64,000 nt of DNA, taken from the NCBI GenBank assembly GCA_010015655.1, contig ML976743.1, forward strand, positions 248,001-312,000, read 5' to 3'. How positions within the stretch are numbered: the stretch's first letter is position 1; every line of letters starts with the position of its first letter. The stretch comes from Bimuria novae-zelandiae CBS 107.79 (Eukaryota; Ascomycota; Dothideomycetes; Pleosporales; Didymosphaeriaceae). Below, in pieces: positions 1 through 64,000 of this stretch. The position numbers and the translations under genes were made by a program. Under the pieces are notes generated by a model. It was not told the origin of the DNA, searched no databases, and was given only the letters and a program-made list of their open reading frames with translations.

Positions 1-522
1 ATCTCGACGGAAGATGCAGAGGCTACAGAGTCCAACGGCCTTCTCAAGTTCCGCGCCGCGAACATCGTCAACCACTACTACTCATACAGCTTCCTCGAGA
101 GCATCCCCGAATGGGCGAAGAAACTGCCTCACCACGTCGCGCGCAAGAAGATTCCGTATGTGAACACGGAGACCGGCGAGACGATCAAGCCGGAGAAGCC
201 CAACGGCATCAAGCTCGAGCAGTTTGTCTTCGACTGCTTCCCGTTCTTGACGCTCGACAAGTTCGCCTGCATGGAGGTCAAGCGTGAGGACGAGTTTTCG
301 CCGCTGAAGAACGCCAAGGGGGAGGATAGCCCTGAGACGAGCAAGAAGGATATCATGACGCAGGGTAAGAAGTGGGTGGAGGCGGCGGGCGCCACTGTGG
401 TCAGCGAGAACCCCGATGATGGTGTCGAGGTTTCTCCTCTGATCTCGTATGGTGGCGAGGGCCTTGAGTTCGTGAAGAACACTACCATCACCGCGCCAGC
501 GGTCATCGAGAAGGAGCCTTGA
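1..522 (+). CDS. UAP1: UDP-N-acetylglucosamine pyrophosphorylase, C-terminal part (5' end outside window)
   Basis: Open reading frame that enters from the left edge in frame 1 and ends at TGA 520-522 (173 codons visible, no intron). UAP1/QRI1 makes UDP-GlcNAc from UTP and GlcNAc-1-phosphate in the cytosol, the precursor for chitin, N-glycans and GPI anchors. The visible part matches the family's C-terminal region: [12 protein letters not shown], a lysine-rich [10 protein letters not shown] stretch, [15 protein letters not shown], and the acidic/lysine segment [13 protein letters not shown], where the uridylyltransferase fold packs its C-terminal subdomain. The nucleotide-binding N-terminal half lies upstream of the window. 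Nothing is odd in the visible part. Family assignment is recalled from motif similarity. Confidence 0.9.
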
Positions 523-2002
523 GTGGCGTAATGTACAAAAGCAGATGCTTTTGAGGAAGCTCTTCACGTTCTACGGACCACTGTGGTGCGTACATAGCAA
601 CTTACGACATATGAAAAATAACGACACTGTATACTGGAGGTTTTTCTGAATAAGATGACTCTCTCTCCAAGTCAACGCCGCTGCGGGTCGCTGGTACAAG
701 GCTCCGTGAAACTGTACGACTGGCTAAATGCATTGTCTCACGAACCCGGGGATGTCGAAGTCGCACAATGCTAGCCAGGTTTCCCTTTTCATGCAGGAAC
801 GCTCTCGCGTAATGTTCAGCCGGGTCTGAAATTCTACATACATGCAAGGTGCGAGAAATAGCACCAACCCCGCCTCGCCGCCTGCGATGATGGAAGGAAC
901 ACCTAAGCACCTGCATCCTGAGGTCCACATGAACATGACAAACCCAACTAAAGCTGACACACCGTTCTTCGTATCGGCTTATGATCTTTCCGCTGCATGG
1001 GGACAAGCGCATGTGGTTGTGTGGCCAAGGCTGAAGCGGTACCAAACGTGGAGCAGATGCGCATGGGCGCCGTGGAGTTCGGTTCTCGGCTTTCTCGGGC
1101 GAGCATTCTCCCACTCGCCATGTCCAGGTCTCCTGATACTGCAAAGCTTTTGGCAAAAGCAACAACAGTGCCACGGCGTTCCGTCAAGTGCATCCGGAAG
1201 GAAGCAGTAGCGTAGATGTTGTAGACTTGCGATCGAGGCAGCGGCCAGCGCGCACGCTCGAGCCAGCAGATGCCAGCTGGGCTGCGGGCCATGGCGAGTG
1301 CGATTGTGTCATTTCGCGGGGTGCTAGGATGTAGAGGGTAGCTCAGGCGCGGCCGGCTTGTGTGCAGGCGGCTGCTGCGGGCATGGCAAATTCGACGGCG
1401 CGAAAAGGGGCTGTTCCCGCGTGCATGGCCATTCACAGTGCAGTGATAGCGTGCAGAACGACATTAGAACCAACGTGGCAAGGCAGGAGCCGTCTGGACC
1501 CTGTTGCGCCCACCCAGGGTTATGCGACGAAAAGATCCTTCTTGCCCGACGAGCCCGACCCTTTCCAAACCCCATAAAACACCACATCGCCACATAGCGC
1601 GGAGGACGGACGCAGCTGAGTTGCTGAGGGAAGAAGGACTGGAGATCTGATTGATTGAATTGGTACGTTTGCGCTCACAGTCCCACGGGAGACCCTGCCC
1701 GTTCCGCCGCCACCCCTCGGCGGGATCCCACATTTACCACCCCTCTACGACTCGAAAATTCTGCTGACAGCCACGGGCAGGTGAAGGAACCGAAGAAGTA
1801 ATAGAAGCAGGTGTGTGCGTCCATTCACCTATTTCAGCCTCAATCCTTTGCGCGCAACGTCGCCAACGACAGAAACAGCAGCTGTCGTTGCAAACGCACA
1901 ATTTCGAACTTCTCCCTCCTGCGGCCCCTTTTTCGCTCCCTACCCTGCCGCTCGCTTTATACTCATACGCTCCACGCAGATATATCAGGAGGAACTATCA
2001 AC
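523..2002. other. Intergenic region, UAP1 to GIS2
   Basis: About 1.5 kb with no convincing gene. Several 70-190 codon open frames on both strands overlap each other, have no recognisable domain and no splice structure. The last 200 bases before the GIS2 start are pyrimidine-rich, as expected of a fungal promoter/5' UTR. Confidence 0.6.
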
Positions 2003-2845
2003 ATGTCTTCGCTATCTCGTCGTGCGTGCTTCAAGTGCGGAAACGTTGGGCACTATGCTGGTGAGCCGCTCTCTCTGCTCGCCTGCGACGAGGAACACTG
2101 TTTGAAAAGTTGTCGCAAGACAGCACGCTATACGGTTTCCCACGTCGCGCAGTCACGAGCTGTACGGCACGATATGGGAACACGAGGTTGACGTAGTTTA
2201 CAGAGGTGTGCTCTTCATCCGAGAGGCTCTGCTACAACTGTAAGTCGCCCCCATGCAACACGAATGTGAGTAGTCGCTGATGGACATATAGGCAAGCAGC
2301 CAGGCCACGAGTCAAACGGATGCCCTCATCCCCGCACCACGGAGACGAAGCAGTGCTACCACTGCCAGGGCCTCGGACACGTCCAGGCCGACTGCCCGAC
2401 TCTCAGGTTGACCGGCGCCGGTACAAGCGGGCGATGCTATTCATGTGGTCTCGCGGGCCACTTGGCTCGTAACTGCCCCAACCCGGGCGCTGGTATGGGA
2501 CGTGGCGCTGGCGCTCCCCGCGGTGGATATGGCGGCGGCTTCAGGGGCGGCTTCGGTGGCGGTCGCCCTGCAACCTGCTACAAGTGCGGTGGACCCAACC
2601 ACTTCGCTCGCGACTGCCAGGCTCAGGCCATGAAGTGCTATGCCTGCGGCAAGCTGGGCCATATCTCCCGCGACTGCACCGCTCCGAACGGCGGCCCCCT
2701 CAACACCGCCGGTAAGACCTGCTACCGTTGCGGCGAAACCGGCCACATCTCTCGCGACTGCACACAGGCCGAGGTCAACGGTGATGGCGCTGCGCCCGCG
2801 CCCGCTGCCGTTGCCCCTGTGGTACCCGCTGCCGCTGTCGCTTAG
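2003..2845 (+). CDS. GIS2: CCHC zinc-knuckle nucleic-acid-binding protein (Gis2/CNBP type)
   Basis: Exons 2003-2060, 2204-2239 and 2292-2845 (215 aa). Splicing restores seven CX2CX4HX4C knuckles: CFKCGNVGHYAEVC, CYNCKQPGHESNGC, CYHCQGLGHVQADC, CYSCGLAGHLARNC, CYKCGGPNHFARDC, CYACGKLGHISRDC and CYRCGETGHISRDC. Knuckles 1 and 2 are formed only after both introns are removed, which supports the model. An RGG-like Gly/Arg segment separates knuckles 4 and 5. Yeast Gis2 and vertebrate CNBP bind single-stranded nucleic acid and act in mRNA translation and stress granules, and the same is likely here. The C-terminus is a short Ala/Pro tail. The start ATG follows a pyrimidine-rich leader and opens with the family's MSSLSRRACF. 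Confidence 0.95.
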
Positions 2846-3937
2846 GATCCGATCAGCGAGCACTTCTTTATCGAGTGCGAGTGACATTGCCTCGATAACA
2901 ACATCACAACATCCGATATCGACTGTTTGAATTTTGCTTTGTTTCTGCTGCCTACTTTCGTTTACTTGTCGCCTTTCCGGCAACATTCGGCAAACTTCAC
3001 GCATCACGAGTTACTGTCATCGAGAAAGGAGAACAAAAGTTTTCACGAATCCTACGCTGATACCCACGAACGTTATATCCCTTTACGCGGAAAACCTATC
3101 ATACCATTACTTTGGACAACAAAAACGGCTTGGCGACACTTGAGCGAACGGCTAATTATCTATCTTACCCTTGTATTTCTGTCGACATCACCATTCCTTT
3201 GGGCTGGCGGGTGAAGAAAGACTTGGATAGACTAGATCATTGTCGGGGACAACCTATGGAAGGCGGCTGTGGTGGTGGTTTTCTGGTAATGGTAAGTGAA
3301 TTGGCGCGTGCGCTAGTTGGAGGGATTGGGATGGGGCTGGAGGACTGAGAACGAGATGGATGTGGACGGGTACGGAAGATGTAGTTGTGTGGGTTTGTCG
3401 GACGAGTTGGTTGGCAATGCCCCTGCCCCTTGGTTTTTTTTGTGATTGTTTACCCCAATGTATTTCCTTGCTCCGGCGAGGTTGCATAGCATGGCATCTC
3501 TCATACAATATATTCTGAAATCACTCCATGTTTATTACACTGCAGTGGCTAAACGTTATGTAGGCGACCCGGCGCCACTGCAATTGCGGCATTCCACCAC
3601 GCTCTGAGATCGAACTGACAACACGCACGGGGGTGTGTATTACCTTCGTAGAGGCGGAAAGAACCCGCAATACTATCGTATATTTTCGATTTCCGATGGT
3701 AGCCCAGGTTTTACCCACTGCACCTTCCTCCTCTACCGGCCACGCAACGTACCTAGGTAGCACGACCCCATCCGCTCTTTCCTCATAGAATCTTCTTTCC
3801 CAACAGCATTAGACCTCGCCGCTCTTTTTCTCATCACCTTCACTCCATCTTGCCGTATATCGCTCGCTCATCACTCATCGCTCATCGCTCATTGTCCCTA
3901 CCGTTCATTCTTTCCATCCTATCTTCACGGCGCAGCA
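2846..3937. other. Intergenic region, GIS2 3' side to DMC1 5' side
   Basis: Tandem (same-strand) genes. The first part is presumably GIS2 3' UTR. The last 150 bases before the DMC1 start contain a repeated CATCGCT-type stretch (about 3869-3893) and pyrimidine tracts. No coding potential recognised. Confidence 0.5.
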
Positions 3938-5361
3938 ATGGCGCCGTCTTCGGTTGCAAGCGACGAGTCGGTCAACGACGTGAGTGCCTTCCTCTCCTAG
4001 CGAGCTACGTCATACATTCAACAGTATGAGCAGGACACGTAGATGTTGAGCGTCGCTGACTGTTGTGTGCTTCAGGAAGGCTTCATCGTCGACATTGATG
4101 CCATTCAGGCGCATGGCATCGGCGCAGTGGACATCGCGAAGCTCAAGGCGAACGGGTATTATACTATTGCGAGCGTGCATGCGGCGACGAGGAGGAGCCT
4201 TGCGAAGATCAAAGGGTTTAGTGAGATCAAAGTGGAGAAGGTGAAGGATGCGATCGCGAAATGCCAGGTAAGTCGTCTCTCAGAGCGGTTTATCAAGCTC
4301 GGGGTGTGAAGTGGCTGATAGTGCGAATAGCCATCTGGAGGCGGCTTTCAGACTGCCCATGATCTAGGCCAACAACGCAAGAGGGTTCTCAAGATCTCGA
4401 CTGGGAGCAAGCAGTTTGACACGATCCTTGGAGGGTGTGTATCCTAACGCGCAGAACGATCGTCGTTAACGAAAGCAGTGGATTCGCGACGATGAGCATC
4501 AGCGAGGTCTTCGGCGAGTTTCGTTGCGGAAAGACGCAGCTGTCTCACACTATGTCTGTCATTGCCCAGCTACCAAAGGATCTCGGCGGCGCGGAGGGAA
4601 AGGTTGCCTTCATCGGTGAGCCCATTGCATACAACAATTAGGCCGTGGTGTTGACCCCTTGATACAGACACTGAAGGCACATTCAGACCCGAGAGGATCT
4701 CGCAGATCGCTGAGCGTTTCGGTGTTGACCCCGAGCAGAGTGAGTGCAGTGACTCAACTTCCTAGCCCAGACTAACATCATCTAGCCTTGGAGAACATTA
4801 CGTATGCTCGTGCCGTCAACTCTGAACATCAGATGGAACTTCTCAACAAAGTCGCCGAGTACTTTGTGAACAACGAGTACCGCCTCCTTATCATCGACAG
4901 TATCATGGCTTTGTTTCGCGTCGACTATGTCGGTCGTGGTGAACTAAACGAACGTCAACAGAAGCTCAACCAGTTTCTCTCCAAGTTGACTCATATCGCC
5001 GAAGGTGGGATGACCCACGTTCGAATAACACCTAAAGTGCTGACGGCGCCTTCAGAATTCAACGTCGCGGTCTTCATGACGAACCAAGTACAGAGCGACC
5101 CAGGAGCCAGTGCTCTATTCGCGGGTGCGGACGGCCGCAAGCCTGTCGGTGGTCATATCCTCGCTCACGCCTCTGCCACTCGGATTCTGCTGCGAAAGGG
5201 CCGTGGCGAAGAGCGAGTTGCCAAAATTCAGGATTCGCCTGGTAAGTCTTGCTTCTACCTTTCAAGATAGTGACTTCACTGATACATTGCCAGATATGCC
5301 TGAGAAGGAAGCCACCTATATCATCACCAACGGTGGTATCAACGACGCGGAGAAGGCCTAG
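3938..5361 (+). CDS. DMC1: Meiotic recombinase Dmc1 (RecA/Rad51 family)
   Basis: Eight exons: 3938-3979, 4076-4267, 4331-4434, 4479-4615, 4668-4739, 4786-5004, 5056-5241, 5294-5361 (339 aa, the family's normal size). Dmc1 forms helical filaments on single-stranded DNA and carries out inter-homologue strand exchange in meiosis. The sequence is Dmc1 rather than Rad51: it opens [15 protein letters not shown], has the helix-hairpin-helix region (about 35-70), Walker A GEFRCGKT (125-132), Walker B LLIID (216-220), the L1/L2 region ending [19 protein letters not shown], and ends [11 protein letters not shown]. All seven introns have GT-AG ends and join conserved residues exactly. Presence of an intact DMC1 implies the lineage is, or recently was, sexual. 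Confidence 0.96.
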
Positions 5362-5691
5362 TTACAGTTTCTCGTTATGATCTGAATTCGCATGTCGGGA
5401 AAAGAGACATTTACTCGCACTGCGAACTGCCTCCAATATTTGACCAGCTACGGTCATGTTGTCATATCATACTATCTGTCCAAGTGGCTATTCGTCTAGT
5501 CTTAGCAGCTGCCGGGTCAGCACTTGCTGAAACGGTACGTAGTAGGGAATCAGAGTGGCTGAGAGCGCAGCAGACCAACGACGTTAGCATCATGTTACAA
5601 TGCAGCGCCTCTGTATCTTAGTCTTCTGCACGATAGAATAAATTGTTCAAAAGCTGACATTACTGAAATTTGGGCGCAAAGACCGGAGTTG
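5362..5691. other. Short intergenic region between DMC1 and an SDR pseudogene
   Basis: About 330 bases between convergent units. It presumably holds the DMC1 3' UTR. No gene or RNA recognised. Confidence 0.5.
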
Positions 5692-6649
5692 CTAGAGCCT
5701 GTACGACTGCAATTCTTGCTCGGTCCACTCCCACAGCTTCTTCGCCAACTCATCGTCCTACGCAAGTGCACTCGCGCCTGATTTTGAGCCCACGCCCCCG
5801 TAGCGATTATGCCTGCTAAAATGGTGTCAGGTGCATAGTAAGCTCCACTCTCCACGTCAGGAGCCACGGACGTCCAGAGCTGGTTCTTTGCCCCATTTTC
5901 CAGCGAAACAGCAGCAATAGGAGATATCTTCATGAGCACGCGCTGCGTACAAGTCGTGCCTGTCGCGCTTCCCCCAAGTCCGGTCCCACCCACGAGCCCG
6001 GGATGCGCCGCTGCAAACGTGATGTTCGAATACTCCTTCGCCGACTGTCTCGCCCAGAGCACATTCGCCAGCTTGCTCGACCCGTACCGCTCAAAAGGGC
6101 CAATGTGCTCGCATGTCGTCTTGAGATTCGCGAAGTCGATGCCGAGTTTCCCGGCCACCTGGTGGCCCATGGATGTCACCATGATAGCGCGTACATCGGC
6201 GTCCGGCATCCCGCTCGTTTTCTCCAGCAGCGGCAACAATAACTTGAACTTCAGGGCGTGGCCTAGATAATTCACGCCGAACTGGACTTCGTACCCGTCT
6301 TGCGTAAGGCCTGGCGCGGAGGCCATAATGCCTGCGTTCAGCATGAGGATATCTAGGCGCGAGGCCTCGGAGTGGACTTTTACGGCGGCGGTGCGCACGG
6401 AGGCGAGCGAGGAGAGGTCGAGTTCTAGGAAGGAGATGGAGACGGGGTTGGAGGGTGGGATGAGGGCGCGGATTTCGGCGATAGCGGAGGAGGCTTTTGA
6501 GAAAGAGCGCGCGGCGAGTTAGATGTGTGAGGGAGAGTGGCGGGCGTATTTGAGGATGCATTGTTTTCCGAGGCCAATGTTGCCGCCGGTTACGAGGATG
6601 GTTTTTCCGTGAGAGGGGGGATGTCGGTGGTGGGGTTGAAGGAGGGCAT
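5692..6649 (-). pseudogene. Degenerate short-chain dehydrogenase/reductase (retinol-dehydrogenase-like)
   Basis: Read right to left from ATG 6649 (MPSFNPTTDIPPL). The Rossmann motif TGGNIGLGK appears only after a one-base shift near 6606. The frame then continues ARHSPSHI, meets TAA at 6519-6521 (relatives have a Tyr there), and runs on as LAARS. Downstream are the family motifs LNAGI, the catalytic Ser in MVTSMGHQ and YGSSK (YxxxK), followed by SGAYYAP. After that the canonical tail DELAKKLWEWTEQELQSY is found in another frame, preceded by an in-frame TAG, and ends at 5692. So there are at least two frame breaks and two nonsense codons. An intron could explain one break: a CTGAC plus TTTTAG acceptor-like string is present, but I found no matching donor. 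A dead or dying gene is the best reading. It sits 350 bp from the AT-rich element. Confidence 0.8.
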
Positions 6650-6992
6650 GGTTATTCTAGGGAAAAGGGACTTGAGACGGCTATGAAGGGAGTTTATAAT
6701 GTTGGAATGATATTGTAGATTTGAGATAGAGTGATAGGGAGAGGTGTTGTGGTATGGGTGTTTTGAAGAGCGAGACTGGAGTATTTATTCTATTGTTGCC
6801 ATACCTACCTGTGGTGCTCGTACGTACTCGTAAATGCACAGCCGAGCGGAATTCCACCACTCGGACCAAAATGCTACCCCCAAAACGCATAGCTAGATGG
6901 ACATAATAGAGGTAGTACGGAGGTAAAGCAATAACTTCCACCATATCGTCACTCTGTGGGATATGCTGCTCCCATGAATGTCAAAGGTCACC

Positions 6993-6999
6993 GCTGCAA
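6993..6999. repeat. Left copy of 7-bp flanking direct repeat (putative target-site duplication)
   Basis: gctgcaa lies directly outside the left inverted repeat and is repeated at 10108-10114 directly outside the right one. Because of the G/C runs at the ends, the duplication could be 7 or 8 bp. Eight would fit hAT-type insertion, 8-11 a Mutator-like element. Confidence 0.75.
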
Positions 7000-7074
7000 G
7001 GGGAATTGATAGGGGGACCACCACTTTTACTAGTGGCACCACCCTGACTAAGCGTCACCATGACTAAGCCGCCG
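7000..7074 (+). repeat. Left terminal inverted repeat (75 bp)
   Basis: Starts ggggaattgataggggg and ends taagccgccg. Identical to the reverse complement of 10033-10107. Its base composition is ordinary, unlike the interior. Confidence 0.9.
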
Positions 7075-10032
7075 GCTCCGCATAGCACCCTAGCAACGAC
7101 TATTTATGTTCCTATTCCTACACACTCCACTAGGAATAACACTATTATAGAACCTCATTCTAAATTAACTTACTTTAACTAAGAAGCACTTATTACTTTA
7201 TATAATAGTTTACTTTTAATTATAGTTATATTTTTATAATTTAACGCTTAACCGCGAATAAAAATATAGTATTAAGCTATAATCTTAGAAGGAAATATTA
7301 TAATTAAATTAATATACCTAATAGTTCTACATATAAAAAGATCTTAATATAATAAATAAATTATTCTTTTTAGCTTTATGGTGTGCGTCGCAGTGATAGA
7401 ACTTAGAATTTTAAAATAAAAAACCTATAATATATATATAAAGCTAATAGTTTAGTAGTAAATTTGCACGCGCGAAAATTTATAACTAAATAAAAAATAA
7501 AGATTACTTAACTGTCTAGACTTAATATTAAACCACAAGCTATTAAAGCTATTTTATAAAATAAGAACCCTTCTACGCTCTTTACTTATTATAATATTTA
7601 TAATATACGTATAGCTAGGCGTATTAAGTAATTAGAAAGGAGAACAGTAGTAAAATACCTAATAAATTAACTTTAGAAAGAAGGAAACTAGGAATATAGA
7701 CTATAGTATAACGTACATGCGTAGCGAGCTAATTAGTTAAGCAAGCTAATTACTCTACTAAGACCCTATTAAAATATACTATTAATAATAGTACAACGCG
7801 ATGTTATAATAACGTAATTAACTATTAGAATTAAAAAAAGCGAAATTATAGCTTACGCTTTACGCTATTAAATAAAATATAATACTATTATAATAATGCG
7901 CTATAACTATTTATAATATATTTTAAAATATACTAAGCACACGACGCGCTAGAACTACTTTTTAATATAATTATATACCTAACTTAATAAGACTTACTAT
8001 AAGAGAGGAATAGGTAATTATATAATATATACTTAACTTAAATATATAAGGATTTCTGTCTTAGCTTGCTACTATAAAAGATATAGCTAATTCTTTACTA
8101 GCTATACGCTACTCTAAGCTAATTAGTTAAAAGTAGTTTTACTACTTTATTAAGCGCTAGCTAGAGCTCGAAGTTAAGTTTAATTAAAAGTATAACTATA
8201 AGAGAGCCCTCTATAAGGATCTTAAGATTATATAAGACTAGTTCTAGCTTATAGGGAATACTAAAGTCAAGCATAGTATCCTAAATAAGAATACTTATAA
8301 CTTTAATAAGTCTAGCTTTATAATAGACATAATATTAATAAGAGTAGTTATTATAGGCTTTAAGCATTAAAGCAAACTGAAAAGTGTATAGTAAAGTAAT
8401 TAAAAATAAATAATAACTATTTAGGGTATTAATATAATAAGCTAGGTAATTCTACCTTTCTTTATTTTCTAGGGCAAGCACCGCCTCTCTGCCTAATACT
8501 AAGAGAAGGATCTACCTTATAATTAGGTATTATAGTCTCTAAAAATAGCTAAATAATAAATAAGCTTAGTTTATAATAGTTAAAGCACTTTAACGCGCAA
8601 ATAAAAAGATATCTTATTAGTATAGTATATTTACTTATTATTAATAGCTATAAGAGCCACGACTCGCTTAAATTCTAGTAATACTATAAGGATAATAAGA
8701 TTATTACTCTCTATATGCCTTTATATTCGACGCACCTCCTATAGCTACTTAATATAGGCTATTTCTCGCCTTTAAAAAAGGCGTATAGGCGCTAAGCTAA
8801 AGATTTAATACGTAACTAGATTACGTATATTACTAAAGTTAAGTTTTTACCTTACTTTATTACTATTTTTAAGACTATAATTACTTAAAGTAATATTTAA
8901 GGAGGCTTTTAAGGCGCTAATTTAGTTTTATTAAATTTATAAGCTATAATATTAAAGTTTAATATCTGCCTACGTACGCCTTTACCTTGTACTATACGCG
9001 ATAGTACGTGGCAGTTATAAATACTAAGTAATACCTTAGAATTAGGATTATAATTAATACTAATAAAGTAGAAGATTTAATCTTATAAATAGTTCTTTAA
9101 CTTTAATAGTTAAGGTAGTTAAAAAGCTAATAAAAAACGCTAAGCTAATAGTGTATTTCTTAGTATTAATAACTAAGTATAACGCTAAGTTTTAAGCCGC
9201 TAATAAGGCCACCACGCAATAAAAATTATATAAGAAAAATTAACTATAGTAAAAAGGAGTCCTTATAGCTACTAATAGCTAATATCTTATTAGTATTTAA
9301 GCTTATAAAGAAGGGTGTTAAAAGGTAGCTTAATACTTTTACTATAGTACTTACTTAGGACTATATTTTTATTCTTATATTCCTTAGTAAGACGCTTTTT
9401 ATTAATATTATTTACAGGATTTTAAGATACGCTATTATTCTCTTAGTTTAGCATTATAATAAGGTTAAACAGGCTATAGGAATAACTCTATTAGCCTAAT
9501 ATATAAATATTTTTAGTAGAATAATAGGAGTACCCTGCTCCTATTAAATTTTAAATATATTAGAGTTAAAATTAGCTATTAAGCTTAAAGAAATACATCC
9601 TTTTTAGTAAATTAAGAAGTTTTCTTTTCTATATAAGTACTAAATCTATCTATATTCTATTATATATTCTAATATTCTATTTTATTTAGGCTAATCCTAG
9701 AATCTTATTTTTTAATATCTATAAAATAGCCCTATTCGCCCTTTTTAACCTCCTAAGGCAAAGTTAAGAAGAGAAGTCCTTTATTATTTAAAGTTAAAAA
9801 AGCTATGACATTAGAAGGATTATTATAAAGGAGTAGTTTACTATAAGGATATAAGAAAAGGCCTCTAACCTATTCTAATTACTATATAAAAAGTTATATA
9901 AGGACTTAGTACCCCGTAGGTCGTAGGTAAGGTAATTAATTTAATTAATTAATTTATATAATTCTATTTTAAATATGTTTAGCAACTACGCCTTTGCATA
10001 TTAATCCTTTATTTATATTATTTGTCGTGCGT

Positions 10033-10107
10033 CGGCGGCTTAGTCATGGTGACGCTTAGTCAGGGTGGTGCCACTAGTAAAAGTGGTGGTCCCCCTATCA
10101 ATTCCCC
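10033..10107 (-). repeat. Right terminal inverted repeat (75 bp)
   Basis: Starts cggcggcttagtcatgg and ends ctatcaattcccc. Reverse complement of the left repeat with no mismatch seen. Confidence 0.9.
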
Positions 10108-10114
10108 GCTGCAA
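10108..10114. repeat. Right copy of 7-bp flanking direct repeat
   Basis: gctgcaa, same as 6993-6999, abutting the right inverted repeat. Confidence 0.75.
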
Positions 10115-10255
10115 GGTAGAGGTTACATAAGCTATACTTGCTCTAAATGTAGTTAGCCCTAACGCGCCTTATCAATTCCGCGCTCCAAATTTCTTGAGTG
10201 CCAAAAGTTCATCCCGCTCTACACAACACCGCGACACCGCCTCAACGCCGCCAAA

Positions 10256-11146
10256 ATGTCGTCCATGCGCAATTCCGTCCAGCGGCGCAACCACAAGGAG
10301 CGCGCACAGCCCGAGGAGCGCAAGAAATGGGGTCTCCTCGAGAAGCGCAAGGTCAGTAACCGCATTCACTATCCACCCACCCACCTCGCCTATACCTTTA
10401 AATGCACATGCTGAAACTATGGATAGGACTACAAACTCCGCGCCTCCGACCACAAAGCGAAACAAGCACGCCTCAAGATCCTCAAAGAGAAGGCCTCAGA
10501 GCGCAACCCCGATGAATTCTCCTTCGGCATGATGAGCAGTAGCGTCGACAAGGCGGGGCGAAAGGTTGCGGATAGGGGAAACAAGAGTCTGGGTGTGGAT
10601 GTGGTGAAGTTGTTGAAGACGCAGGATGCGGGGTATATAAGGACTATGCTGCAGATGGTGCGGAAAGAGCGGGAGGAGCTGGAGAAGAGGCTGGTGCTGG
10701 GCGAGGAGGAGGCGAGGGTGCTGAAAGATGGGGAGGAGGGCAGGAGGGGCAAGCATACGGTTTATGTAGGGAAGAAAGAGGAGCAGGAGCAGTTTGGTGA
10801 CGATGAGTGGTTTGGGAAGGGTGGAGAGCTGCCGGGGAGGCGAGGGGTGGAGGAGCAGCAGGCGGAAGAGGATGACGAGGAAGATATGCCGAAGGCGGAG
10901 AAGAAGCTGTCGAAGAAGCAGCAGGAGGCTCTGGCAATGGCGCAGAAGCAAGAACGAGCTTTTATGAGTAAGAGGGAGCGCGCGCAGGAGAGGGCTGCAG
11001 CACATCTGGAGGCTGTCAAGAAGAGGGAACGTGATCTCATGGCTGCAGAAGAGGAGCTCGAGATACAGCGCGCGAAGATGCAACACACCGTGGGCGGAGT
11101 CAACAAGAATGGCGTCAAGTTCAAGATCAGGGAGCGGAAGCGATGA
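10256..11146 (+). CDS. UTP11: U3 snoRNP / SSU-processome protein Utp11
   Basis: Exons 10256-10351 and 10427-11146 (271 aa). Utp11 is a component of the nucleolar small-subunit processome needed for 18S rRNA maturation. The N-terminus is strongly conserved (MSSMRNSVQRRNHKERAQ, then KKWGLLEKRKDYKLRA across the intron), followed by FSFGMMSS, LLKTQDAGYIRTM and HTVYVG. The C-terminal third is a highly charged Glu/Lys coiled-coil region ending GVKFKIRERKR, as in orthologues. The single intron (GT-AG) follows codon 32 and joins KRK to DYK exactly. The promoter is short because the AT-rich transposon ends about 150 bp upstream. Confidence 0.95.
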
Positions 11147-11182
11147 GCCAGCCTATCACTCTCGGTTCATTGGTACTCTATC

Positions 11183-11971
11183 TCACAGCCTTGCCGGCAT
11201 CCTCATAGCACCATCCAGCCGTATTATGGTCCCATTCAACATACCATTCTCTATCGAATCCCTCACCGTCCTCGCAAACTCCTCCGCGTGCCCCGCCCTC
11301 TTGGGGAACTCCATCGCTTTCTCCAGGCTCTGCTTCACCTTCGGCGAAATCATCTTCGTCATACTTGACTCAAACAACGCCGGCGCAATCGTCACAGCGC
11401 GGATACCATACTTCGATAGATCGCGAGCCAGCGGCAGCGTCAAGCTCGCCACCGCGCCTTTGCTTGCTGCATACGCAACCTGTCCCATCTGTCCATCAAA
11501 AGCCGCAGAACTCGCTACCATAATGATAACACCGCGCTCGCCATCAGGTCCCTCTGGTTGGACTGTCGTCATATGCGGCAGCGCCTGGCGAATCAAATCC
11601 AGCGTCCCTCTCAAATTCACATTAAGCACGAAATCAATGCTCGATATCGACAGCGGTTCATTTTTCTTGTCGATGATGAGGCCGGGGAGCCCGACGCCTG
11701 CGCCTGCTACCACGCCGCCGATGGGCTTGCCTGTTTCCTTGACCCAAGCTACTGTGCCAGCAATGGCGGCGGCGATGGCGTCGGTGTCGGAGACGTCCAC
11801 TTCGAAGAACTTTGCGCGCGGGCCGAGGGAGGATACGATGTCAGAGCCCGCGTCGGCGTTGAGGTCGAGCAGCGAGACGTAAGCGCCGTGCGCGTGGAGG
11901 TCGTGGGCTGTTGCGAGACCGAGACCTGAGGCGCCGCCGGAGATTATGAAGGTGCGATTCGCGATTTTCAT
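11183..11971 (-). CDS. Short-chain dehydrogenase, 3-hydroxyacyl-CoA dehydrogenase type-2 / 17beta-HSD10-like
   Basis: Single-exon 262-aa classical SDR. Visible are the cofactor motif SGGASGLGLA (TGxxxGxG type, about 10-19), the acidic LLDLN after beta-2 (Asp, NAD preference), VDVSD, VAGAG in place of NNAG, catalytic Ser in MVASSAAF, and YAASK (YxxxK) followed by LPLARDLSKYGIRAVTIAP. The pattern with an LPLARDL segment and a C-terminal FP..AG..EEFA is that of HSD10-type mitochondrial 3-hydroxyacyl-CoA dehydrogenases, so a role in fatty-acid or branched-chain degradation is likely; the substrate is inferred. It ends 37 bp from the convergent UTP11 stop. Confidence 0.88.
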   Translation of the reverse strand: MKIANRTFIISGGASGLGLATAHDLHAHGAYVSLLDLNADAGSDIVSSLGPRAKFFEVDVSDTDAIAAAIAGTVAWVKETGKPIGGVVAGAGVGLPGLIIDKKNEPLSISSIDFVLNVNLRGTLDLIRQALPHMTTVQPEGPDGERGVIIMVASSAAFDGQMGQVAYAASKGAVASLTLPLARDLSKYGIRAVTIAPALFESSMTKMISPKVKQSLEKAMEFPKRAGHAEEFARTVRDSIENGMLNGTIIRLDGAMRMPARL

Positions 11972-12656
11972 GGCGGAGTTGAGTGTGGGTGGTTTGATGG
12001 CGTATCAGACGCGATCGAGGTGTTGTTGGTAGATCTAGTGGTGTGTAAGGTTGTGAATGCGCTTGTGTTTGGAATCGTGAGCTGTGGAATCTAGTTGGAG
12101 CGGCACGAGGTCTTTCACATGTTGTACCTAACCTGCGCCCCACAAAATGCTAGTCGAATTCACAGTTAGTACATGCAGTGTGCAACCCGGAAGCTTTACG
12201 CGATTCTCATACAGTGTATGTATAAATCATCTGATTCTGCGCACAAACTTTAGAAGCTCCTTATGATAGCTCTGCAGTCTCTTCCTGTGTCACCCTGCGT
12301 GAGTAGTGTTAGCTGGGTGTCTCTTGGGACAGAGCCGCATGAGCTTGTCAGGGAGTCTATACTTGAACGATGGTTCTGTAAGAAAATTGAGAGGGTAGAC
12401 AAGTATAATTGAATGTACCCGTAGGCTCTACCTATACATTGCTTAGAGCGAGGAAGAGCCTCTCCACATTTTGTGTTGTTGCATTAAGTCTTTCAACCTC
12501 GGCAGCCGGAACCACCATCGCGCCGCTCCGTATCTGTCCAGACCCTGTCGGTCCCTGCTCCGAAGAAATCTACACCCACAATTTTTTCGCGGCGCTTCGT
12601 CCCTTCTGCAAACAAATGCCGTGCTGGTCTGATCAACCAGCCTCTCCCTCCCCTTT
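11972..12656. other. Intergenic region (divergent promoters of SDR and G-patch gene)
   Basis: About 685 bases between divergent genes. Pyrimidine-rich leader just before 12657. A small open frame (12409-12660) has no recognisable features and I regard it as chance. Confidence 0.5.
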
Positions 12657-14108
12657 ATGAATGCGGAGCGCTTGCTAAAGAAGCAAGGCTGGCGCGGCTC
12701 CGGTCACTCCCTTGACACCACCGGCCGCGGCATCAAGAAACCGCTCCTCATCTCTCACAAGCAGGACCAGAACGGCCTGGGCCACAAGAAGTCAGCCTGG
12801 AAGACGGACGACCAGTGGTGGATGCGAGCTTTTGACGAGAGCTTGCAGAATTTAGGCACCGGACAGACGAGCACGCTTGCGCAAGTGCAGGAGAAGGGAA
12901 TCAATCACGGAGGGCTGTACGGTTTCTTCGTTAAGGGCGAGGGACTGACAGGGACTATTACAAGCGAGGAAACAACACCTGCGCCTACTTCGGGTCAGAG
13001 TACGCCGCCAACGTCGGTTACATCCTCCGAAAGCGAACAATCCGACGGCAGCGGCAGCGATTCGAATTCCGCGAGCAGCAGCAGCGAAGAACCCTCAGAA
13101 TCGAGCGAGAGCGAAGCCCTATCAGACTCTTCGGAAACGGCGAAGCTCAAAAAGAATCAGAACAAAAAAAGGAAGCTGAATGCGGCGGACGATGCTCCCG
13201 CCAGCAAGAAGTTGAAGCAGGGAGATGGCGAGCCGAAGGCCCCAGTCACCGAGATCACGACTGTGCTGGGCACGACTGGCGAAGATTATTGGCCACGTAT
13301 TTGTGCCGTTAGGAAGACTATCACCAGGAAGGTCATGGCTCAGACTAAGGCGAGGGAGAGAATGGGTGTATATGGACTATACATCGCCACGAAGCAAGCA
13401 CGAGATCAGAAGCTGAAGTACTACGACGATCCGAACAACCCGGGCAAGAAGATCTCGCTGAAATCCGCCAAGATCGAGCGCCAGAAGAATATGCGTATTG
13501 ACCAAAAGAAGCTCAGCCAAGAAATGATCGCGGATGCCATGCTCAAAGGCGACCTACCGAACCACGCCAATTGGTCCAGAGAAGAAATTCTCGCAAATTA
13601 CACCAACATTGAGAAGGCTATCAAGGCTATTGATAGAGCGCACCACGAGTTGGTGAAACAGAGAGGAAAAGAGGCGAAGAAAAAGAGAGCCCAGGCAGCA
13701 GAAGTAGTCCGACGCCAGTCCATCATCACGGCACAACTCGCCCTGCTCAATCCCGAAAAGAAGGCCAACTACGAAGCCCGCGCCGCGGAAAAAGGTCAAT
13801 CGCTTGGCGATTACATACTCCGCCGCGTCGAGAAGAACGAAGCCAAGAAGGCGGAGAAAGAAGCAGCAGAGAAGTCTGCTAAGAAGCTCGCCAAGAAAGC
13901 GGCCAAGGAAGCGAAGAAAGGTAAAGGTCCCATGTTCTTCGTTGACACCGAAGGCGACACTGCTGGGCTCGTCATCTGGACGCCTCTTGAGGACGGTACT
14001 TGTCCGATCGACCCTTCGATCTGGGAAGGTCGCACTGTCAAGGACCTGCCCAAGCCGGTGCGCGAGGCGCGCAGGAAGTGGATGGAGCAGCAGCGTAATG
14101 CGCGCTAG
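12657..14108 (+). CDS. TMA23: G-patch ribosome-biogenesis protein, Tma23-like
   Basis: Single exon, 483 aa. The first 70 residues carry the signature MNAERLLKKQGWRGSGHSL, then a degenerate G-patch ending QNGLGHKK and the segment DDQWWMRAFDESLQNL. This is the arrangement of yeast Tma23, a nucleolar protein linked to 40S biogenesis. Residues about 100-170 are Ser/Glu/Pro-rich, then a Lys-rich nuclear-localisation-like block (NKKRKLNAADDAPASKKLK). The C-terminal half is charged and helical (Lys/Ala/Glu repeats near 390-420). The frame ends at TAG 14106-14108, but a Lys/Arg-rich open frame continues in the next frame to 14388 and may be the original C-terminus (see findings). Confidence 0.85.
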   Translation: MNAERLLKKQGWRGSGHSLDTTGRGIKKPLLISHKQDQNGLGHKKSAWKTDDQWWMRAFDESLQNLGTGQTSTLAQVQEKGINHGGLYGFFVKGEGLTGTITSEETTPAPTSGQSTPPTSVTSSESEQSDGSGSDSNSASSSSEEPSESSESEALSDSSETAKLKKNQNKKRKLNAADDAPASKKLKQGDGEPKAPVTEITTVLGTTGEDYWPRICAVRKTITRKVMAQTKARERMGVYGLYIATKQARDQKLKYYDDPNNPGKKISLKSAKIERQKNMRIDQKKLSQEMIADAMLKGDLPNHANWSREEILANYTNIEKAIKAIDRAHHELVKQRGKEAKKKRAQAAEVVRRQSIITAQLALLNPEKKANYEARAAEKGQSLGDYILRRVEKNEAKKAEKEAAEKSAKKLAKKAAKEAKKGKGPMFFVDTEGDTAGLVIWTPLEDGTCPIDPSIWEGRTVKDLPKPVREARRKWMEQQRNAR

Positions 14109-15574
14109 ATCGCAGCCGGCAAGCCCATCCAAAGGACCTACCCGAGCGGAGAACAAGATGAAGGACCTGGCAGCGAGGACCAGGCAGGAGCTTACGAAGA
14201 TGGGCAAGAAGAATGGCGCGACTAAGGAGGAGATAAACCAGGCGAGGAGGGAGGCCAAGAAGCAGATGCGGGAGGCTAAATGCGCGGCGAAGTGGGAGGA
14301 GAGGGGTGGACTTCGGGTGACGAGCAGTGTGAAGCTTGCTGACAAGCTGAAGACGAGGCACAAGGTTAGCCTCAAGATGAAGGCGTAGGCGAGGAGCTCC
14401 GGCGCTAATGCGACGCCTGTTGCTGCCTCCGTCTGAAGGCGTGGACTTTAGCAATGAGCTTAGGCTTAGTATGGCAATCTAGACTGGCGTTATAGTGTTC
14501 GATGCACGACAGGTACAGCTTCCGTAGGAAAAATTTCCATTGCCATGACGATACGTAGCCCGACGGACCTCGGGCTAGTCGCGCCAGGTACCCTACCTAG
14601 CAAACACCTGGCGCACGACTCCGGCCTCCGCGTTCCCCCCGTCAAACTCAATGACAGCGGGAGAGAACCTTGTGAGGGTTCTCGGTTCTTAGAAGGAATT
14701 CCTTGTGACAGACATCTCGCCCTGGAGTGACATGGTACCTGTCTCGAGGAGTCTCACCCCCAGGCTCGCATACGTGCCAAGGGAGACAGACTTAGCGCTG
14801 AGGCGCCGCGCGAGCTTGATGAAGCTGTAGTGGTGAGGCAAAGTAAGTAGCCTTGAAACCTCACATAAAAGGCACGTCGACGGTAAGGTATAGTGCGATG
14901 GAGCTATGGCGACCTGGAGATCCGATCCCTGCAGAGCGGCGCCCGGACCTGGGAGATAGGGAACTGGTGGGACAGCAGTGAGTTGACGTGGCTGCACCGG
15001 AGGGGTCGCGAAGAGACTGCAGTGAGCATGCGCTGGTCGACGGTCGGTGTCGTGGAGGTGCACCGCAAGCGCAAGAGGTCGAGCTGTGTCTTATGCCTCT
15101 CGCAGATGTACGCAGCAGGCTGTAGCGAGCTGCAACTCTCTCATGCAAAGTGGGCAAGGTTATGCTGCACTAGGGTGCGAGTGCTTGTGTGTTTGGAGCC
15201 GCAGGCGTGGTCGTGGTGTGCGTGCCTGGCGAGACTCGGGCCCTAAAACAGCGGCCCGATCAAAATTTGGACGGCGCCACCAAACCCCAACATTTCAACC
15301 TTAGTCCGTTTCGCTTGCCTTTTGAGCGCCCCGATGTCTTGAAGAAAGCGTCGCGCGTACTGCCGTGTCACCGCTTGTAAATTTAGTGCATGACATGCGT
15401 CTGAAACATGAGAGGCTAGCACTCTGACCCCCGGACCAGCCAAAGCGAGGCCTCACTTCTGCCTTTCTGCCCCGACACACCTCACTGCCCTCCATGTCCG
15501 TCGTGTCTCAACTTTGAGAGATCTGTATTTATCTGCAATGCTGTGCGACCAAGACGCAGGGTGGTGACGCTTGC
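14109..15574. other. Intergenic region with a possible frame-shifted C-terminal tail at its left edge
   Basis: 14109-14388 reads as basic, coding-like sequence (KKNGATKEEINQARREAKKQ) in frame +1 relative to the G-patch gene. The remaining 1.2 kb to the THG1 start has only small unconnected open frames and nothing I can identify. Confidence 0.45.
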
Positions 15575-18461
15575 ATGGCGAACTCAAAGTGAGTCAAGAT
15601 GGGCGCGATCACTGTGAGCGCTGTCGGGTCGCTCGTTGGGTGTGAGGCAGCCGCAGCGAACGACCAACCGAACCGCAGAACCGTGAGACTGACCAGCCGC
15701 TAGGTACGAATACGTGCGCTCCTTCGAGCAGCCTGACAACCTCTTGCCCAATACCTTTATCGTGGTGCGGCTCGATGGCAGGGGCTTCACAAAGTACGAG
15801 CAAAGCTGCAACAAAGCTGCCCCCTCCCAAAACCTCATGTTTCCAGCTTCTCTCTCCCCATCTCAGCTTCTTTCCGTTCTGGGCTGCTGGGGGCCGTCCG
15901 GATTGGAGCTAGGCCGCATACACGGTGGAAGAGAAGCGTTTTGAGAAGCGAGCACCGATTACCCGACGTGTGCTGATATGTTCGCTACCGCAGACTGACC
16001 GCCAAGTACAACTTCGAAAAGCCTAATGACCGACGAGCGCTGGACTTGATGAATGAGGCGGCTGTGGCCGTCATGAGAGATCTGCCGGACCTCGTGTTGG
16101 CTTACGGTCAGAGCGACGAATTCAGGTATGTTATCCAGCCTTGCGTGCACCCTGCTCGAAGGGCAGCGAATCTATGAGAGAAAACACCATGTGGAGCTGA
16201 ACTTTCACAAGAAGAATTGAAATTTTGGCGTTTGAAGGGTTTTCAGCTGATGTGTGGTACAGTTTCGTCTTCTACAAGGACTGCACGCTGTTCGAGCGGC
16301 GGGCTAGGTACGAATTTCCGCATCATGGCGACCAACGTCGGACATGTCGATGTGCGGGGTACTACGCCTCTTCAAGATGCTAATGACGTTTAGCAAGCTC
16401 GTGACTACGATTGTATCAACATTTACGGCCAACTATGTGTTTGGATGGGCACAGCATTTCCCGGACACACCCCTGACGGCACCATTGCCTTCATTCGACG
16501 GACGAGCAGTATGCTACCCCAGTCCGACTAATTTAAGAGACTATCTGAGCTGGCGGCAAGCTGACTGTAAGTTCGCTACCACTGGTTGGGGCGTGACCAT
16601 GCATACATATATCCGATACTTTTATGCACCCCACGTCAGGCCTTCCGAAGCTCTGGGCACGAATCTTACTTTGCACAGGCCACATAAATAATCTGTATAA
16701 TACCACTTTTTGGGCTCTCGTCTTGAAAGGTGGCCTAGATAATCGGGTTGCAGAGAAAGAACTCTCGGGCACTGTCTCTGCGGATAAGAATGAGATTTTG
16801 TTCAAAAGGTTCGGTATCAACTACAACAACGAGCCGGAGATTTTTAAAAAGGGCAGCGTGCTCTACAGAGATGTAAGATTGCAGCTCCTGTGCTCGGAAG
16901 ATTTACCTAATCGCTTCAGTTTTTCCCAACATCAACGCAGTCGACACCGGTGCCTGCAAAACTACAGACGATACAACCACCAACACCACATTCAGTAGCA
17001 AGGCCAATGTCTCAACCGCTGGAACGCACACCTTACAATCTTTTCCGCTCTTCTCCTCCCTCTGGCGCTTCTACGGCGACGGCGTCTACACCACGCGGGC
17101 CGACTTTCCTCTCGACGTCCACAACTCCGTCGCCTCCACCGTCACCACCGGCCCTATCGATGCCCACGTTCCCCAAAAATTTCGAAATACCTTCCGTAGG
17201 TCACCCTTCAACCTTCTGGTCTTCGATGATTGCGCCGACCTCGCCACCCACCAACGGATCGGCTCATCGCCACGCTGCCTTGCAACCCATTGCCCTCCCA
17301 CCACCGACGCTCAAACCGAGTACACGACCACCGCCTTCGCTGGACCCTCCGAACGCTATCGCTCACATCAACACATCACCCCTCGCGTCCCCCTACGGCG
17401 GCAGACCAAGTGCGGTCCCCTCACGCACAAGATCCGCCTCGAAGAAACCCGTAAAGCCCTTCTCCCACTCCGCCAGCGCCTCTCTGTCTGCAAACCCAGG
17501 AAAGCAGAGCGTACCCTACTGCCCCTCTCCCAAACGCAGCCCCAGTATGTCCGTCCTCGAGTCCGGCCTCAGAGGCACGCACATGCACGGCCCGCCACAG
17601 ATCCCGCTGCGCATCTCGTCGATCCCGCCGAACCACGCCCCGCGGAAGCTCTCCCTGCCTAGTCAGAAATCATACGCGCTGCTGCGGCAGGAAGCTTCCG
17701 AGGGGGGAACTGGGAGAGGGGAGAGGGGGGACAGGGCGAGACCGCGCACGCCGCCCCTGCAGCTCATGACGATGAAAGAACTACCTTCCCCGCCGGCAGT
17801 CGACTACGATGAGGGCCATGTGCGCGGCATGGTCATGGGCAGCGAGCCCCAGGCGTGGAGCCAGTCGCCGCCACCGCCGACGCGCGGGTCGGGCACCTCG
17901 AGCAATGGTGGCCACGGGGAGATGGAGAGTCTGATTGTGAATCCTGTAATCCCCCTATCACCGCCGCAGACGCAGACACAACCACAGGGCCATGTGCACG
18001 CGCACACGCACTCGCACTCGCACGTTAGAACCGTCTCGGGAGCCGAGGGAGGGGCGAGGAGTTATTCTTTCCCCAGCCCACCCTCACACAGTGGCGAGGA
18101 ACACTTCTCAACGTTCGACTGGGAGCCTTCCCACCCGCAACCCCACACCTCCTCACCGCTTGAGTCCTCGTCTATCCTCCCCCACTCGCCCTCCCCGCCC
18201 CCAGCCCTCCCGCATAAATCCCTCTCCCGGCGCACCAAGAAAGCGAGACAAGTCATGGGCATGGACGACGATACCCCTAGCTTTCCCGCGCACGGGAAGG
18301 ACAAGCGTGATGAGGGCCGTCCCGTTCAAATGAGTAAAACGCAACAGGAAAAAGAGCGCAAGAAGAGGGGGAAAGCGAAGATTGTGGTCGAGCATGTTGA
18401 TCTCATCGGCGATTCGTTTTGGGAGCGGCGCCCGTGGATATTGAGTGGGCGGGCGGGGTAG
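15575..18461 (+). CDS. THG1: tRNA(His) guanylyltransferase with a very long internal insertion
   Basis: Exons 15575-15588, 15704-15793, 15994-16125, 16263-16307, 16394-16566, 16679-16872 and 16920-18461 (729 aa against about 240-300 usual). Thg1 adds the G-1 residue to tRNA(His). The start [13 protein letters not shown] is canonical. The metal-binding residues are present: Asp29 in RLDGRGF and Asp76-Glu77 in [25 protein letters not shown] and [10 protein letters not shown] complete the catalytic fold by residue 216. Relatives reach their C-terminal tail within about 50 residues. Here about 470 Pro/Ser/Thr-rich residues intervene before the tail appears in the same frame: [16 protein letters not shown], then [19 protein letters not shown]. 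All six introns are GT-AG, and exon 1 has only 14 coding bases. The catalytic part is certain; how the insert is expressed is not. Confidence 0.88.
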
Positions 18462-18850
18462 AACACGCGCCCTTCGTGGGGGGTTTATACGAATTGTTAG
18501 GATATTGAATTTTCAGTGAATGGTTTGGATGCAAGCGAGAGAGCTTTGGTTGAGTGAGGGATTTCTTTAGGCGTAGGGGAGGGGCAAGGAATGGCAGGTG
18601 TACGCACGACCATGATCTCCACGTATGGCTGGCTGTAATCTCCACGTATGACTGGCTGTACTATACTTCCCAAGTAGGCAAAGCAAAAATGCAATAAGTG
18701 TCTAATCTCTATAACGTCGCTGATGTAACGCCGCCCAATGCACCTCGCTACTATGCCAAACATGTCTTGCTTCAAACCCAAGCATGCCAAAGATATCCTC
18801 TCCGAGCGCCAAATCAAAATTTCAGTACAGCCGGCTTACGCAACACTCAA
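18462..18850. other. Intergenic region between convergent THG1 and PAH1
   Basis: About 390 bases, shared 3' flanks. Contains a short near-direct repeat, ctccacgtatg followed by gctggctgta, around 18617-18660. No gene seen. Confidence 0.5.
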
Positions 18851-21355
18851 CTATGTCCGCTTGGGACTCCCTTTCGGAGTAGGCATCTCCTCCTTCACCC
18901 TCATCTCCTTCACTCCATCCGCAAGCCAATCTACTTCCTTCGTCGGCGTCCGCTGCAGCACCTGCTCGTGCGCCTCCTCCTCCTCTTCGTCCGACACCTC
19001 ACCCTCACCCTCACCCTCACCCTCCTCGTCCGACTCCGCCTCTTCATGCTCATCCCCATCCCCTTCCACACTCTCCACAATCGAGTCTTCCATACCCCCC
19101 ATCTCATCTACACTCTCCTGCGTGAGATAACTCGCCTCGAGATCCTCGCCCACCTCGGAGCCCTCATCCTCACTATGCACGGACCCCTCTTCTTCGCTGC
19201 CCGCATCGTCGGCGTCGTCTTCGCTGTCTGTGAAGTCCTCGATGTCGAGCGGGCGTTCGCGCCAGTAGTTGAAGTCCGTGAACTGCTCGCCGCCGGGGGG
19301 CACGAGCAGGCCGACGGGCGGGAAGAAGTGGTCTACGATTTCGCGCATCGAGGCGTAGCCGGTGCGGTACGAGTTTAGGGAAAGCACGTCGAGGGAGACT
19401 TCGGCGTTTGAGTTGATGGTGAAAATGCGGTAGTTGGGGATGTTGACGGAGCGGTAGGAGAGGGCGTCGGTGAAGCTGGGACGGTTAGCGTGGTTCGAGA
19501 AAGCTGCCTGAGAGAATCGATGGAGTGGGGTACTCACCGATTGCCGAATCCAGCGTAGAAAGGCGTCTGCCCAGGCGGTTTGCCGAATAGATTCATAATG
19601 TCCCGTAAGCAAGCCATCTTGAACACCTCCGGCTTGCGCAGGTAGATTTCGCGGCGCAATGCTGCTATCGTCCGGTCCGGACTCATGATGACAGGTCCCT
19701 TCGGTAAGCGGTAACCATCTTGTACTACGCCGTTGAGATATGTTCTCGTCATATCTGCTTGTCCGACAGATCGACTTGTCAAGTAGAAGATGTTGTAGCC
19801 GTTGCTTACTATGTCGGTGTACAGCTTCGCGACTCCTTGATGTGTCCAGTCTCGTCCGATTATGGTTAACACGTGGCCTAGAGCGTCCGACTTGGTTATG
19901 GTACCGTCAATATCTGAGATCACGATTGGGACGTCGTGCTTCCAGTAGAACATGTACGCACTACATGTGGAGCGGTTCACGGTGAAGCTCATTGTGTTTG
20001 AACTAGAATAGATTGTCAGTACTCTGCGCCAACGAAAGAAGTCATACGAGGACTTTGGGTACTCACCCTGGCTTCAGCCCCAGCGACTTCAGTTGGTCAC
20101 TGGTGAGGCGCAATGTTTTCGCATAGCTGCGTGTCTCGCCATCCGCCGACTTTGGTGGGGTAATCAATCCAATAGCACTGTCAGAATCCCGGCGCATATG
20201 CTGCGGGAACTCTGCGGTCATGTCACTCTGAGCATCGTCGCTGTGGTACCCCGGATCTGATACGGCGTCTGTTGATAGCAGTGCCTCCTGTAAAACTTGG
20301 TCAGCGCAGTCCGAGTAAATGGCGTCCTCCAGATATATGATCCGCCTTCGCACTGCCTTATCCTGGGGCAACGTACCTCGTTGAGGGCCGCGATGCCAGA
20401 CTTGTGCATAGCGGCCGCCTTCGACTCCTCACTACTGTATATCCACAGATTGCCGTGTTCATCGGCGCCGATCAAGGCCCCAATGTCGTAGTTGCCCTCC
20501 AGCTCATCCGAAAGTATCTTTCTTGCGACTACCTCGGCGCGCAAGGCCTCCTGCTCGCTGCTCTTGTAGCCCGTCATGTCCAACATCAGGTCGCCGCTTT
20601 CGGTAACTTTGTTTGGGATATTCGAAGTGAACAGTTTCTTGGAGAGGTTGATAGCGCGGGCCATGGCTTCATCGGGAGACAACTAGAAGCCGGTCAGTTA
20701 TAGTTAATTTTCACGCCTTGATACAACTCACCGGTGGTGGACTGGTAGACCGGGTGGGAATGTTCCATGCTGTTGCCTCGTCCCTGCTGAGCTTGATAGT
20801 CGCATGCTCTTTGTCTTCAAAGGACTTTGCGAATGCAGACTTTGTCGAAGGCAACTCTTCGTCGCTGTTCGAGCGGAAGGTTTGAAAACCAGACCAATCG
20901 CCGGATTTGGGCCTTTCCCCCAGGAGATCTGGCCGCGGTATCCGGCCTTGCATGGTCGATCGTCTCATGATGCTGGTGCCGTCTAGCTCAAGAGGCTCAG
21001 GTTCAGGGCTCGGCTCGATGGCCCTCTGCTCGGGACTGGAAGCGGGAGACGCCAGCGGAGACGTCTGCATGTCCTCGGGAATGGCAGACGTGGTTTCGAA
21101 GACGAAAAAGGCCTCTCCACCTTCCCCGAGCTTCATGGCATAGTCCTTTTTCTCGCCATTGACCTTGAATTCCACCTTCTTATCTGAAGGCCGCAGTATT
21201 TGGTACTTTCCGAAGCGGACGTGGAAGGGCGAGCATGCCAGGCTGCCATCTTCCAGCTCGACCACGATTACGTCAATCGCACCGCTCAGGGTCGCCGGGT
21301 TTATCGAGTTCCAGCCCTTGGAGACGCCGCTGGTGAGTGAGCGCACATAGTTCAT
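18851..21355 (-). CDS. PAH1: Lipin-type Mg2+-dependent phosphatidate phosphatase
   Basis: Five exons on the minus strand: 20732-21355, 20377-20682, 20067-20287, 19538-20002, 18851-19475 (746 aa). Pah1/Ned1/lipin dephosphorylates phosphatidate to diacylglycerol at ER/nuclear and lipid-droplet membranes. The N-lipin domain is complete (MNYVRSLTSGVSKGW, then LSGAIDVIVVE and PFHVRFGKYQ). The HAD-like LNS2 domain has the catalytic DIDGTIT (about 414-420), FYLTSRSVGQA, PKGPVIMSPD, FYAGFGNR and YRIFTIN. The C-terminus is very acidic, partly encoded by a CCCTCA hexamer run near 19000-19030, typical of Pah1 tails. The start is the MNYVRS methionine. Introns are GT-AG and phase-consistent. Divergent from the FN3-domain gene; convergent with THG1. 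Confidence 0.95.
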
Positions 21356-22144
21356 TGCCCCAGCTGGCGGCACGGAAGGGGCTCAATTCAACGGTGCACG
21401 GGCGGGGTGCAGACGGAGGTCTGTGGTGAAGCGGAATGTTCGTGAAGCTTGGGGACTGCTGGTCGTCGTAGAGCCTCACTGGGCAGTGGGTTACGTTGGG
21501 CGCCTGGAGCGGAGGGTAGAAATGCGGGCAGGTCAGATCGGGCGGGAGCGTCTTGTTTGTGGTACAGGAGGGTAAACCGAGTCCAGATTAGCCAGTAATA
21601 TGGTACTTTTCTGTGTTGCAGAGAGGTTTGGTGTGCGGAGAAGGAAGGAGCTTGCGGGCGCGCGATGCGGTCGCCGAGGCATGTCAGGTGTTGTCACGGA
21701 CCCTACTTTTGGGGCAATCATGGGATTGTCATGTTGGAATTCGCACGCCGATCCGGAACAAGACGGAACATTGCAGCACATGTGTGGACGACGGGACTGT
21801 GGCGTTGGAGAAACACGTCCAACAACATGCTTGATCGAGGGCGCGCATCGGCACGCTGTTTTGCATTGTTGAGCTGCAGGTGGAGCGGCTGCAGCACTCA
21901 ACGGCGGGAATAAGGCTTATACAGTGCCTACCACTACCTACCTGCATGACCGACAACGCCCAAGAACAGCGGCAGTCTGCGCCCGCACGCTGAGGAAAGC
22001 ATGTACACGGTGTGGGGTCGTCCACGAAGGGCTGCAGGTCGCCTAACGCCATCGGGCCGATTTGCGTGAAGCCGTAAAGTGCGGGAGAGGCGCCGCAACC
22101 TCTGCTACACCACACCCCGACACGTGAACAGGCTGGCCGTCGCC
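21356..22144. other. Divergent promoter region, PAH1 / FN3-domain gene
   Basis: About 790 bases. Small open frames on both strands overlap and look like chance. No recognisable element. Confidence 0.5.
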
Positions 22145-25100
22145 ATGTTCCCCGACACGGCCCACTCGCTGTACTGGCCCAAGCATGTCGCCCGCTACAA
22201 TATGGAGGCCCTCGTGTTCCTGTCGTCGGGCTGGCTGAAGACGGCCTGCGTGCTGCTTGCCCTCTTCTGGTGCGTCAAACATGCAACACCACCACCTGTG
22301 CCTGGAAATACCTTCTGACTTGTGGCCCATCCAGGGTGGCTTTCCGCGCCTACCGCGTGCTCTCCAAGCCCGTCGACGAGCTCATCAACCTCCTGGGGCT
22401 CGAGGTGCCCGTTGCGCCGCTGGTATCGCTGGCAGGCATCAAGGCAGATGGCGTGCTACTCCACTGGAAGCCGCCAGACCAGCGCTCCTCGGTCGTCAAA
22501 TACGTGATCCGCATCAACGGAATCGACAGTGCGTCGCTCAGCACAGTAGCCTCTCCTCAAGCTTACACCTGACAGTCGGCGATGTCTCGCCCCAGGAAAC
22601 CTCGGTCACCATTGAGAACCTGCAGCCCGACCACCACTATATCATCCGCATTGTTACCCTGAACACGGCCAACTTCCAAGCCCCGAGCGTGCCGATCCGC
22701 CTTCGAACGCTCCCAGCCGAATCCGAGCAGTTCTACTGTACCGCTGCGCAAAAGGAAGCACGAGATGGAGCCCAGGGCGACGACTACAGCCCCACCCCCA
22801 TCATTCGACCGAACAAGAACCTCGTCGATTTCATCCCACCGTCCATCACCGCTCCGGCCCTGACACGCGAGCACAGCAACAGCGTATCCCGACACCGACG
22901 CTCCGAGCCTGGAAGGCGCAACTCACCAGCGTCCATGACGGCGGACCAGGCACGCTCTGCGCAAGAGGCGGCAGATTCTCAGGAGACCATAAAACAGTTG
23001 ACCGAGAAGTTGGACGGCCTCAGACGGGAGCTGGAAGATATGGAGAAGCAGATTCAGGACGAGGAGCAGGAGTTCAACACGCAGAAAGCCATATTGGTCG
23101 AGAAACGGGACGAGAAGAGGGCCGCGTTGAAAGAAAAGGAGGACGCGAGTCGCGATCTCAGGAAGGAAGTCGCAACCGTGGAACGCGCAAACGCCGCGGC
23201 TCAGGCCAAAAGATCGAATCAGGAGCGCTTGCTGCAGAAGAAGGAAGCTGAGAGGAAGAAGCTGAAAGATGACATGGCCAAGTGGGAGCGCGAGGCGGGG
23301 GAATTGAGAGCTGCTGTCGAAGCTATCCAAAAACAGCGCGCCGAATACGAAGCCTCGGCTGAAACGCGGATACAAGAGCTGAAGGGAAAATACGACGAAG
23401 AGTTGAGGACCAACAAGGCCCTCGAGGATGCCATCCGCGAGAAAGGTATCCAGATCAAGATGCTTGAGGAAGAACGGAAGACCCTGGAGGAAGGCGAAGA
23501 CGATGGTGACGCTCAAGATGGCGCCGACATTGAGGCCCAAGACAGGGAATGGATGAACCTTTACAGCCAATTGCAGAAAAGATATGCGGAAGCCTGGCAA
23601 CAATTCAACGAAGCCGAGCACATCAACCAGGAAGCTTCAGCGCGTCTAACCTTTCTACAACAACGCCGCATGAGCCAGCCGCAGATCAACGCAGCAGCGC
23701 CAGAGTTTGTACCGGCGAGAAGAAGCAGTACCCGCTCGCGACCACTCAGCATGCGCGAGCCCTTGGGCTCTGCCAACTTGGGAGGTTTCATTCCTTCTAC
23801 CGGAGCACCCTTCAACAGTGGCATCTCGAACAACTCCCCCTCGTACACTAATCCAACCCCCTACTTCAACGTTGTTAATGGTATGGCGCTTCCACCACCC
23901 AGTGCACATGCTTCGTCCTTTTCGCAAGCAGACATTGACAGTCTAACTGGGGGTGCCCCGATGAGTCCTACTGCGGGAGCCCTGCTACCCTCAGGGCTGT
24001 TCGGTGATGGATTAACGGATGACGGAATGGAGGACGAAGATGACCCAGGCCCTCCGCAACCACCCCAAGACCCTTCGCCACAAATGCGAAACGCTTTACC
24101 GGGTTTAGGGGCTCCAGGTACACTAGAGCAAGCCCAAGGTCCAGCTTCGCCAGTGTCAGTGCAAAGCCGATCTCCTTTCGCCAGCCCGAGAGACAGCACC
24201 GGCCAGCTGGGGTTCTTCCCGAGCAACGAAAACAATTTGGACAGCGACAGACGATCCATTCGTTCAACTTCGAGTTCGTTCAAGAATCCTCCCACGACGC
24301 GATTCGGTACTTTGTTTGGTTTGAATAGACAACGTGGTAAGACACTAGATCAAGGGCCGCCTCTGGGCTCCCTGAAGTCTTCCCAGAGCCAGTCCCTTCC
24401 GCGACAAGATCATGAGGACCTGGACCCCATCGGTACACGGCGACGCAGAGGCAGCCATTCTGGAGGTGCTTGGTATAACGCATTCATACCTAGCAAAGCC
24501 CAGCCTGAAACGTCGTCGAGCAGCCCCAAACACGTGGCCACGCGAAAGCGGGCTTTCAACATGTTTGGTAGCAGAAACGACCCTTGGCTAACCTCTACAG
24601 TAGCGTTTGATAGGCCATCCTCGCCTCGTCAAGGATCGACCAACTCGGGCGAAACGAACGCTTTACCGAGACCATCGACTGAGAGCCAGACACGTTTTGG
24701 CTGGTCGGTTGATGTTTTCAATGCTAGAAGCAGCCCGCTTGGTGTTGACTGGAGCGTTCACAATACTAACAGCTCCTCTTGGTCACGACTGCCCTCCCGT
24801 CGCCCATCGATGCAGCATGGCTCGACTGTGAGCTTGTTGAATGAGGACTCGTTGTATGACTACATTCCTGATTTGCCTTCTTCGGCACGGTCTCCCACCC
24901 AAGCGCCGATTGGCACGCGACCGCAGTCCTCGGCCTCGCATATGCCATTGATGGTACCTCCTACGCCACCTAAGCAACTTAACCCGGACGCGCCGACGTT
25001 CAATTTCTCTACCCGCGAAGATGGGGACGAGAAGGCGAGAAAGGCTTCCGAGAAGGCAGAGAAGGCGGCGGAAAAGGAAGCCAAGAAAGCGGAAAGGAAA

Positions 25101-25670
25101 GAGGAGAAAAAGGCCAAGGCTGAGAAGTCATCCCGCAAACAGTCTACAGCTCCAGATATTGCCGTGCCGGAGCAATCAAGCTCGCCATCGGCTGCGCGGT
25201 TCTCGCGTGACAACTATTCGCTATCGACTGCGGATGTCTCCGAAGCGTCTCCCCGCCAGTCGTTTGAGCATTCCGCTTCTCAGACGCCTTCGGAACTGAA
25301 TTCTTCCACTTCTCTCGGCAAGGAATCTTTCATGCAGAAGCTTTCGCGCAAGAGCAGCTCCAGCCAGTTCCTACAATTCGGCAAGGGCCAGAGGTCTCTC
25401 TTTTCTAAGAAGTCGAGTGAGGCTGTAACGCCTACCGAGGGGGCCGAGGACGATGGTAGTGGGTTGGCGGTCAGGACTACAGATAGCCCTGGGGCCAGTC
25501 CGGGCATCGGGTCATTGAAGGATAAGAGCAGTGCGCTCAGTTGGAGCTCACTGAAGCGTATGGGCAAGAGGGGTGATAAGACGCCTAGCTTGCATGAGAG
25601 CATTGCGAGTGAAACTACAGGCGATGAGGATGAGGAGGGTGCGGAAGGTCTGGGTGTTGTGTCTCAGTGA
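22145..25670 (+). CDS. Membrane-anchored fibronectin type III / coiled-coil protein
   Basis: Exons 22145-22269, 22335-22528 and 22576-25670 (1137 aa). Removing the first intron joins LALFW to VAFRAYRV, and removing the second joins RINGID to IGDVS. Domain order: one hydrophobic segment near residues 22-45 (ALVFLSSGWLKTACVLLALFW), one FN3 domain at about 60-155 (VSLAGIKADGVLLHW ... NLQPDHHYIIRI), and a long Glu/Lys/Arg coiled coil at about 230-430. A large disordered Ser/Pro-rich region follows, then a Lys/Glu-rich stretch and an acidic C-terminus. This layout recurs in uncharacterised Pezizomycotina proteins annotated only as fibronectin type III. The cellular role is unknown; a scaffold tethered to a membrane is a guess. 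Confidence 0.9.
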
Positions 25671-25976
25671 GCGTAATCGTAGAATACTCCACAATGCATG
25701 GCGAGGCGTCCTTGTGATAGACGCACGCAGTCTATGAGTGACTTTGATATGTCTTATCTCAGTGCAGAGTGTTGGTTAAGCATCCACGAATGCCTGCCAT
25801 TCACGTGTGAGTTCGTGCTCCAAGCTGGAGGTTCACTCACCAACAATATTTCCACCCAGCCCCACGGTTTCCTCCATGCCAAGCTTCTCGGAGGTCCGAT
25901 CGCGCCCGCCGCACAGCTCCAGCTTCCTTTCACCACACCTTCTACCTACCACATTCGCTCACTAAAACCGCCCACC

Positions 25977-26881
25977 ATGGCTTCTCCAAGCGGCGAAAAC
26001 GCGCTTTCCACACCACCGACAACCGCGACTGGCGCACCAAACCCAAGCCCGCCGACTGCCTCGCAACAGAACACCCAAACCTCACAGCCCACGCAGCCCA
26101 ACGGCACAGCACCCACCGCAATGAGCGCCTCCTTCCCTTCCACGTCCCTCCAGGACCCGGGCACCAGCAAACGCCCCCGCGACGCGCGCCTCATCCACCT
26201 CGTCCTCGCGAACATGGGCGTCCACGCCTACACGGAGCGGGTGCCCCTCCAGCTCCTCGACTTCGCGTACCGCTACACCAACGGCATCCTCTCGGACGCG
26301 CTCTCGTACGAGGGCCCGCAGCCCGCGCACGCCGGCAAGAAAGCCGCGCAGAAGGCCGACGACGAGGGCATCAGCCTCAACGCGCTGCGCACGGCGATCC
26401 AGGCGCGCGCCCAGCAGCAGTTCAGCTCCGTGCTGCCGAAGGAGTTCATGACCGAGGTCGCGAGCGAGCGGAACCGAGTCGCGCTGCCGCGCGTGGAGCG
26501 CGAGTGGGGCCTCCGACTGCCGCCGGAGCGGTACTGTTTTACGGGCGTGGGGTGGGGGCTTAAGGAGGCCTGGGAGGAAGACGAGGAGGTCGAGGAGATG
26601 GATGGGGTTGCGCAGGGAGGGCCTGTGGGCGGGCCTGATACGGTTATGGGCGGCATGGAGGATGAGGAGGTTAATGAGGATGAGTTTGAAGAAGTGATGG
26701 GGTCCGGGGAGCAGATGAATACTAGCGGCTAAACGTGCTGCAGGTCGCGATTGAGGAAGAGAGTCCTGAGGAGGTGGGCGGGGATAGGGAGGAGTCGGCG
26801 ACGGTTTCCGAGGGGACGCTTTTCGGGTCGTCGCCGGATACTGTGGTGGCGTCTCCTGGAACGGCGCAGGACGCCGTTTGA
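25977..26881 (+). CDS. TAF9: TFIID/SAGA subunit Taf9 (histone-fold)
   Basis: Taf9 pairs with Taf6 through an H3-like histone fold in TFIID and SAGA. The fold is clear: DARLIHLVLANMGVHAYTER, LLDFAYRYTNGILSDAL, SLNALRTAIQARAQ, then the conserved LPKEFM, NRVALPRVEREWGLRLPPER and YCFTGVGWGLKEAWEE. ATG 25977 is chosen because it follows a good leader; the upstream in-frame extension has no conservation I recognise. Unspliced, the frame ends at TAA 26730-26732. A 50-nt intron 26694-26743 (donor gtgatg, CTAAAC, gctgcag) would instead join DEFEE to an acidic tail beginning VAIEEESPEEVGG and ending at TGA 26879-26881 (284 aa). I prefer the spliced form because the tail is acidic and the codons look used, but the C-terminus is uncertain. 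Confidence 0.88.
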
Positions 26882-27232
26882 GAGTTCGATCTCTATGTGG
26901 GATTCAACGTCGAGATGGTGTTTGGGACATTGAAAAAGGCGGCATAGGCGTTACGGGGGTCATGCATTTTGCGGCGTTTACCGGAGGGTACGGGTATACC
27001 AGAGCTGAATTCTTCTCCTCGTTACATGCGTAGCATCCACGTTAGATGCTTGCCAATATCATACAACATACTATCTATCCACCCACCGCGGCTTTTGCTA
27101 TATAAACACACTGCCAGCCCCTATAAGAGCAGAGCGTCGCTCCTTCTCCTATGCCAAAACTCACATCTATATAAAAACGCCATGTAAATGCACCCCACCC
27201 AACCCTCTCACACCCTCCCAACATCCCTCTTG
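26882..27232. other. Intergenic region between convergent TAF9 and CMC1
   Basis: About 350 bases of 3' flank. No gene recognised. Confidence 0.5.
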
Positions 27233-27813
27233 TTATCTCCCCTCCTCCCTCCCCCTCTCCTCCAACCTCTTCCCCTGCAACTTCCCCCTCTCATCCAACC
27301 CCCACCACTCCTTATGCCTCTGCTTACTCTCCTCGATCAGCCGTGCGCGCTCCTCTTTCTCCCTCTTCCTCTCTCCGGCGAGCGCGAACCACTCTGCGCG
27401 CGCCGCGTCGAGCTCCGCTTGTCCCTGGTACTGCAGCATGCATGTGTTCATGGCGAGTTTCTGGGGGCGGCACGCGTAGATCATTGTGAACGTGCGGCCC
27501 GTGGCGCAGGCGGCGAACGCTGTTCATGTTAGATTTTTTTTTCCTTAGGGGAGGATAGGAGGGGAAGGAGAGCGCGGTGAGAGTGTGGGCTTGTGATGCG
27601 CTGCGCCGGCGATTGAAGGATCGAGCGGATTTCAAAGGCTGTGTGGGAGAGGGGGAACGCACCAGCTATCTCCTCCGCGCATTTCGCGCGCACATTCTTG
27701 TAGTATATATCGCGGACCTGCTGTTCCTGCGGTGCGGAGAGTGGCGTTGGGTTTGAGGGGAGCCGTGGTATTGAGCTCGAACTGGGGGCTTCGGCTGGGG
27801 TCGCCATTTCCAT
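27233..27813 (-). CDS. CMC1: Twin CX9C mitochondrial protein, Cmc1 (COX assembly) family
   Basis: Exons 27663-27813 and 27233-27519 on the minus strand (145 aa). Removing the 143-nt GT-AG intron creates the paired motifs CAEEIAAFAAC and CRPQKLAMNTC, each C-X9-C, the hallmark of intermembrane-space proteins imported by Mia40/Erv1. The spacing and the RGKLQ-type basic helical tail fit Cmc1, which helps copper delivery and early Cox1 assembly for cytochrome c oxidase. The first 35 residues are Pro/Ser-rich and poorly conserved. A piggyBac-like element ends about 97 bp upstream of the start codon and so sits in the promoter. PET117, another COX assembly factor, lies at 61 kb in this window. Confidence 0.88.
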
Positions 27814-27909
27814 TGCCGGGCGAGCTTGCGAGCCTGAGGCGTGTGAATGTGTGGGTGTGGGTGAAGGGCAATTGCGCGCGCTGCGAGCCGGGTAGCTTTG
27901 GGTTTGCTA

Positions 27910-27948
27910 TCCCCCGCAGGGCCTGAATCTGCCGTACACGGGCCACAT
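27910..27948 (+). repeat. Left terminal inverted repeat of piggyBac-like element
   Basis: 39 bp, starts tcccccgcagg and ends gggccacat. Matches the right repeat with no mismatch. Confidence 0.9.
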
Positions 27949-28057
27949 GTAAGTGGCCAATCGGATGAACCCTCCGACTCTGCATGAAAACCAAATAATA
28001 TGAGCTTGTAGGGCAAATTTGTATAGAGATTGCATTCTTGGAGGTTTTAACATAGAA

Positions 28058-30028
28058 TTACTTGATACTTGAGCTTATTTTCGTGTCAACTTGCTTGATC
28101 GTTCGGTGACGTCGTAGGTGCTCTTGCCAGCACTCAGAGCGTACTTCTGGCCTACACAAAGGCAACTTGCAGACGGAGCAGCCAAACAACGTCCTCGGAG
28201 TACGTCTGTTGCCTGAAGTCGTCTTGAGAGGCATCCTTGAAGGCGCTGAGCTGTTGCTCTTACGCCCAGTTGTAGCACAAACAGCACAAGTCTTTGCCTC
28301 TGCAAATAGCTTGATAGACTTGTGGGCGCTCTCCTCAGTGACGACGACGTCGTCGACTCTTGCCCGCTTCTTTGACCCGTGGCAAAGGCTGGTGCCACGC
28401 TCAAAGAGCTGCTCTATAAGCTTGTATAGGAACTTCTTGTGGCCCGATTGTTTGGTATGGACGGCGGAGGAGTACGAGGAGAGTCTATACGCGTTATTGA
28501 GGCTCAAATCGAGTAGAAAGTAGAGTAGAGGTCGCCAAGTACGATGCTTGACCTGCTGCGTGGAGTAATAGCTTCTGCACTGATCAAATCGATCAACGTC
28601 GCTCTTGTGGCGATTGTAGTCGTCAATCATCGTAGGGATCCCGAGAAACTTTACAGCGTGATTGCCAAAGGCCTCCTCGAAGACGTTTTTGTTGTTTTGG
28701 GCCAGCTTTGAGCGTCGACGTAGCTTGACGATGTGTTGCTTTGCTAGGTAGCGATTATCGTTAGTTGACAGAGTACGACTCCATGCCAAGACTTGTCAAG
28801 AATGACGTCAGTACTCACGCTCAGCGACTGTACTTGCAAAAAGCACGACTTGACTGTCTCTCCAAGCCATCTCCAGTACTCTCTTTGACGCTGAGAGCGC
28901 CCAGTATGTCTCTCTCCACCTCATCTTGCTCGAAAACTGCGTCTTTGTACGTATAAGATCGCTATTGAAGCGCTCCTTTGATAGCTTTTTACTGGCCGAC
29001 CTGCTATTGTTTATCTCAACTTCTGCCTTGGCCGTCATCTCAAAAAGCTCCTCCGTCGAAGTTTTGGTCGTCCTGACTGTCCCAGCACAGCCTACGCCTT
29101 TGGATCTCAGGTATTCGAGCATGGGGATGGTGTTGAAGAGATTGTCGTCCCAAACAATATGGAGATTCGGCGGAAAGCGTCGCTACTCAGCAGCGTCAAC
29201 AGCGAGTACGAGACTGATGGGCACCGACTCAGTGGGCGTAAAGGACGCAGAAGCTTCGTCCGCAGGACTCAGTAAGTTAACAGGCCCTCGGCTAGCACCT
29301 CTAGCATGAAATAACCAGTTTATCAGGTATCCATCGTTGGCCAAACACCAGATTTTGAAGCCCTCTGATGTCGGCTTCGTCTTGATTATCACGACCTCGC
29401 TGGCGCGGCCAGTAAATCTCGCAATTGCCTCGTCAACGCAGAGGTGCTTGCCGGGCTTCCAATACTTGAAGCTGCGCTCACGCAGAGTCTCCGACAACTC
29501 CCACACGCGTCCGAATGGTGAAGAGAACTTCTGCTCAACCTCAGCGCAATAGAGATACCTGTCGAGCTGCTCCCATCGCTTTTGCGGCATGTACTGACCT
29601 ATCTTGTGCGTAGGCGCGTTCACATGGCCCGGCTGCCAATACTCCTTCAGTGACGGTTCGCGATGGACTCCCATATAGACGATGATTGCAAAGTACGTGT
29701 ACAACTCTGCCGGTGACGTCGGTTTCCAGTCTCTACAATATTCCTGCGAGGGCGCTTGCCGGAGCAACTCAGCGTGGCGATTCGTATGGTGGGCGATACT
29801 ATCGAGGACGTCGACGTCAAAAAACAACTCGAATAGGGAAATAGGATCCCCCGCGATACCTTCAGGTATCTCCGCCTCACCAAAAATACGTGGGTTGTTG
29901 ATCTTGAGCGGTTGCCAGTCGGGTGGCGGATCCTTTGGCAGATTGGGCAAAACACCAGCTTTTTTCGAGTACTTTGTGTACCTGACGAAGTCAGCATCAT
30001 TGCTCAGCGTCACGGCACCTTTAGGCAT
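28058..30028 (-). pseudogene. piggyBac-type transposase (DDE_Tnp_1_7) with one in-frame stop
   Basis: Read from ATG 30028 leftwards. Exons 28819-30028 and 28058-28743, with a 75-nt GT-AG intron (gtgagt, CTAAC, ctag) that keeps frame; 631 codons plus stop. The piggyBac catalytic core is visible: LCVDEAIARFTGR (first Asp), HIVWDDNLFN (second Asp) and DDYNRHKSDVDRFD (third), followed by RTWRPLLYFLLDLSLNNA and a C-terminal Cys/His cluster (CAVC ... CSVCKLPLC) like the RING-type finger of PGBD proteins. A single TAG at 29183-29185 interrupts residue 282, between the first and second catalytic Asp. No frameshift is present. It is probably a recently disabled copy, though sequencing error or readthrough cannot be excluded. 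Confidence 0.88.
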
Positions 30029-30154
30029 AGTTGCAGATGGTAGAGCTTCTAAAAAAGGTTTATTTTAGCTGGTAATTGACGATTTTTGGGAATTGCTGAC
30101 ATCACGATGCAAGGTTTGGAGGTTTCGAACGCTTTCATCTAATTGGCCATTCAT

Positions 30155-30193
30155 ATGTGGCCCGTGTACGGCAGATTCAGGCCCTGCGGGGGA
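30155..30193 (-). repeat. Right terminal inverted repeat of piggyBac-like element
   Basis: 39 bp, reverse complement of 27910-27948. Followed directly by TA. Confidence 0.9.
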
Positions 30194-31290
30194 TACGGAG
30201 GTCGGAGGTTGGGTGGTGAGATTGAGGATAGGGAGTGGGCAGTGGATTGGGAGCGGGGTTGGCTGCGCTCGGTCAGTGCGGATGTTGGTTTGGCACGTCC
30301 TCCGACATTAGGCGTGGAGGTGTGTGCTGTGCAATGATGCGTGAATCTTTGGCAGTAGGCAGTAGGATATTAAACTTTTTAGGTTCGATTTCTGGGCTCT
30401 TGGATTCGTGGATGGACACGATGATGCGCGGTAATGAGCACATGAACCGTCCTCGTTGGTACAACCGCACGGCAAGCCCCGAGGCACGGAAACCTACTGA
30501 GATTTGTACAACGGTGCTATGTCGTTTGTTCTCCAGCTATTGAGCAAGAGAGCTTTGATCCTTTATAATCGAGGGGTAAGCTCATAGCAGATCGTTGTGA
30601 TGCTCATTGCAGGGACGTCTATCACACTCCTGTGGCATCGTGCCCAGAGCGGATGGCAGATGACCTTGGTATGAGTTCGGTGCTTGTGCTACTTCTACTG
30701 CGCACCTCACTTGTAGAAATGACCTGTTTTGATTGGTATAGGCTGTAAAAGGACTACCGACAGGGGCGCTTTTTAGCAAGCTTCGGGACATTTGACTGGG
30801 CTGTCACAGCACAATCTGCTTCTGGTCACAATGGCTCTCTACAAGGGTAACTGCTCCTTTAGGCATATAGAGCTCCCAGCTTGCGGTCTCCCAGTCTGGC
30901 TGGACTCCTGCTGTCAAAGGACGGGGTCGAAGAGGCAACTTCTTTGGCATCTAGCTTTCAACAACACCGTCATGAAAATCAACGCACCCCGTTGTCCACG
31001 GAAGTAAGCGGCGGCTTTGCCTGAACTTCGGGACCTCGAACTCGGGAAGAACTGTGTTTGAGTTGTGGAGGTATCTCTATCACCATCGCCGCACCTAGCC
31101 GAACTCGGGCGCATGTGGAGTGGCTTCCACAACAGTGAGGTTGGCTCTTTCCTTTCTCAACTCGCAACTGTAGCTTCAACTCTCCACTCTTCTTTATCAC
31201 TTAGTTCACTCACTTCCTCTTTCTTCCCGCACTCGATTTCGCCCCTTCCCGCCGTTCTCCTGCACTTTCCTTGCCTCTGGCATCTGCAGC
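30194..31290. other. Intergenic region right of the transposon
   Basis: About 1.1 kb between the transposon and the metallophosphoesterase gene. Only small overlapping open frames; no domain, RNA or repeat recognised. It includes the promoter of the downstream gene with a pyrimidine-rich leader near 31180-31260. Confidence 0.5.
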
Positions 31291-32774
31291 ATGAAGCTGG
31301 CGCAAGTCTTGTCGACGCTCGTCGCGGTGGTCAACGCGGTGCCACTCGCACCGCGAAATATACCCAATTAGTACGAATCCCCTTGGAACAGAGCAGATGT
31401 GTCTTGATTGGACTCACACTAACTTTGTACCCGCGATTCCAGTCGCGGTCTGTACTTCTCCGATGGCAAGTTCGAAATCACCATATTCAACGACCTCCAC
31501 ATGGGCGACAAGGGCTCCTGGGATGGTGCTCGACCGAAAGGTGATTGGTCCAACGAAGAAACCATCAACGTGATGAACAGGGTCTTGGACTCTGAGCCTA
31601 GCACCAACCTCGCTGTTCTCAACGGGGACCTTCTCAGTTGTGAGTGGGTTAGGGAACAAGACACGTACGGTCTTCTCGATCAGGTTATGGCGCCATTGCT
31701 CAATCGAAAGCTACCCTTCGCCACGACGTTCGGGAATCATGACTGGGCTGTAACCTGCAACACTCAGACCATGACGGATTATATCTGGAAGACGGCGAAC
31801 AAGGATTCTCAACTTACATTCACCACGAGTTTGGTACATGGCAACACCAACCTTGTCGGCACGAGTAACTACTATATCCCAGTTTATACCAAAGAGGATG
31901 GCATCGATAAGCTCACCATGCTCCTATGGTTCTTCGACAGCAAAGGCGGATTCAAGTATACCGGAGACGGCAGAGACAATGGGAAGCCGGAAAATGGAGT
32001 GAAGAGTTACGTACATGAAGATGTGAGTAATCTCCAACGTATCTGAGAAAGACGCTAATAGTACAGGTGCTCACTTGGTTGTAAGTTCGTTGCCTATGAG
32101 CACGAAACTTGAACTGTATTGACGACCGCGACCCACAGTTCGGAGACCCGTGCTCAACTTGTAGATCAAAACGACGGGAGATACATCCCGAGCCTCATCT
32201 TCGTTCACATACCGATCCTGGTGGTGCACCAATATGGAAGGGCCATCAAATACGACACATCTCTTCAACCAGGCGTATACGGAGATAGCCCCGACGTGCA
32301 AGACGGCGAGCTGGGCATATCCTTGTTGAACACACTCGCCGAGACTCCGAATATACTGGGTGTTTTCTCCGGCCACCTTCACAGGAACGATTGGTTCGTC
32401 ACTCATGCCTGTCACAATCCTCTGTCAGCACTAACATGCGCAGGTGCTGGAAATGGACAAGGACGCCCGATTCCGCTCCTACACAATGGCCCAAGGCTGC
32501 GAATGGCAATGGCCTCAACCTCTGCTTCGGGAGACATACAGGGTACAATGGCTACTCGAACGTCATGCGAGGCGGACGGCACATTGTCATTCACCAAGCC
32601 GCTCTCGGCGGTGACAATGCTATGGAGACCTGGAATCGACTAGAGGACGGTACGATATCTGGGAAGGTCATGCTGAACTCGACATACGGGCAGGACTGTT
32701 ATCCAACAGTGGCAATCAAGGAGAGTCCTCCCAAGGGCAACGTCCCCGCTGGTAGGTCCAATATGGGCATCTGA
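31291..32774 (+). CDS. Secreted calcineurin-like metallophosphoesterase (Dcr2/PAP-like)
   Basis: Exons 31291-31370, 31443-32022, 32067-32080, 32139-32393, 32444-32774 (419 aa). The N-terminus MKLAQVLSTLVAVVNA is a signal peptide, likely cut before VPLAPR. Metallophosphatase motifs are in order: DLHMGD (DxH), NGDLL (GD), TFGNHDW (GNHD), FVHIPI and GHLHRNDW (GHxH). After the last intron come NLCFGRHTGYNGY and GGRHIVIHQ, as in fungal Dcr2-type phosphoesterases. The third exon is only 14 nt but is needed to give the reading TWFSETR. An extracellular or vacuolar phosphomonoesterase for phosphate acquisition is likely; the substrate is not evident. Two of the motifs are slightly unusual (GHLH rather than GHDH). 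Confidence 0.9.
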
Positions 32775-33057
32775 GCGGGTGGAAATTTTATCGGGTTTCA
32801 GGGTGTGATGTGTAGGCCGGTATCATACGGAGCTCTGCGCTGCAATCTGTCCTTGATACCTGTACTCTATGTAAGAAAACACTACATGGAAAATTTAGTA
32901 AACAAACGACACATATACTAGATTATGGACTCGACCAGAATTTAATCGACGATGGTGATGTTACGACCTCAACAATAGATGGAGGATAAAGATCTCATTC
33001 AACAGTTTTATACAATCGCGTTTCATCTCTGCACCACACGTGCTGCCATACACTGCC

Positions 33058-36000
33058 CTACCAACTCGCACCCTGGTGCCAATCATCCCTTTTCCGCGCG
33101 CGCTCATCCGCCTTGAGCAAAAAATTTAACTTCCTGATCTCCGTCCAGCGACTCAGCGCCCCGAGCTCCAGCACACTCATCCTCCGCATCTTGCCGGATG
33201 GATTCCCAATAACCACCACCTTCCACTCCTTCCCTCTACCCTCCTTCTCCAGCTCCTTGAACTCCTGCCACGCCGCCGTGTCCCTGCGCGTGCCAAACGT
33301 ATGATTCGGAATGACCTGCACTTTTTTGAAGCGCACGAGCACAAGCGTGAGCAAGACGGTCAGGAAGAACAGTATGCCGGCCGTCACGCCAGTGGAAGCT
33401 TGCGCGCCGATATGTCGCGTCATGATGCCGCCGACTTCAGTAGCGACGGCTGCGCCGACGAAGGCCAGGGCTTGCGAGACGAAGATGCCAGCGCTCACGC
33501 GCGGGAAGGAGGAGTAGTTTGTGCGGCGGCGGCGGTCTTGGACAGCCATGCTTTGCAGACGATGCCGTGTGTTGACTCCAGGCTGGAGGTCGCACGTATC
33601 GAACGTCTCCATGATGAGGCCGTGACACTCTGCAATAGCGAGGATGGACAGGAAGCCCACTGCGCCGGCGAACACAATGGGCACCATGTAAGGCTTCGGG
33701 GGGCCGGCGGACGACACGGTATACGCGATGCCCATGAGCGGGAGCACGAGGGTGAAAATACAGCGGCGGACCAGGTGACTGGACCAGGTGACCTGTTTCT
33801 GGAATGTCATGCTATCGGTACGGAAGGCGTTCTTGCGCTCGCGGGAGAAGATGCCGGCTTTAGTTAGGGGGACGGCGAGGAGGGCGCCGATGGCGATGGA
33901 CATCACGCCGAGGCCGACCATCTGTGAGTGCCACTTGTAGTCGCGGGAGAGAAGAGCGCCGAGGAGAACAATAACTAGGACGATCTGAGTGTAGATCCAA
34001 CCGAGGTAGAGAGACAGAACGAGGAAGCCGGGTTGGCAGAGCATCATGATGGAGAGCTTCAAGCCTGCCCATACTTCTTCGAACCAGTACTTCGGGCCTT
34101 CGGTTGAGATGTGGAGCTTGATCTCGCCCCGCGCGACGCGCCGGGTGATGTAGTTCTCGTCTCGGTCGTAGACCTCGGTGACGGAGCGGCGATAGGCAGA
34201 GCGGCGCGTCTCGGGCATCATAACATTGACGAGCAGCGAGCTAGCGAGAATGATGATGGTGATGTAGAAGCCCCAATCAGGAGTGAGCGAGTCGATAATT
34301 CCGGCACCAATCTGAAAGCCTCCAGCGAGCGAGCCGATCCAACACCACGACCAGATACCCAGCCACATGCCCATACCCCCTCCATGTCTCCGGACATCGC
34401 TCGCTACCGTGAACTCTTGATGCGGATGCTTGCTCTGCAAGGACGCACCGAAGAGATCTAGCAGAGTAGCAATGAAATTGACATTAGCGAAGCCGAGGAC
34501 AAGACCGGTAAAGCCACGCGCAATCAGCAGACCGGCGATATAGCCGTATTGCGTGGGCGAGCGCCTCTGGCTCAGGATGAGTGCTTGCGGAAACTGGAGG
34601 GGCATTGCGAGAGTCAACGATGCGAGTATATATGGCTTACGGCCATGAAGAAGAGGCAGAGGCCAGCAGATAAAAGTCGAAAGGGCGAGACCGAAGTACA
34701 GAGCGACGTTTCCAACGATTATGTGATGATTTTCGTCCGCCATCACGTACTGCATCCGCGGCACTTCGCCAGCCTGGAGTATATTAGAAGTAGTAATATG
34801 TATGCGGATGTGGAATACTTGCATAGATCCCTATGATCAATCCGAGCACGGCGGTATTCGCACAGGCAATCAAGGCACATATGCGCTTCTTGCCTGTTCT
34901 CCAATTTCTAGCCACAGGTTGACGGCGATGGTTGCGGCGCATGCTGAAGGTATGATGGTGTGCTTCTCTCACATGGAGGTCCTCCACGTATGGTTTGATC
35001 CTTTTCGGTTTGTCGATTGGATGTAGGTCCTCTTCTTCCAAAGTATCATCAAGATCAGAAGACCCGTGGTGGCACTGCTCTGATCGAGATTCTGTATTAT
35101 CGCTACGCCAACTCCTGTCCTGTCGGTGAGGTCGGGAATGATAGTCTGCACTGTCTTTGCGTTGACGCGACCGGCCTCGAGTGCGTGAGCGAGATACCCT
35201 GGGGCGCAGCACATGATCGATGTGGTCTCGAGTTGTTGCCACAACAGGCTCGGGAGGAAGGAGGTGTGAACGGCCGCTATCAGAGCTAAAGTGGGCATGC
35301 CGTTTATTCCGCGCACTTGAGGATGAAGTGGACGTAGAAGTCGGAGAGGAGGACCGGGAGTGTTGATGACCATTCTCGACATCCTTTGCATTGCGGTAAG
35401 CCCAGTCAATCGTTTCCGAACCCTTTTGCTCGACCCTGGGCAGTGAACTATGTTCGACGATGGTTTCCACTGCATGTTCTGGGTGCGTCCGTGACTCTGA
35501 CGATAAGCGACTCACCTCTTCGGAGGAGACTCGTAGCGGAGATGAAGCCCTCATCAAATGCCACGCCGGTTCTGCAGCAGCCTCTTCAATAGCCAAGGTA
35601 GCATCCTCGATGATCGTATATATTTGCTCGACGTGCTCCGGCCGTTCCGAACGCTCGGCTGTTACAACAGCGTCTTCAACAAGCTCCTCCAAGCCTTCGA
35701 TTGCGCTGCTCAGCTTTCTGTGGCCATGACGTTCGAAAATGCTAGGTCTAGGTATTGGCTGATTCGGCGATCTTTGGACTGTCTGAATAAATCTCGGAGG
35801 AGACGCGTACACGGTCCGCTCCACTGTTCGGATGATGGAGTCAGGCGTTTCGTCACGCTCGAGGTGATCTGGAACGGGAGCCAAACTGTCTGCCCTCATT
35901 CGAGCATCCACAAATTCGTCTTCTTCATCCACAGGTACGATCGAAAGCCGCTTCCTTGGCTCTGGTGGGCCATTTGGAGTGAGTACGGATCGCACAACTG

Positions 36001-36292
36001 ATGGGCGGCGGTTCGACTTTCTTATTCTTTTACCAGTGCCGCTCGGTGCGGCTTGTGCGGCTTGTGCGGCTTGTGCGGCTTGTGCGGCTTGTGGTTCAGG
36101 TGAGAGGTCGACGGATGCTAAAATGGCCTGTTTAGACAGGGGCGATACCGAATCTTCGCGCTCCGGCGTGGCGACATGACCCGGAGATGAAACCAAAGGT
36201 GAAGACGCTATTGAAGTCTTTCCGTCCAGCCAAGGGAGCCTTTTCCTTGTTATGCCGGGCTGTATCTTGTTTGGACGTGTCATCGTCGACAT
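33058..36292 (-). CDS. MFS transporter (DHA1-like) with about 450-residue disordered N-terminal extension
   Basis: Exons 34823-36292 and 33058-34773 on the minus strand (1061 aa). The junction is a GC-AG intron: exon 1 ends GIY, donor gcaagt, acceptor ctccag, exon 2 starts AGEVPRMQYV. This rebuilds the conserved GxYAGEVPxxQYV of TM1/loop in this fungal MFS group, and no GT donor gives the right phase. Residues 1-450 are hydrophilic, Ser/Arg/Glu-rich, with an Ala-Ala-Gln repeat near residues 66-80. TM segments follow, with the MFS loop-2 motif PLLHGRKPYILA and a large central loop (RRSAYRRSVTEVYDRDE). The substrate is unknown. An alternative is that 34784-36292 is a separate gene, but the motif restoration argues against that. 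Confidence 0.85.
36051..36095. repeat. 9-bp coding microsatellite (gcttgtgcg, about 5 copies)
   Basis: Tandem 9-mers on the plus strand encode Ala-Ala-Gln repeats of the MFS protein's N-terminal extension on the minus strand. Likely length-variable between strains. Confidence 0.85.
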
Positions 36293-37382
36293 TTTCTCTT
36301 CTCGGTCGAGTTTCGTAGCTCTTCCAGTGCCGGTTCGTCAGAGGACGGTCACAGCGTTTCAAGACGAACGCTAGGGCACGTGTCCCGCTCTTGCATTTAC
36401 CGATGTGCGCGAAATGAGCGTTTGTGGGGCGATATTTGGGCGTTTTGGCGAGAGGTTATGCGCGTGTGATCGTAGAGGACAACGAGGTGATAAGAAACGA
36501 CCAGCTTCAGGCAGGGTACGGTAAGAAAGGGGGGCCGAAGGCGAGAGAGACGAATAGACTGAAGCTGGCCGCGGAAAGTTCGAATTAGAGGGATTAGGCG
36601 ATACGAGAAGTATGAATGAGATGGGTGTTACGAGGATGGAGCGGCATCGCGCATCCATTATTTAACAAGAGGGAAGTAGTCGCTTCCCCCTTTACCTCGT
36701 GCTTGCCAAAGAAAGCGCATACCCGAGATCCTAAGACTTATCTCTTTGCGCACGGTGGCAATACCTGGTCATTCTTAGACGCGCTGTATAGATGTGTGCC
36801 CTTTTGTCTACAGTGTGATTGCATAACTATGGTAGACTGACATTGCGGCCTCTCACTCTCGGGCCTGCATGTTGCCCCGAGTCGGACAATCAGCGCCCAT
36901 CCGGAAATACTCAAAGCATACCTAGGCATCAGAGATAAAATATGAGGTAATATTTGATAATGGAGGGGTTCTTTTGGTGTGGATTGACAGAAAAGTCCCT
37001 AGACATTGTGTGGTGACTCAATGCCGCGAACAGTCCAAAGAACAAACGATCTCCGAATGATCTGTAACTTAATCAAACCTCCTCGCATTCGCGGGTCCGC
37101 TCCAGGCAGTTTCCCCAACCAGGCTTTGGGACCTGCGTCTGGAAACACCGCCCTAACCCCCTTTCCAGTACCGCCACAGCGCCTTCTAAATGTGCGTCCC
37201 ATGGGATCGGAAACCACAGATTGGCATTCTCTTGCCAAAACTCACGGTCCTTCCTGCTTCGAAGTTAGACTCAATCATCCCAATCTTTGTTTAAAAAAAT
37301 TCGGTCCTCAGCGTTACACCATTGGATGCAACACACATGCCGACCTACAACTAGTCGTTCGCAATTCATACAGAAACACAAC
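36293..37382. other. Intergenic region (divergent promoters of MFS and SGNH genes)
   Basis: About 1.1 kb. Small open frames only. Nothing recognisable apart from promoter-like pyrimidine tracts. Confidence 0.5.
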
Positions 37383-38327
37383 ATGAATCCCCCTGCGTCG
37401 TTCCTAGACCTGTCGGAGCAGGCCTTCTTAGAGAGGGTCAAGGTCAGATCTAGCTACAAGGAGCGCTCGCTGAAAACGCTGATCACGGTGCACTGGCCAG
37501 AACTCACCAGGAGACTCGATTTGCCTAGCCACATTCTACCGGACAGTCCGACGTCAAGCCGGGAGAGCAATGAACAGGAAGAACGGGACGACCCTTTTGC
37601 CCTACCGCCAAATCTCTCGAACAAATCGCGTATGGACATTGTATACCTCGGCAACTCAATGCTCGAACGCCTCAAGACCACCGGGAAGTCTACTAAGGTA
37701 AGTAACCCCGAAACAGTGGCTCGGTGTTGAATATTATAGGGTAGAGTAGCTAAATTTTAGCAGCTCGCCCAATGCGGTCGAGACAGCACAGCTTGGAACG
37801 TCGGCTGTGGCGGCGATAAGAACGAAAACGTTATGTATCGGCTTTTTGGCGACGTCAAGGCCTTGCATCATGCACTCAAGCCCTTCAGCGATATCAAGCT
37901 ATGGGTCGTCATTTCCGGAACCAATAATCTCCGCAAGAAACCCTTTCACCTCGCCGATACCGAGTCCTATCAATTACTGCTGGAATCGTGCCTGTGGATC
38001 GCGCCCAAGAGCAAAGTCATTGCTTGCGATATGTTCTACAGGAAGGATATCCCTGATGCGGTGGTCGACGAGAGCAACTAGAAGTTTAAACTGATCGTAC
38101 AAGAGATTAATCGATCCTTGGGTGGTCGTGAAGGGGCACAGGAGATACAGTGGGTGGAACATCGCTCGTTCATTGGGAGGGATCTATTGGTGGATAACGT
38201 GCACCTGACGGAAGAAGGATACCAAAAGTGGGACGAACTACTCTGGCCGTACGTCCGCGACTTTTTAGAGAGCCCAAAAGAGAGCGAAGGGAAGCTGGAA
38301 GAAAATGTTGTTGCGTATGGGGCATAG
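37383..38327 (+). pseudogene. SGNH/GDSL-type hydrolase interrupted by one in-frame TAG
   Basis: Exons 37383-37697 and 37761-38327. The frame is continuous except for TAG 38079-38081. SGNH landmarks are present: block I YLGNSMLERL (GNS instead of GDS), block II NVGCGGDKNENV, block III VISGTNNLRKKP (GxN) and block V DNVHLTEEGY (catalytic Asp/His) near the C-terminus. It resembles the platelet-activating-factor acetylhydrolase type of esterase. The stop falls between blocks III and V, so a product ending there would lack the catalytic Asp and His. Downstream sequence (KFKLIVQEINRSLGG) is still well conserved, so inactivation is recent, or the codon is read through. The gene ends 8 bp from the convergent acetamidase. 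Confidence 0.8.
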
Positions 38328-38335
38328 CATGGTGT

Positions 38336-40304
38336 CTAGATATTGGCCTTGACCTTGGAGATCAACGAGCACACAGTTGAAGGGTTTACAGCTTTTAGAA
38401 CAGTTTCCGTCATGGCGAGTACCTTCTCTTCTTCAAGCCTTTTAGCCACGAGCCTTGAAATTGTTAGTGTAGTACTCCGTGCTGTCACAAGTGAACTTAC
38501 TGTAAATTAACCGGCATCCCATCGACTTCTGAAGGGTTGTCTAGCCAGTGTTAGGTCATGGGTCTCTCAATTTGACAAGTCTTTTCGGCCTACATTTGGA
38601 TTGTACGCTTTTACAGATGTCGCTCAATGGCTCATGCGTTGACGGGCGGTCTTTTTCCATGTCACTAACCACTCCGCACGGGAAAGACACGACAGAATAG
38701 TCAACAACATTGTAGACGCCGGTATAGCCCACATATTCGAAGTCGCCGTGCGCGATAGTGGAGTATGGCGTGGTCGGGGCTGCGATCTACGTTAGTGATG
38801 CACTGCGCCTTCCACATCTAACAGCGTACTCACCAAGAATCGCGTCCAAACCATCGTATGACGTCCACTGCTCCAAGAACTTCCTTTGTAGCTCAGATCG
38901 CTCCAAATGCAATTGCCACATGTCGTATGTTCCAAGCTCAGCGGCCTCTGAGTAGGCCTGCATCTCCGGACGCCACGGCTCTCCAGTCGGCGCTAACAAC
39001 CCCCTGATGCTCTTTCCACCATCAGCAACGAACATCTGCGCCTAGTCATTGGAGTTAGCAGGTTCATTCCTGAGGTTGTCCGAATTGAATTGGAAACTCA
39101 CCAAAAGCTCTACAGCCTTGCGATGCAAGGTGGAGTCCCACGTGCCAACAATCTCATGCCCTGCTGCCTTCAACTTCTCGACTGTCTCCTTCAAAGCTCT
39201 TGTAACAGGTGGTGTTGGTTGGACAATCCCATCATTCCATAGTACGGCGATTTTCAGCTTGCTAATGTGCTCTACTGGTCTCCAGGGAATTGGAAGAACC
39301 TTTGGATCTACAGTCCACGCCTGTGTGTCTACCACGGCTTTGGAGTAGAGAATAATATCCTCCAGACTTTTCGACAAGGGGCCGTTGACGCTCATAACCG
39401 CTTCCTGGCCCGCCAAACCGGAGCGGCAATTTTGGGTTGTGAATCTTCCGAAGGATGGCCGCAGCGTGAAAATGCCGGTGCATGCTGCTGGAATTCGAAG
39501 ACTCCCGCCCTGTATACATCGTTAGACGCTTTTCAACGCGGCGGCTCAATACGTACAATATCAGTCCCGATACCCAGAACGCTACCTCCGAAAGTTATCA
39601 AGGCTGATTCTCCTCCGCTCGAACCTCCAGGCGTTAATTTTCTATTCCGCGGGTTCGCTGTCCGTCCAAAGACATTATTCACCGACTCGGCGATCATCAT
39701 CGCTGTTGGTACGTTTGTTTTACAGTATCTCACTGCCCCTAGTCTCTCCAAGACTTCCACAAGAGTCGAGTTGTAAGCCGCTGGTTGGCCTACAAGCGAA
39801 GAAAATCCCACCGTGCTATCCTTTCCAACAATGTTAAAGTTGTCTTTTAGCGAAATGGGAAGGCCATGGAGAGGTCCAGTCGGCTTCCCAGTCTTACGCA
39901 GGTGTTCATCAAGCGACTTCGCTATGCTAATTGCTTCAGCGGGGAAAAAGTCCGTTAAACAGTTCGTCTAGAAGCCCAAGTCAGCAAGAAAACTTACCAT
40001 TCATCCAAATAAGTCATACCAGCTGCTGTGCGGCCGCAGCGCGTTTGCAGAACGCCCGTGTAACTTCTTCCGAGCTCCATGATCTCGACGCGATCTTCTT
40101 CAAGATATGCGTTGCACTACTATCCGTGATCTCCAGCTCTTTCTCATCAAACCACCCTGACTCTTTTGGGAACGTTGTCACGTCAAGCTGATCATCAGGG
40201 GGTAATAGTTGTGGCGGAATACGATACTCTAGCGGAATTTGTTCCGCAAGGGCTACCTTCTTGCCAACGGCGATCTTTTCCCAATTCGGCTCCGAAGTCG
40301 ACAT
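38336..40304 (-). CDS. Acetamidase/amidase (amidase-signature family)
   Basis: Seven exons on the minus strand: 40020-40304, 39557-39967, 39102-39509, 38834-39035, 38615-38779, 38501-38540, 38336-38453 (542 aa, close to Aspergillus AmdS). The catalytic triad region is intact: Lys178 in YCKTNVP, cis-Ser in PGGSSGGE (209-214), and nucleophile Ser in GTDIGGSLRIPAA, formed across the second intron. SVNGPLSKSLEDI and the C-terminal YNPSEVDGMPVNLQLVAKRL (across the fifth and sixth introns) are typical. Such enzymes hydrolyse short-chain or aromatic amides to ammonia and acid for use as nitrogen source. It is divergent from an ACS-family permease with GATA sites between, which suggests a small nitrogen-acquisition cluster. 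Confidence 0.93.
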
Positions 40305-40891
40305 ATCTGCGAACCAACAATTCGATGAGGATAGTCTTTAAGCATTGTGACACACGCAGAGACGAGCTTTAAATCATTAAAGCAAAGTGAACGCCACCTG
40401 ACCCCCACTATCGAACGAGCTACTCGAGTACGCAGCCATTGGTGTTCTCCATGACGATGGGGGTGCTCACGTAGCGCTAAGTCGGCTTAACCCCGCAGTC
40501 TCGGCAGAACTTCACAGCGGAGTGTAGCGAGCAGAAAAGTTGTCCCTTCTCCTCCAACAGATTTTGCTCTGTTGTCGATTAGAAGGATAACACTGTTAAA
40601 CGTCGAGCAACTCGAGATAATTATCAACCAACAATCGAGCGCTGAGAAATTCATTCCAAACAAACGCGTTAATCATCATGAATTAATACGCCGTATCAGA
40701 CTCAATCCGGTAGCATAACCCGCGGGATCGACTAGCCTGGCACGGGAGTTCTATCGTATATCAGACCCACCTATCCCAGGGTCTTATCGTCGAGTGGGAT
40801 CTACCGATATCTGTCCCCCAACAACGATCTGGAGAAGCATAAGATCGCTCGTGCTCGTGGTCGTTGAACTCCTCACGGCACATCACGAGTA
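40305..40891. promoter_or_regulatory. Shared divergent promoter, acetamidase / permease, with GATA-factor sites
   Basis: 587 bp between two divergent catabolic genes. It contains the double, palindromic site agataattatca at 40615-40626 (AGATAA plus TGATAA on the other strand), and reverse-strand CGATAG at 40751-40756 and CGATAA at 40784-40789. All fit HGATAR, the target of AreA/NIT2-type nitrogen regulators. Use by such a factor is inferred. Confidence 0.55.
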
Positions 40892-42528
40892 ATGGCTTCA
40901 TTAATCGAATACCTCCGAGGGGACCCCAGGGCCCCAGGCGAACGGAAGCTGATAGTCAAGCTTGACTTCTTCATCCTCACTTTTTGCTGTCTCATGTACT
41001 TTCTAAACTATCTGGACCGGACCAACCTCAATAATGCGTACGTGAGTGGGATGAAAGAGGAGCTGGCATTTCATGGCAACCAGCTCAATCAGATCAACAC
41101 TGTCTTCACTGTGGGATACACGATTGGGCAAGTGCCATGCAACATAGCACTCTACTACGTCAAGCCTCGGTTCTTTTTCCCAGCTTGTATGGCAAGTATA
41201 AATCATAAGACAGACAGTATGCAACCGCTAACAAGTCAAAGGTTATTTGGGCAGGCCTCACAATGGCGACAGCAGGTGCGCAGCGTCCACGAGATATTAT
41301 GGCGATTCGCTTCTTCCAAGCCATCTTCGAGGCGTCCACCTTCGTTGGAACCCATTATATCCTGGGATCCTGGTAAGCATTCTCGTGTCCCGTGTGTACG
41401 AGCTACCACTTACCTTGTGTAAAGGTACACCGAACGCGAGCTCGGGAAACGATCGGGAATCTTCACTGCGTCTGGACTCGCAGGTACTATGATCGGTGGC
41501 TTCATCCAGACTGGAATCCACTCGAGTATGAATGGACTCAGGGGTCTCTCAGGCTGGCGCTGGCTATTCATCATTGATGGCATAATCACGCTCCCAGTCG
41601 CAGTCTATGGCTTCCTCTTGTTTCCAGACACCCCTCAAACCACGAAGGCACCGTATCTCACCGTGGACGAAAAGGCTTTGGCTATTTCTCGCATACCTGA
41701 GGTTCCTGAACGTACGCCAATCTCCTGGGGATTCCTAAAGCACTGCTTTTCGACATGGTACTGGTACTTCTTCGTTGTCCTTTGGATAATCGCTGGAGAG
41801 AGCGAGTCATTCAGTTCGAATGCGCTGTTGGCACTATATATGAAGGCTCACCCGACGAACAAGTACACTGTTTCGCAACTCAACAATTACCCAACTGGTG
41901 TACCTGCTGTCGGCATCGTGTCGACACTATTCTGGGCGACGCTCACAGACTTCTGGGGTGGGAAACGGTATCTCGGTGCGCCAAGTATCATCTGAAGAAG
42001 TGCAAGGCTAACATAGCACAGTGGGATACTGGATCGGCTTCACCGGCGTCGTCACGGCCGCTTTGCTTCTTGCTTACCCAGGGAACACCAGTATCAACTT
42101 CGGTATGTACTATTGGGCGGGAAGCGTATACGCTTGCCAAGCTACATTCTTTGCGTGGGCAAATGATGTTTTACGTTACGAGGAAGACAGCCTCAGAGCT
42201 GTAGTCATCGCTTCCATGAACATGGGTAGCAATGCTATCAACGCCTGGTGGAGCATTGTCTTCTACGGCGCGAATTTCGCACCTCACTTTACGAGAGGCA
42301 TGTGGGCAATGATTGCCACTAGTATTGCTCGTAAGTCTTGACTTAATCTTGTCATGGGTACAGAGCTAATGGGCTGAAGTGGCGATCTGGACGGTCTTGC
42401 TTGTGCGGATGCAGAAGCGAACAGACCGACGACGAGAGCAAGAAGGCGTCTATCCAAGTAGAGAAGAGAAGGAGCACACCGAGCCGGAGGACGTTGGTGA
42501 GAACACTCGCATCGATTTAAAAGCATGA
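40892..42528 (+). CDS. MFS permease, anion:cation symporter family (Dal5/Tna1-like)
   Basis: Exons 40892-41191, 41242-41372, 41425-41975, 42022-42330, 42380-42528 (479 aa, 12-TM size). The first intron is GC-AG: ATG|gcaagt ... caaag|GTT. It joins FFPACM to VIWAGLTMATAGA, and no GT donor gives this phase. Family motifs include YFLNYLDRTNLNNAYVSG (TM1), IRFFQAIFEASTFVGTHYIL, SGLAGTMIGGFIQTGIHSS, LSGWRWLFIIDG and FLLFPDTPQTTKAPYLT. The ACS family carries allantoate, nicotinate, pantothenate, biotin and related carboxylates. The substrate here is unknown, but the divergent amidase suggests an amide or its acid product. Confidence 0.92.
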
Positions 42529-42615
42529 TCTAGTTACATCCATCGACTGGGAAGGTAGTGCATACACACAGGATCAACAAGTTTTTCCTTTAACATCCAA
42601 TCCAAGATTCCACGC

Positions 42616-43735
42616 TTAGTGCATGATCCATGGTACCTCGTCGTTCTCCGCCATCCGAAACGCGACGGCCGTCCACTCATCGAGGTCCTCTAGCAGCAAC
42701 CCAAGCACTTCATTATGAAGCCCACGGCTCGTTTCGTGATCAGCATCGCCATTCGGAAACCACGCTCTGCTATACAGCATCTTCGTAAAAGCACCAAAAT
42801 TACCCTTCTTAATCTCAGCCATACTCTCCTTCCAGCGCTGCTCCGACGTCTCATGGCTAATGCTCCAATCCGCATCCGTGGTCCCTGTAACCCCCTTAAC
42901 ACTCTCAAACATCTCGCGCTGAGTGATCCTAAAGCTGGGAACATAGATCGCACTATTCCTGAACTGCGAAAGTGTCAGCGATCGGTCATCCTCACCATTC
43001 GGAGCGATCTTCAAACTAAGCAGTTTTGCAATCGCTCGCCCGCACTGCGGCCAAGTCGTCGTATTCATCGGCGTGTCGCCCCCGTCGAACAAGACTAGAG
43101 AGCGCTTCTTGAAGTCAAATCCATACCGATCTGGGCCGCCACTCAAACTCTACTCGTACCAGAAGCCGCTCGCGAGCAGGAAGTACGAACTCACACCGAG
43201 CCTTTTGATCTCATTGCACGGGGCGTCGCGGCTCTCGGTGAGGAGGCTGTCGTTGCAGAGCGCGTCGTTGGTAGGATTGTGGTCGAACCAGTTGGGCAGG
43301 ATGAACTGGACCTTGGCTTTTGCGGCAGCGCGGATGAGCTTGAGGATGGTATCGCGAGGGGCGGTGACGGACATGGTGATGAGGAGGGCTTGTTGGCCTT
43401 GGAGAGCGGAGACAAGCGCTGTGTCGTCGTCGCTGGTGTGGTCGACGCGTATGATATTTATGCCGTCTTGGATGGAGGCAGTGCTTTTGGGGCGGGTGAT
43501 GGCTGTGAGGGTATGCTTTCCGGTCTGCAGGAGTTGCGAGACCATGTGGCGGCCCATGTGGCCTCCGGCCTGTTGTGTGGTCAGCCTGGCTTCAATGGTA
43601 TTGCCGCTTTATAGGTATGTGTAGCAAGATGAAGAATCAATGTCCTAGTACTCGGATACATACCCCTACGATGGCGACCCTCTCGATATGGTTGGGAGCG
43701 TCATTGGGTTGCGCATCAGCACGTTGAGCGGCCAT
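42616..43735 (-). pseudogene. NmrA-like NAD(P)-binding protein with one in-frame TAG
   Basis: Exons 43664-43735 and 42616-43569 on the minus strand (341 codons with the stop). Splicing gives the Rossmann motif VAIVGAGGHMGRHM. NmrA-like features follow: HTLTAITRP, IIRVDHTSDD, QALLITMSV, FILPNWFDHNP and LASGFWYE. At 43150-43152 a TAG replaces the codon that is Tyr in relatives (FWYE*SL), and the frame then continues without shift as SGGPDRYGFDF, TTWPQCGRAIAKLL and so on to the natural end. NmrA-like proteins sense NAD(P) redox state; Aspergillus NmrA restrains the nitrogen regulator AreA, which is notable beside an amidase/permease pair. Truncation at residue 164 would remove the substrate-side half. 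Confidence 0.82.
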
Positions 43736-44489
43736 GATCCAAACCCTCGGTGCACTCGAAGTGGGAGCAAAGTCTAGTCTTCTTAGAGAGAAAATAAGAG
43801 AACAATTTGAATACGCAATTGTTTGAACAAATCTGACAATGAAATATAAGAGACTGACCACCAACTAATGTATGGCGTCGAAGGTTCGCTCTTTCTATAC
43901 ACCATCTTCGCAATTTACGAAACGGGTCAATAGAATTTATCGGATTTATCGGATTACACGACCTTGAGTGAAAGGACTATATACAGTTCTTGGAGTGGTG
44001 AGCCGTCAGATGTTCTCGGGGCCGAGGGACATTGGATACGAAAGGAGGCTAGCCTGTCGCTCTTTTCTCGGAGGAAGACGAACTCAACAGACGAGGAAGT
44101 TCCACCAGTCTATACTACCATTATGGTATCGTCAACTTTATTCGAGGTCATAGCGCAGCTAGTTGCGGAGGTTAAAGCGGGAGGCATTGGTCAGTGTGTT
44201 GGCGGTAGCAGCATTTGGGCGATAAAAGATCCACTGACCCTCTACCTCAGAAGACCCAACGAACACAACAGGACTCGAGGTTATCAATCAATTCCCAACA
44301 CCAGCTGTCCTGAAACAGGCTCACTCCACGGAGTTCCAGTCTTCCAGCACTCATCACGTACTCCCGATTATTCCAGTCCTGCAGCCGAGTATGACTGGAG
44401 CAAAACCTGAGAAAAGGTCTCCTTGGCCTTTTCGGAAGTAATTTGAATGTACTTTCAACATAGTGAAGTGTACTAACTTTACATTCTAG
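43736..44489. other. Region upstream of hypothetical gene; first exon unresolved
   Basis: About 750 bases. An open frame at 43964-44410 has no recognisable features. A possible first exon begins at ATG 44390 (MTGAKPEKRSPWPFR) but its phase does not match the next exon. Left unassigned. Confidence 0.4.
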
Positions 44490-45415
44490 AAATCCGGAAC
44501 AAAATTTATCACTTCGCCGAAGAAGTGGAATATCCGCCATTCTACCCAGAGTACCCTTTTCCGAGCCAGCGCCCAACTCCATTGCTGTGCCGTTATGGAG
44601 ACGGTCGTGATCCTTGGCCACTACCTTCACGTTCAGTGCGCACATTCTTTGGTCTGACACAGACGTGCAAGCAACTACACGAGGAGTACCGTCCTGTATG
44701 GCTGAGCAAGTCCTCGGCTCGCATGTACCCCGAAGATGTCAATCGCTTCCTCTCGACTTTATTTCCACTTGCTACCTTAGAAAAAGATCTCCAGCTTAGT
44801 CCAAGGTTACTACAGATATCCGCATCCCAAGAGCCTCCGCCATCCTGGGATGGGGGCCGTCTCCCTAATCTGGAATTGGATTTAATCCACGTCCTTCGAC
44901 TGCATGCGCGACAGCCCAAGTTCTTCTGTGAGTTTGTACCGAACAGACTGGGTGAGTGGCTCGAGCGGCTTGAGAAGTACCCACAGGCCGATCCACGGAC
45001 TTATTGGAGGAACTCATTTGATATCCTCGAGAAAATGAACGAATTCCTGGCTTGCGAAGCGGCACAATGGCGATTGGATCTGGACGACTGCAACATGATC
45101 GCTCGCGTGACCTGCACAGCTGGTCAGCTATACCGGGACAATCCTTATAATGAAGGTCCTCGGATGGAGTGGGACTTCTGTCGCATTCAAATTTACGTGA
45201 CCAAGGCGGTCGAGGACAAATACCGTTGCTACTGCGATACAACCCTGCTGGGAGGCTACCTTTGCCCCTGCCGTGCAACGCCTTTCGCCCTTTGTTTGCA
45301 TCACAGCATTGACTGTGCAATGTACTTGGTCGATGCTATGGGCCTGGCTGAGATGCAAATTCGGAGAACTCCTCAGGAATGGACGGTCCTGGTCAACGCC
45401 ATTGTGGTGGTTTGA
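44490..45415 (+). CDS. Hypothetical protein with fungal F-box/2EXR-like N-terminal segment (5' end uncertain)
   Basis: The exon after the acceptor ctag at 44486-44489 reads IRNKIYHFAEEVEY, which is the helix found in many Dothideomycete proteins of the form LPAEIRNKIYxxA. It then runs 308 codons without a stop to TGA 45413-45415. A second typical piece is TFFGLTQTCKQLHEEYRPVW. The C-terminal part is Cys-rich (YRCYCDTTLLGGYLCPC). These large families are annotated as F-box-like or unknown and are often expanded and variable. The first exon, with the expected LPAE, was not found in a matching phase, so the gene may be 5'-truncated or have a small exon I missed. Confidence 0.6.
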
Positions 45416-45728
45416 GCGGTTTTGGGCCTCATTGTGTCAAGCAAGCAGGGACATGATCGGTCCTGAAATTGAACAAGGCCAAGGAGAACGTCAAATGATG
45501 AGAGCGATTGAGAGCGCCTGGTGAGGGACATGAACAGGATGTTATGGGAAAGGTCTTGAATTGGTGTAACTGCAGTGAAAGGTTGATTTGGAGCTTCGTT
45601 GATTATTGTGCTCCATCTCTTGGATTAACACAAGATACTCAAGCGCTTAATAAGATCAATACAGTATTGTGAATGGGGTATCCATACATTGCGGCGAACA
45701 AATCTACTCAGTATGCCATGTTCGAGCA
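45416..45728. other. Short intergenic region between convergent genes
   Basis: About 310 bases of 3' flank. No gene recognised. Confidence 0.45.
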
Positions 45729-46824
45729 TTACCAGATCAAGTACCCGCCATCTACCACGACCTCGCTTCCCGTCACATAGCTACTCGCATCGCTGCAGAG
45801 ATAGACCGCGGTGCCTCTGAATTCCTCCGGTTTCGCAATCCTTCCCAGCGGAATGTCTTTGATCCATTGCTTGCTCAACGCTTCCATCTCTTCGCCCTCA
45901 TTGGCCGTCGTCTGGATGTGGCCTGGGGACATGGCGTTCACTCTAATACCGTGCGGTGCCCACTCAGCCGCCAACGACTTCATTAGATGTGTTGCCGCGG
46001 CTTTGGACTGTGCCTTTCGATTAGTATAAAAGATAAATTAAGGGATTGTTTGCATACCGCGTTATAAGCAGCCTGTTTCTGCGGCCTGTTGACGATGGAT
46101 CCCGACATTGATGACACCATTAGGATCTTTCCCTTGACGCCATTGTCGATCATGTACTTTCCGGCTGCTCGAGCGAAAAGGAACGTTCCGTGCAGGTTGA
46201 CACTGATCATCGATTTGAAGTCCTCGAAGGGATAGTCTGGACTAAAAGTCAGCTGATTGTTGCAACCAAATTTCGATGGATCTTGCCTTCAGCGGGAGCA
46301 CCACCAGTGATGCCCGCATTCGTCACGAGTATATCCACTTTCCCGAAATCCTTGACAATCTTGTCCCACGTCGACTTCACAGCTTCCTCGGACGACGTGT
46401 CGCATTCGTAACCTCGCATCTTGGGCTCCGGAAGATCGGCTTGCTTGACTTCTTTCTGAATGGTCTCGATCGACTCCTTGGCGCTAGATTCCTTGAGGTC
46501 GACTACCGCGCCATGGGCTCCGGATAGTGCGAATGCAGCTAGAATCTGCTGTCCCAATCCCAGGGAGGCACTGTATTTTGCGTGAGATTAGTCCTGAATT
46601 TCAGGAATGATGGCTTACCCAGTTACTGCATATTAAGTTAGCAGCGTCGGGCACCAGAATAGGAATGACGGGCATGACTTACCTACTGCAACCTTCCCAT
46701 CTAAATTGAACTCAGACAAGGTTCTGCGCGGCTGAGTGTGAGCAAACCGCACAATTGGTTTCGTGAATTGGGATATGATAGCTGATGTGCGGGAAAGAGC
46801 TGAACGAGAGACGTACGGCGGCAT
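45729..46824 (-). CDS. NADP-dependent mannitol/sorbose-type short-chain reductase with a 7-nt micro-exon
   Basis: Five exons on the minus strand: 46683-46824, 46619-46625, 46287-46570, 46058-46236, 45729-46007 (296 aa). The 7-nt exon TAACTGG supplies part of the Rossmann motif, giving KVAVVTGASLGLGQQ across two introns. The third intron is GC-AG (GAAG|gcaaga ... tccag|AC), joining GGAPAE to DYPFEDFKSMISVNLHGTF. Other SDR motifs: TNAGI, MVSSMSGSIVNRPQ with the catalytic Ser, YNASK (YxxxK) and IRVNAMSPGHI. The set matches fungal mannitol-2-dehydrogenase/sorbose-reductase (SOU)-type enzymes. The first 40 residues are Arg/Ser-rich without acidic residues, like a mitochondrial presequence. The substrate is inferred from family. 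Confidence 0.9.
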
Positions 46825-47826
46825 CTTCCAATATTGTATTGCTATGGGTAATTTGTGTCCCTGTAAAGAGAGATAGCGCACTCAGATCAGAAGTGTTTAT
46901 AGACGGTCCGATATCGACTGGTATCAACATTTGGCGGTCGTGGTGGTGACACGGACGCGCATACGTCACACTTGCGTAGGAACAGCATAATTCGACGACC
47001 GTGCAGGAAGGAACGGACCCTTATGACGATTTGTGAGAGAGAAGAGGATTAAATTTTATTATGGAAGCTCTCTGGTTCGAGAGATCAATGCCTGCCTCGT
47101 GTCACTGCCGCGGAGACCCTCCGCACTACTGCCGCAGGTACCAATAGTGTATTGCCGGTTTGGGAACAACACGAGATCAAGTAGGATGCGCCTTGGTAAG
47201 AAAGATTTATTCCCGAGTCATTCCCACGCACTACATTGGAACGCGAAGTATAATACAATATTCCTCGCTTTGTAGTGTTAGGCTTCGGTTAGGAGTCTGA
47301 AAGTTAAACGCTCTTCCTGTGCACAATAAAATAGATTTTCGCGCAATAGAACCTAGCCGTAAAAGCATCCTCCTGGCATATGAAGCCTTTACATCTACAC
47401 TTCGTCGCTCTGGGTGCGATGCGCAGAATATCTTGGGATCTTATATATTAGCCAATTCCGTCAAATTGCTCAATCTGGATAATCCCAGCCCCAACGCGAC
47501 TGGCAACCGCAATGCCAGAGATTTCAAAACATTTCTACACCGACAGTATTTAATTGTCAACGGACTTACAGTGAATGTTTCAATCAAGGAATTGAGGATA
47601 GGATAGCACTTCCTCCCATCGCGGCAGCCTGAACCAAAAATGCGCTCACCAATGCGACGACCCAGACAATACACCTGTACGACCATCCTATATTACTCCC
47701 TCCCAACCATCCCCAAATCCGACCTCTCAGGCCCCACACCTCAAGATACCTCTTCCCTCGCCCTACACCCTGTAAACACCAACACTCCATCACCGCGCTC
47801 AATCACCACATTCTATCCTAACTAAG
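46825..47826. other. Intergenic region, SDR to small secreted protein gene
   Basis: About 1 kb between divergent genes. A 95-codon open frame at 47319-47606 looks spurious. Nothing else recognised. Confidence 0.5.
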
Positions 47827-48392
47827 ATGCTGCTCTCTATCCTAACTACCTTCCTCCTCACCAGCACTGCCTATACCACGCCTCTTCACCCCCGCGATAC
47901 CCCTACCGTCGTCTTTACAGTCACAAACTTCGCCGCCTTCATGGCAGACCCCTACATCGACGGCGCCCAATCCAACCTCACCTTCCACGTCGCCGACACG
48001 CGGTCCGGCTACGCCGCAGAAGTAGACTGCGTGGTTCCAAACACGTATTTCAACCTGCATGCGATCAGCGCGCTGTTTGATTCCTGCAAGTCTGCTGAGC
48101 ATCCCGAGTATGATTTTAGCTATAGCTATGGGGTGCAGGGGTTGACGGTGCAAAGGGGGTGGAGGGTTAATGAGTAAGTATATAATCTGAGATGAGGAGG
48201 AAGGGAGTGGGGAGAGAAGAGCCAATGAGTGGTAGGACGACGCATGTCACGGGCTCAGGGATGCAGGAGTGGAATTGGAAGGAGGATGGGCCGGGGGCGA
48301 ATGTTACAGCGTTTCCAGATGGGAAGTTGTATGTGAGGAAGAAGGAGTGGTTGATTCCTGTGACGAGGATGCAGGCTGGTACACCGCCGTGA
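47827..48392 (+). CDS. Small secreted protein, effector-like, unknown function
   Basis: Exons 47827-48173 and 48215-48392 (174 aa; 41-nt intron, so the exon 2 start is less certain than elsewhere). A signal peptide is clear (MLLSILTTFLLTSTAYT), followed by a short pro-like HPRDT segment. The mature part has two Cys in exon 1 (VDCVVPN and DSCKS), N-glycosylation sites (NLTF, NVTA) and Trp/Lys-rich sequence in exon 2 (MQEWNWKEDGPG, VRKKEWLIPV). I do not recognise a family. Size, secretion and isolation in an accessory segment make it an effector-type candidate, but two cysteines is few for that class. Confidence 0.65.
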
Positions 48393-48597
48393 GCAGACAG
48401 CGAAGGAGACATGGTGTCCGAGGAATTTGTCCGACATGTCAGTGATAAAGCATTCGAGGCGCAACATGGGAGACGCCACGAGATAGGTGCCTGTCACTGT
48501 CAACACATTCTCGCGATATTTGCACTTCCAGGTCACCAAGCATGCAGCCTCGTTGAGCTTTGATTGTTCAATTCATCCTAGATGCTCTCATATCCTT

Positions 48598-49114
48598 TCA
48601 CAGCTTCGCACTCGTCTGCGCCTTCTTCAGAATCGGCTCCATCTTCGTGGCCTTCATCACATCGCCCTTGACCTTCAACTTCCCGCTCATAAAAAGCTTC
48701 TGTGCGTTCGCCTTGCCGCTCACCAGCTTGCCAAAGTCCTCGTCGCTAAGCGACAGTGTAACGGAAGCCTTTTTCGGCGGGTCGCCCTTACCGACTTTGC
48801 CGGACTCTTTCAAGTCGATGTACCACGACTCGGTCTCGCCGGCCTTGTTCTTCAGTGTAAAGGCGAAGATGGCGTTGCCCTTTTTGATGGCGTCTTTGCG
48901 GCCGGCTTCGTCGTTCTTGAGGGAGGAGGCGATCGCGTCGAATGCGGCGGAGGAAGGGAAGGCGTCTGAGAGGTGCGTGTCAGTATGTTACGTTGCTTTT
49001 GGGCTCGCGGAAGAGCGAGGGTAATTGCAGGTGTGCTGCCATCAACCTCACATGCAATCGTCTCACTCCCATGAGCTGGCATGGTGAGGAAACGTACCTG
49101 ATTTAAGTGACATG
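48598..49114 (-). CDS. SCP2 sterol-carrier domain protein with peroxisomal targeting signal
   Basis: Exons 49099-49114 (16 nt, MSLKS) and 48598-48965 on the minus strand (127 aa). One complete SCP2 domain: AFDAIASSLKN, AIFAFTLKNKAGETESWYID, ASVTLSLSDEDFGKLVSGK, KLFMSGKLKVKGDVMKATKM. The C-terminus is AKL, a classical PTS1, so import into peroxisomes is expected. Homologues such as Candida Pox18 are small peroxisomal lipid-binding proteins tied to beta-oxidation. The tiny first exon is supported because it joins SLKS to DAFPSSAAFDAI in phase. Confidence 0.93.
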
Positions 49115-49823
49115 GTGGCTAGCAAGCGGTTCTTTGCAGCTGGGAAAGATGATCTTGGCGTCGCGTGCTGCACAGTAATGAAATTCAAGCGCACGACAGT
49201 GGATTAGGTGCGTGTATGAGCAGTGTCGGCAATTGTCTACTATTTGAGAGGCTCGGACAGGCTCCGTGACAGTGTCTAGGTCATCATGTGGGAGCGGGCC
49301 AAATTCCGGGGTAGCATGTGAATCTCGGGGGCCAAGGCGCTAGCAGAAATGCCGAGGTGTGACGTCGCAATGTGGACAAGGTTTGACTTAGAAACCTTCC
49401 GCTTTAGGCAGTTGGGTAAAGGCGTCGATTATAGCGGTGAAATTCAACCATTCAACCCAAGAGGCCTTTGGCCGTCATGGTAGGGATTGGGGTTGACTCG
49501 GTGCACCACACGCCCCGCAGTCATATGCGATCCAATTCAACTTACCTTCCTTGATTTCACATCCTAATCACATTCAAGAAACGCGTCTGTCCCGCGTGCT
49601 TCCCCCTCGTTCCCAAGTCGAGCATAATTCAGGAACTGTTTTCAGCCTCCAGAAATTAGCAGTTGACGCGATTTTCGGTATTTCGAAACAATCGTTTGAC
49701 CCTTCTATTCCAGCCCTTCATACACACTATTACAGCAAACGAAAATATGTTTTTATAAACTAATCTCTGAGGATCATACGCTATCTCAGCACATTGCAAG
49801 GCCGTACGGGAAGAGGCGCTCCA
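49115..49823. other. Intergenic region, SCP2 gene to F-box pseudogene
   Basis: About 700 bases. A 70-codon open frame at 49551-49763 is not convincing. No element recognised. Confidence 0.5.
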
Positions 49824-51725
49824 TCACAATGGAATCAGACCTGTGGCAGCATTCCAAAGTGGGAAACCATGCCACTCATTCTTCCAGCCCCGTCCAGACC
49901 CAGGCCACAAATCTGTCCAAGCCTCCTTGAAAAATTCGCTCCCTTTTATATAGTCCATATTATCTTCCAGATCCTTCTCTGCATATACTCTTCCTACGCT
50001 CAGCAACTCTGCCACAACCGTCTGGCCCTGATACATGTCCCGCGGATCTCTACCGCAGACCCAACGCCTATTGACATACAGCAGGACGTTATAGAACCCT
50101 GTTGTTGTCTTCCGTCTCTTGAGGGAGCTGCAAATATTGCCTGACGGGAGTAAATCGATGTGCGAAAGCTTGGGATGTAAAACACCATTAAGAGCCATCG
50201 ATTCTCCGAAAACTGCACGCGCGAGAGCCTCGTCTATGGCATGGTTGCGGATGATGTACCGGACCCGAGTTCTGAAATCGTCTACAGGAAACTTATCGGG
50301 AAACGTGTTCCAGTGTATACGGAGTTTTAGTGTGAGTTTTCTCAGGCGAGGCAGACAATTCAAAGCACGGTAGGTGCGCACTTCTTCTTCGTCACCCAGT
50401 TCGCGGCGCATCTGGATGCTCAGCTCTGTTAGATAGGGGCATGAGCTTCTCATTCTCTCAATGTTCCGACGTGTTACGATGTTTTCGACGATAGAGAAGC
50501 CCCGAAGAGTAAATCCGTGGCGGTTGAGTATCGCATCGAAAGTCTCCTCGTGCTTGATGTTGGAGACGGCAAGACATTCCAATGGCTGTAATGACCGTAG
50601 CAGTCGCTGTAGAATTTCGTTAATCGAATCATCGAACTCCTTCCTCCAATCCTCGCCGAACTCATCCCAATTGGATCCCCAAAGCACGGACAAATATCCA
50701 AGCTTGGAAAACACACCACGTTCCGCGAGATCAGCGATGGCTTTGAATAATGACCGAGGAATCTCTCCAATGAGCTCTAGGCGTCGAAGGCAGGAGAAGT
50801 CGAAAGGCGTCTCTCACGATGCCATTGTGAAATCTTCATCTTCAAGCCATTCCATCCTGAGGCTCTTGAGCTGCCCTTTCGCAAGTGACTCGTCTCGGCT
50901 TGCCCGCCAAGGCACTCTCGTATTTGAATTGACACCACGCCTACGGATACGAGACCACCGTCGGTCGTAAAGATGAACATACTTCAAGCCGAGCGCCAAT
51001 TCCGAGACCACTTGTTCTAATGCTTCTTCATAGTGCGTCGTCTCACATGAATAAAGGTTCTGACAGCCAATACTATACAGACGAGGAGACGTTACCAGTA
51101 TGTACTCGTCTGGGCTGATGCTCAGCTGTCCGTCATTCTGCTCGAGGGTTCCGATTTCGAAGTTCTGGACGTGCAAACGGCAGTTTTCAGGTAGCCAAAC
51201 GACAATACACGCAGGCACTTATTCGACAGACGCCCAGACTAGGTCTCGAAGTAGAAGGGCCTTAAGAAAATGAGCAAGCTGATCCCAGCATTTTTGCCGC
51301 CATGATACTTTTATCGGGCCGCTACAGTCTACAAGCGGCCAAGTCTCTGGAGGTAAGTTGGGCCAACAATCCGGTCGTTGTATAGAACGGTCGTCTATGG
51401 CATAGGACTCCCTTTCTTTGCTGCCGACTTTCATGTACCGCACATATCTCGTTCTATCTCTTTTCTCAAAAACAGCGTCCAGCTCCAGCAAATCCTGTTG
51501 GAACAGCTCCTCTGTCCTTTCTCTAAGAAGAATGTGAGAGAAGAGCTCACGTTCCGAGGCTTCGTAGCATGCTTTGGAAGTAGATGCGAAAGCCCATAGG
51601 CTCTTTCGCTTCGGCTCAAAGCCTGCCACATGCTCACAGATCATCTGGAGCACGACTAGAGGAAGAATTTCCAAAGGAGCATAGTTGCCAGATGTACCGA
51701 CGTTGGTAGTAGCGCCTGCAGTCAT
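49824..51725 (-). pseudogene. F-box/LRR-like gene with two in-frame stops
   Basis: One continuous minus-strand frame from ATG 51725 to the stop at 49824, broken only by TAA at 51219-51221 and TGA at 50814-50816. The N-terminus, NYAPLEILPLVVLQMICEHV, followed by KSLWAFASTSKACYEASE, is an F-box. Conserved-looking sequence runs through both stops: DLVWASVE*VPACIVVWLPEN and EDEDFTMAS*ETPFDFSCLRRLELIG. The rest has leucine-rich spacing and ends GFPLWNAATGLIPL. Both stops could arise by single C-to-T changes (CAA to TAA, CGA to TGA), the RIP-type direction. Without frameshifts, the inactivation looks recent. Confidence 0.78.
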
Positions 51726-52818
51726 TGTCGTCAAAGCGCTCAATGCAGGCTCACTCGGTACCCGCTGAGCTATTTGCTTTCTTGCAATCGTTTCGTTTTC
51801 CACAGTCGCAACGTTTTCGTACTGCGTTGTGCCGTGGCTTGGGGAAGCTGCGAAGGACCAAAGACTTAAAGCACCTAACGCTTCGAGGTTGATGCGGGAT
51901 GTATCACTACAATGCGAGGTAGTATTAGGAAGTGTTCGGGTTGGGAGGAATAAAATAGTCACTTGTGCACTGTAATCAATAGTCGGCGAGGGCGCGGCGG
52001 CGACGTAGCAAACAGTTGTACGGTTCCAGTTACACAGCTGCCTCAGCACAACGGGGCGTTCTTGCCCCCCGCCAAACAGTGCCTCTCCGTCCAACCCTGC
52101 ATCGGCAACGCAACAAATCTAAACAAGTCATGCGCCTTCGAGCGCAAGCGCTTCTCTGGCGGTGTTCATGAGGGCAGATGCGATTTTCATGTATGGTACG
52201 CACCGAATCTGTCTATAGAGAATGCATCATGAGATAAGGGCTGTTGTTGGACACCGCATCAACTACCCTATAAGTCGTTGTCTTACATCACAGCATTCTC
52301 CAAGGCACGGATTGAAACCAGCAAATTAAGATTGTACAAAAAGGCAAGTTCGAAACTACGAATTAGAAAGCTAGGAAACTATATTGCTAAAGAACGTAGG
52401 GTATGCTACTCATAACATCGTATATACATATTTTTCTCAGTATCGTATTCATGAAGGCCGTAAAGCATCTTCGCATAACACATCCCCCCACCCCAAAAAA
52501 CCAACAACAGTAGTAAGAAAAGCATAATGAGCGTCGTCACAGCATTAAAAACGAAAGCCAAAGGAGAGACTGGGATGAAAAGAAGCAAGGAAAGAAGAAA
52601 GCAAAAGAAGAAAACCGACAACCGACAACCAACCTCCTCGCCAGAGGAAGCCGGCACTTGCGCCAATAGCACCGTAGTGAGATGACCGAAGGGACCTCAC
52701 TAGCCGGACGAAGGGGGTATATGACAAGGCATCGTCCGGCATCCCGACCCAACCCTAGAAACTCCAGCGACATGCAAAGGACCCGAGCTTTTCCTGACCG
52801 CACCTATTTGCGACGACC
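51726..52818. other. Region between two F-box loci
   Basis: About 1.1 kb. An upstream in-frame extension of the dead F-box frame (to 52094) contains no conserved sequence. An A/T- and A-rich stretch (52290-52620) lies on the 3' side of the next gene. No gene recognised. Confidence 0.5.
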
Positions 52819-54504
52819 TCACGCGTTCACACCAACTGGGCGGTGAAACATCGTCCCCTTAAACAACCGCGTAACATGCCTGCCCCCAAAGAAACTCTGC
52901 TTCGCACCCGTCTTCTGCGCCGTGGATGACCGCGGCTTACCCAGCCACCTGCTCAGGGTATGCTGGCCCTTCTCTTTACTAGAGTCCTCGATGGCAGTGT
53001 CGATCTCCTCGAGCAGCGGGCCCATAATGCGCGGCTCGATGTTGACGGGGCTCAGCACGATCGGCACATCCATGACCTCCTCTGCGTTCCTCTTCCACCG
53101 CTCGCTCCCCGAGATGAGCGTGAGCGGCGCAAGTGCCTCGTCCCAGTTCCCCTGGCGCAGCTTGACGTCCTCGAAGTTGAACTCGACGAGCGTGCGGCGG
53201 TGCTTGTGGATGAAGTCCGCGATCTGGACCGAATCCATGAGGGCGTTTTCGAGCTCCATGTGCCGCAGGCGGGCGAAGCGGAGCGGGCGGGGCCCGCGCA
53301 CTTCGCCGCGTTGGGAGGGGTGCATGTAGTCGGTCTCAACAGGTAACATGCAGGGCTCTTTGTGGAGGCTGAGGGGCGAGGGGCCGCGCGCGCCTTTCCA
53401 GTGGAAGAAGAGGCGGGTCAGGCCGCGGGAGAGGGTGCGCAGGTAGGCGTGTAGGATGCGGAGGTGCTCAACGGATTGGGATTTGTGCTTAGGCAGGGAG
53501 GATGTGGAGAGCGATTCCATGCAAATGGAGAGGCTGCGGATTTGTGTCCAGCGCTTGGCCGAGGAGGGTGTGCTGCCGTGGCCGGACATGGGATGGAGGT
53601 AGAGAAGGCCGCCTGGGTGGATGGGGTGAAGGGAGAGGGAGGTGAGGCTGTACAATGGGGCGCGTTCTACGGCGATGCGGAGGGAGATGAGGGCGTAGTC
53701 GACAACGCTGCGACGGTGGCAGGGAGCGTCGTCGTAGCCGGGACAGGATATTTTAAGGTGGGACAGGTTCACAAGTTCAGAGAAGGCCGCGACGAAAGCC
53801 GGGACGTTGGTTGCTGCGTGGAAGAGGGGTGGGTATTGTTGAATGAGTAGGTTGGTCATCTCTATTGTGCCATACTTGGGGGTCTTCTCTCGGCCAAGCG
53901 CATTTTGTGGTGTCTGTAACTGCGGCTCGTATATGAACTGTTTCTCTTCGCCAGTCTCTATGTCAATGATGGGTGGTAGTAAAGTCTCCGGGGTGTGCGG
54001 CATGTGGAAGGTGAATGTCTTGACATGGCGGCCTATCCTTGAAAGTGCTTCGACGCGCGCCGGCTTGGAGAATGTAGAGGGCTTGAAGGTCGTAGTGATC
54101 GACTCAAATTGGACGGGGGCTGCCCTCGTCGCAAAATCATGGCATACCAGGCGGAAGTTTGGCAAGTCCTCAGGCTCGAGATGAGCGAATAAATTGTCGC
54201 GGCAGGTATCGTTCAACCAAAAGCGCAAGAACGCTGAGCTCGTCGATAACACCAGGTTACAGATGGGGCCAAGGGAGCTGTTGGAACGAGTTGCTAACGA
54301 AAGTCAACACTGGTTGTCCTCAGGCGCATTCGCAAAAGGTATCTCACATCGTCCGTCGATAGTAGTTGCAGGCGTCAGCGGAATCTCACCAAACAGCAGC
54401 TTCGAGCTCGATCGCGATGCGGTTGTTGCCACACTGTTATAGCTGCTATGGCTCTCGGTGGACTCCGCGCGCTTGAGCGCCGGTCGTTTTCGTGGTGAAT
54501 ACAT
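52819..54504 (-). CDS. F-box-like protein, intact
   Basis: Exons 54348-54504 and 52819-54233 on the minus strand (523 aa). The 114-nt intron has a strong donor (gtgaga) and acceptor (ctcag) and joins MYSPRKRPALKRAESTESH... to SFLRFWLNDTCRDNLFAHLE, then PEDLPNFRLVCHDFATRAAP, an F-box-like N-terminal module common in Dothideomycetes. The middle has Leu-rich segments (LVNLSHLKISCPG, LYSLTSLSLHP, RLRHMELENALM) that could form a substrate-recognition solenoid. The C-terminus is basic. It would act as an SCF-type ubiquitin ligase adaptor; the target is unknown. A shorter model starting at 54252 without exon 1 is possible. Confidence 0.78.
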
Positions 54505-55940
54505 TCGTTAATCGCATCAGCGTGAAAATCGTAGTAGTCGTCAACAAGTTTTGTTTCGTTTCAATATCAGTCGATGGCACACAAGAAATCAGATCTCGGA
54601 AACGAATCCAGGAAACAGCGGTCAACCTGATGACCCCATCTCGACCGCGCATATTTACCGTCGACGCTGGTTCTCTGCACTTCCCCACTCTTCCGCGTGA
54701 GACGCAGGTATGAGTCAAGGACAAATGCCATGTCGGGCTGCCAACTGCTGCATCCGGCCTGAGAATTGCTGTGCGAAAACACGACCATCTCGCGGTGCAA
54801 GAGCGTGTTCTTATGTGTCTTCGACGTGTTCGACGCGACGATTCGACCTTTGCGCGAGCCCCACTTGTAGCCTGGAGCCGGGCCTGAAACGTTTCGACGG
54901 CTGGACCAATCAGGCGCGAGCGAGCACGGAACACAGGCGCTTTCCCATGCAGTAGCATGCAGTAGTCCTGCAGGATGCCTCGAAAAGTGCTGGCTGGGCG
55001 CAAAAGACCGGTGAAGATTGGTCTCTGGTGCCTGCAGGTGCTGCCGTCGCGTGTCGAGCTGGTTGACGCGCCGGGTACCTGCTCAAGACGCGATTCGACA
55101 ACAAATACATAAACACGGACAGTACTGTAGACAGCGCGCCTGTTTTGGATGAAATGCGATCGAGCTTCGAAACAAGCGTCGCGATGTGCCGAACACTATC
55201 GATAGCTTCCCGTCAACACCAAAGCAACATCGTGGACTACCGCATCGAGGACCGAATGATATCTCCAAGCAAGTCAAGTGAGACCAACACCTGCGCATTT
55301 GTAGAGCGTCTGGATCGGCGAGGACACCCAGCACTTAGCATAATGTTCCAGACCAAGATCTTCATCGCGCATCAAGTCCACCCCAGGATAGGCTGAAGAC
55401 GAATACTTCCACGGCAGCTTCGTGAGCTCCCGCTCGTTGCCACAACAAAACATCTACATACCCCGCATCAACCTCACGCGTCCTCGCCACATCGCGCAAA
55501 CCACACGCCCATGCTGACATCCTGGTCGTCCCAACTAGCAGCGCACTCGCCCTCTGCGCGAAAATGCCTCACTTGCAGCACACATGGCACAACATGCTGT
55601 TCCCCAGCCCCATCGAAAGCATTGGAAGATTTGCCGTTTCTGCCGCTTTCGCTGCATAGCAAAGCGGCATAGGTAGGTACACAGGTCTCCATCAAAACAT
55701 TAATACGATTGGATATCAACTACCTAGTACGTGAAACAGTCCCACAGTCAGGCTCGCTTCCGTCTCATCGTTCGCAGAACAGCTCACAGCCTTCCAGGCC
55801 TCGCGGTGTCCATTGGACGGCAACAGCGCAGAACGCATCTGGCCACCATCCTTCCGCTGTGCCCTGCGAACAGCAGGTCGGACGCGCCCGGCCCAACGCA
55901 CACATGCACGCTATCCTTACCCATTACCCCACTCTGTCTC
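54505..55940. other. Intergenic region, F-box gene to arrestin gene
   Basis: About 1.4 kb. Several 60-190 codon open frames on both strands, all overlapping and without recognisable domains. I report no gene. Confidence 0.5.
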
Positions 55941-57514
55941 TCATCTTCGTTTCTCATCCGAAAATCTCGGCGCACCCTCGGGTACAGGCGGGGGCTGATA
56001 GTTCCCTCTGTACCCATTAATCGGGGGTAAATCCTCTCCCACCGCCTCTTCGTAGCTTGGCGGCGCATCGTCGTATCCGGGCGCTCCCTGTGTCGAACCT
56101 TGTGCAGGCGGGAACGCGCTCCCGCTCGCGAAGCCCTGGTGCGTAGGCGTCGTTGGTGTATGCACCATTTGCGTTTGCGAGCCCGAGGATGAGCATGGCG
56201 GACCAAGGCTCTGTCCCGTCGCGGGCTTCACCTTTGTATCTGCGCCCACCAGCGTGGCTTCCAAGAGGGCCTTGGGCGGCGCGATGCCTGAGTACACCTT
56301 CACTGGCAGACGGAGCGGGAGCACAACGAGCTGGTCTTCGCCATGATTGTAAGAGCCGTAGCCAAGACCGACGCGCACTTCGAGCTCGTAGAAGCGGCTG
56401 AGATTGCATGCTGTGAAGGTCGGTGCCACAGAGTTGGGGATGACTTTGTCGGACCAGTATTCCGGGTTGATAGGGATCTCTGTGCCGATTGCATCTTGAG
56501 GCGTGCCGAGGGGGATCGCCATGTTGCTCATGCTAGCGAGGATCCAGCTGTTAGACTCTGTGCGAGTGACTTCGTGCGCACGAACCTTGGTGTAGCCTAT
56601 AAGCTCGATCTGAAGCATCTGAAGGTAGATATTCTTTGTGTGCTCGCTCATGTTCTTCACGAGCAACCTTAGGGGTAGATCTTGGTTGGCTGTGAGGATT
56701 GCTGGGTTCGGCAGTCGTGCGTCGACGGTTACGCGTGGTGTTGCCGTGGCAGTTGGTGGTATGGGTTCTGTAGAAACTTTTCTGTCAAAGAAGCCCTTCT
56801 TCTTGCCCACCGTCGGACTTTGGTTGTTCTCCAAGAACTGGTGCTGTCTTCTCGCATACGCTTCTCCGTCCGTTTGCGCTGGACGAGGTGGCTCAATGGG
56901 CAAGAGCGTAAAGTTTGCTACCGCGCGCGGGTTCTCTTTGAAGAACTGCGGTCTGTTCACAGTGACCTTTACATAGTATCTTATCTCGGCTTCGCCCGGA
57001 AAGCCGCTCAAGGATGGCGGAAGAGTGGTTTTGATGTGCTGCGTGGGTGTCTTGGCTACTTCAGGCAGTACGTTCGCGAAGGAAACGTTTGTGGTCAGGC
57101 TGTTTTGCTGCTGGCACTGCGCATTTAGGGGTATCTGGTCGCAAATCCATCAGCAGTAGCTCAGTCATCCACCGACGCTTTACTGACTTTGAATTGGAAA
57201 GGGTATTCGTAGTTTCCTGCGTTGATCGTGAAGCTAGCTTTGGGGTTGACATCCTCGGGTCGCGTGTTTGCAGGCCATACTATCTGTGTCTTGTACAAGA
57301 ACTTGTGAACTTCAAGCACGGGTCTCTGCTTATCAGGTCTGTCCGGCCTTATAGGTGCCAGTAACCTCGTGCGCGACTCTCCCTCAAGCTTAACAACGAT
57401 GTTGCTAACGTTGCCTGGATTTGGCACTCGGAGAAGGACCTTGCCGCTGAGGATATCGAGATTGGTGTAGTGATTGTAGCCGTCGGGCTGATCAAGATGT
57501 ATTTGGACGAGCAT
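55941..57514 (-). CDS. Alpha-arrestin (ART-type ubiquitin-ligase adaptor)
   Basis: Exons 57188-57514 and 55941-57134 on the minus strand (506 aa). The arrestin N-domain is clear: LDQPDGYNHYTNLDILSGKV, VSNIVVKLEGESRTR, EVHKFLYKTQIVWP, then FQFKIPLNAQC across the intron and EIRYYVKVTVNRP. The C-domain has LRLLVKNMSEHTKNIYLQML and FYELEVRVGLGYG. A PPxY motif (PPSYEEA, about residue 467) near the C-terminus should bind WW domains of an Rsp5/HulA-type ligase. Fungal alpha-arrestins steer permeases to endocytosis. The start MLVQIHLDQPDG is the first ATG of a conserved segment. The C-terminus is Pro-rich and disordered. Confidence 0.92.
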
Positions 57515-58140
57515 GGCGACTGTTGTTGTGAAGGCGGTGGCTGCCGCTCATGCGATACGAAATCTGGAGGTTTGGATTGTTTACAGTATGAGGTAATGCC
57601 GCGAGCGGGTGTTCAGCTTGGACGACACATGTCCAGCGTTATATGCTCAAGCGACTGTTGCAAAGAAAGGAATAAGCGTTTGCGCTGCGCCGGATATCGT
57701 CAAAGCTTTGCACACAGCCGGAGAAGACGCGTAGTCAAAACCGGGCACGTCGTTGTGAGTCTAGCTGAAGTTGCGGAAGGTCGGAGGGCATTTTTGGCGC
57801 CCAACTCACTCCCCGCACACGTCATAAGCCAAAAAAGTGCGCGCATTGTCGTTCTTGCCTCCATTCTAGTCTTACACTCGAACTTTACAAATCGGCGAAT
57901 AACTCGCAGCTACCCGGCCTCCATCGTGTGCGACTGCTCCCGGCAGTGATCCGGCATGTAGCCCCGTGCGGCATTCCGCGCCGCACCCCATGCACAGCCA
58001 CCAACCGCAGCCCGCTCTCAATTCTGACAACAACCACTCTCCTCAGAGTCAGGTAAGGCTAACTCAGCATACGCTGACGCGTACTTGGGGCCAAGTCGTG
58101 TTATTGCTCTTTGAGTCGGGTTGCAGCGACGGCGAAATTG
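57515..58140. other. Int ergenic region, arrestin promoter to lipase 3' end
   Basis: About 630 bases. Two open frames on the plus strand are antisense to flanking genes or unsupported. No element recognised. Confidence 0.5.
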
Positions 58141-59724
58141 TTAAAGGCCTTCCTTCGCCAGCATGTCTGGACATCCTAGAGTTAGCGCAGATACGAGACC
58201 AGGCACGAAACACTGTGTTTCGAAACCATAACCGGGAATTTATCACTCGGTCCATCATGGTTCATTGTAAAGAAATGACAGGGGCCAAACGTACCTGCAA
58301 TGTCGAGGTAGAACGCAATGGCGTTGAAGCTGGTGCGGGTCAGTGTGTGGTAAGGAGATGCTTGGGGCTGATATCTCACTTTCGCTTGCTTCCTGTGAGC
58401 TCCCAGAAGAACCATTTCAAACGGTTCGTCCAATTTATTAGATCAAGGTGACTAACCCCAATCAAAGTCCCTTTGTAATCTCCCCACTGACTCGATTTCA
58501 CACTGCTAAAGTCAGAATATCGCCAGCGGTCCCTGTTGACATAAGATACTTGCCTGACAAGGCCATCGTTAGGCCCACCTTCCCTCTCTCTAATGATAGA
58601 ATGCGAGAGGGCAAAGACGGACCATGAAGATGGCTCCAGGCTTGCTCCATATGAATAATACCTAGCTCAATCAGTCAACCAGCCAATTTAAAGACCGTTG
58701 AAGCTCACTTGATGCCTTCGACGTCTGGTGTTTTGTCATTGAATTCTCCCTGCATATACTTGCGAGTCAACTGAGAAAAGGCTCCTGTTTCCAAACCAAA
58801 GTATCCCATGATCTTGTACAGTCTTTGGATGGAGTGTGCTGGTGGACATCAGATATATTCGCAATAGCTGCAGGGAACTCACGGCCAATGGTATCGAACA
58901 TGTAGTCGGCGAAAGCGCTTCCGCGATGAGGGGTTGCGATAGTCGTCAATGACAAGACTTTGACATTGTCGGGTCTGAGGCGACTGAGCATGTATCGTGA
59001 GTCGAGTCCACTAGAGACGTTCAGCTGAGCTCGTCCATCGAGATGAGATGGTTTACCCCTGTTCATGTATCAGCTTTCACGTCCAAGGTCTCGCATCTTT
59101 AATCACACACCATGCTATGCCTACTCCACGTTAGTCTTTAGTCCGAGCATCATCCAGTACGCTGGCAGGCACCGCACTTACGCAATAATATTCACAGCTT
59201 TCCCTTGCGCCTTCTGTGCGATAATCTCGGCCAGTCGCGCTGCTCTGGCTTCAATGCTTCCAGACGGTGGCACCGAAGCCACGATGACTTCAATCCCCTT
59301 CTGTGAAAGCGCATCGGTTATACCTCTCCAATATTGAATGCCGGGGAGAAAACGTCCTGCGAGTCGTATTTCGTCGAAGCCTAGGAGGCCGTGGGCGAGG
59401 ATTATTGTGTGCTTCTAGAGAGCAGTCAACGCGAAGGCACCTACCTCATCAGCGAGCAGCGAACGTACAGGCTTGTCTGTTCAGTGTTAGCAATGTTGCC
59501 AGAGATCTCTTAGAAAGCCTACCATATTCCTCTCTGATCACCGCATATTCGTCATCCAGAACACGTCCAATGTCCGACAATCGCGGGTCTTGATTCCGTG
59601 ATGGTGCATTACTGATGGCTCTTCGACAAGAAGGTGAATAGATAGCGCGTCGTGGTTGCGGTAGCTGTAGCTGTAGCTGTAGCTGTAGCGAGCAGAACCT
59701 CGCCTGGTATAGTGGTCGTATCAT
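58141..59724 (-). CDS. Alpha/beta-hydrolase lipase with eleven exons, including 2-nt and 10-nt micro-exons
   Basis: Exons on the minus strand: 59523-59724, 59445-59476, 59182-59414, 59111-59120, 59057-59058, 58883-59010, 58709-58838, 58554-58661, 58380-58502, 58295-58329, 58141-58166 (1029 nt, 342 aa). Splicing gives HTIILAHGLLGFDEIRL, YWRGITDAL, NIIAHSMGGLDSRYM with nucleophile Ser158, TTIATPHRGSAFADY, then YKIMGYFGLETGAFSQLTRK and FALSHSIIREREGGPNDGLV. GVSHLDLINWTNR and the end FNAIAFYLDIADMLAKEGL follow. This is the fungal family of lipase-like esterases with an HSMGGLD nucleophile elbow. The elbow itself is spread over four exons. The intron after 58554 is GC-AG. The N-terminus is Gln/Leu/Arg-rich (hexamer repeat) and could target mitochondria. 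Confidence 0.88.
59661..59690. repeat. Hexamer repeat (gtagct, 5 copies) inside lipase exon 1
   Basis: Encodes alternating Leu-Gln near residues 13-21 of the lipase on the minus strand. Candidate length-variable microsatellite. Confidence 0.85.
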
Positions 59725-60289
59725 TGGCGCATTGCTGTGATGTAGGAAAGGTGCACATGAGGACGGTATCGAGCTCGATGTTCCAGAAGTTCAGGATGAC
59801 GTAACGGAACGCCTCAGGTACGACCAGGCCACTTCGAATGTTCAAAAGCTTCCAGCCCTTGCCCTCCCGTTCTACACTGTATCTAGATATCTACGTCGAT
59901 ATTGATCGTTATTGATCATTATTGATCGTTATTGCAAGATTTGAAAGTATTGTCTATGCAACGTTTATTAATGGAACTTAAAGGCTAGAACTTTTATGTA
60001 CGACAAGTCCTTATGAATAAGCCGTGCAGCTGTAAGCGACTGTACTCAAGTATGTAAAGGCAATTTTACCAAATGCACAGCATGCAGTGCGGTTTATTGA
60101 TATGCATCGTGATATTCGTGCTCCGTCTAAAAAGCTTGCCATCTTCCAATTGCATGGCCTGATATTAACATGTAACCACCCAGCGCATACGGGCATTCCC
60201 AGCATCCGGGCCATGCCCTCGATATGCGTTCCACGTAATGTGCATGTGTTCAGACTTCAAAGGCCGGTTGCACCGCCCGCCTGGGCAGT
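59725..60289. other. Intergenic region, lipase promoter to VMA10 3' end
   Basis: About 565 bases holding the 10-bp repeat listed separately. No gene recognised. Confidence 0.5.
59901..59934. repeat. 10-bp tandem repeat (attgatcRtt, 3 copies plus)
   Basis: Three adjacent 10-mers about 180 bp upstream of the lipase start codon. Could be a length-variable promoter repeat; no factor is suggested. Confidence 0.8.
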
Positions 60290-60886
60290 TTAGGTCCTTC
60301 CTCGCGGCGGCTCGGGTTTCGCGTTTGAGGCGGCCTCAACAAGCTGCTCAACGACCTTGGACCCTGACTTCTTGCCAATTTCGTCAATTTCTTTGACCTT
60401 TCCATCGGTATCCGTCTTCGCATCGTCCTCGGCCTTTTTGTTGCCAGAGCTGTGCTGTACCGGTGTTAGTCCGTACCTCATGCTGAGCAGCACCTTTGTT
60501 CACGAACCTCCTTCTCGAATTTCTGGAACTCATCCTCCTTCTCCTTCCTGTAGGCCTCAATCTCCTTTTGTGCTTCGCTTCGGGCGTCCTTTACTCGCTT
60601 CGTGCGGTCTAGTGGGGTCAGTGCGGTGACGCAGTGCTCGACAGTACATGCATACATTCTCTAGCTATGGTGGGTTAGCAGAGCACATAACGTTTTAATG
60701 TAGTTCATACCCTGCTGGACGATCTTCTGAGCCTCGCGCTCGGCCTACATCTTCGTGAGCTGCATGCATGTTGAAGTGGACTAGGTGCCTTACGTCAAGG
60801 AGCGTCTGGATACCTGCAGAGTTCTGGGCAGACTAGAAGCTGTTAGTCATGGGTAGCGACATGAATCGTCCGTCAAGACTGACCAT
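60290..60886 (-). CDS. VMA10: V-type H+-ATPase subunit G, with a 9-nt micro-exon
   Basis: Six exons on the minus strand: 60884-60886 (ATG only), 60794-60832, 60711-60744, 60656-60664 (9 nt), 60508-60608, 60290-60454 (116 aa, the family's normal length). The spliced protein is a canonical subunit G: SAQNSAGIQTLLDAEREAQ, then KIVQQAREYRTKRVKDARSE, KEIEAYRKEKEDEFQKFEKE, HSSGNKKAEDD and a short tail. Subunit G is part of the peripheral stalk that couples V1 to V0 on vacuolar membranes. The micro-exon CTAGAGAAT gives ARE and part of the next Tyr codon; without it, the RTKRVKD segment is not reached in frame. Divergent from PET117 with 178 bp between start codons. Confidence 0.94.
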
Positions 60887-61064
60887 GTTGGGAGTATGAA
60901 GCGTGGTGGATGTTCACTAGCGGAATGGAGGGCGCATAGAAGGTGCATCACACGCAGCGGACCGCCAAGATTCTGGTGGTTGTGGCCCAAGCTCCCTCTG
61001 GCCCAAAAGTCTCTCTACCGAGGAGTTCCGCAACATCCATTCACTCTTCGGTGACATTGCAATC
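60887..61064. promoter_or_regulatory. Bidirectional promoter, VMA10 / PET117
   Basis: 178 bp between the two divergent start codons, so 5' UTRs and both core promoters must be compact or overlapping. No specific factor site identified. Confidence 0.5.
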
Positions 61065-61381
61065 ATGTCGCGCGCATCAAGGCTGACGCTTGCGACGACC
61101 TCGCTGGGTGCAATTGGCATCGTCATCTTCGTCCACTACTCCCAACGGGCCGAGAAAGCTGTATGGCGCAACATCCTTCTTCAAACATGAATCGAACTAA
61201 TACCTATGTACAGGCCATGCACGCCGGTGTAATCCGTGACTACGAGCAGCAGCGGCTGAAGCGAGAACGACAGGCCGACTTCGAGATGCAGCGAGCGCTT
61301 GAGGAAGAATATAGGAAGGTCCAGACGGTTTCAGACGGCGGAGGTCCAGCGGCACAGCAAGGAGGTGGGACAGGGTCATAG
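61065..61381 (+). CDS. PET117: Cytochrome c oxidase assembly protein Pet117
   Basis: Exons 61065-61160 and 61214-61381 (87 aa). The N-terminal membrane segment and flank (MSRASRLTLATTSLGAIGIV then FVHYSQRAEKA) join over a GT-AG intron to AMHAGVIRDYEQQRLKRERQ and DFEMQRALEEEYRKVQTV, which is the Pet117 family. It resides in the mitochondrial inner membrane and acts with Cox15 in heme a synthesis and COX assembly. The C-terminus is Gly-rich and variable. A small gene that is easily missed because of the early intron. Confidence 0.93.
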
Positions 61382-62886
61382 CAGCGGGCCTGATCTAATT
61401 ACGAAGGACCGGTCAGTGTGAAGGAGAGAACCATAGCCAGAATGTGCAGGGCACCAAGGGCGCCCTTCGCGGCAGCCGCAGCTGCTTCGGCCTTGCACGC
61501 CCCGCTCCGCCCCGCCATGTGCAACGACGTTGATATAGCCTTCCCGGTTGTGTAATTCTCCGATCAGCATGTAAGGAACATGACTGTCTCAGGCTGTCTC
61601 AGTCTCTCTCCAGCCGGAGGATGCGACGGGGTGTGGAATGCGACTGGGCCACACTTCGTGAAAAATGCGACCTCCACCGGCGGAGCTATTCCAAGCTGAC
61701 CGGTTCACGAATGTATCACAGCTCCACGAAACTGTGCAACGTTCACCCTAGTATAGAGTGCGTCGCAGTCTAGTAATAGAGTGTCAGTGTCGGTTACCAT
61801 TCAACCTTAAATAAAGTAACATTAACTTCAACCGTCTACTTTCCGCGCCAATTGTACACAATTATCACTGAGCAAAATCTGGTGCTTTATTGCGTTTAAG
61901 GGGATAGCACTCAGCAAGTAGCTCTACATTCAAAGCATGCGACAGCGACCTAGATCAATTTAACATATAATGCAACACCAGTATTATCATCTATTGAGAC
62001 AACGTGCCTCAACGTAGCAGTTGCTGTAGGCTTGGTCTCATGCCATATATTCAGGCGTTCTCAATTGTATATAGGATACCTATACATTTCATCAGTAGAA
62101 CGGCTGTCCAGGCCCAGTGTGTCGCCACAATAATGGAACGCTAAACTTCATGAGATTAAGCTCAAACTAAGAGCTTAGCTCGCGTGGCAACCGTGGATAC
62201 GGCCCTTCGTTAGGCATTTCAAGGCAAACTATTTGAAATGTTGAATCGGCATTCCGGATTGCCAGCAATCGCTCAGCGGCGAAACAGAAAACTGTGCGTG
62301 CCGCTTGCCAATATACGAAAGAATTGCATCGTCATAGAAGGCTCATTGTTAGTTCCAATTCCAGAAAGCTTCGATGCCGGGAGATCATCCTTCATGAAGT
62401 CATTCCTTGGCATTGGGACAGAGGATGGCAAACGATCTCCTACGGCAGCAAAATGCGAACGGTTGAACGGCTCACGATGCTTCTACCAGCGTAAGTGGTG
62501 GATCATCTGGCCGATAGGATTTGAATTCCTTCCATTCAAGACCGGAGTAAAGCGGCGGTGCAGCCTTTCGCGTGCAACCATTTGAGGAGGCGAATCCTCC
62601 GCTCGTGGCTTAGCGGCGCCAAGGCAAATCCCGCTCTTCACCGGTGTGATTGTTTCCGCTGCAGAGCAGTGCCACCATGACATGGCGCATCTCCTACAAA
62701 TACTAGGTCTCTAACCCGGTCTTGTCCTCCCTCCACAATCAATCTACGCCAAACACGTCGCGTACAAACTAGACACCCGTCGGCTTCCCGCAGTTTGAAG
62801 TCTGTTCTTGAAAGACACATCCACCTACCATTGGGTCTCACCACTTTGCGGCATCCGAGCGCGCAACCTCACACCACATCTTCGCT
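61382..62886. other. Intergenic region, PET117 to the Gly/Ser-rich membrane protein gene
   Basis: About 1.5 kb, moderately AT-rich between 61740 and 62140. Open frames up to 115 codons (62238-62585) lack recognisable features. No RNA gene recognised. Confidence 0.5.
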
Positions 62887-63761
62887 ATGAGGATATCGCA
62901 TATCGCCACATATCTCGCTCTCGCAGCATCCACAGTCTCTGCTGCTTCGATCCCAAACTCGGACGCCGTCAATGTTCGTGAAGAGGTAGTCAGCGTGAGG
63001 AGCTCGGATGTTCTTGCTCCCGAGCATGTTTTAGAAAAGCGAAAGGGTGGTGGAGGCAAAGGCGGAGGAAGTTTAGGAGGTACGTGATGACTTTGTCAAA
63101 AACATTTGTTGGCGATCGCTAATACATACAAGGTGGCAGCAGCAGCTCAGGCTCTTCGGGCGGTTCAGGCGGTTCCCGCACGTCATCCGGCTCCAATGTC
63201 GGCGGCCGTACAAGTGCTGGCTCCGGACCTCCCCGTGCGTTCGGCGGCGGTGGCTACTACGGCGGAGGAGCCTCAGTACCCTACGGAGCGGGCCAGAAGT
63301 CGGGTAGGGGGATAGGACCAGGCGTTCTCATCGCACCCGTCCTGCTCATCGGTCTTCTGCCCGGACTTTGGCTCTACAGCGTTTACCCGTACCATTTCTC
63401 AAATCCCTACCGCTTTACAAACCAGTCGGATACAAACTCAACCAACCCGAATGGCACGAATACCACGCTGCCTGTAACCTGTCTCTGCGAGCAGTACTCC
63501 TCGTGCGGCTGCGACGAGAACGACGATCAGAAGTACCTCAACGATTTGGTTGGAAACGGCAGCTACGATGCCCTGAACAAGACCCTCGTCAACGTTGCGG
63601 ATGTGAACGGCACAAGAACACTGGTCATCAACGGAACCCTGCCAAACGGTACAACGGCTCCTGGTGGCCAGGACGATGCCGGCATTGCCCTCGCTCTGCC
63701 CAAGTTCACCGGCTACTATGCCCTAGGTATGACCGTCTTTTACTTCTGCATGTTCGCGTAG
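62887..63761 (+). CDS. Secretory-pathway Gly/Ser-rich membrane glycoprotein of unknown function
   Basis: Exons 62887-63079 and 63133-63761 (273 aa). Signal peptide (MRISHIATYLALAASTVSAA), then a dibasic site (LEKRKGGGG) that may be a Kex2-type cleavage point, a low-complexity Gly/Ser region, and a membrane segment GPGVLIAPVLLIGLLPGLWL. An ectodomain with many N-glycosylation sequons follows (NQS, NST, NGT, NTT, NGS, NKT, NGT) and a Cys cluster CLCEQYSSCGCDEND. A hydrophobic C-terminus (YYALGMTVFYFCMFA) suggests a second membrane or GPI-like segment. This matches an uncharacterised Pezizomycotina family (I believe a DUF, number not certain). A cell-surface role is inferred. Confidence 0.82.
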
Positions 63762-64000
63762 ACGAATGCTAGATTCTAGCAGGACACCCACCGTTGTGTC
63801 CTAAATACTTTTTTTTCCCTTTTGTACTTCACCTGTACTTCACCTTCTACGACCACTACGACTACGGAAAGCCTCTAGGCATTCTACGGTGTTTGGATTG
63901 GTTGTAAAAGAAGTTGTTTGATTGAGCTGGAATATACCCTTTTGTTTTTTTGAGGGAATTGCTGAATGGTGGTGTGCTTGACACGGTGTACACGCAGTAG
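63762..64000. other. 3' flank to window end
   Basis: T-rich 3' UTR-like sequence (runs of T at 63809-63816 and 63943-63950). No gene seen before the window edge. Confidence 0.5.

Follow-up and report, generated by a model that had tools for sequence, protein, structure and literature searches.

Predicted micro-exons of 10 and 2 nucleotides at the catalytic elbow of a lipase gene in Bimuria novae-zelandiae

How can the catalytic elbow of a lipase be encoded when its bases are scattered over four exons, one of them only two nucleotides long? The question is raised by a minus-strand gene at 59724-58141 of the window, a 64,000-nucleotide stretch of contig ML976743.1 of Bimuria novae-zelandiae CBS 107.79. 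Very probably, the nucleophile elbow AHSMGGLD of this gene is split by three short U2-type introns, with the serine lying on a 10-nt exon and the first bases of the glycine codon on a 2-nt exon. When the eleven exons of the model are joined, with exon 2 taken as 8 nt, they form an open frame with a coding sequence of 1005 nt and 334 amino acids, whose end is common to relatives; a preliminary description of this DNA had likewise held that the eleven-exon model was divisible by three with a conserved C-terminus. It had also claimed proper intron ends at each elbow boundary, and GTAAGT..GTAG, GTGTGT..ACAG and GTAAAC..CTAG were found on the minus strand. P0001 (Bimuria novae-zelandiae CBS 107.79), named below, is almost certainly the deposited model of the same gene.

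Exon 1, 59523..59724, minus strand: 202 nt; start MIRPLYQ, with a presequence-like N-terminus; P0001 is identical here.
Exon 2, 59469..59476, minus strand: 8-nt micro-exon ACAAGCCT (D-K-P), donor GTACGT; P0001 reads DKP-KHT, relatives mostly TP or AP before K.
Intron 2, 59468-59415, minus strand: between exon 2 and exon 3, donor GTACGT.
Exon 3, 59182..59414, minus strand: 233 nt; end ...NII-GC, phase 2.
Intron 3, 59121..59181, minus strand: 61 nt, GTAAGT..GTAG; branch ACTAAC about 10 nt before the end.
Exon 4, 59111..59120, minus strand: 10-nt micro-exon GCATAGCATG; completes Ala, then His-Ser-Met, including the catalytic Ser150.
Intron 4, 59059..59110, minus strand: 52 nt, GTGTGT..ACAG; branch-like GCTGAT about 11 nt before the end.
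Exon 5, 59057..59058, minus strand: 2-nt micro-exon GG, bases 1-2 of Gly152.
Intron 5, 59011..59056, minus strand: 46 nt, GTAAAC..CTAG; branch-like GCTGAA about 10 nt before the end; weak donor.
Exon 6, 58883..59010, minus strand: 128 nt; starts T-GGA-CTC (GLDSRY).
Exon 7, 58709..58838, minus strand: 130 nt.
Exon 8, 58554..58661, minus strand: 108 nt; catalytic Asp (NDGLV).
Intron 8, 58553-58503, minus strand: GC-AG intron, GCAAGT..GCAG, before exon 9.
Exon 9, 58380..58502, minus strand: 123 nt; catalytic His (SHLDLINW).
Exon 10, 58295..58329, minus strand: 35 nt.
Exon 11, 58141..58166, minus strand: 26 nt; ...DMLAKEGL stop; C-terminus common to relatives.

Upstream of intron 3, exon 3 ends in ...ATTATTGC, and the order across the elbow is ...AATATTATTGC, intron 3, GCATAGCATG, intron 4, GG, intron 5, TGGACTCGAC..., which reads NIIA-HSM-G-GLD. 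The spliced mRNA of Bimuria is accordingly predicted to contain GCATAGCATGGGTGGACTC at the elbow, and ATTGCGCATAGCATGGGTGGACTC is the predicted sequence of the four-exon junction. A longer exon 2 of 32 nt, with a 30-nt intron, was dropped in favor of 8 nt after comparison with relatives, because these and P0001 read ..P-KHT. The Arg-containing N-terminus encoded by exon 1 suggests mitochondrial import, and a CTACAG hexamer repeat at 59690-59660 encodes LQLQLQLQL within the presumed presequence.

Whether this layout exceeds chance was addressed by enumerating every splicing between fixed ends with up to three introns and a minimum intron of 20, 30 or 40 nt. At all three minimum lengths, only one path yields NIIAHSMGGLDSRYM with GT or GC (or AT) donors and AG acceptors. 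No such solution contains the exon beginning near 59073 that the preliminary description had named as its own alternative, and a single intron running from ATG to TGGACTC is ruled out by a frameshift. With the splice-site rules switched off (introns of at least 30 nt), no single-intron solution was obtained, and there were two two-intron solutions. Both use one non-canonical intron, 59109-59012 (TG..TA, 98 nt), in place of intron 4, GG and intron 5, which also gives HSMGG; since each canonical sub-intron has a branch-like site in the customary position, and TG..TA is not known to be a spliceosomal pair, this intron is extremely unlikely.

Among 20,000 dinucleotide-shuffled versions of the 100 nt from ATG to TGGACTC, 20 contained AG-GG-GT with sub-introns of 40 nt or more on both sides. 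A stricter count, requiring YTRAY in both sub-introns, gave 5 of 20,000, which is an unfair yardstick because intron 5's own branch-like site is CTGAA. Exon 5 thus has the form of an ultra-small micro-exon, 1-3 nt long and flanked by canonical AG and GT, and it is required to rebuild a conserved motif, as HSMGGLD is invariant in 33 homologues selected as intact and diverse and the frame is lost without GG. Two related arrangements were rejected: a stwintron, since each of introns 4 and 5, which GG separates, comes with a full set of donor, branch-like site and acceptor, and a zero-nucleotide recursive splice site, since two bases are left in AG-GG-GT. That the elbow is unreadable without the 2-nt exon might also be put down to a pseudogene or an assembly error, but the remaining exons are open and conserved, and gene models of many species, from several fungal classes, fail in the same way, which makes such a defect scarcely credible. 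The claim that four exons must be joined to obtain the HSMGGLDSRY elbow therefore stands, as the unique canonical path, the shuffles and the elbows of homologues agree. The 10-nt and 2-nt exons are present in the sequence, with a unique canonical splice solution and coding conservation, and the observation of these elbow micro-exons as such is confirmed at the sequence level; for the Bimuria mRNA, we infer the inclusion of both, as well as the order of intron removal.

The protein is, judged by its sequence, a Tgl2/lipase 2-like alpha/beta-hydrolase lipase. DUF676 and Abhydrolase_1 were found above the Pfam cut-offs, and the best sequence matches among solved structures include Burkholderia and Pseudomonas lipases. 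Ser150, Asp270 and His292 (numbering of the 334 residues) are matched in the alignment by Ser87, Asp264 and His286 of 1ys1, the catalytic triad of that structure. The serine on the 10-nt exon thus falls on Ser87 of the Burkholderia lipase, in keeping with the earlier attribution of this motif to a lipase's catalytic elbow, and the alignment contains the Ser-Asp-His triad with Ser in (G/A)XSXG that is characteristic of Tgl2/lipase 2. The fold was assessed on the AlphaFold model of a relative, P0013 (mean pLDDT 80), standing in for the Bimuria protein; its best match was Pseudomonas LipA 1ex9 (E 1.6e-18, TM 0.64/0.71). A first model of 342 residues served for the first homologue list, Pfam, the structure alignment and the comparison with P0001, while the corrected 334 residues were used for the final elbow counts and for a search of the genome, in which no second gene copy was found. 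Additionally, mS79 (6z1p_BK), a protein of the Tetrahymena mitochondrial ribosome, resembles this lipase family in sequence (E 6.3e-9) and in fold (E 9.7e-14).

P0001 agrees with the eleven-exon model except where splicing differs: it lacks HSMG, retains the GC-AG intron 8 (58553-58503), reading RQVSYVNRDRWRYSDFS there, and reads into intron 10, so that the DMLAKEGL end is missing. The deposited annotation might be correct, with exon 3 joined to exon 6 to give a lipase-like protein without the nucleophile, and the homologues bear on this. Three lists were compiled, the best 120 of 4584, 2766 and 3899, together comprising 295 different proteins (7999 candidates were scored for the first list). 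Homologues were counted as named when the source gives an organism; P0081, which has a product name only, was counted with the unnamed, labels were transcribed by hand, and in the final elbow counts no row was dropped and P0158 and P0189 were counted as intact. Among the matches listed, the [AG]HSMGG elbow is intact in 59 of the 212 named homologues and broken in 153, counts that are not independent events because many proteins come from close species. HSMGG is intact in all 83 listed homologues without organism names (tags lgn, jgi and ena), a set that favors uninterrupted reading frames by construction. Exactly HSMG, that is, 12 nt, is missing in 81 of the 295 proteins listed (50 of 196 and 31 of 99).

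The lgn tag was taken to denote assembled public read sets, some entries of which may be transcripts. Among the matches listed, 33 of the 83 come from contigs of more than 8 kb, which are probably genomic and in which the gene may be without introns. In the tree, built from 113 chosen rows of 196, P0009, P0010, P0013, P0016, P0022, P0054, P0057, P0060 and P0061 fall into one group, presumably Pleosporales, and their contigs measure at most 4211 nt. Pattern scans of viral_contigs and genome_contigs gave pattern matches, none of them from a relative.

In favor of the deposited reading, HSMG is missing from the annotation of P0001 and of 80 further homologues listed, the join of exon 3 to exon 6 is in frame, and intron 3 has the donor GTAAGT. 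Yet it would require stretches of 10 nt and 2 nt with canonical splice ends to encode HSMG by accident, the triad's other two members, Asp and His, persist, and every one of the listed homologues without organism names has HSMGG. Near-twins of deletion proteins also read HSMG. P0013, from a 4211-nt contig, and P0041, a Pyrenochaeta annotation without HSMG, are identical at 317 of 319 aligned residues, with both mismatches at the place of the 8-nt exon; in Parastagonospora nodorum, P0033 (deletion) and P0011 (HSMG) are HSMG and two residues apart. AlphaFold further separates the first pair, as the elbow strand of 133-139 in P0013 is shortened to 133-137 in P0041 and the helix of 141-153 to 140-149, and the pLDDT spread of the five models around the elbow is wider in P0041. 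The deposited annotation is therefore very unlikely to be correct at this point, and a split elbow is preferred.

The broken elbows of relatives look like missed micro-exons. In the named proteins, the gap fraction at H, S, M and G is 0.40-0.45, against a median of 0.005 for the rest of the core; a natural one-residue indel elsewhere has gap fractions of 0.70 in named and 0.58 in unnamed proteins. Read-through from intron 5 should leave a specific trace, as its AG immediately precedes the glycine codon's third base and AGN can only be Ser or Arg. Among the matches listed, 42 models carry HSM followed by junk (models broken in other ways are excluded), and 40 of them have Arg or Ser directly before GLD, the exceptions being P0121 (Asp) and P0228 (Thr). 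A plain HSM-S or HSM-R is found in many of the 42, and our guess is that these come from RNA-guided models in which the aligner placed the GG of the transcript on the genomic AG. Three records of Aspergillus niger read HSMG, HSMCSS and a deletion, respectively.

Translated AG-GG-GT signatures were sought in the six stretches of junk that reached 14 residues or more and are only suggestive. In P0126 (Pycnora), the 111 nt retained can accommodate introns of 50 and 58 nt with AG-GG-GT at their junction, a fit also reached in 15% of shuffled stretches of this type (4-15% over all six). P0261 and P0271 fit only if most of intron 4 is spliced away, leaving 8 and 22 nt; for P0093 an intron of just 4 nt would be needed, and P0074 and P0293 do not fit. 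Separately, the place of the 8-nt exon seems to be wrong in some relatives' models as well, as in P0041 (DSQ) and P0046 (STFKHQS). Some homologues bear misleading names: P0065 (Venturia) is called 'T-complex protein 1 subunit gamma', and several Aspergillus and Penicillium homologues are named 'GPI inositol-deacylase'.

Elbow defects are found across Dothideomycetes, Eurotiomycetes and lichen-forming groups, and in Xylona. The seven Leotiomycetes placed by name in the tree, Botrytis, Drepanopeziza, Cadophora, Oculimacula, Rhynchosporium, Coleophoma and Phlyctema, are all intact. Based on the error pattern of missed micro-exons in relatives' models, the micro-exon layout is probably old and common to Dothideomycetes, Eurotiomycetes and lichen-forming fungi, with relatives sharing, by inference, the same intron positions. 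In P0074, P0121 and P0130, C or Y comes after HSMG, pointing to a lack of intron 4 there; Neofusicoccum, Hypocenomyce and Acarospora are read here as lacking intron 4, with HSMG-C/Y arising as from a 12-nt exon ending in GG-GT. Introns 3 and 5 would then be old, and intron 4 would be old too or gained more than once. Given the intact fraction of the named models listed, the micro-exons may be absent from some lineages.

How such exons might be spliced was approached through the strength of the introns and the outcome of each failure. A training set of 23 introns was collected by joining long open frames in 264 kb of the same genome (the window and L009-L028); it is biased toward consensus because candidates were picked with a consensus seed. 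Scored against these 23, the donors of introns 3, 4 and 5 reach 5.5 (13th percentile), 7.0 (26th) and 2.4 (4th), respectively. Introns 3, 4 and 5 have their branch-like sites about 10, 11 and 10 nt before the acceptor, much like the remaining introns of the gene, and the CTGAA of intron 5 departs from the usual CTRAY; with this and its low-scoring donor GTAAAC, intron 5 is the weakest. In translated partly spliced forms, retention of intron 3 leads to an immediate stop, that of intron 4 to HSMVCD-stop and that of intron 5 to HSMG-stop. Skipping the 10-nt exon alone shifts the frame, as does skipping GG alone, which bears out the earlier prediction for the 2-nt exon. Only the loss of both micro-exons, 12 nt, is frame-neutral, and it deletes HSMG.

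Short fungal introns are thought to be recognized as units, so that short exons would be no obstacle as such. Introns 3, 4 and 5 could each be recognized across the intron, since none lacks a donor or acceptor of its own and all carry a branch-like site some 10 nt before the intron's end. Since splice factors can hardly flank 2 nt on both sides at once, introns 4 and 5 would most likely be removed one after the other, either order restoring ATGGGTGGA, and intron 4, whose donor and acceptor score better, would probably be the first out. The stepwise, intron-by-intron removal proposed earlier is thus plausible. Since a catalytic protein results only when all the micro-exons are kept, their inclusion is most likely constitutive.

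The preliminary description had also raised an on/off switch, for which no sign of regulation was seen, HSMGG being kept throughout the listed homologues without organism names. In its strongest form, the pair would be a regulated cassette whose double skip gives an in-frame, catalytically dead isoform. The pair sums to 12 nt, so that the double skip is frame-neutral and single skips are not, and a fungal micro-exon switch exists, the 20-nt exon of Trichoderma Xlr2 (PMC11121469). Against this, the skip occurs in 0 of 83 homologues without organism names among the matches listed, and the frame neutrality follows automatically from the positions of introns 3 and 5; regulation of this kind is improbable. 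Its extension, in which the 10-nt and 2-nt pair is an ancient cassette, older than the divergence of Dothideomycetes, Eurotiomycetes and lichen-forming classes, and was kept for the frame-neutral skip, is equally improbable; if true, the annotated 'deletion' proteins would partly be real nucleophile-free isoforms. Constitutive inclusion remains the preferred reading.

Ultra-small exons are already known. In Fusarium CYP621A, a 1-nt exon lies between AG and GT in a conserved motif and is covered by SRA reads (Nelson and Syed 2026, PMC12940212); its authors state that all deposited transcripts but one are wrong at this exon (PMC12940212). In both cases an ultra-small exon sits in a conserved motif of a filamentous fungus, AGGGT in Fusarium and AGGGGT in Bimuria. 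They differ in that the former measures 1 nt, with orthologues in Fusarium species and reads to support it, whereas the latter measures 2 nt, shows apparent conservation over several classes and is predicted from sequence. Arabidopsis APC11 has a constitutive 1-nt exon (PMC4674806), and plant VPS55 contains another (PMC8831610). Both are conserved among plants and, like the exon here, set the frame and are absent from annotations (PMC4674806, PMC8831610), while differing in being 1 nt long and in plants. An earlier statement that 2 nt is at the lower limit of splicing is superseded by the exons of APC11 (PMC4674806) and CYP621A (PMC12940212).

The Xlr2 micro-exon is likewise fungal and was missed by the JGI gene model, but it is regulated by glucose, ten times longer and part of a transcription factor gene (PMC11121469). 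Stwintrons offer a similar arrangement of two adjacent U2 introns removed consecutively; in them, however, a splicing element of one intron is broken up by the other (PMC12403724, PMC6616335), whereas in Bimuria both introns are complete with 2 exonic bases between them. On the side of the enzyme, the nearest structure to the yeast mitochondrial lipase Tgl2 is Pseudomonas LipA, and its S144A variant does not rescue the double mutant (PMC11889585). The (G/A)XSXG elbow, the Ser-Asp-His triad and a LipA-like fold (P0013 to 1ex9) are common to Tgl2 and the Bimuria family, the former being a mitochondrial lipase and the latter likened to it by sequence (PMC11889585).

No earlier report of this lipase exon was found among the titles and abstract openings listed, in a literature made up mostly of openly available papers; a phrase search for a 2-nt exon gave a sole match, which by its title concerns a rare-disease database. 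The exon is set apart by its position at the nucleophile, by the 10-nt exon that accompanies it and by how deeply it appears to be conserved.

Beside the lipase, a gene for V-ATPase subunit G (VMA10-like) lies at 60886-60290 on the minus strand; in its model, a first coding exon of ATG (3 nt) and a 9-nt micro-exon at 60664-60656 give the full frame MSAQNSAGIQTLLD...PRGRT. P0074 of Neofusicoccum parvum is an annotated fusion of V-ATPase subunit G and lipase, so that the two genes are probably neighbors there as in the window, where they span 60886-58141. P0137 (Candelina) also carries PF03179.

A 2-nt exon at the nucleophile of a widespread enzyme would suggest that such exons can persist over very long times. 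Many public entries for this lipase, including those of Alternaria, Aspergillus and Penicillium, would be without the catalytic serine on paper, and filtering on GXSXG in functional screens, enzyme catalogues or evolutionary studies would wrongly discard them. The locus may offer many natural replicates of how the spliceosome deals with exons too short to be recognized from both sides simultaneously.
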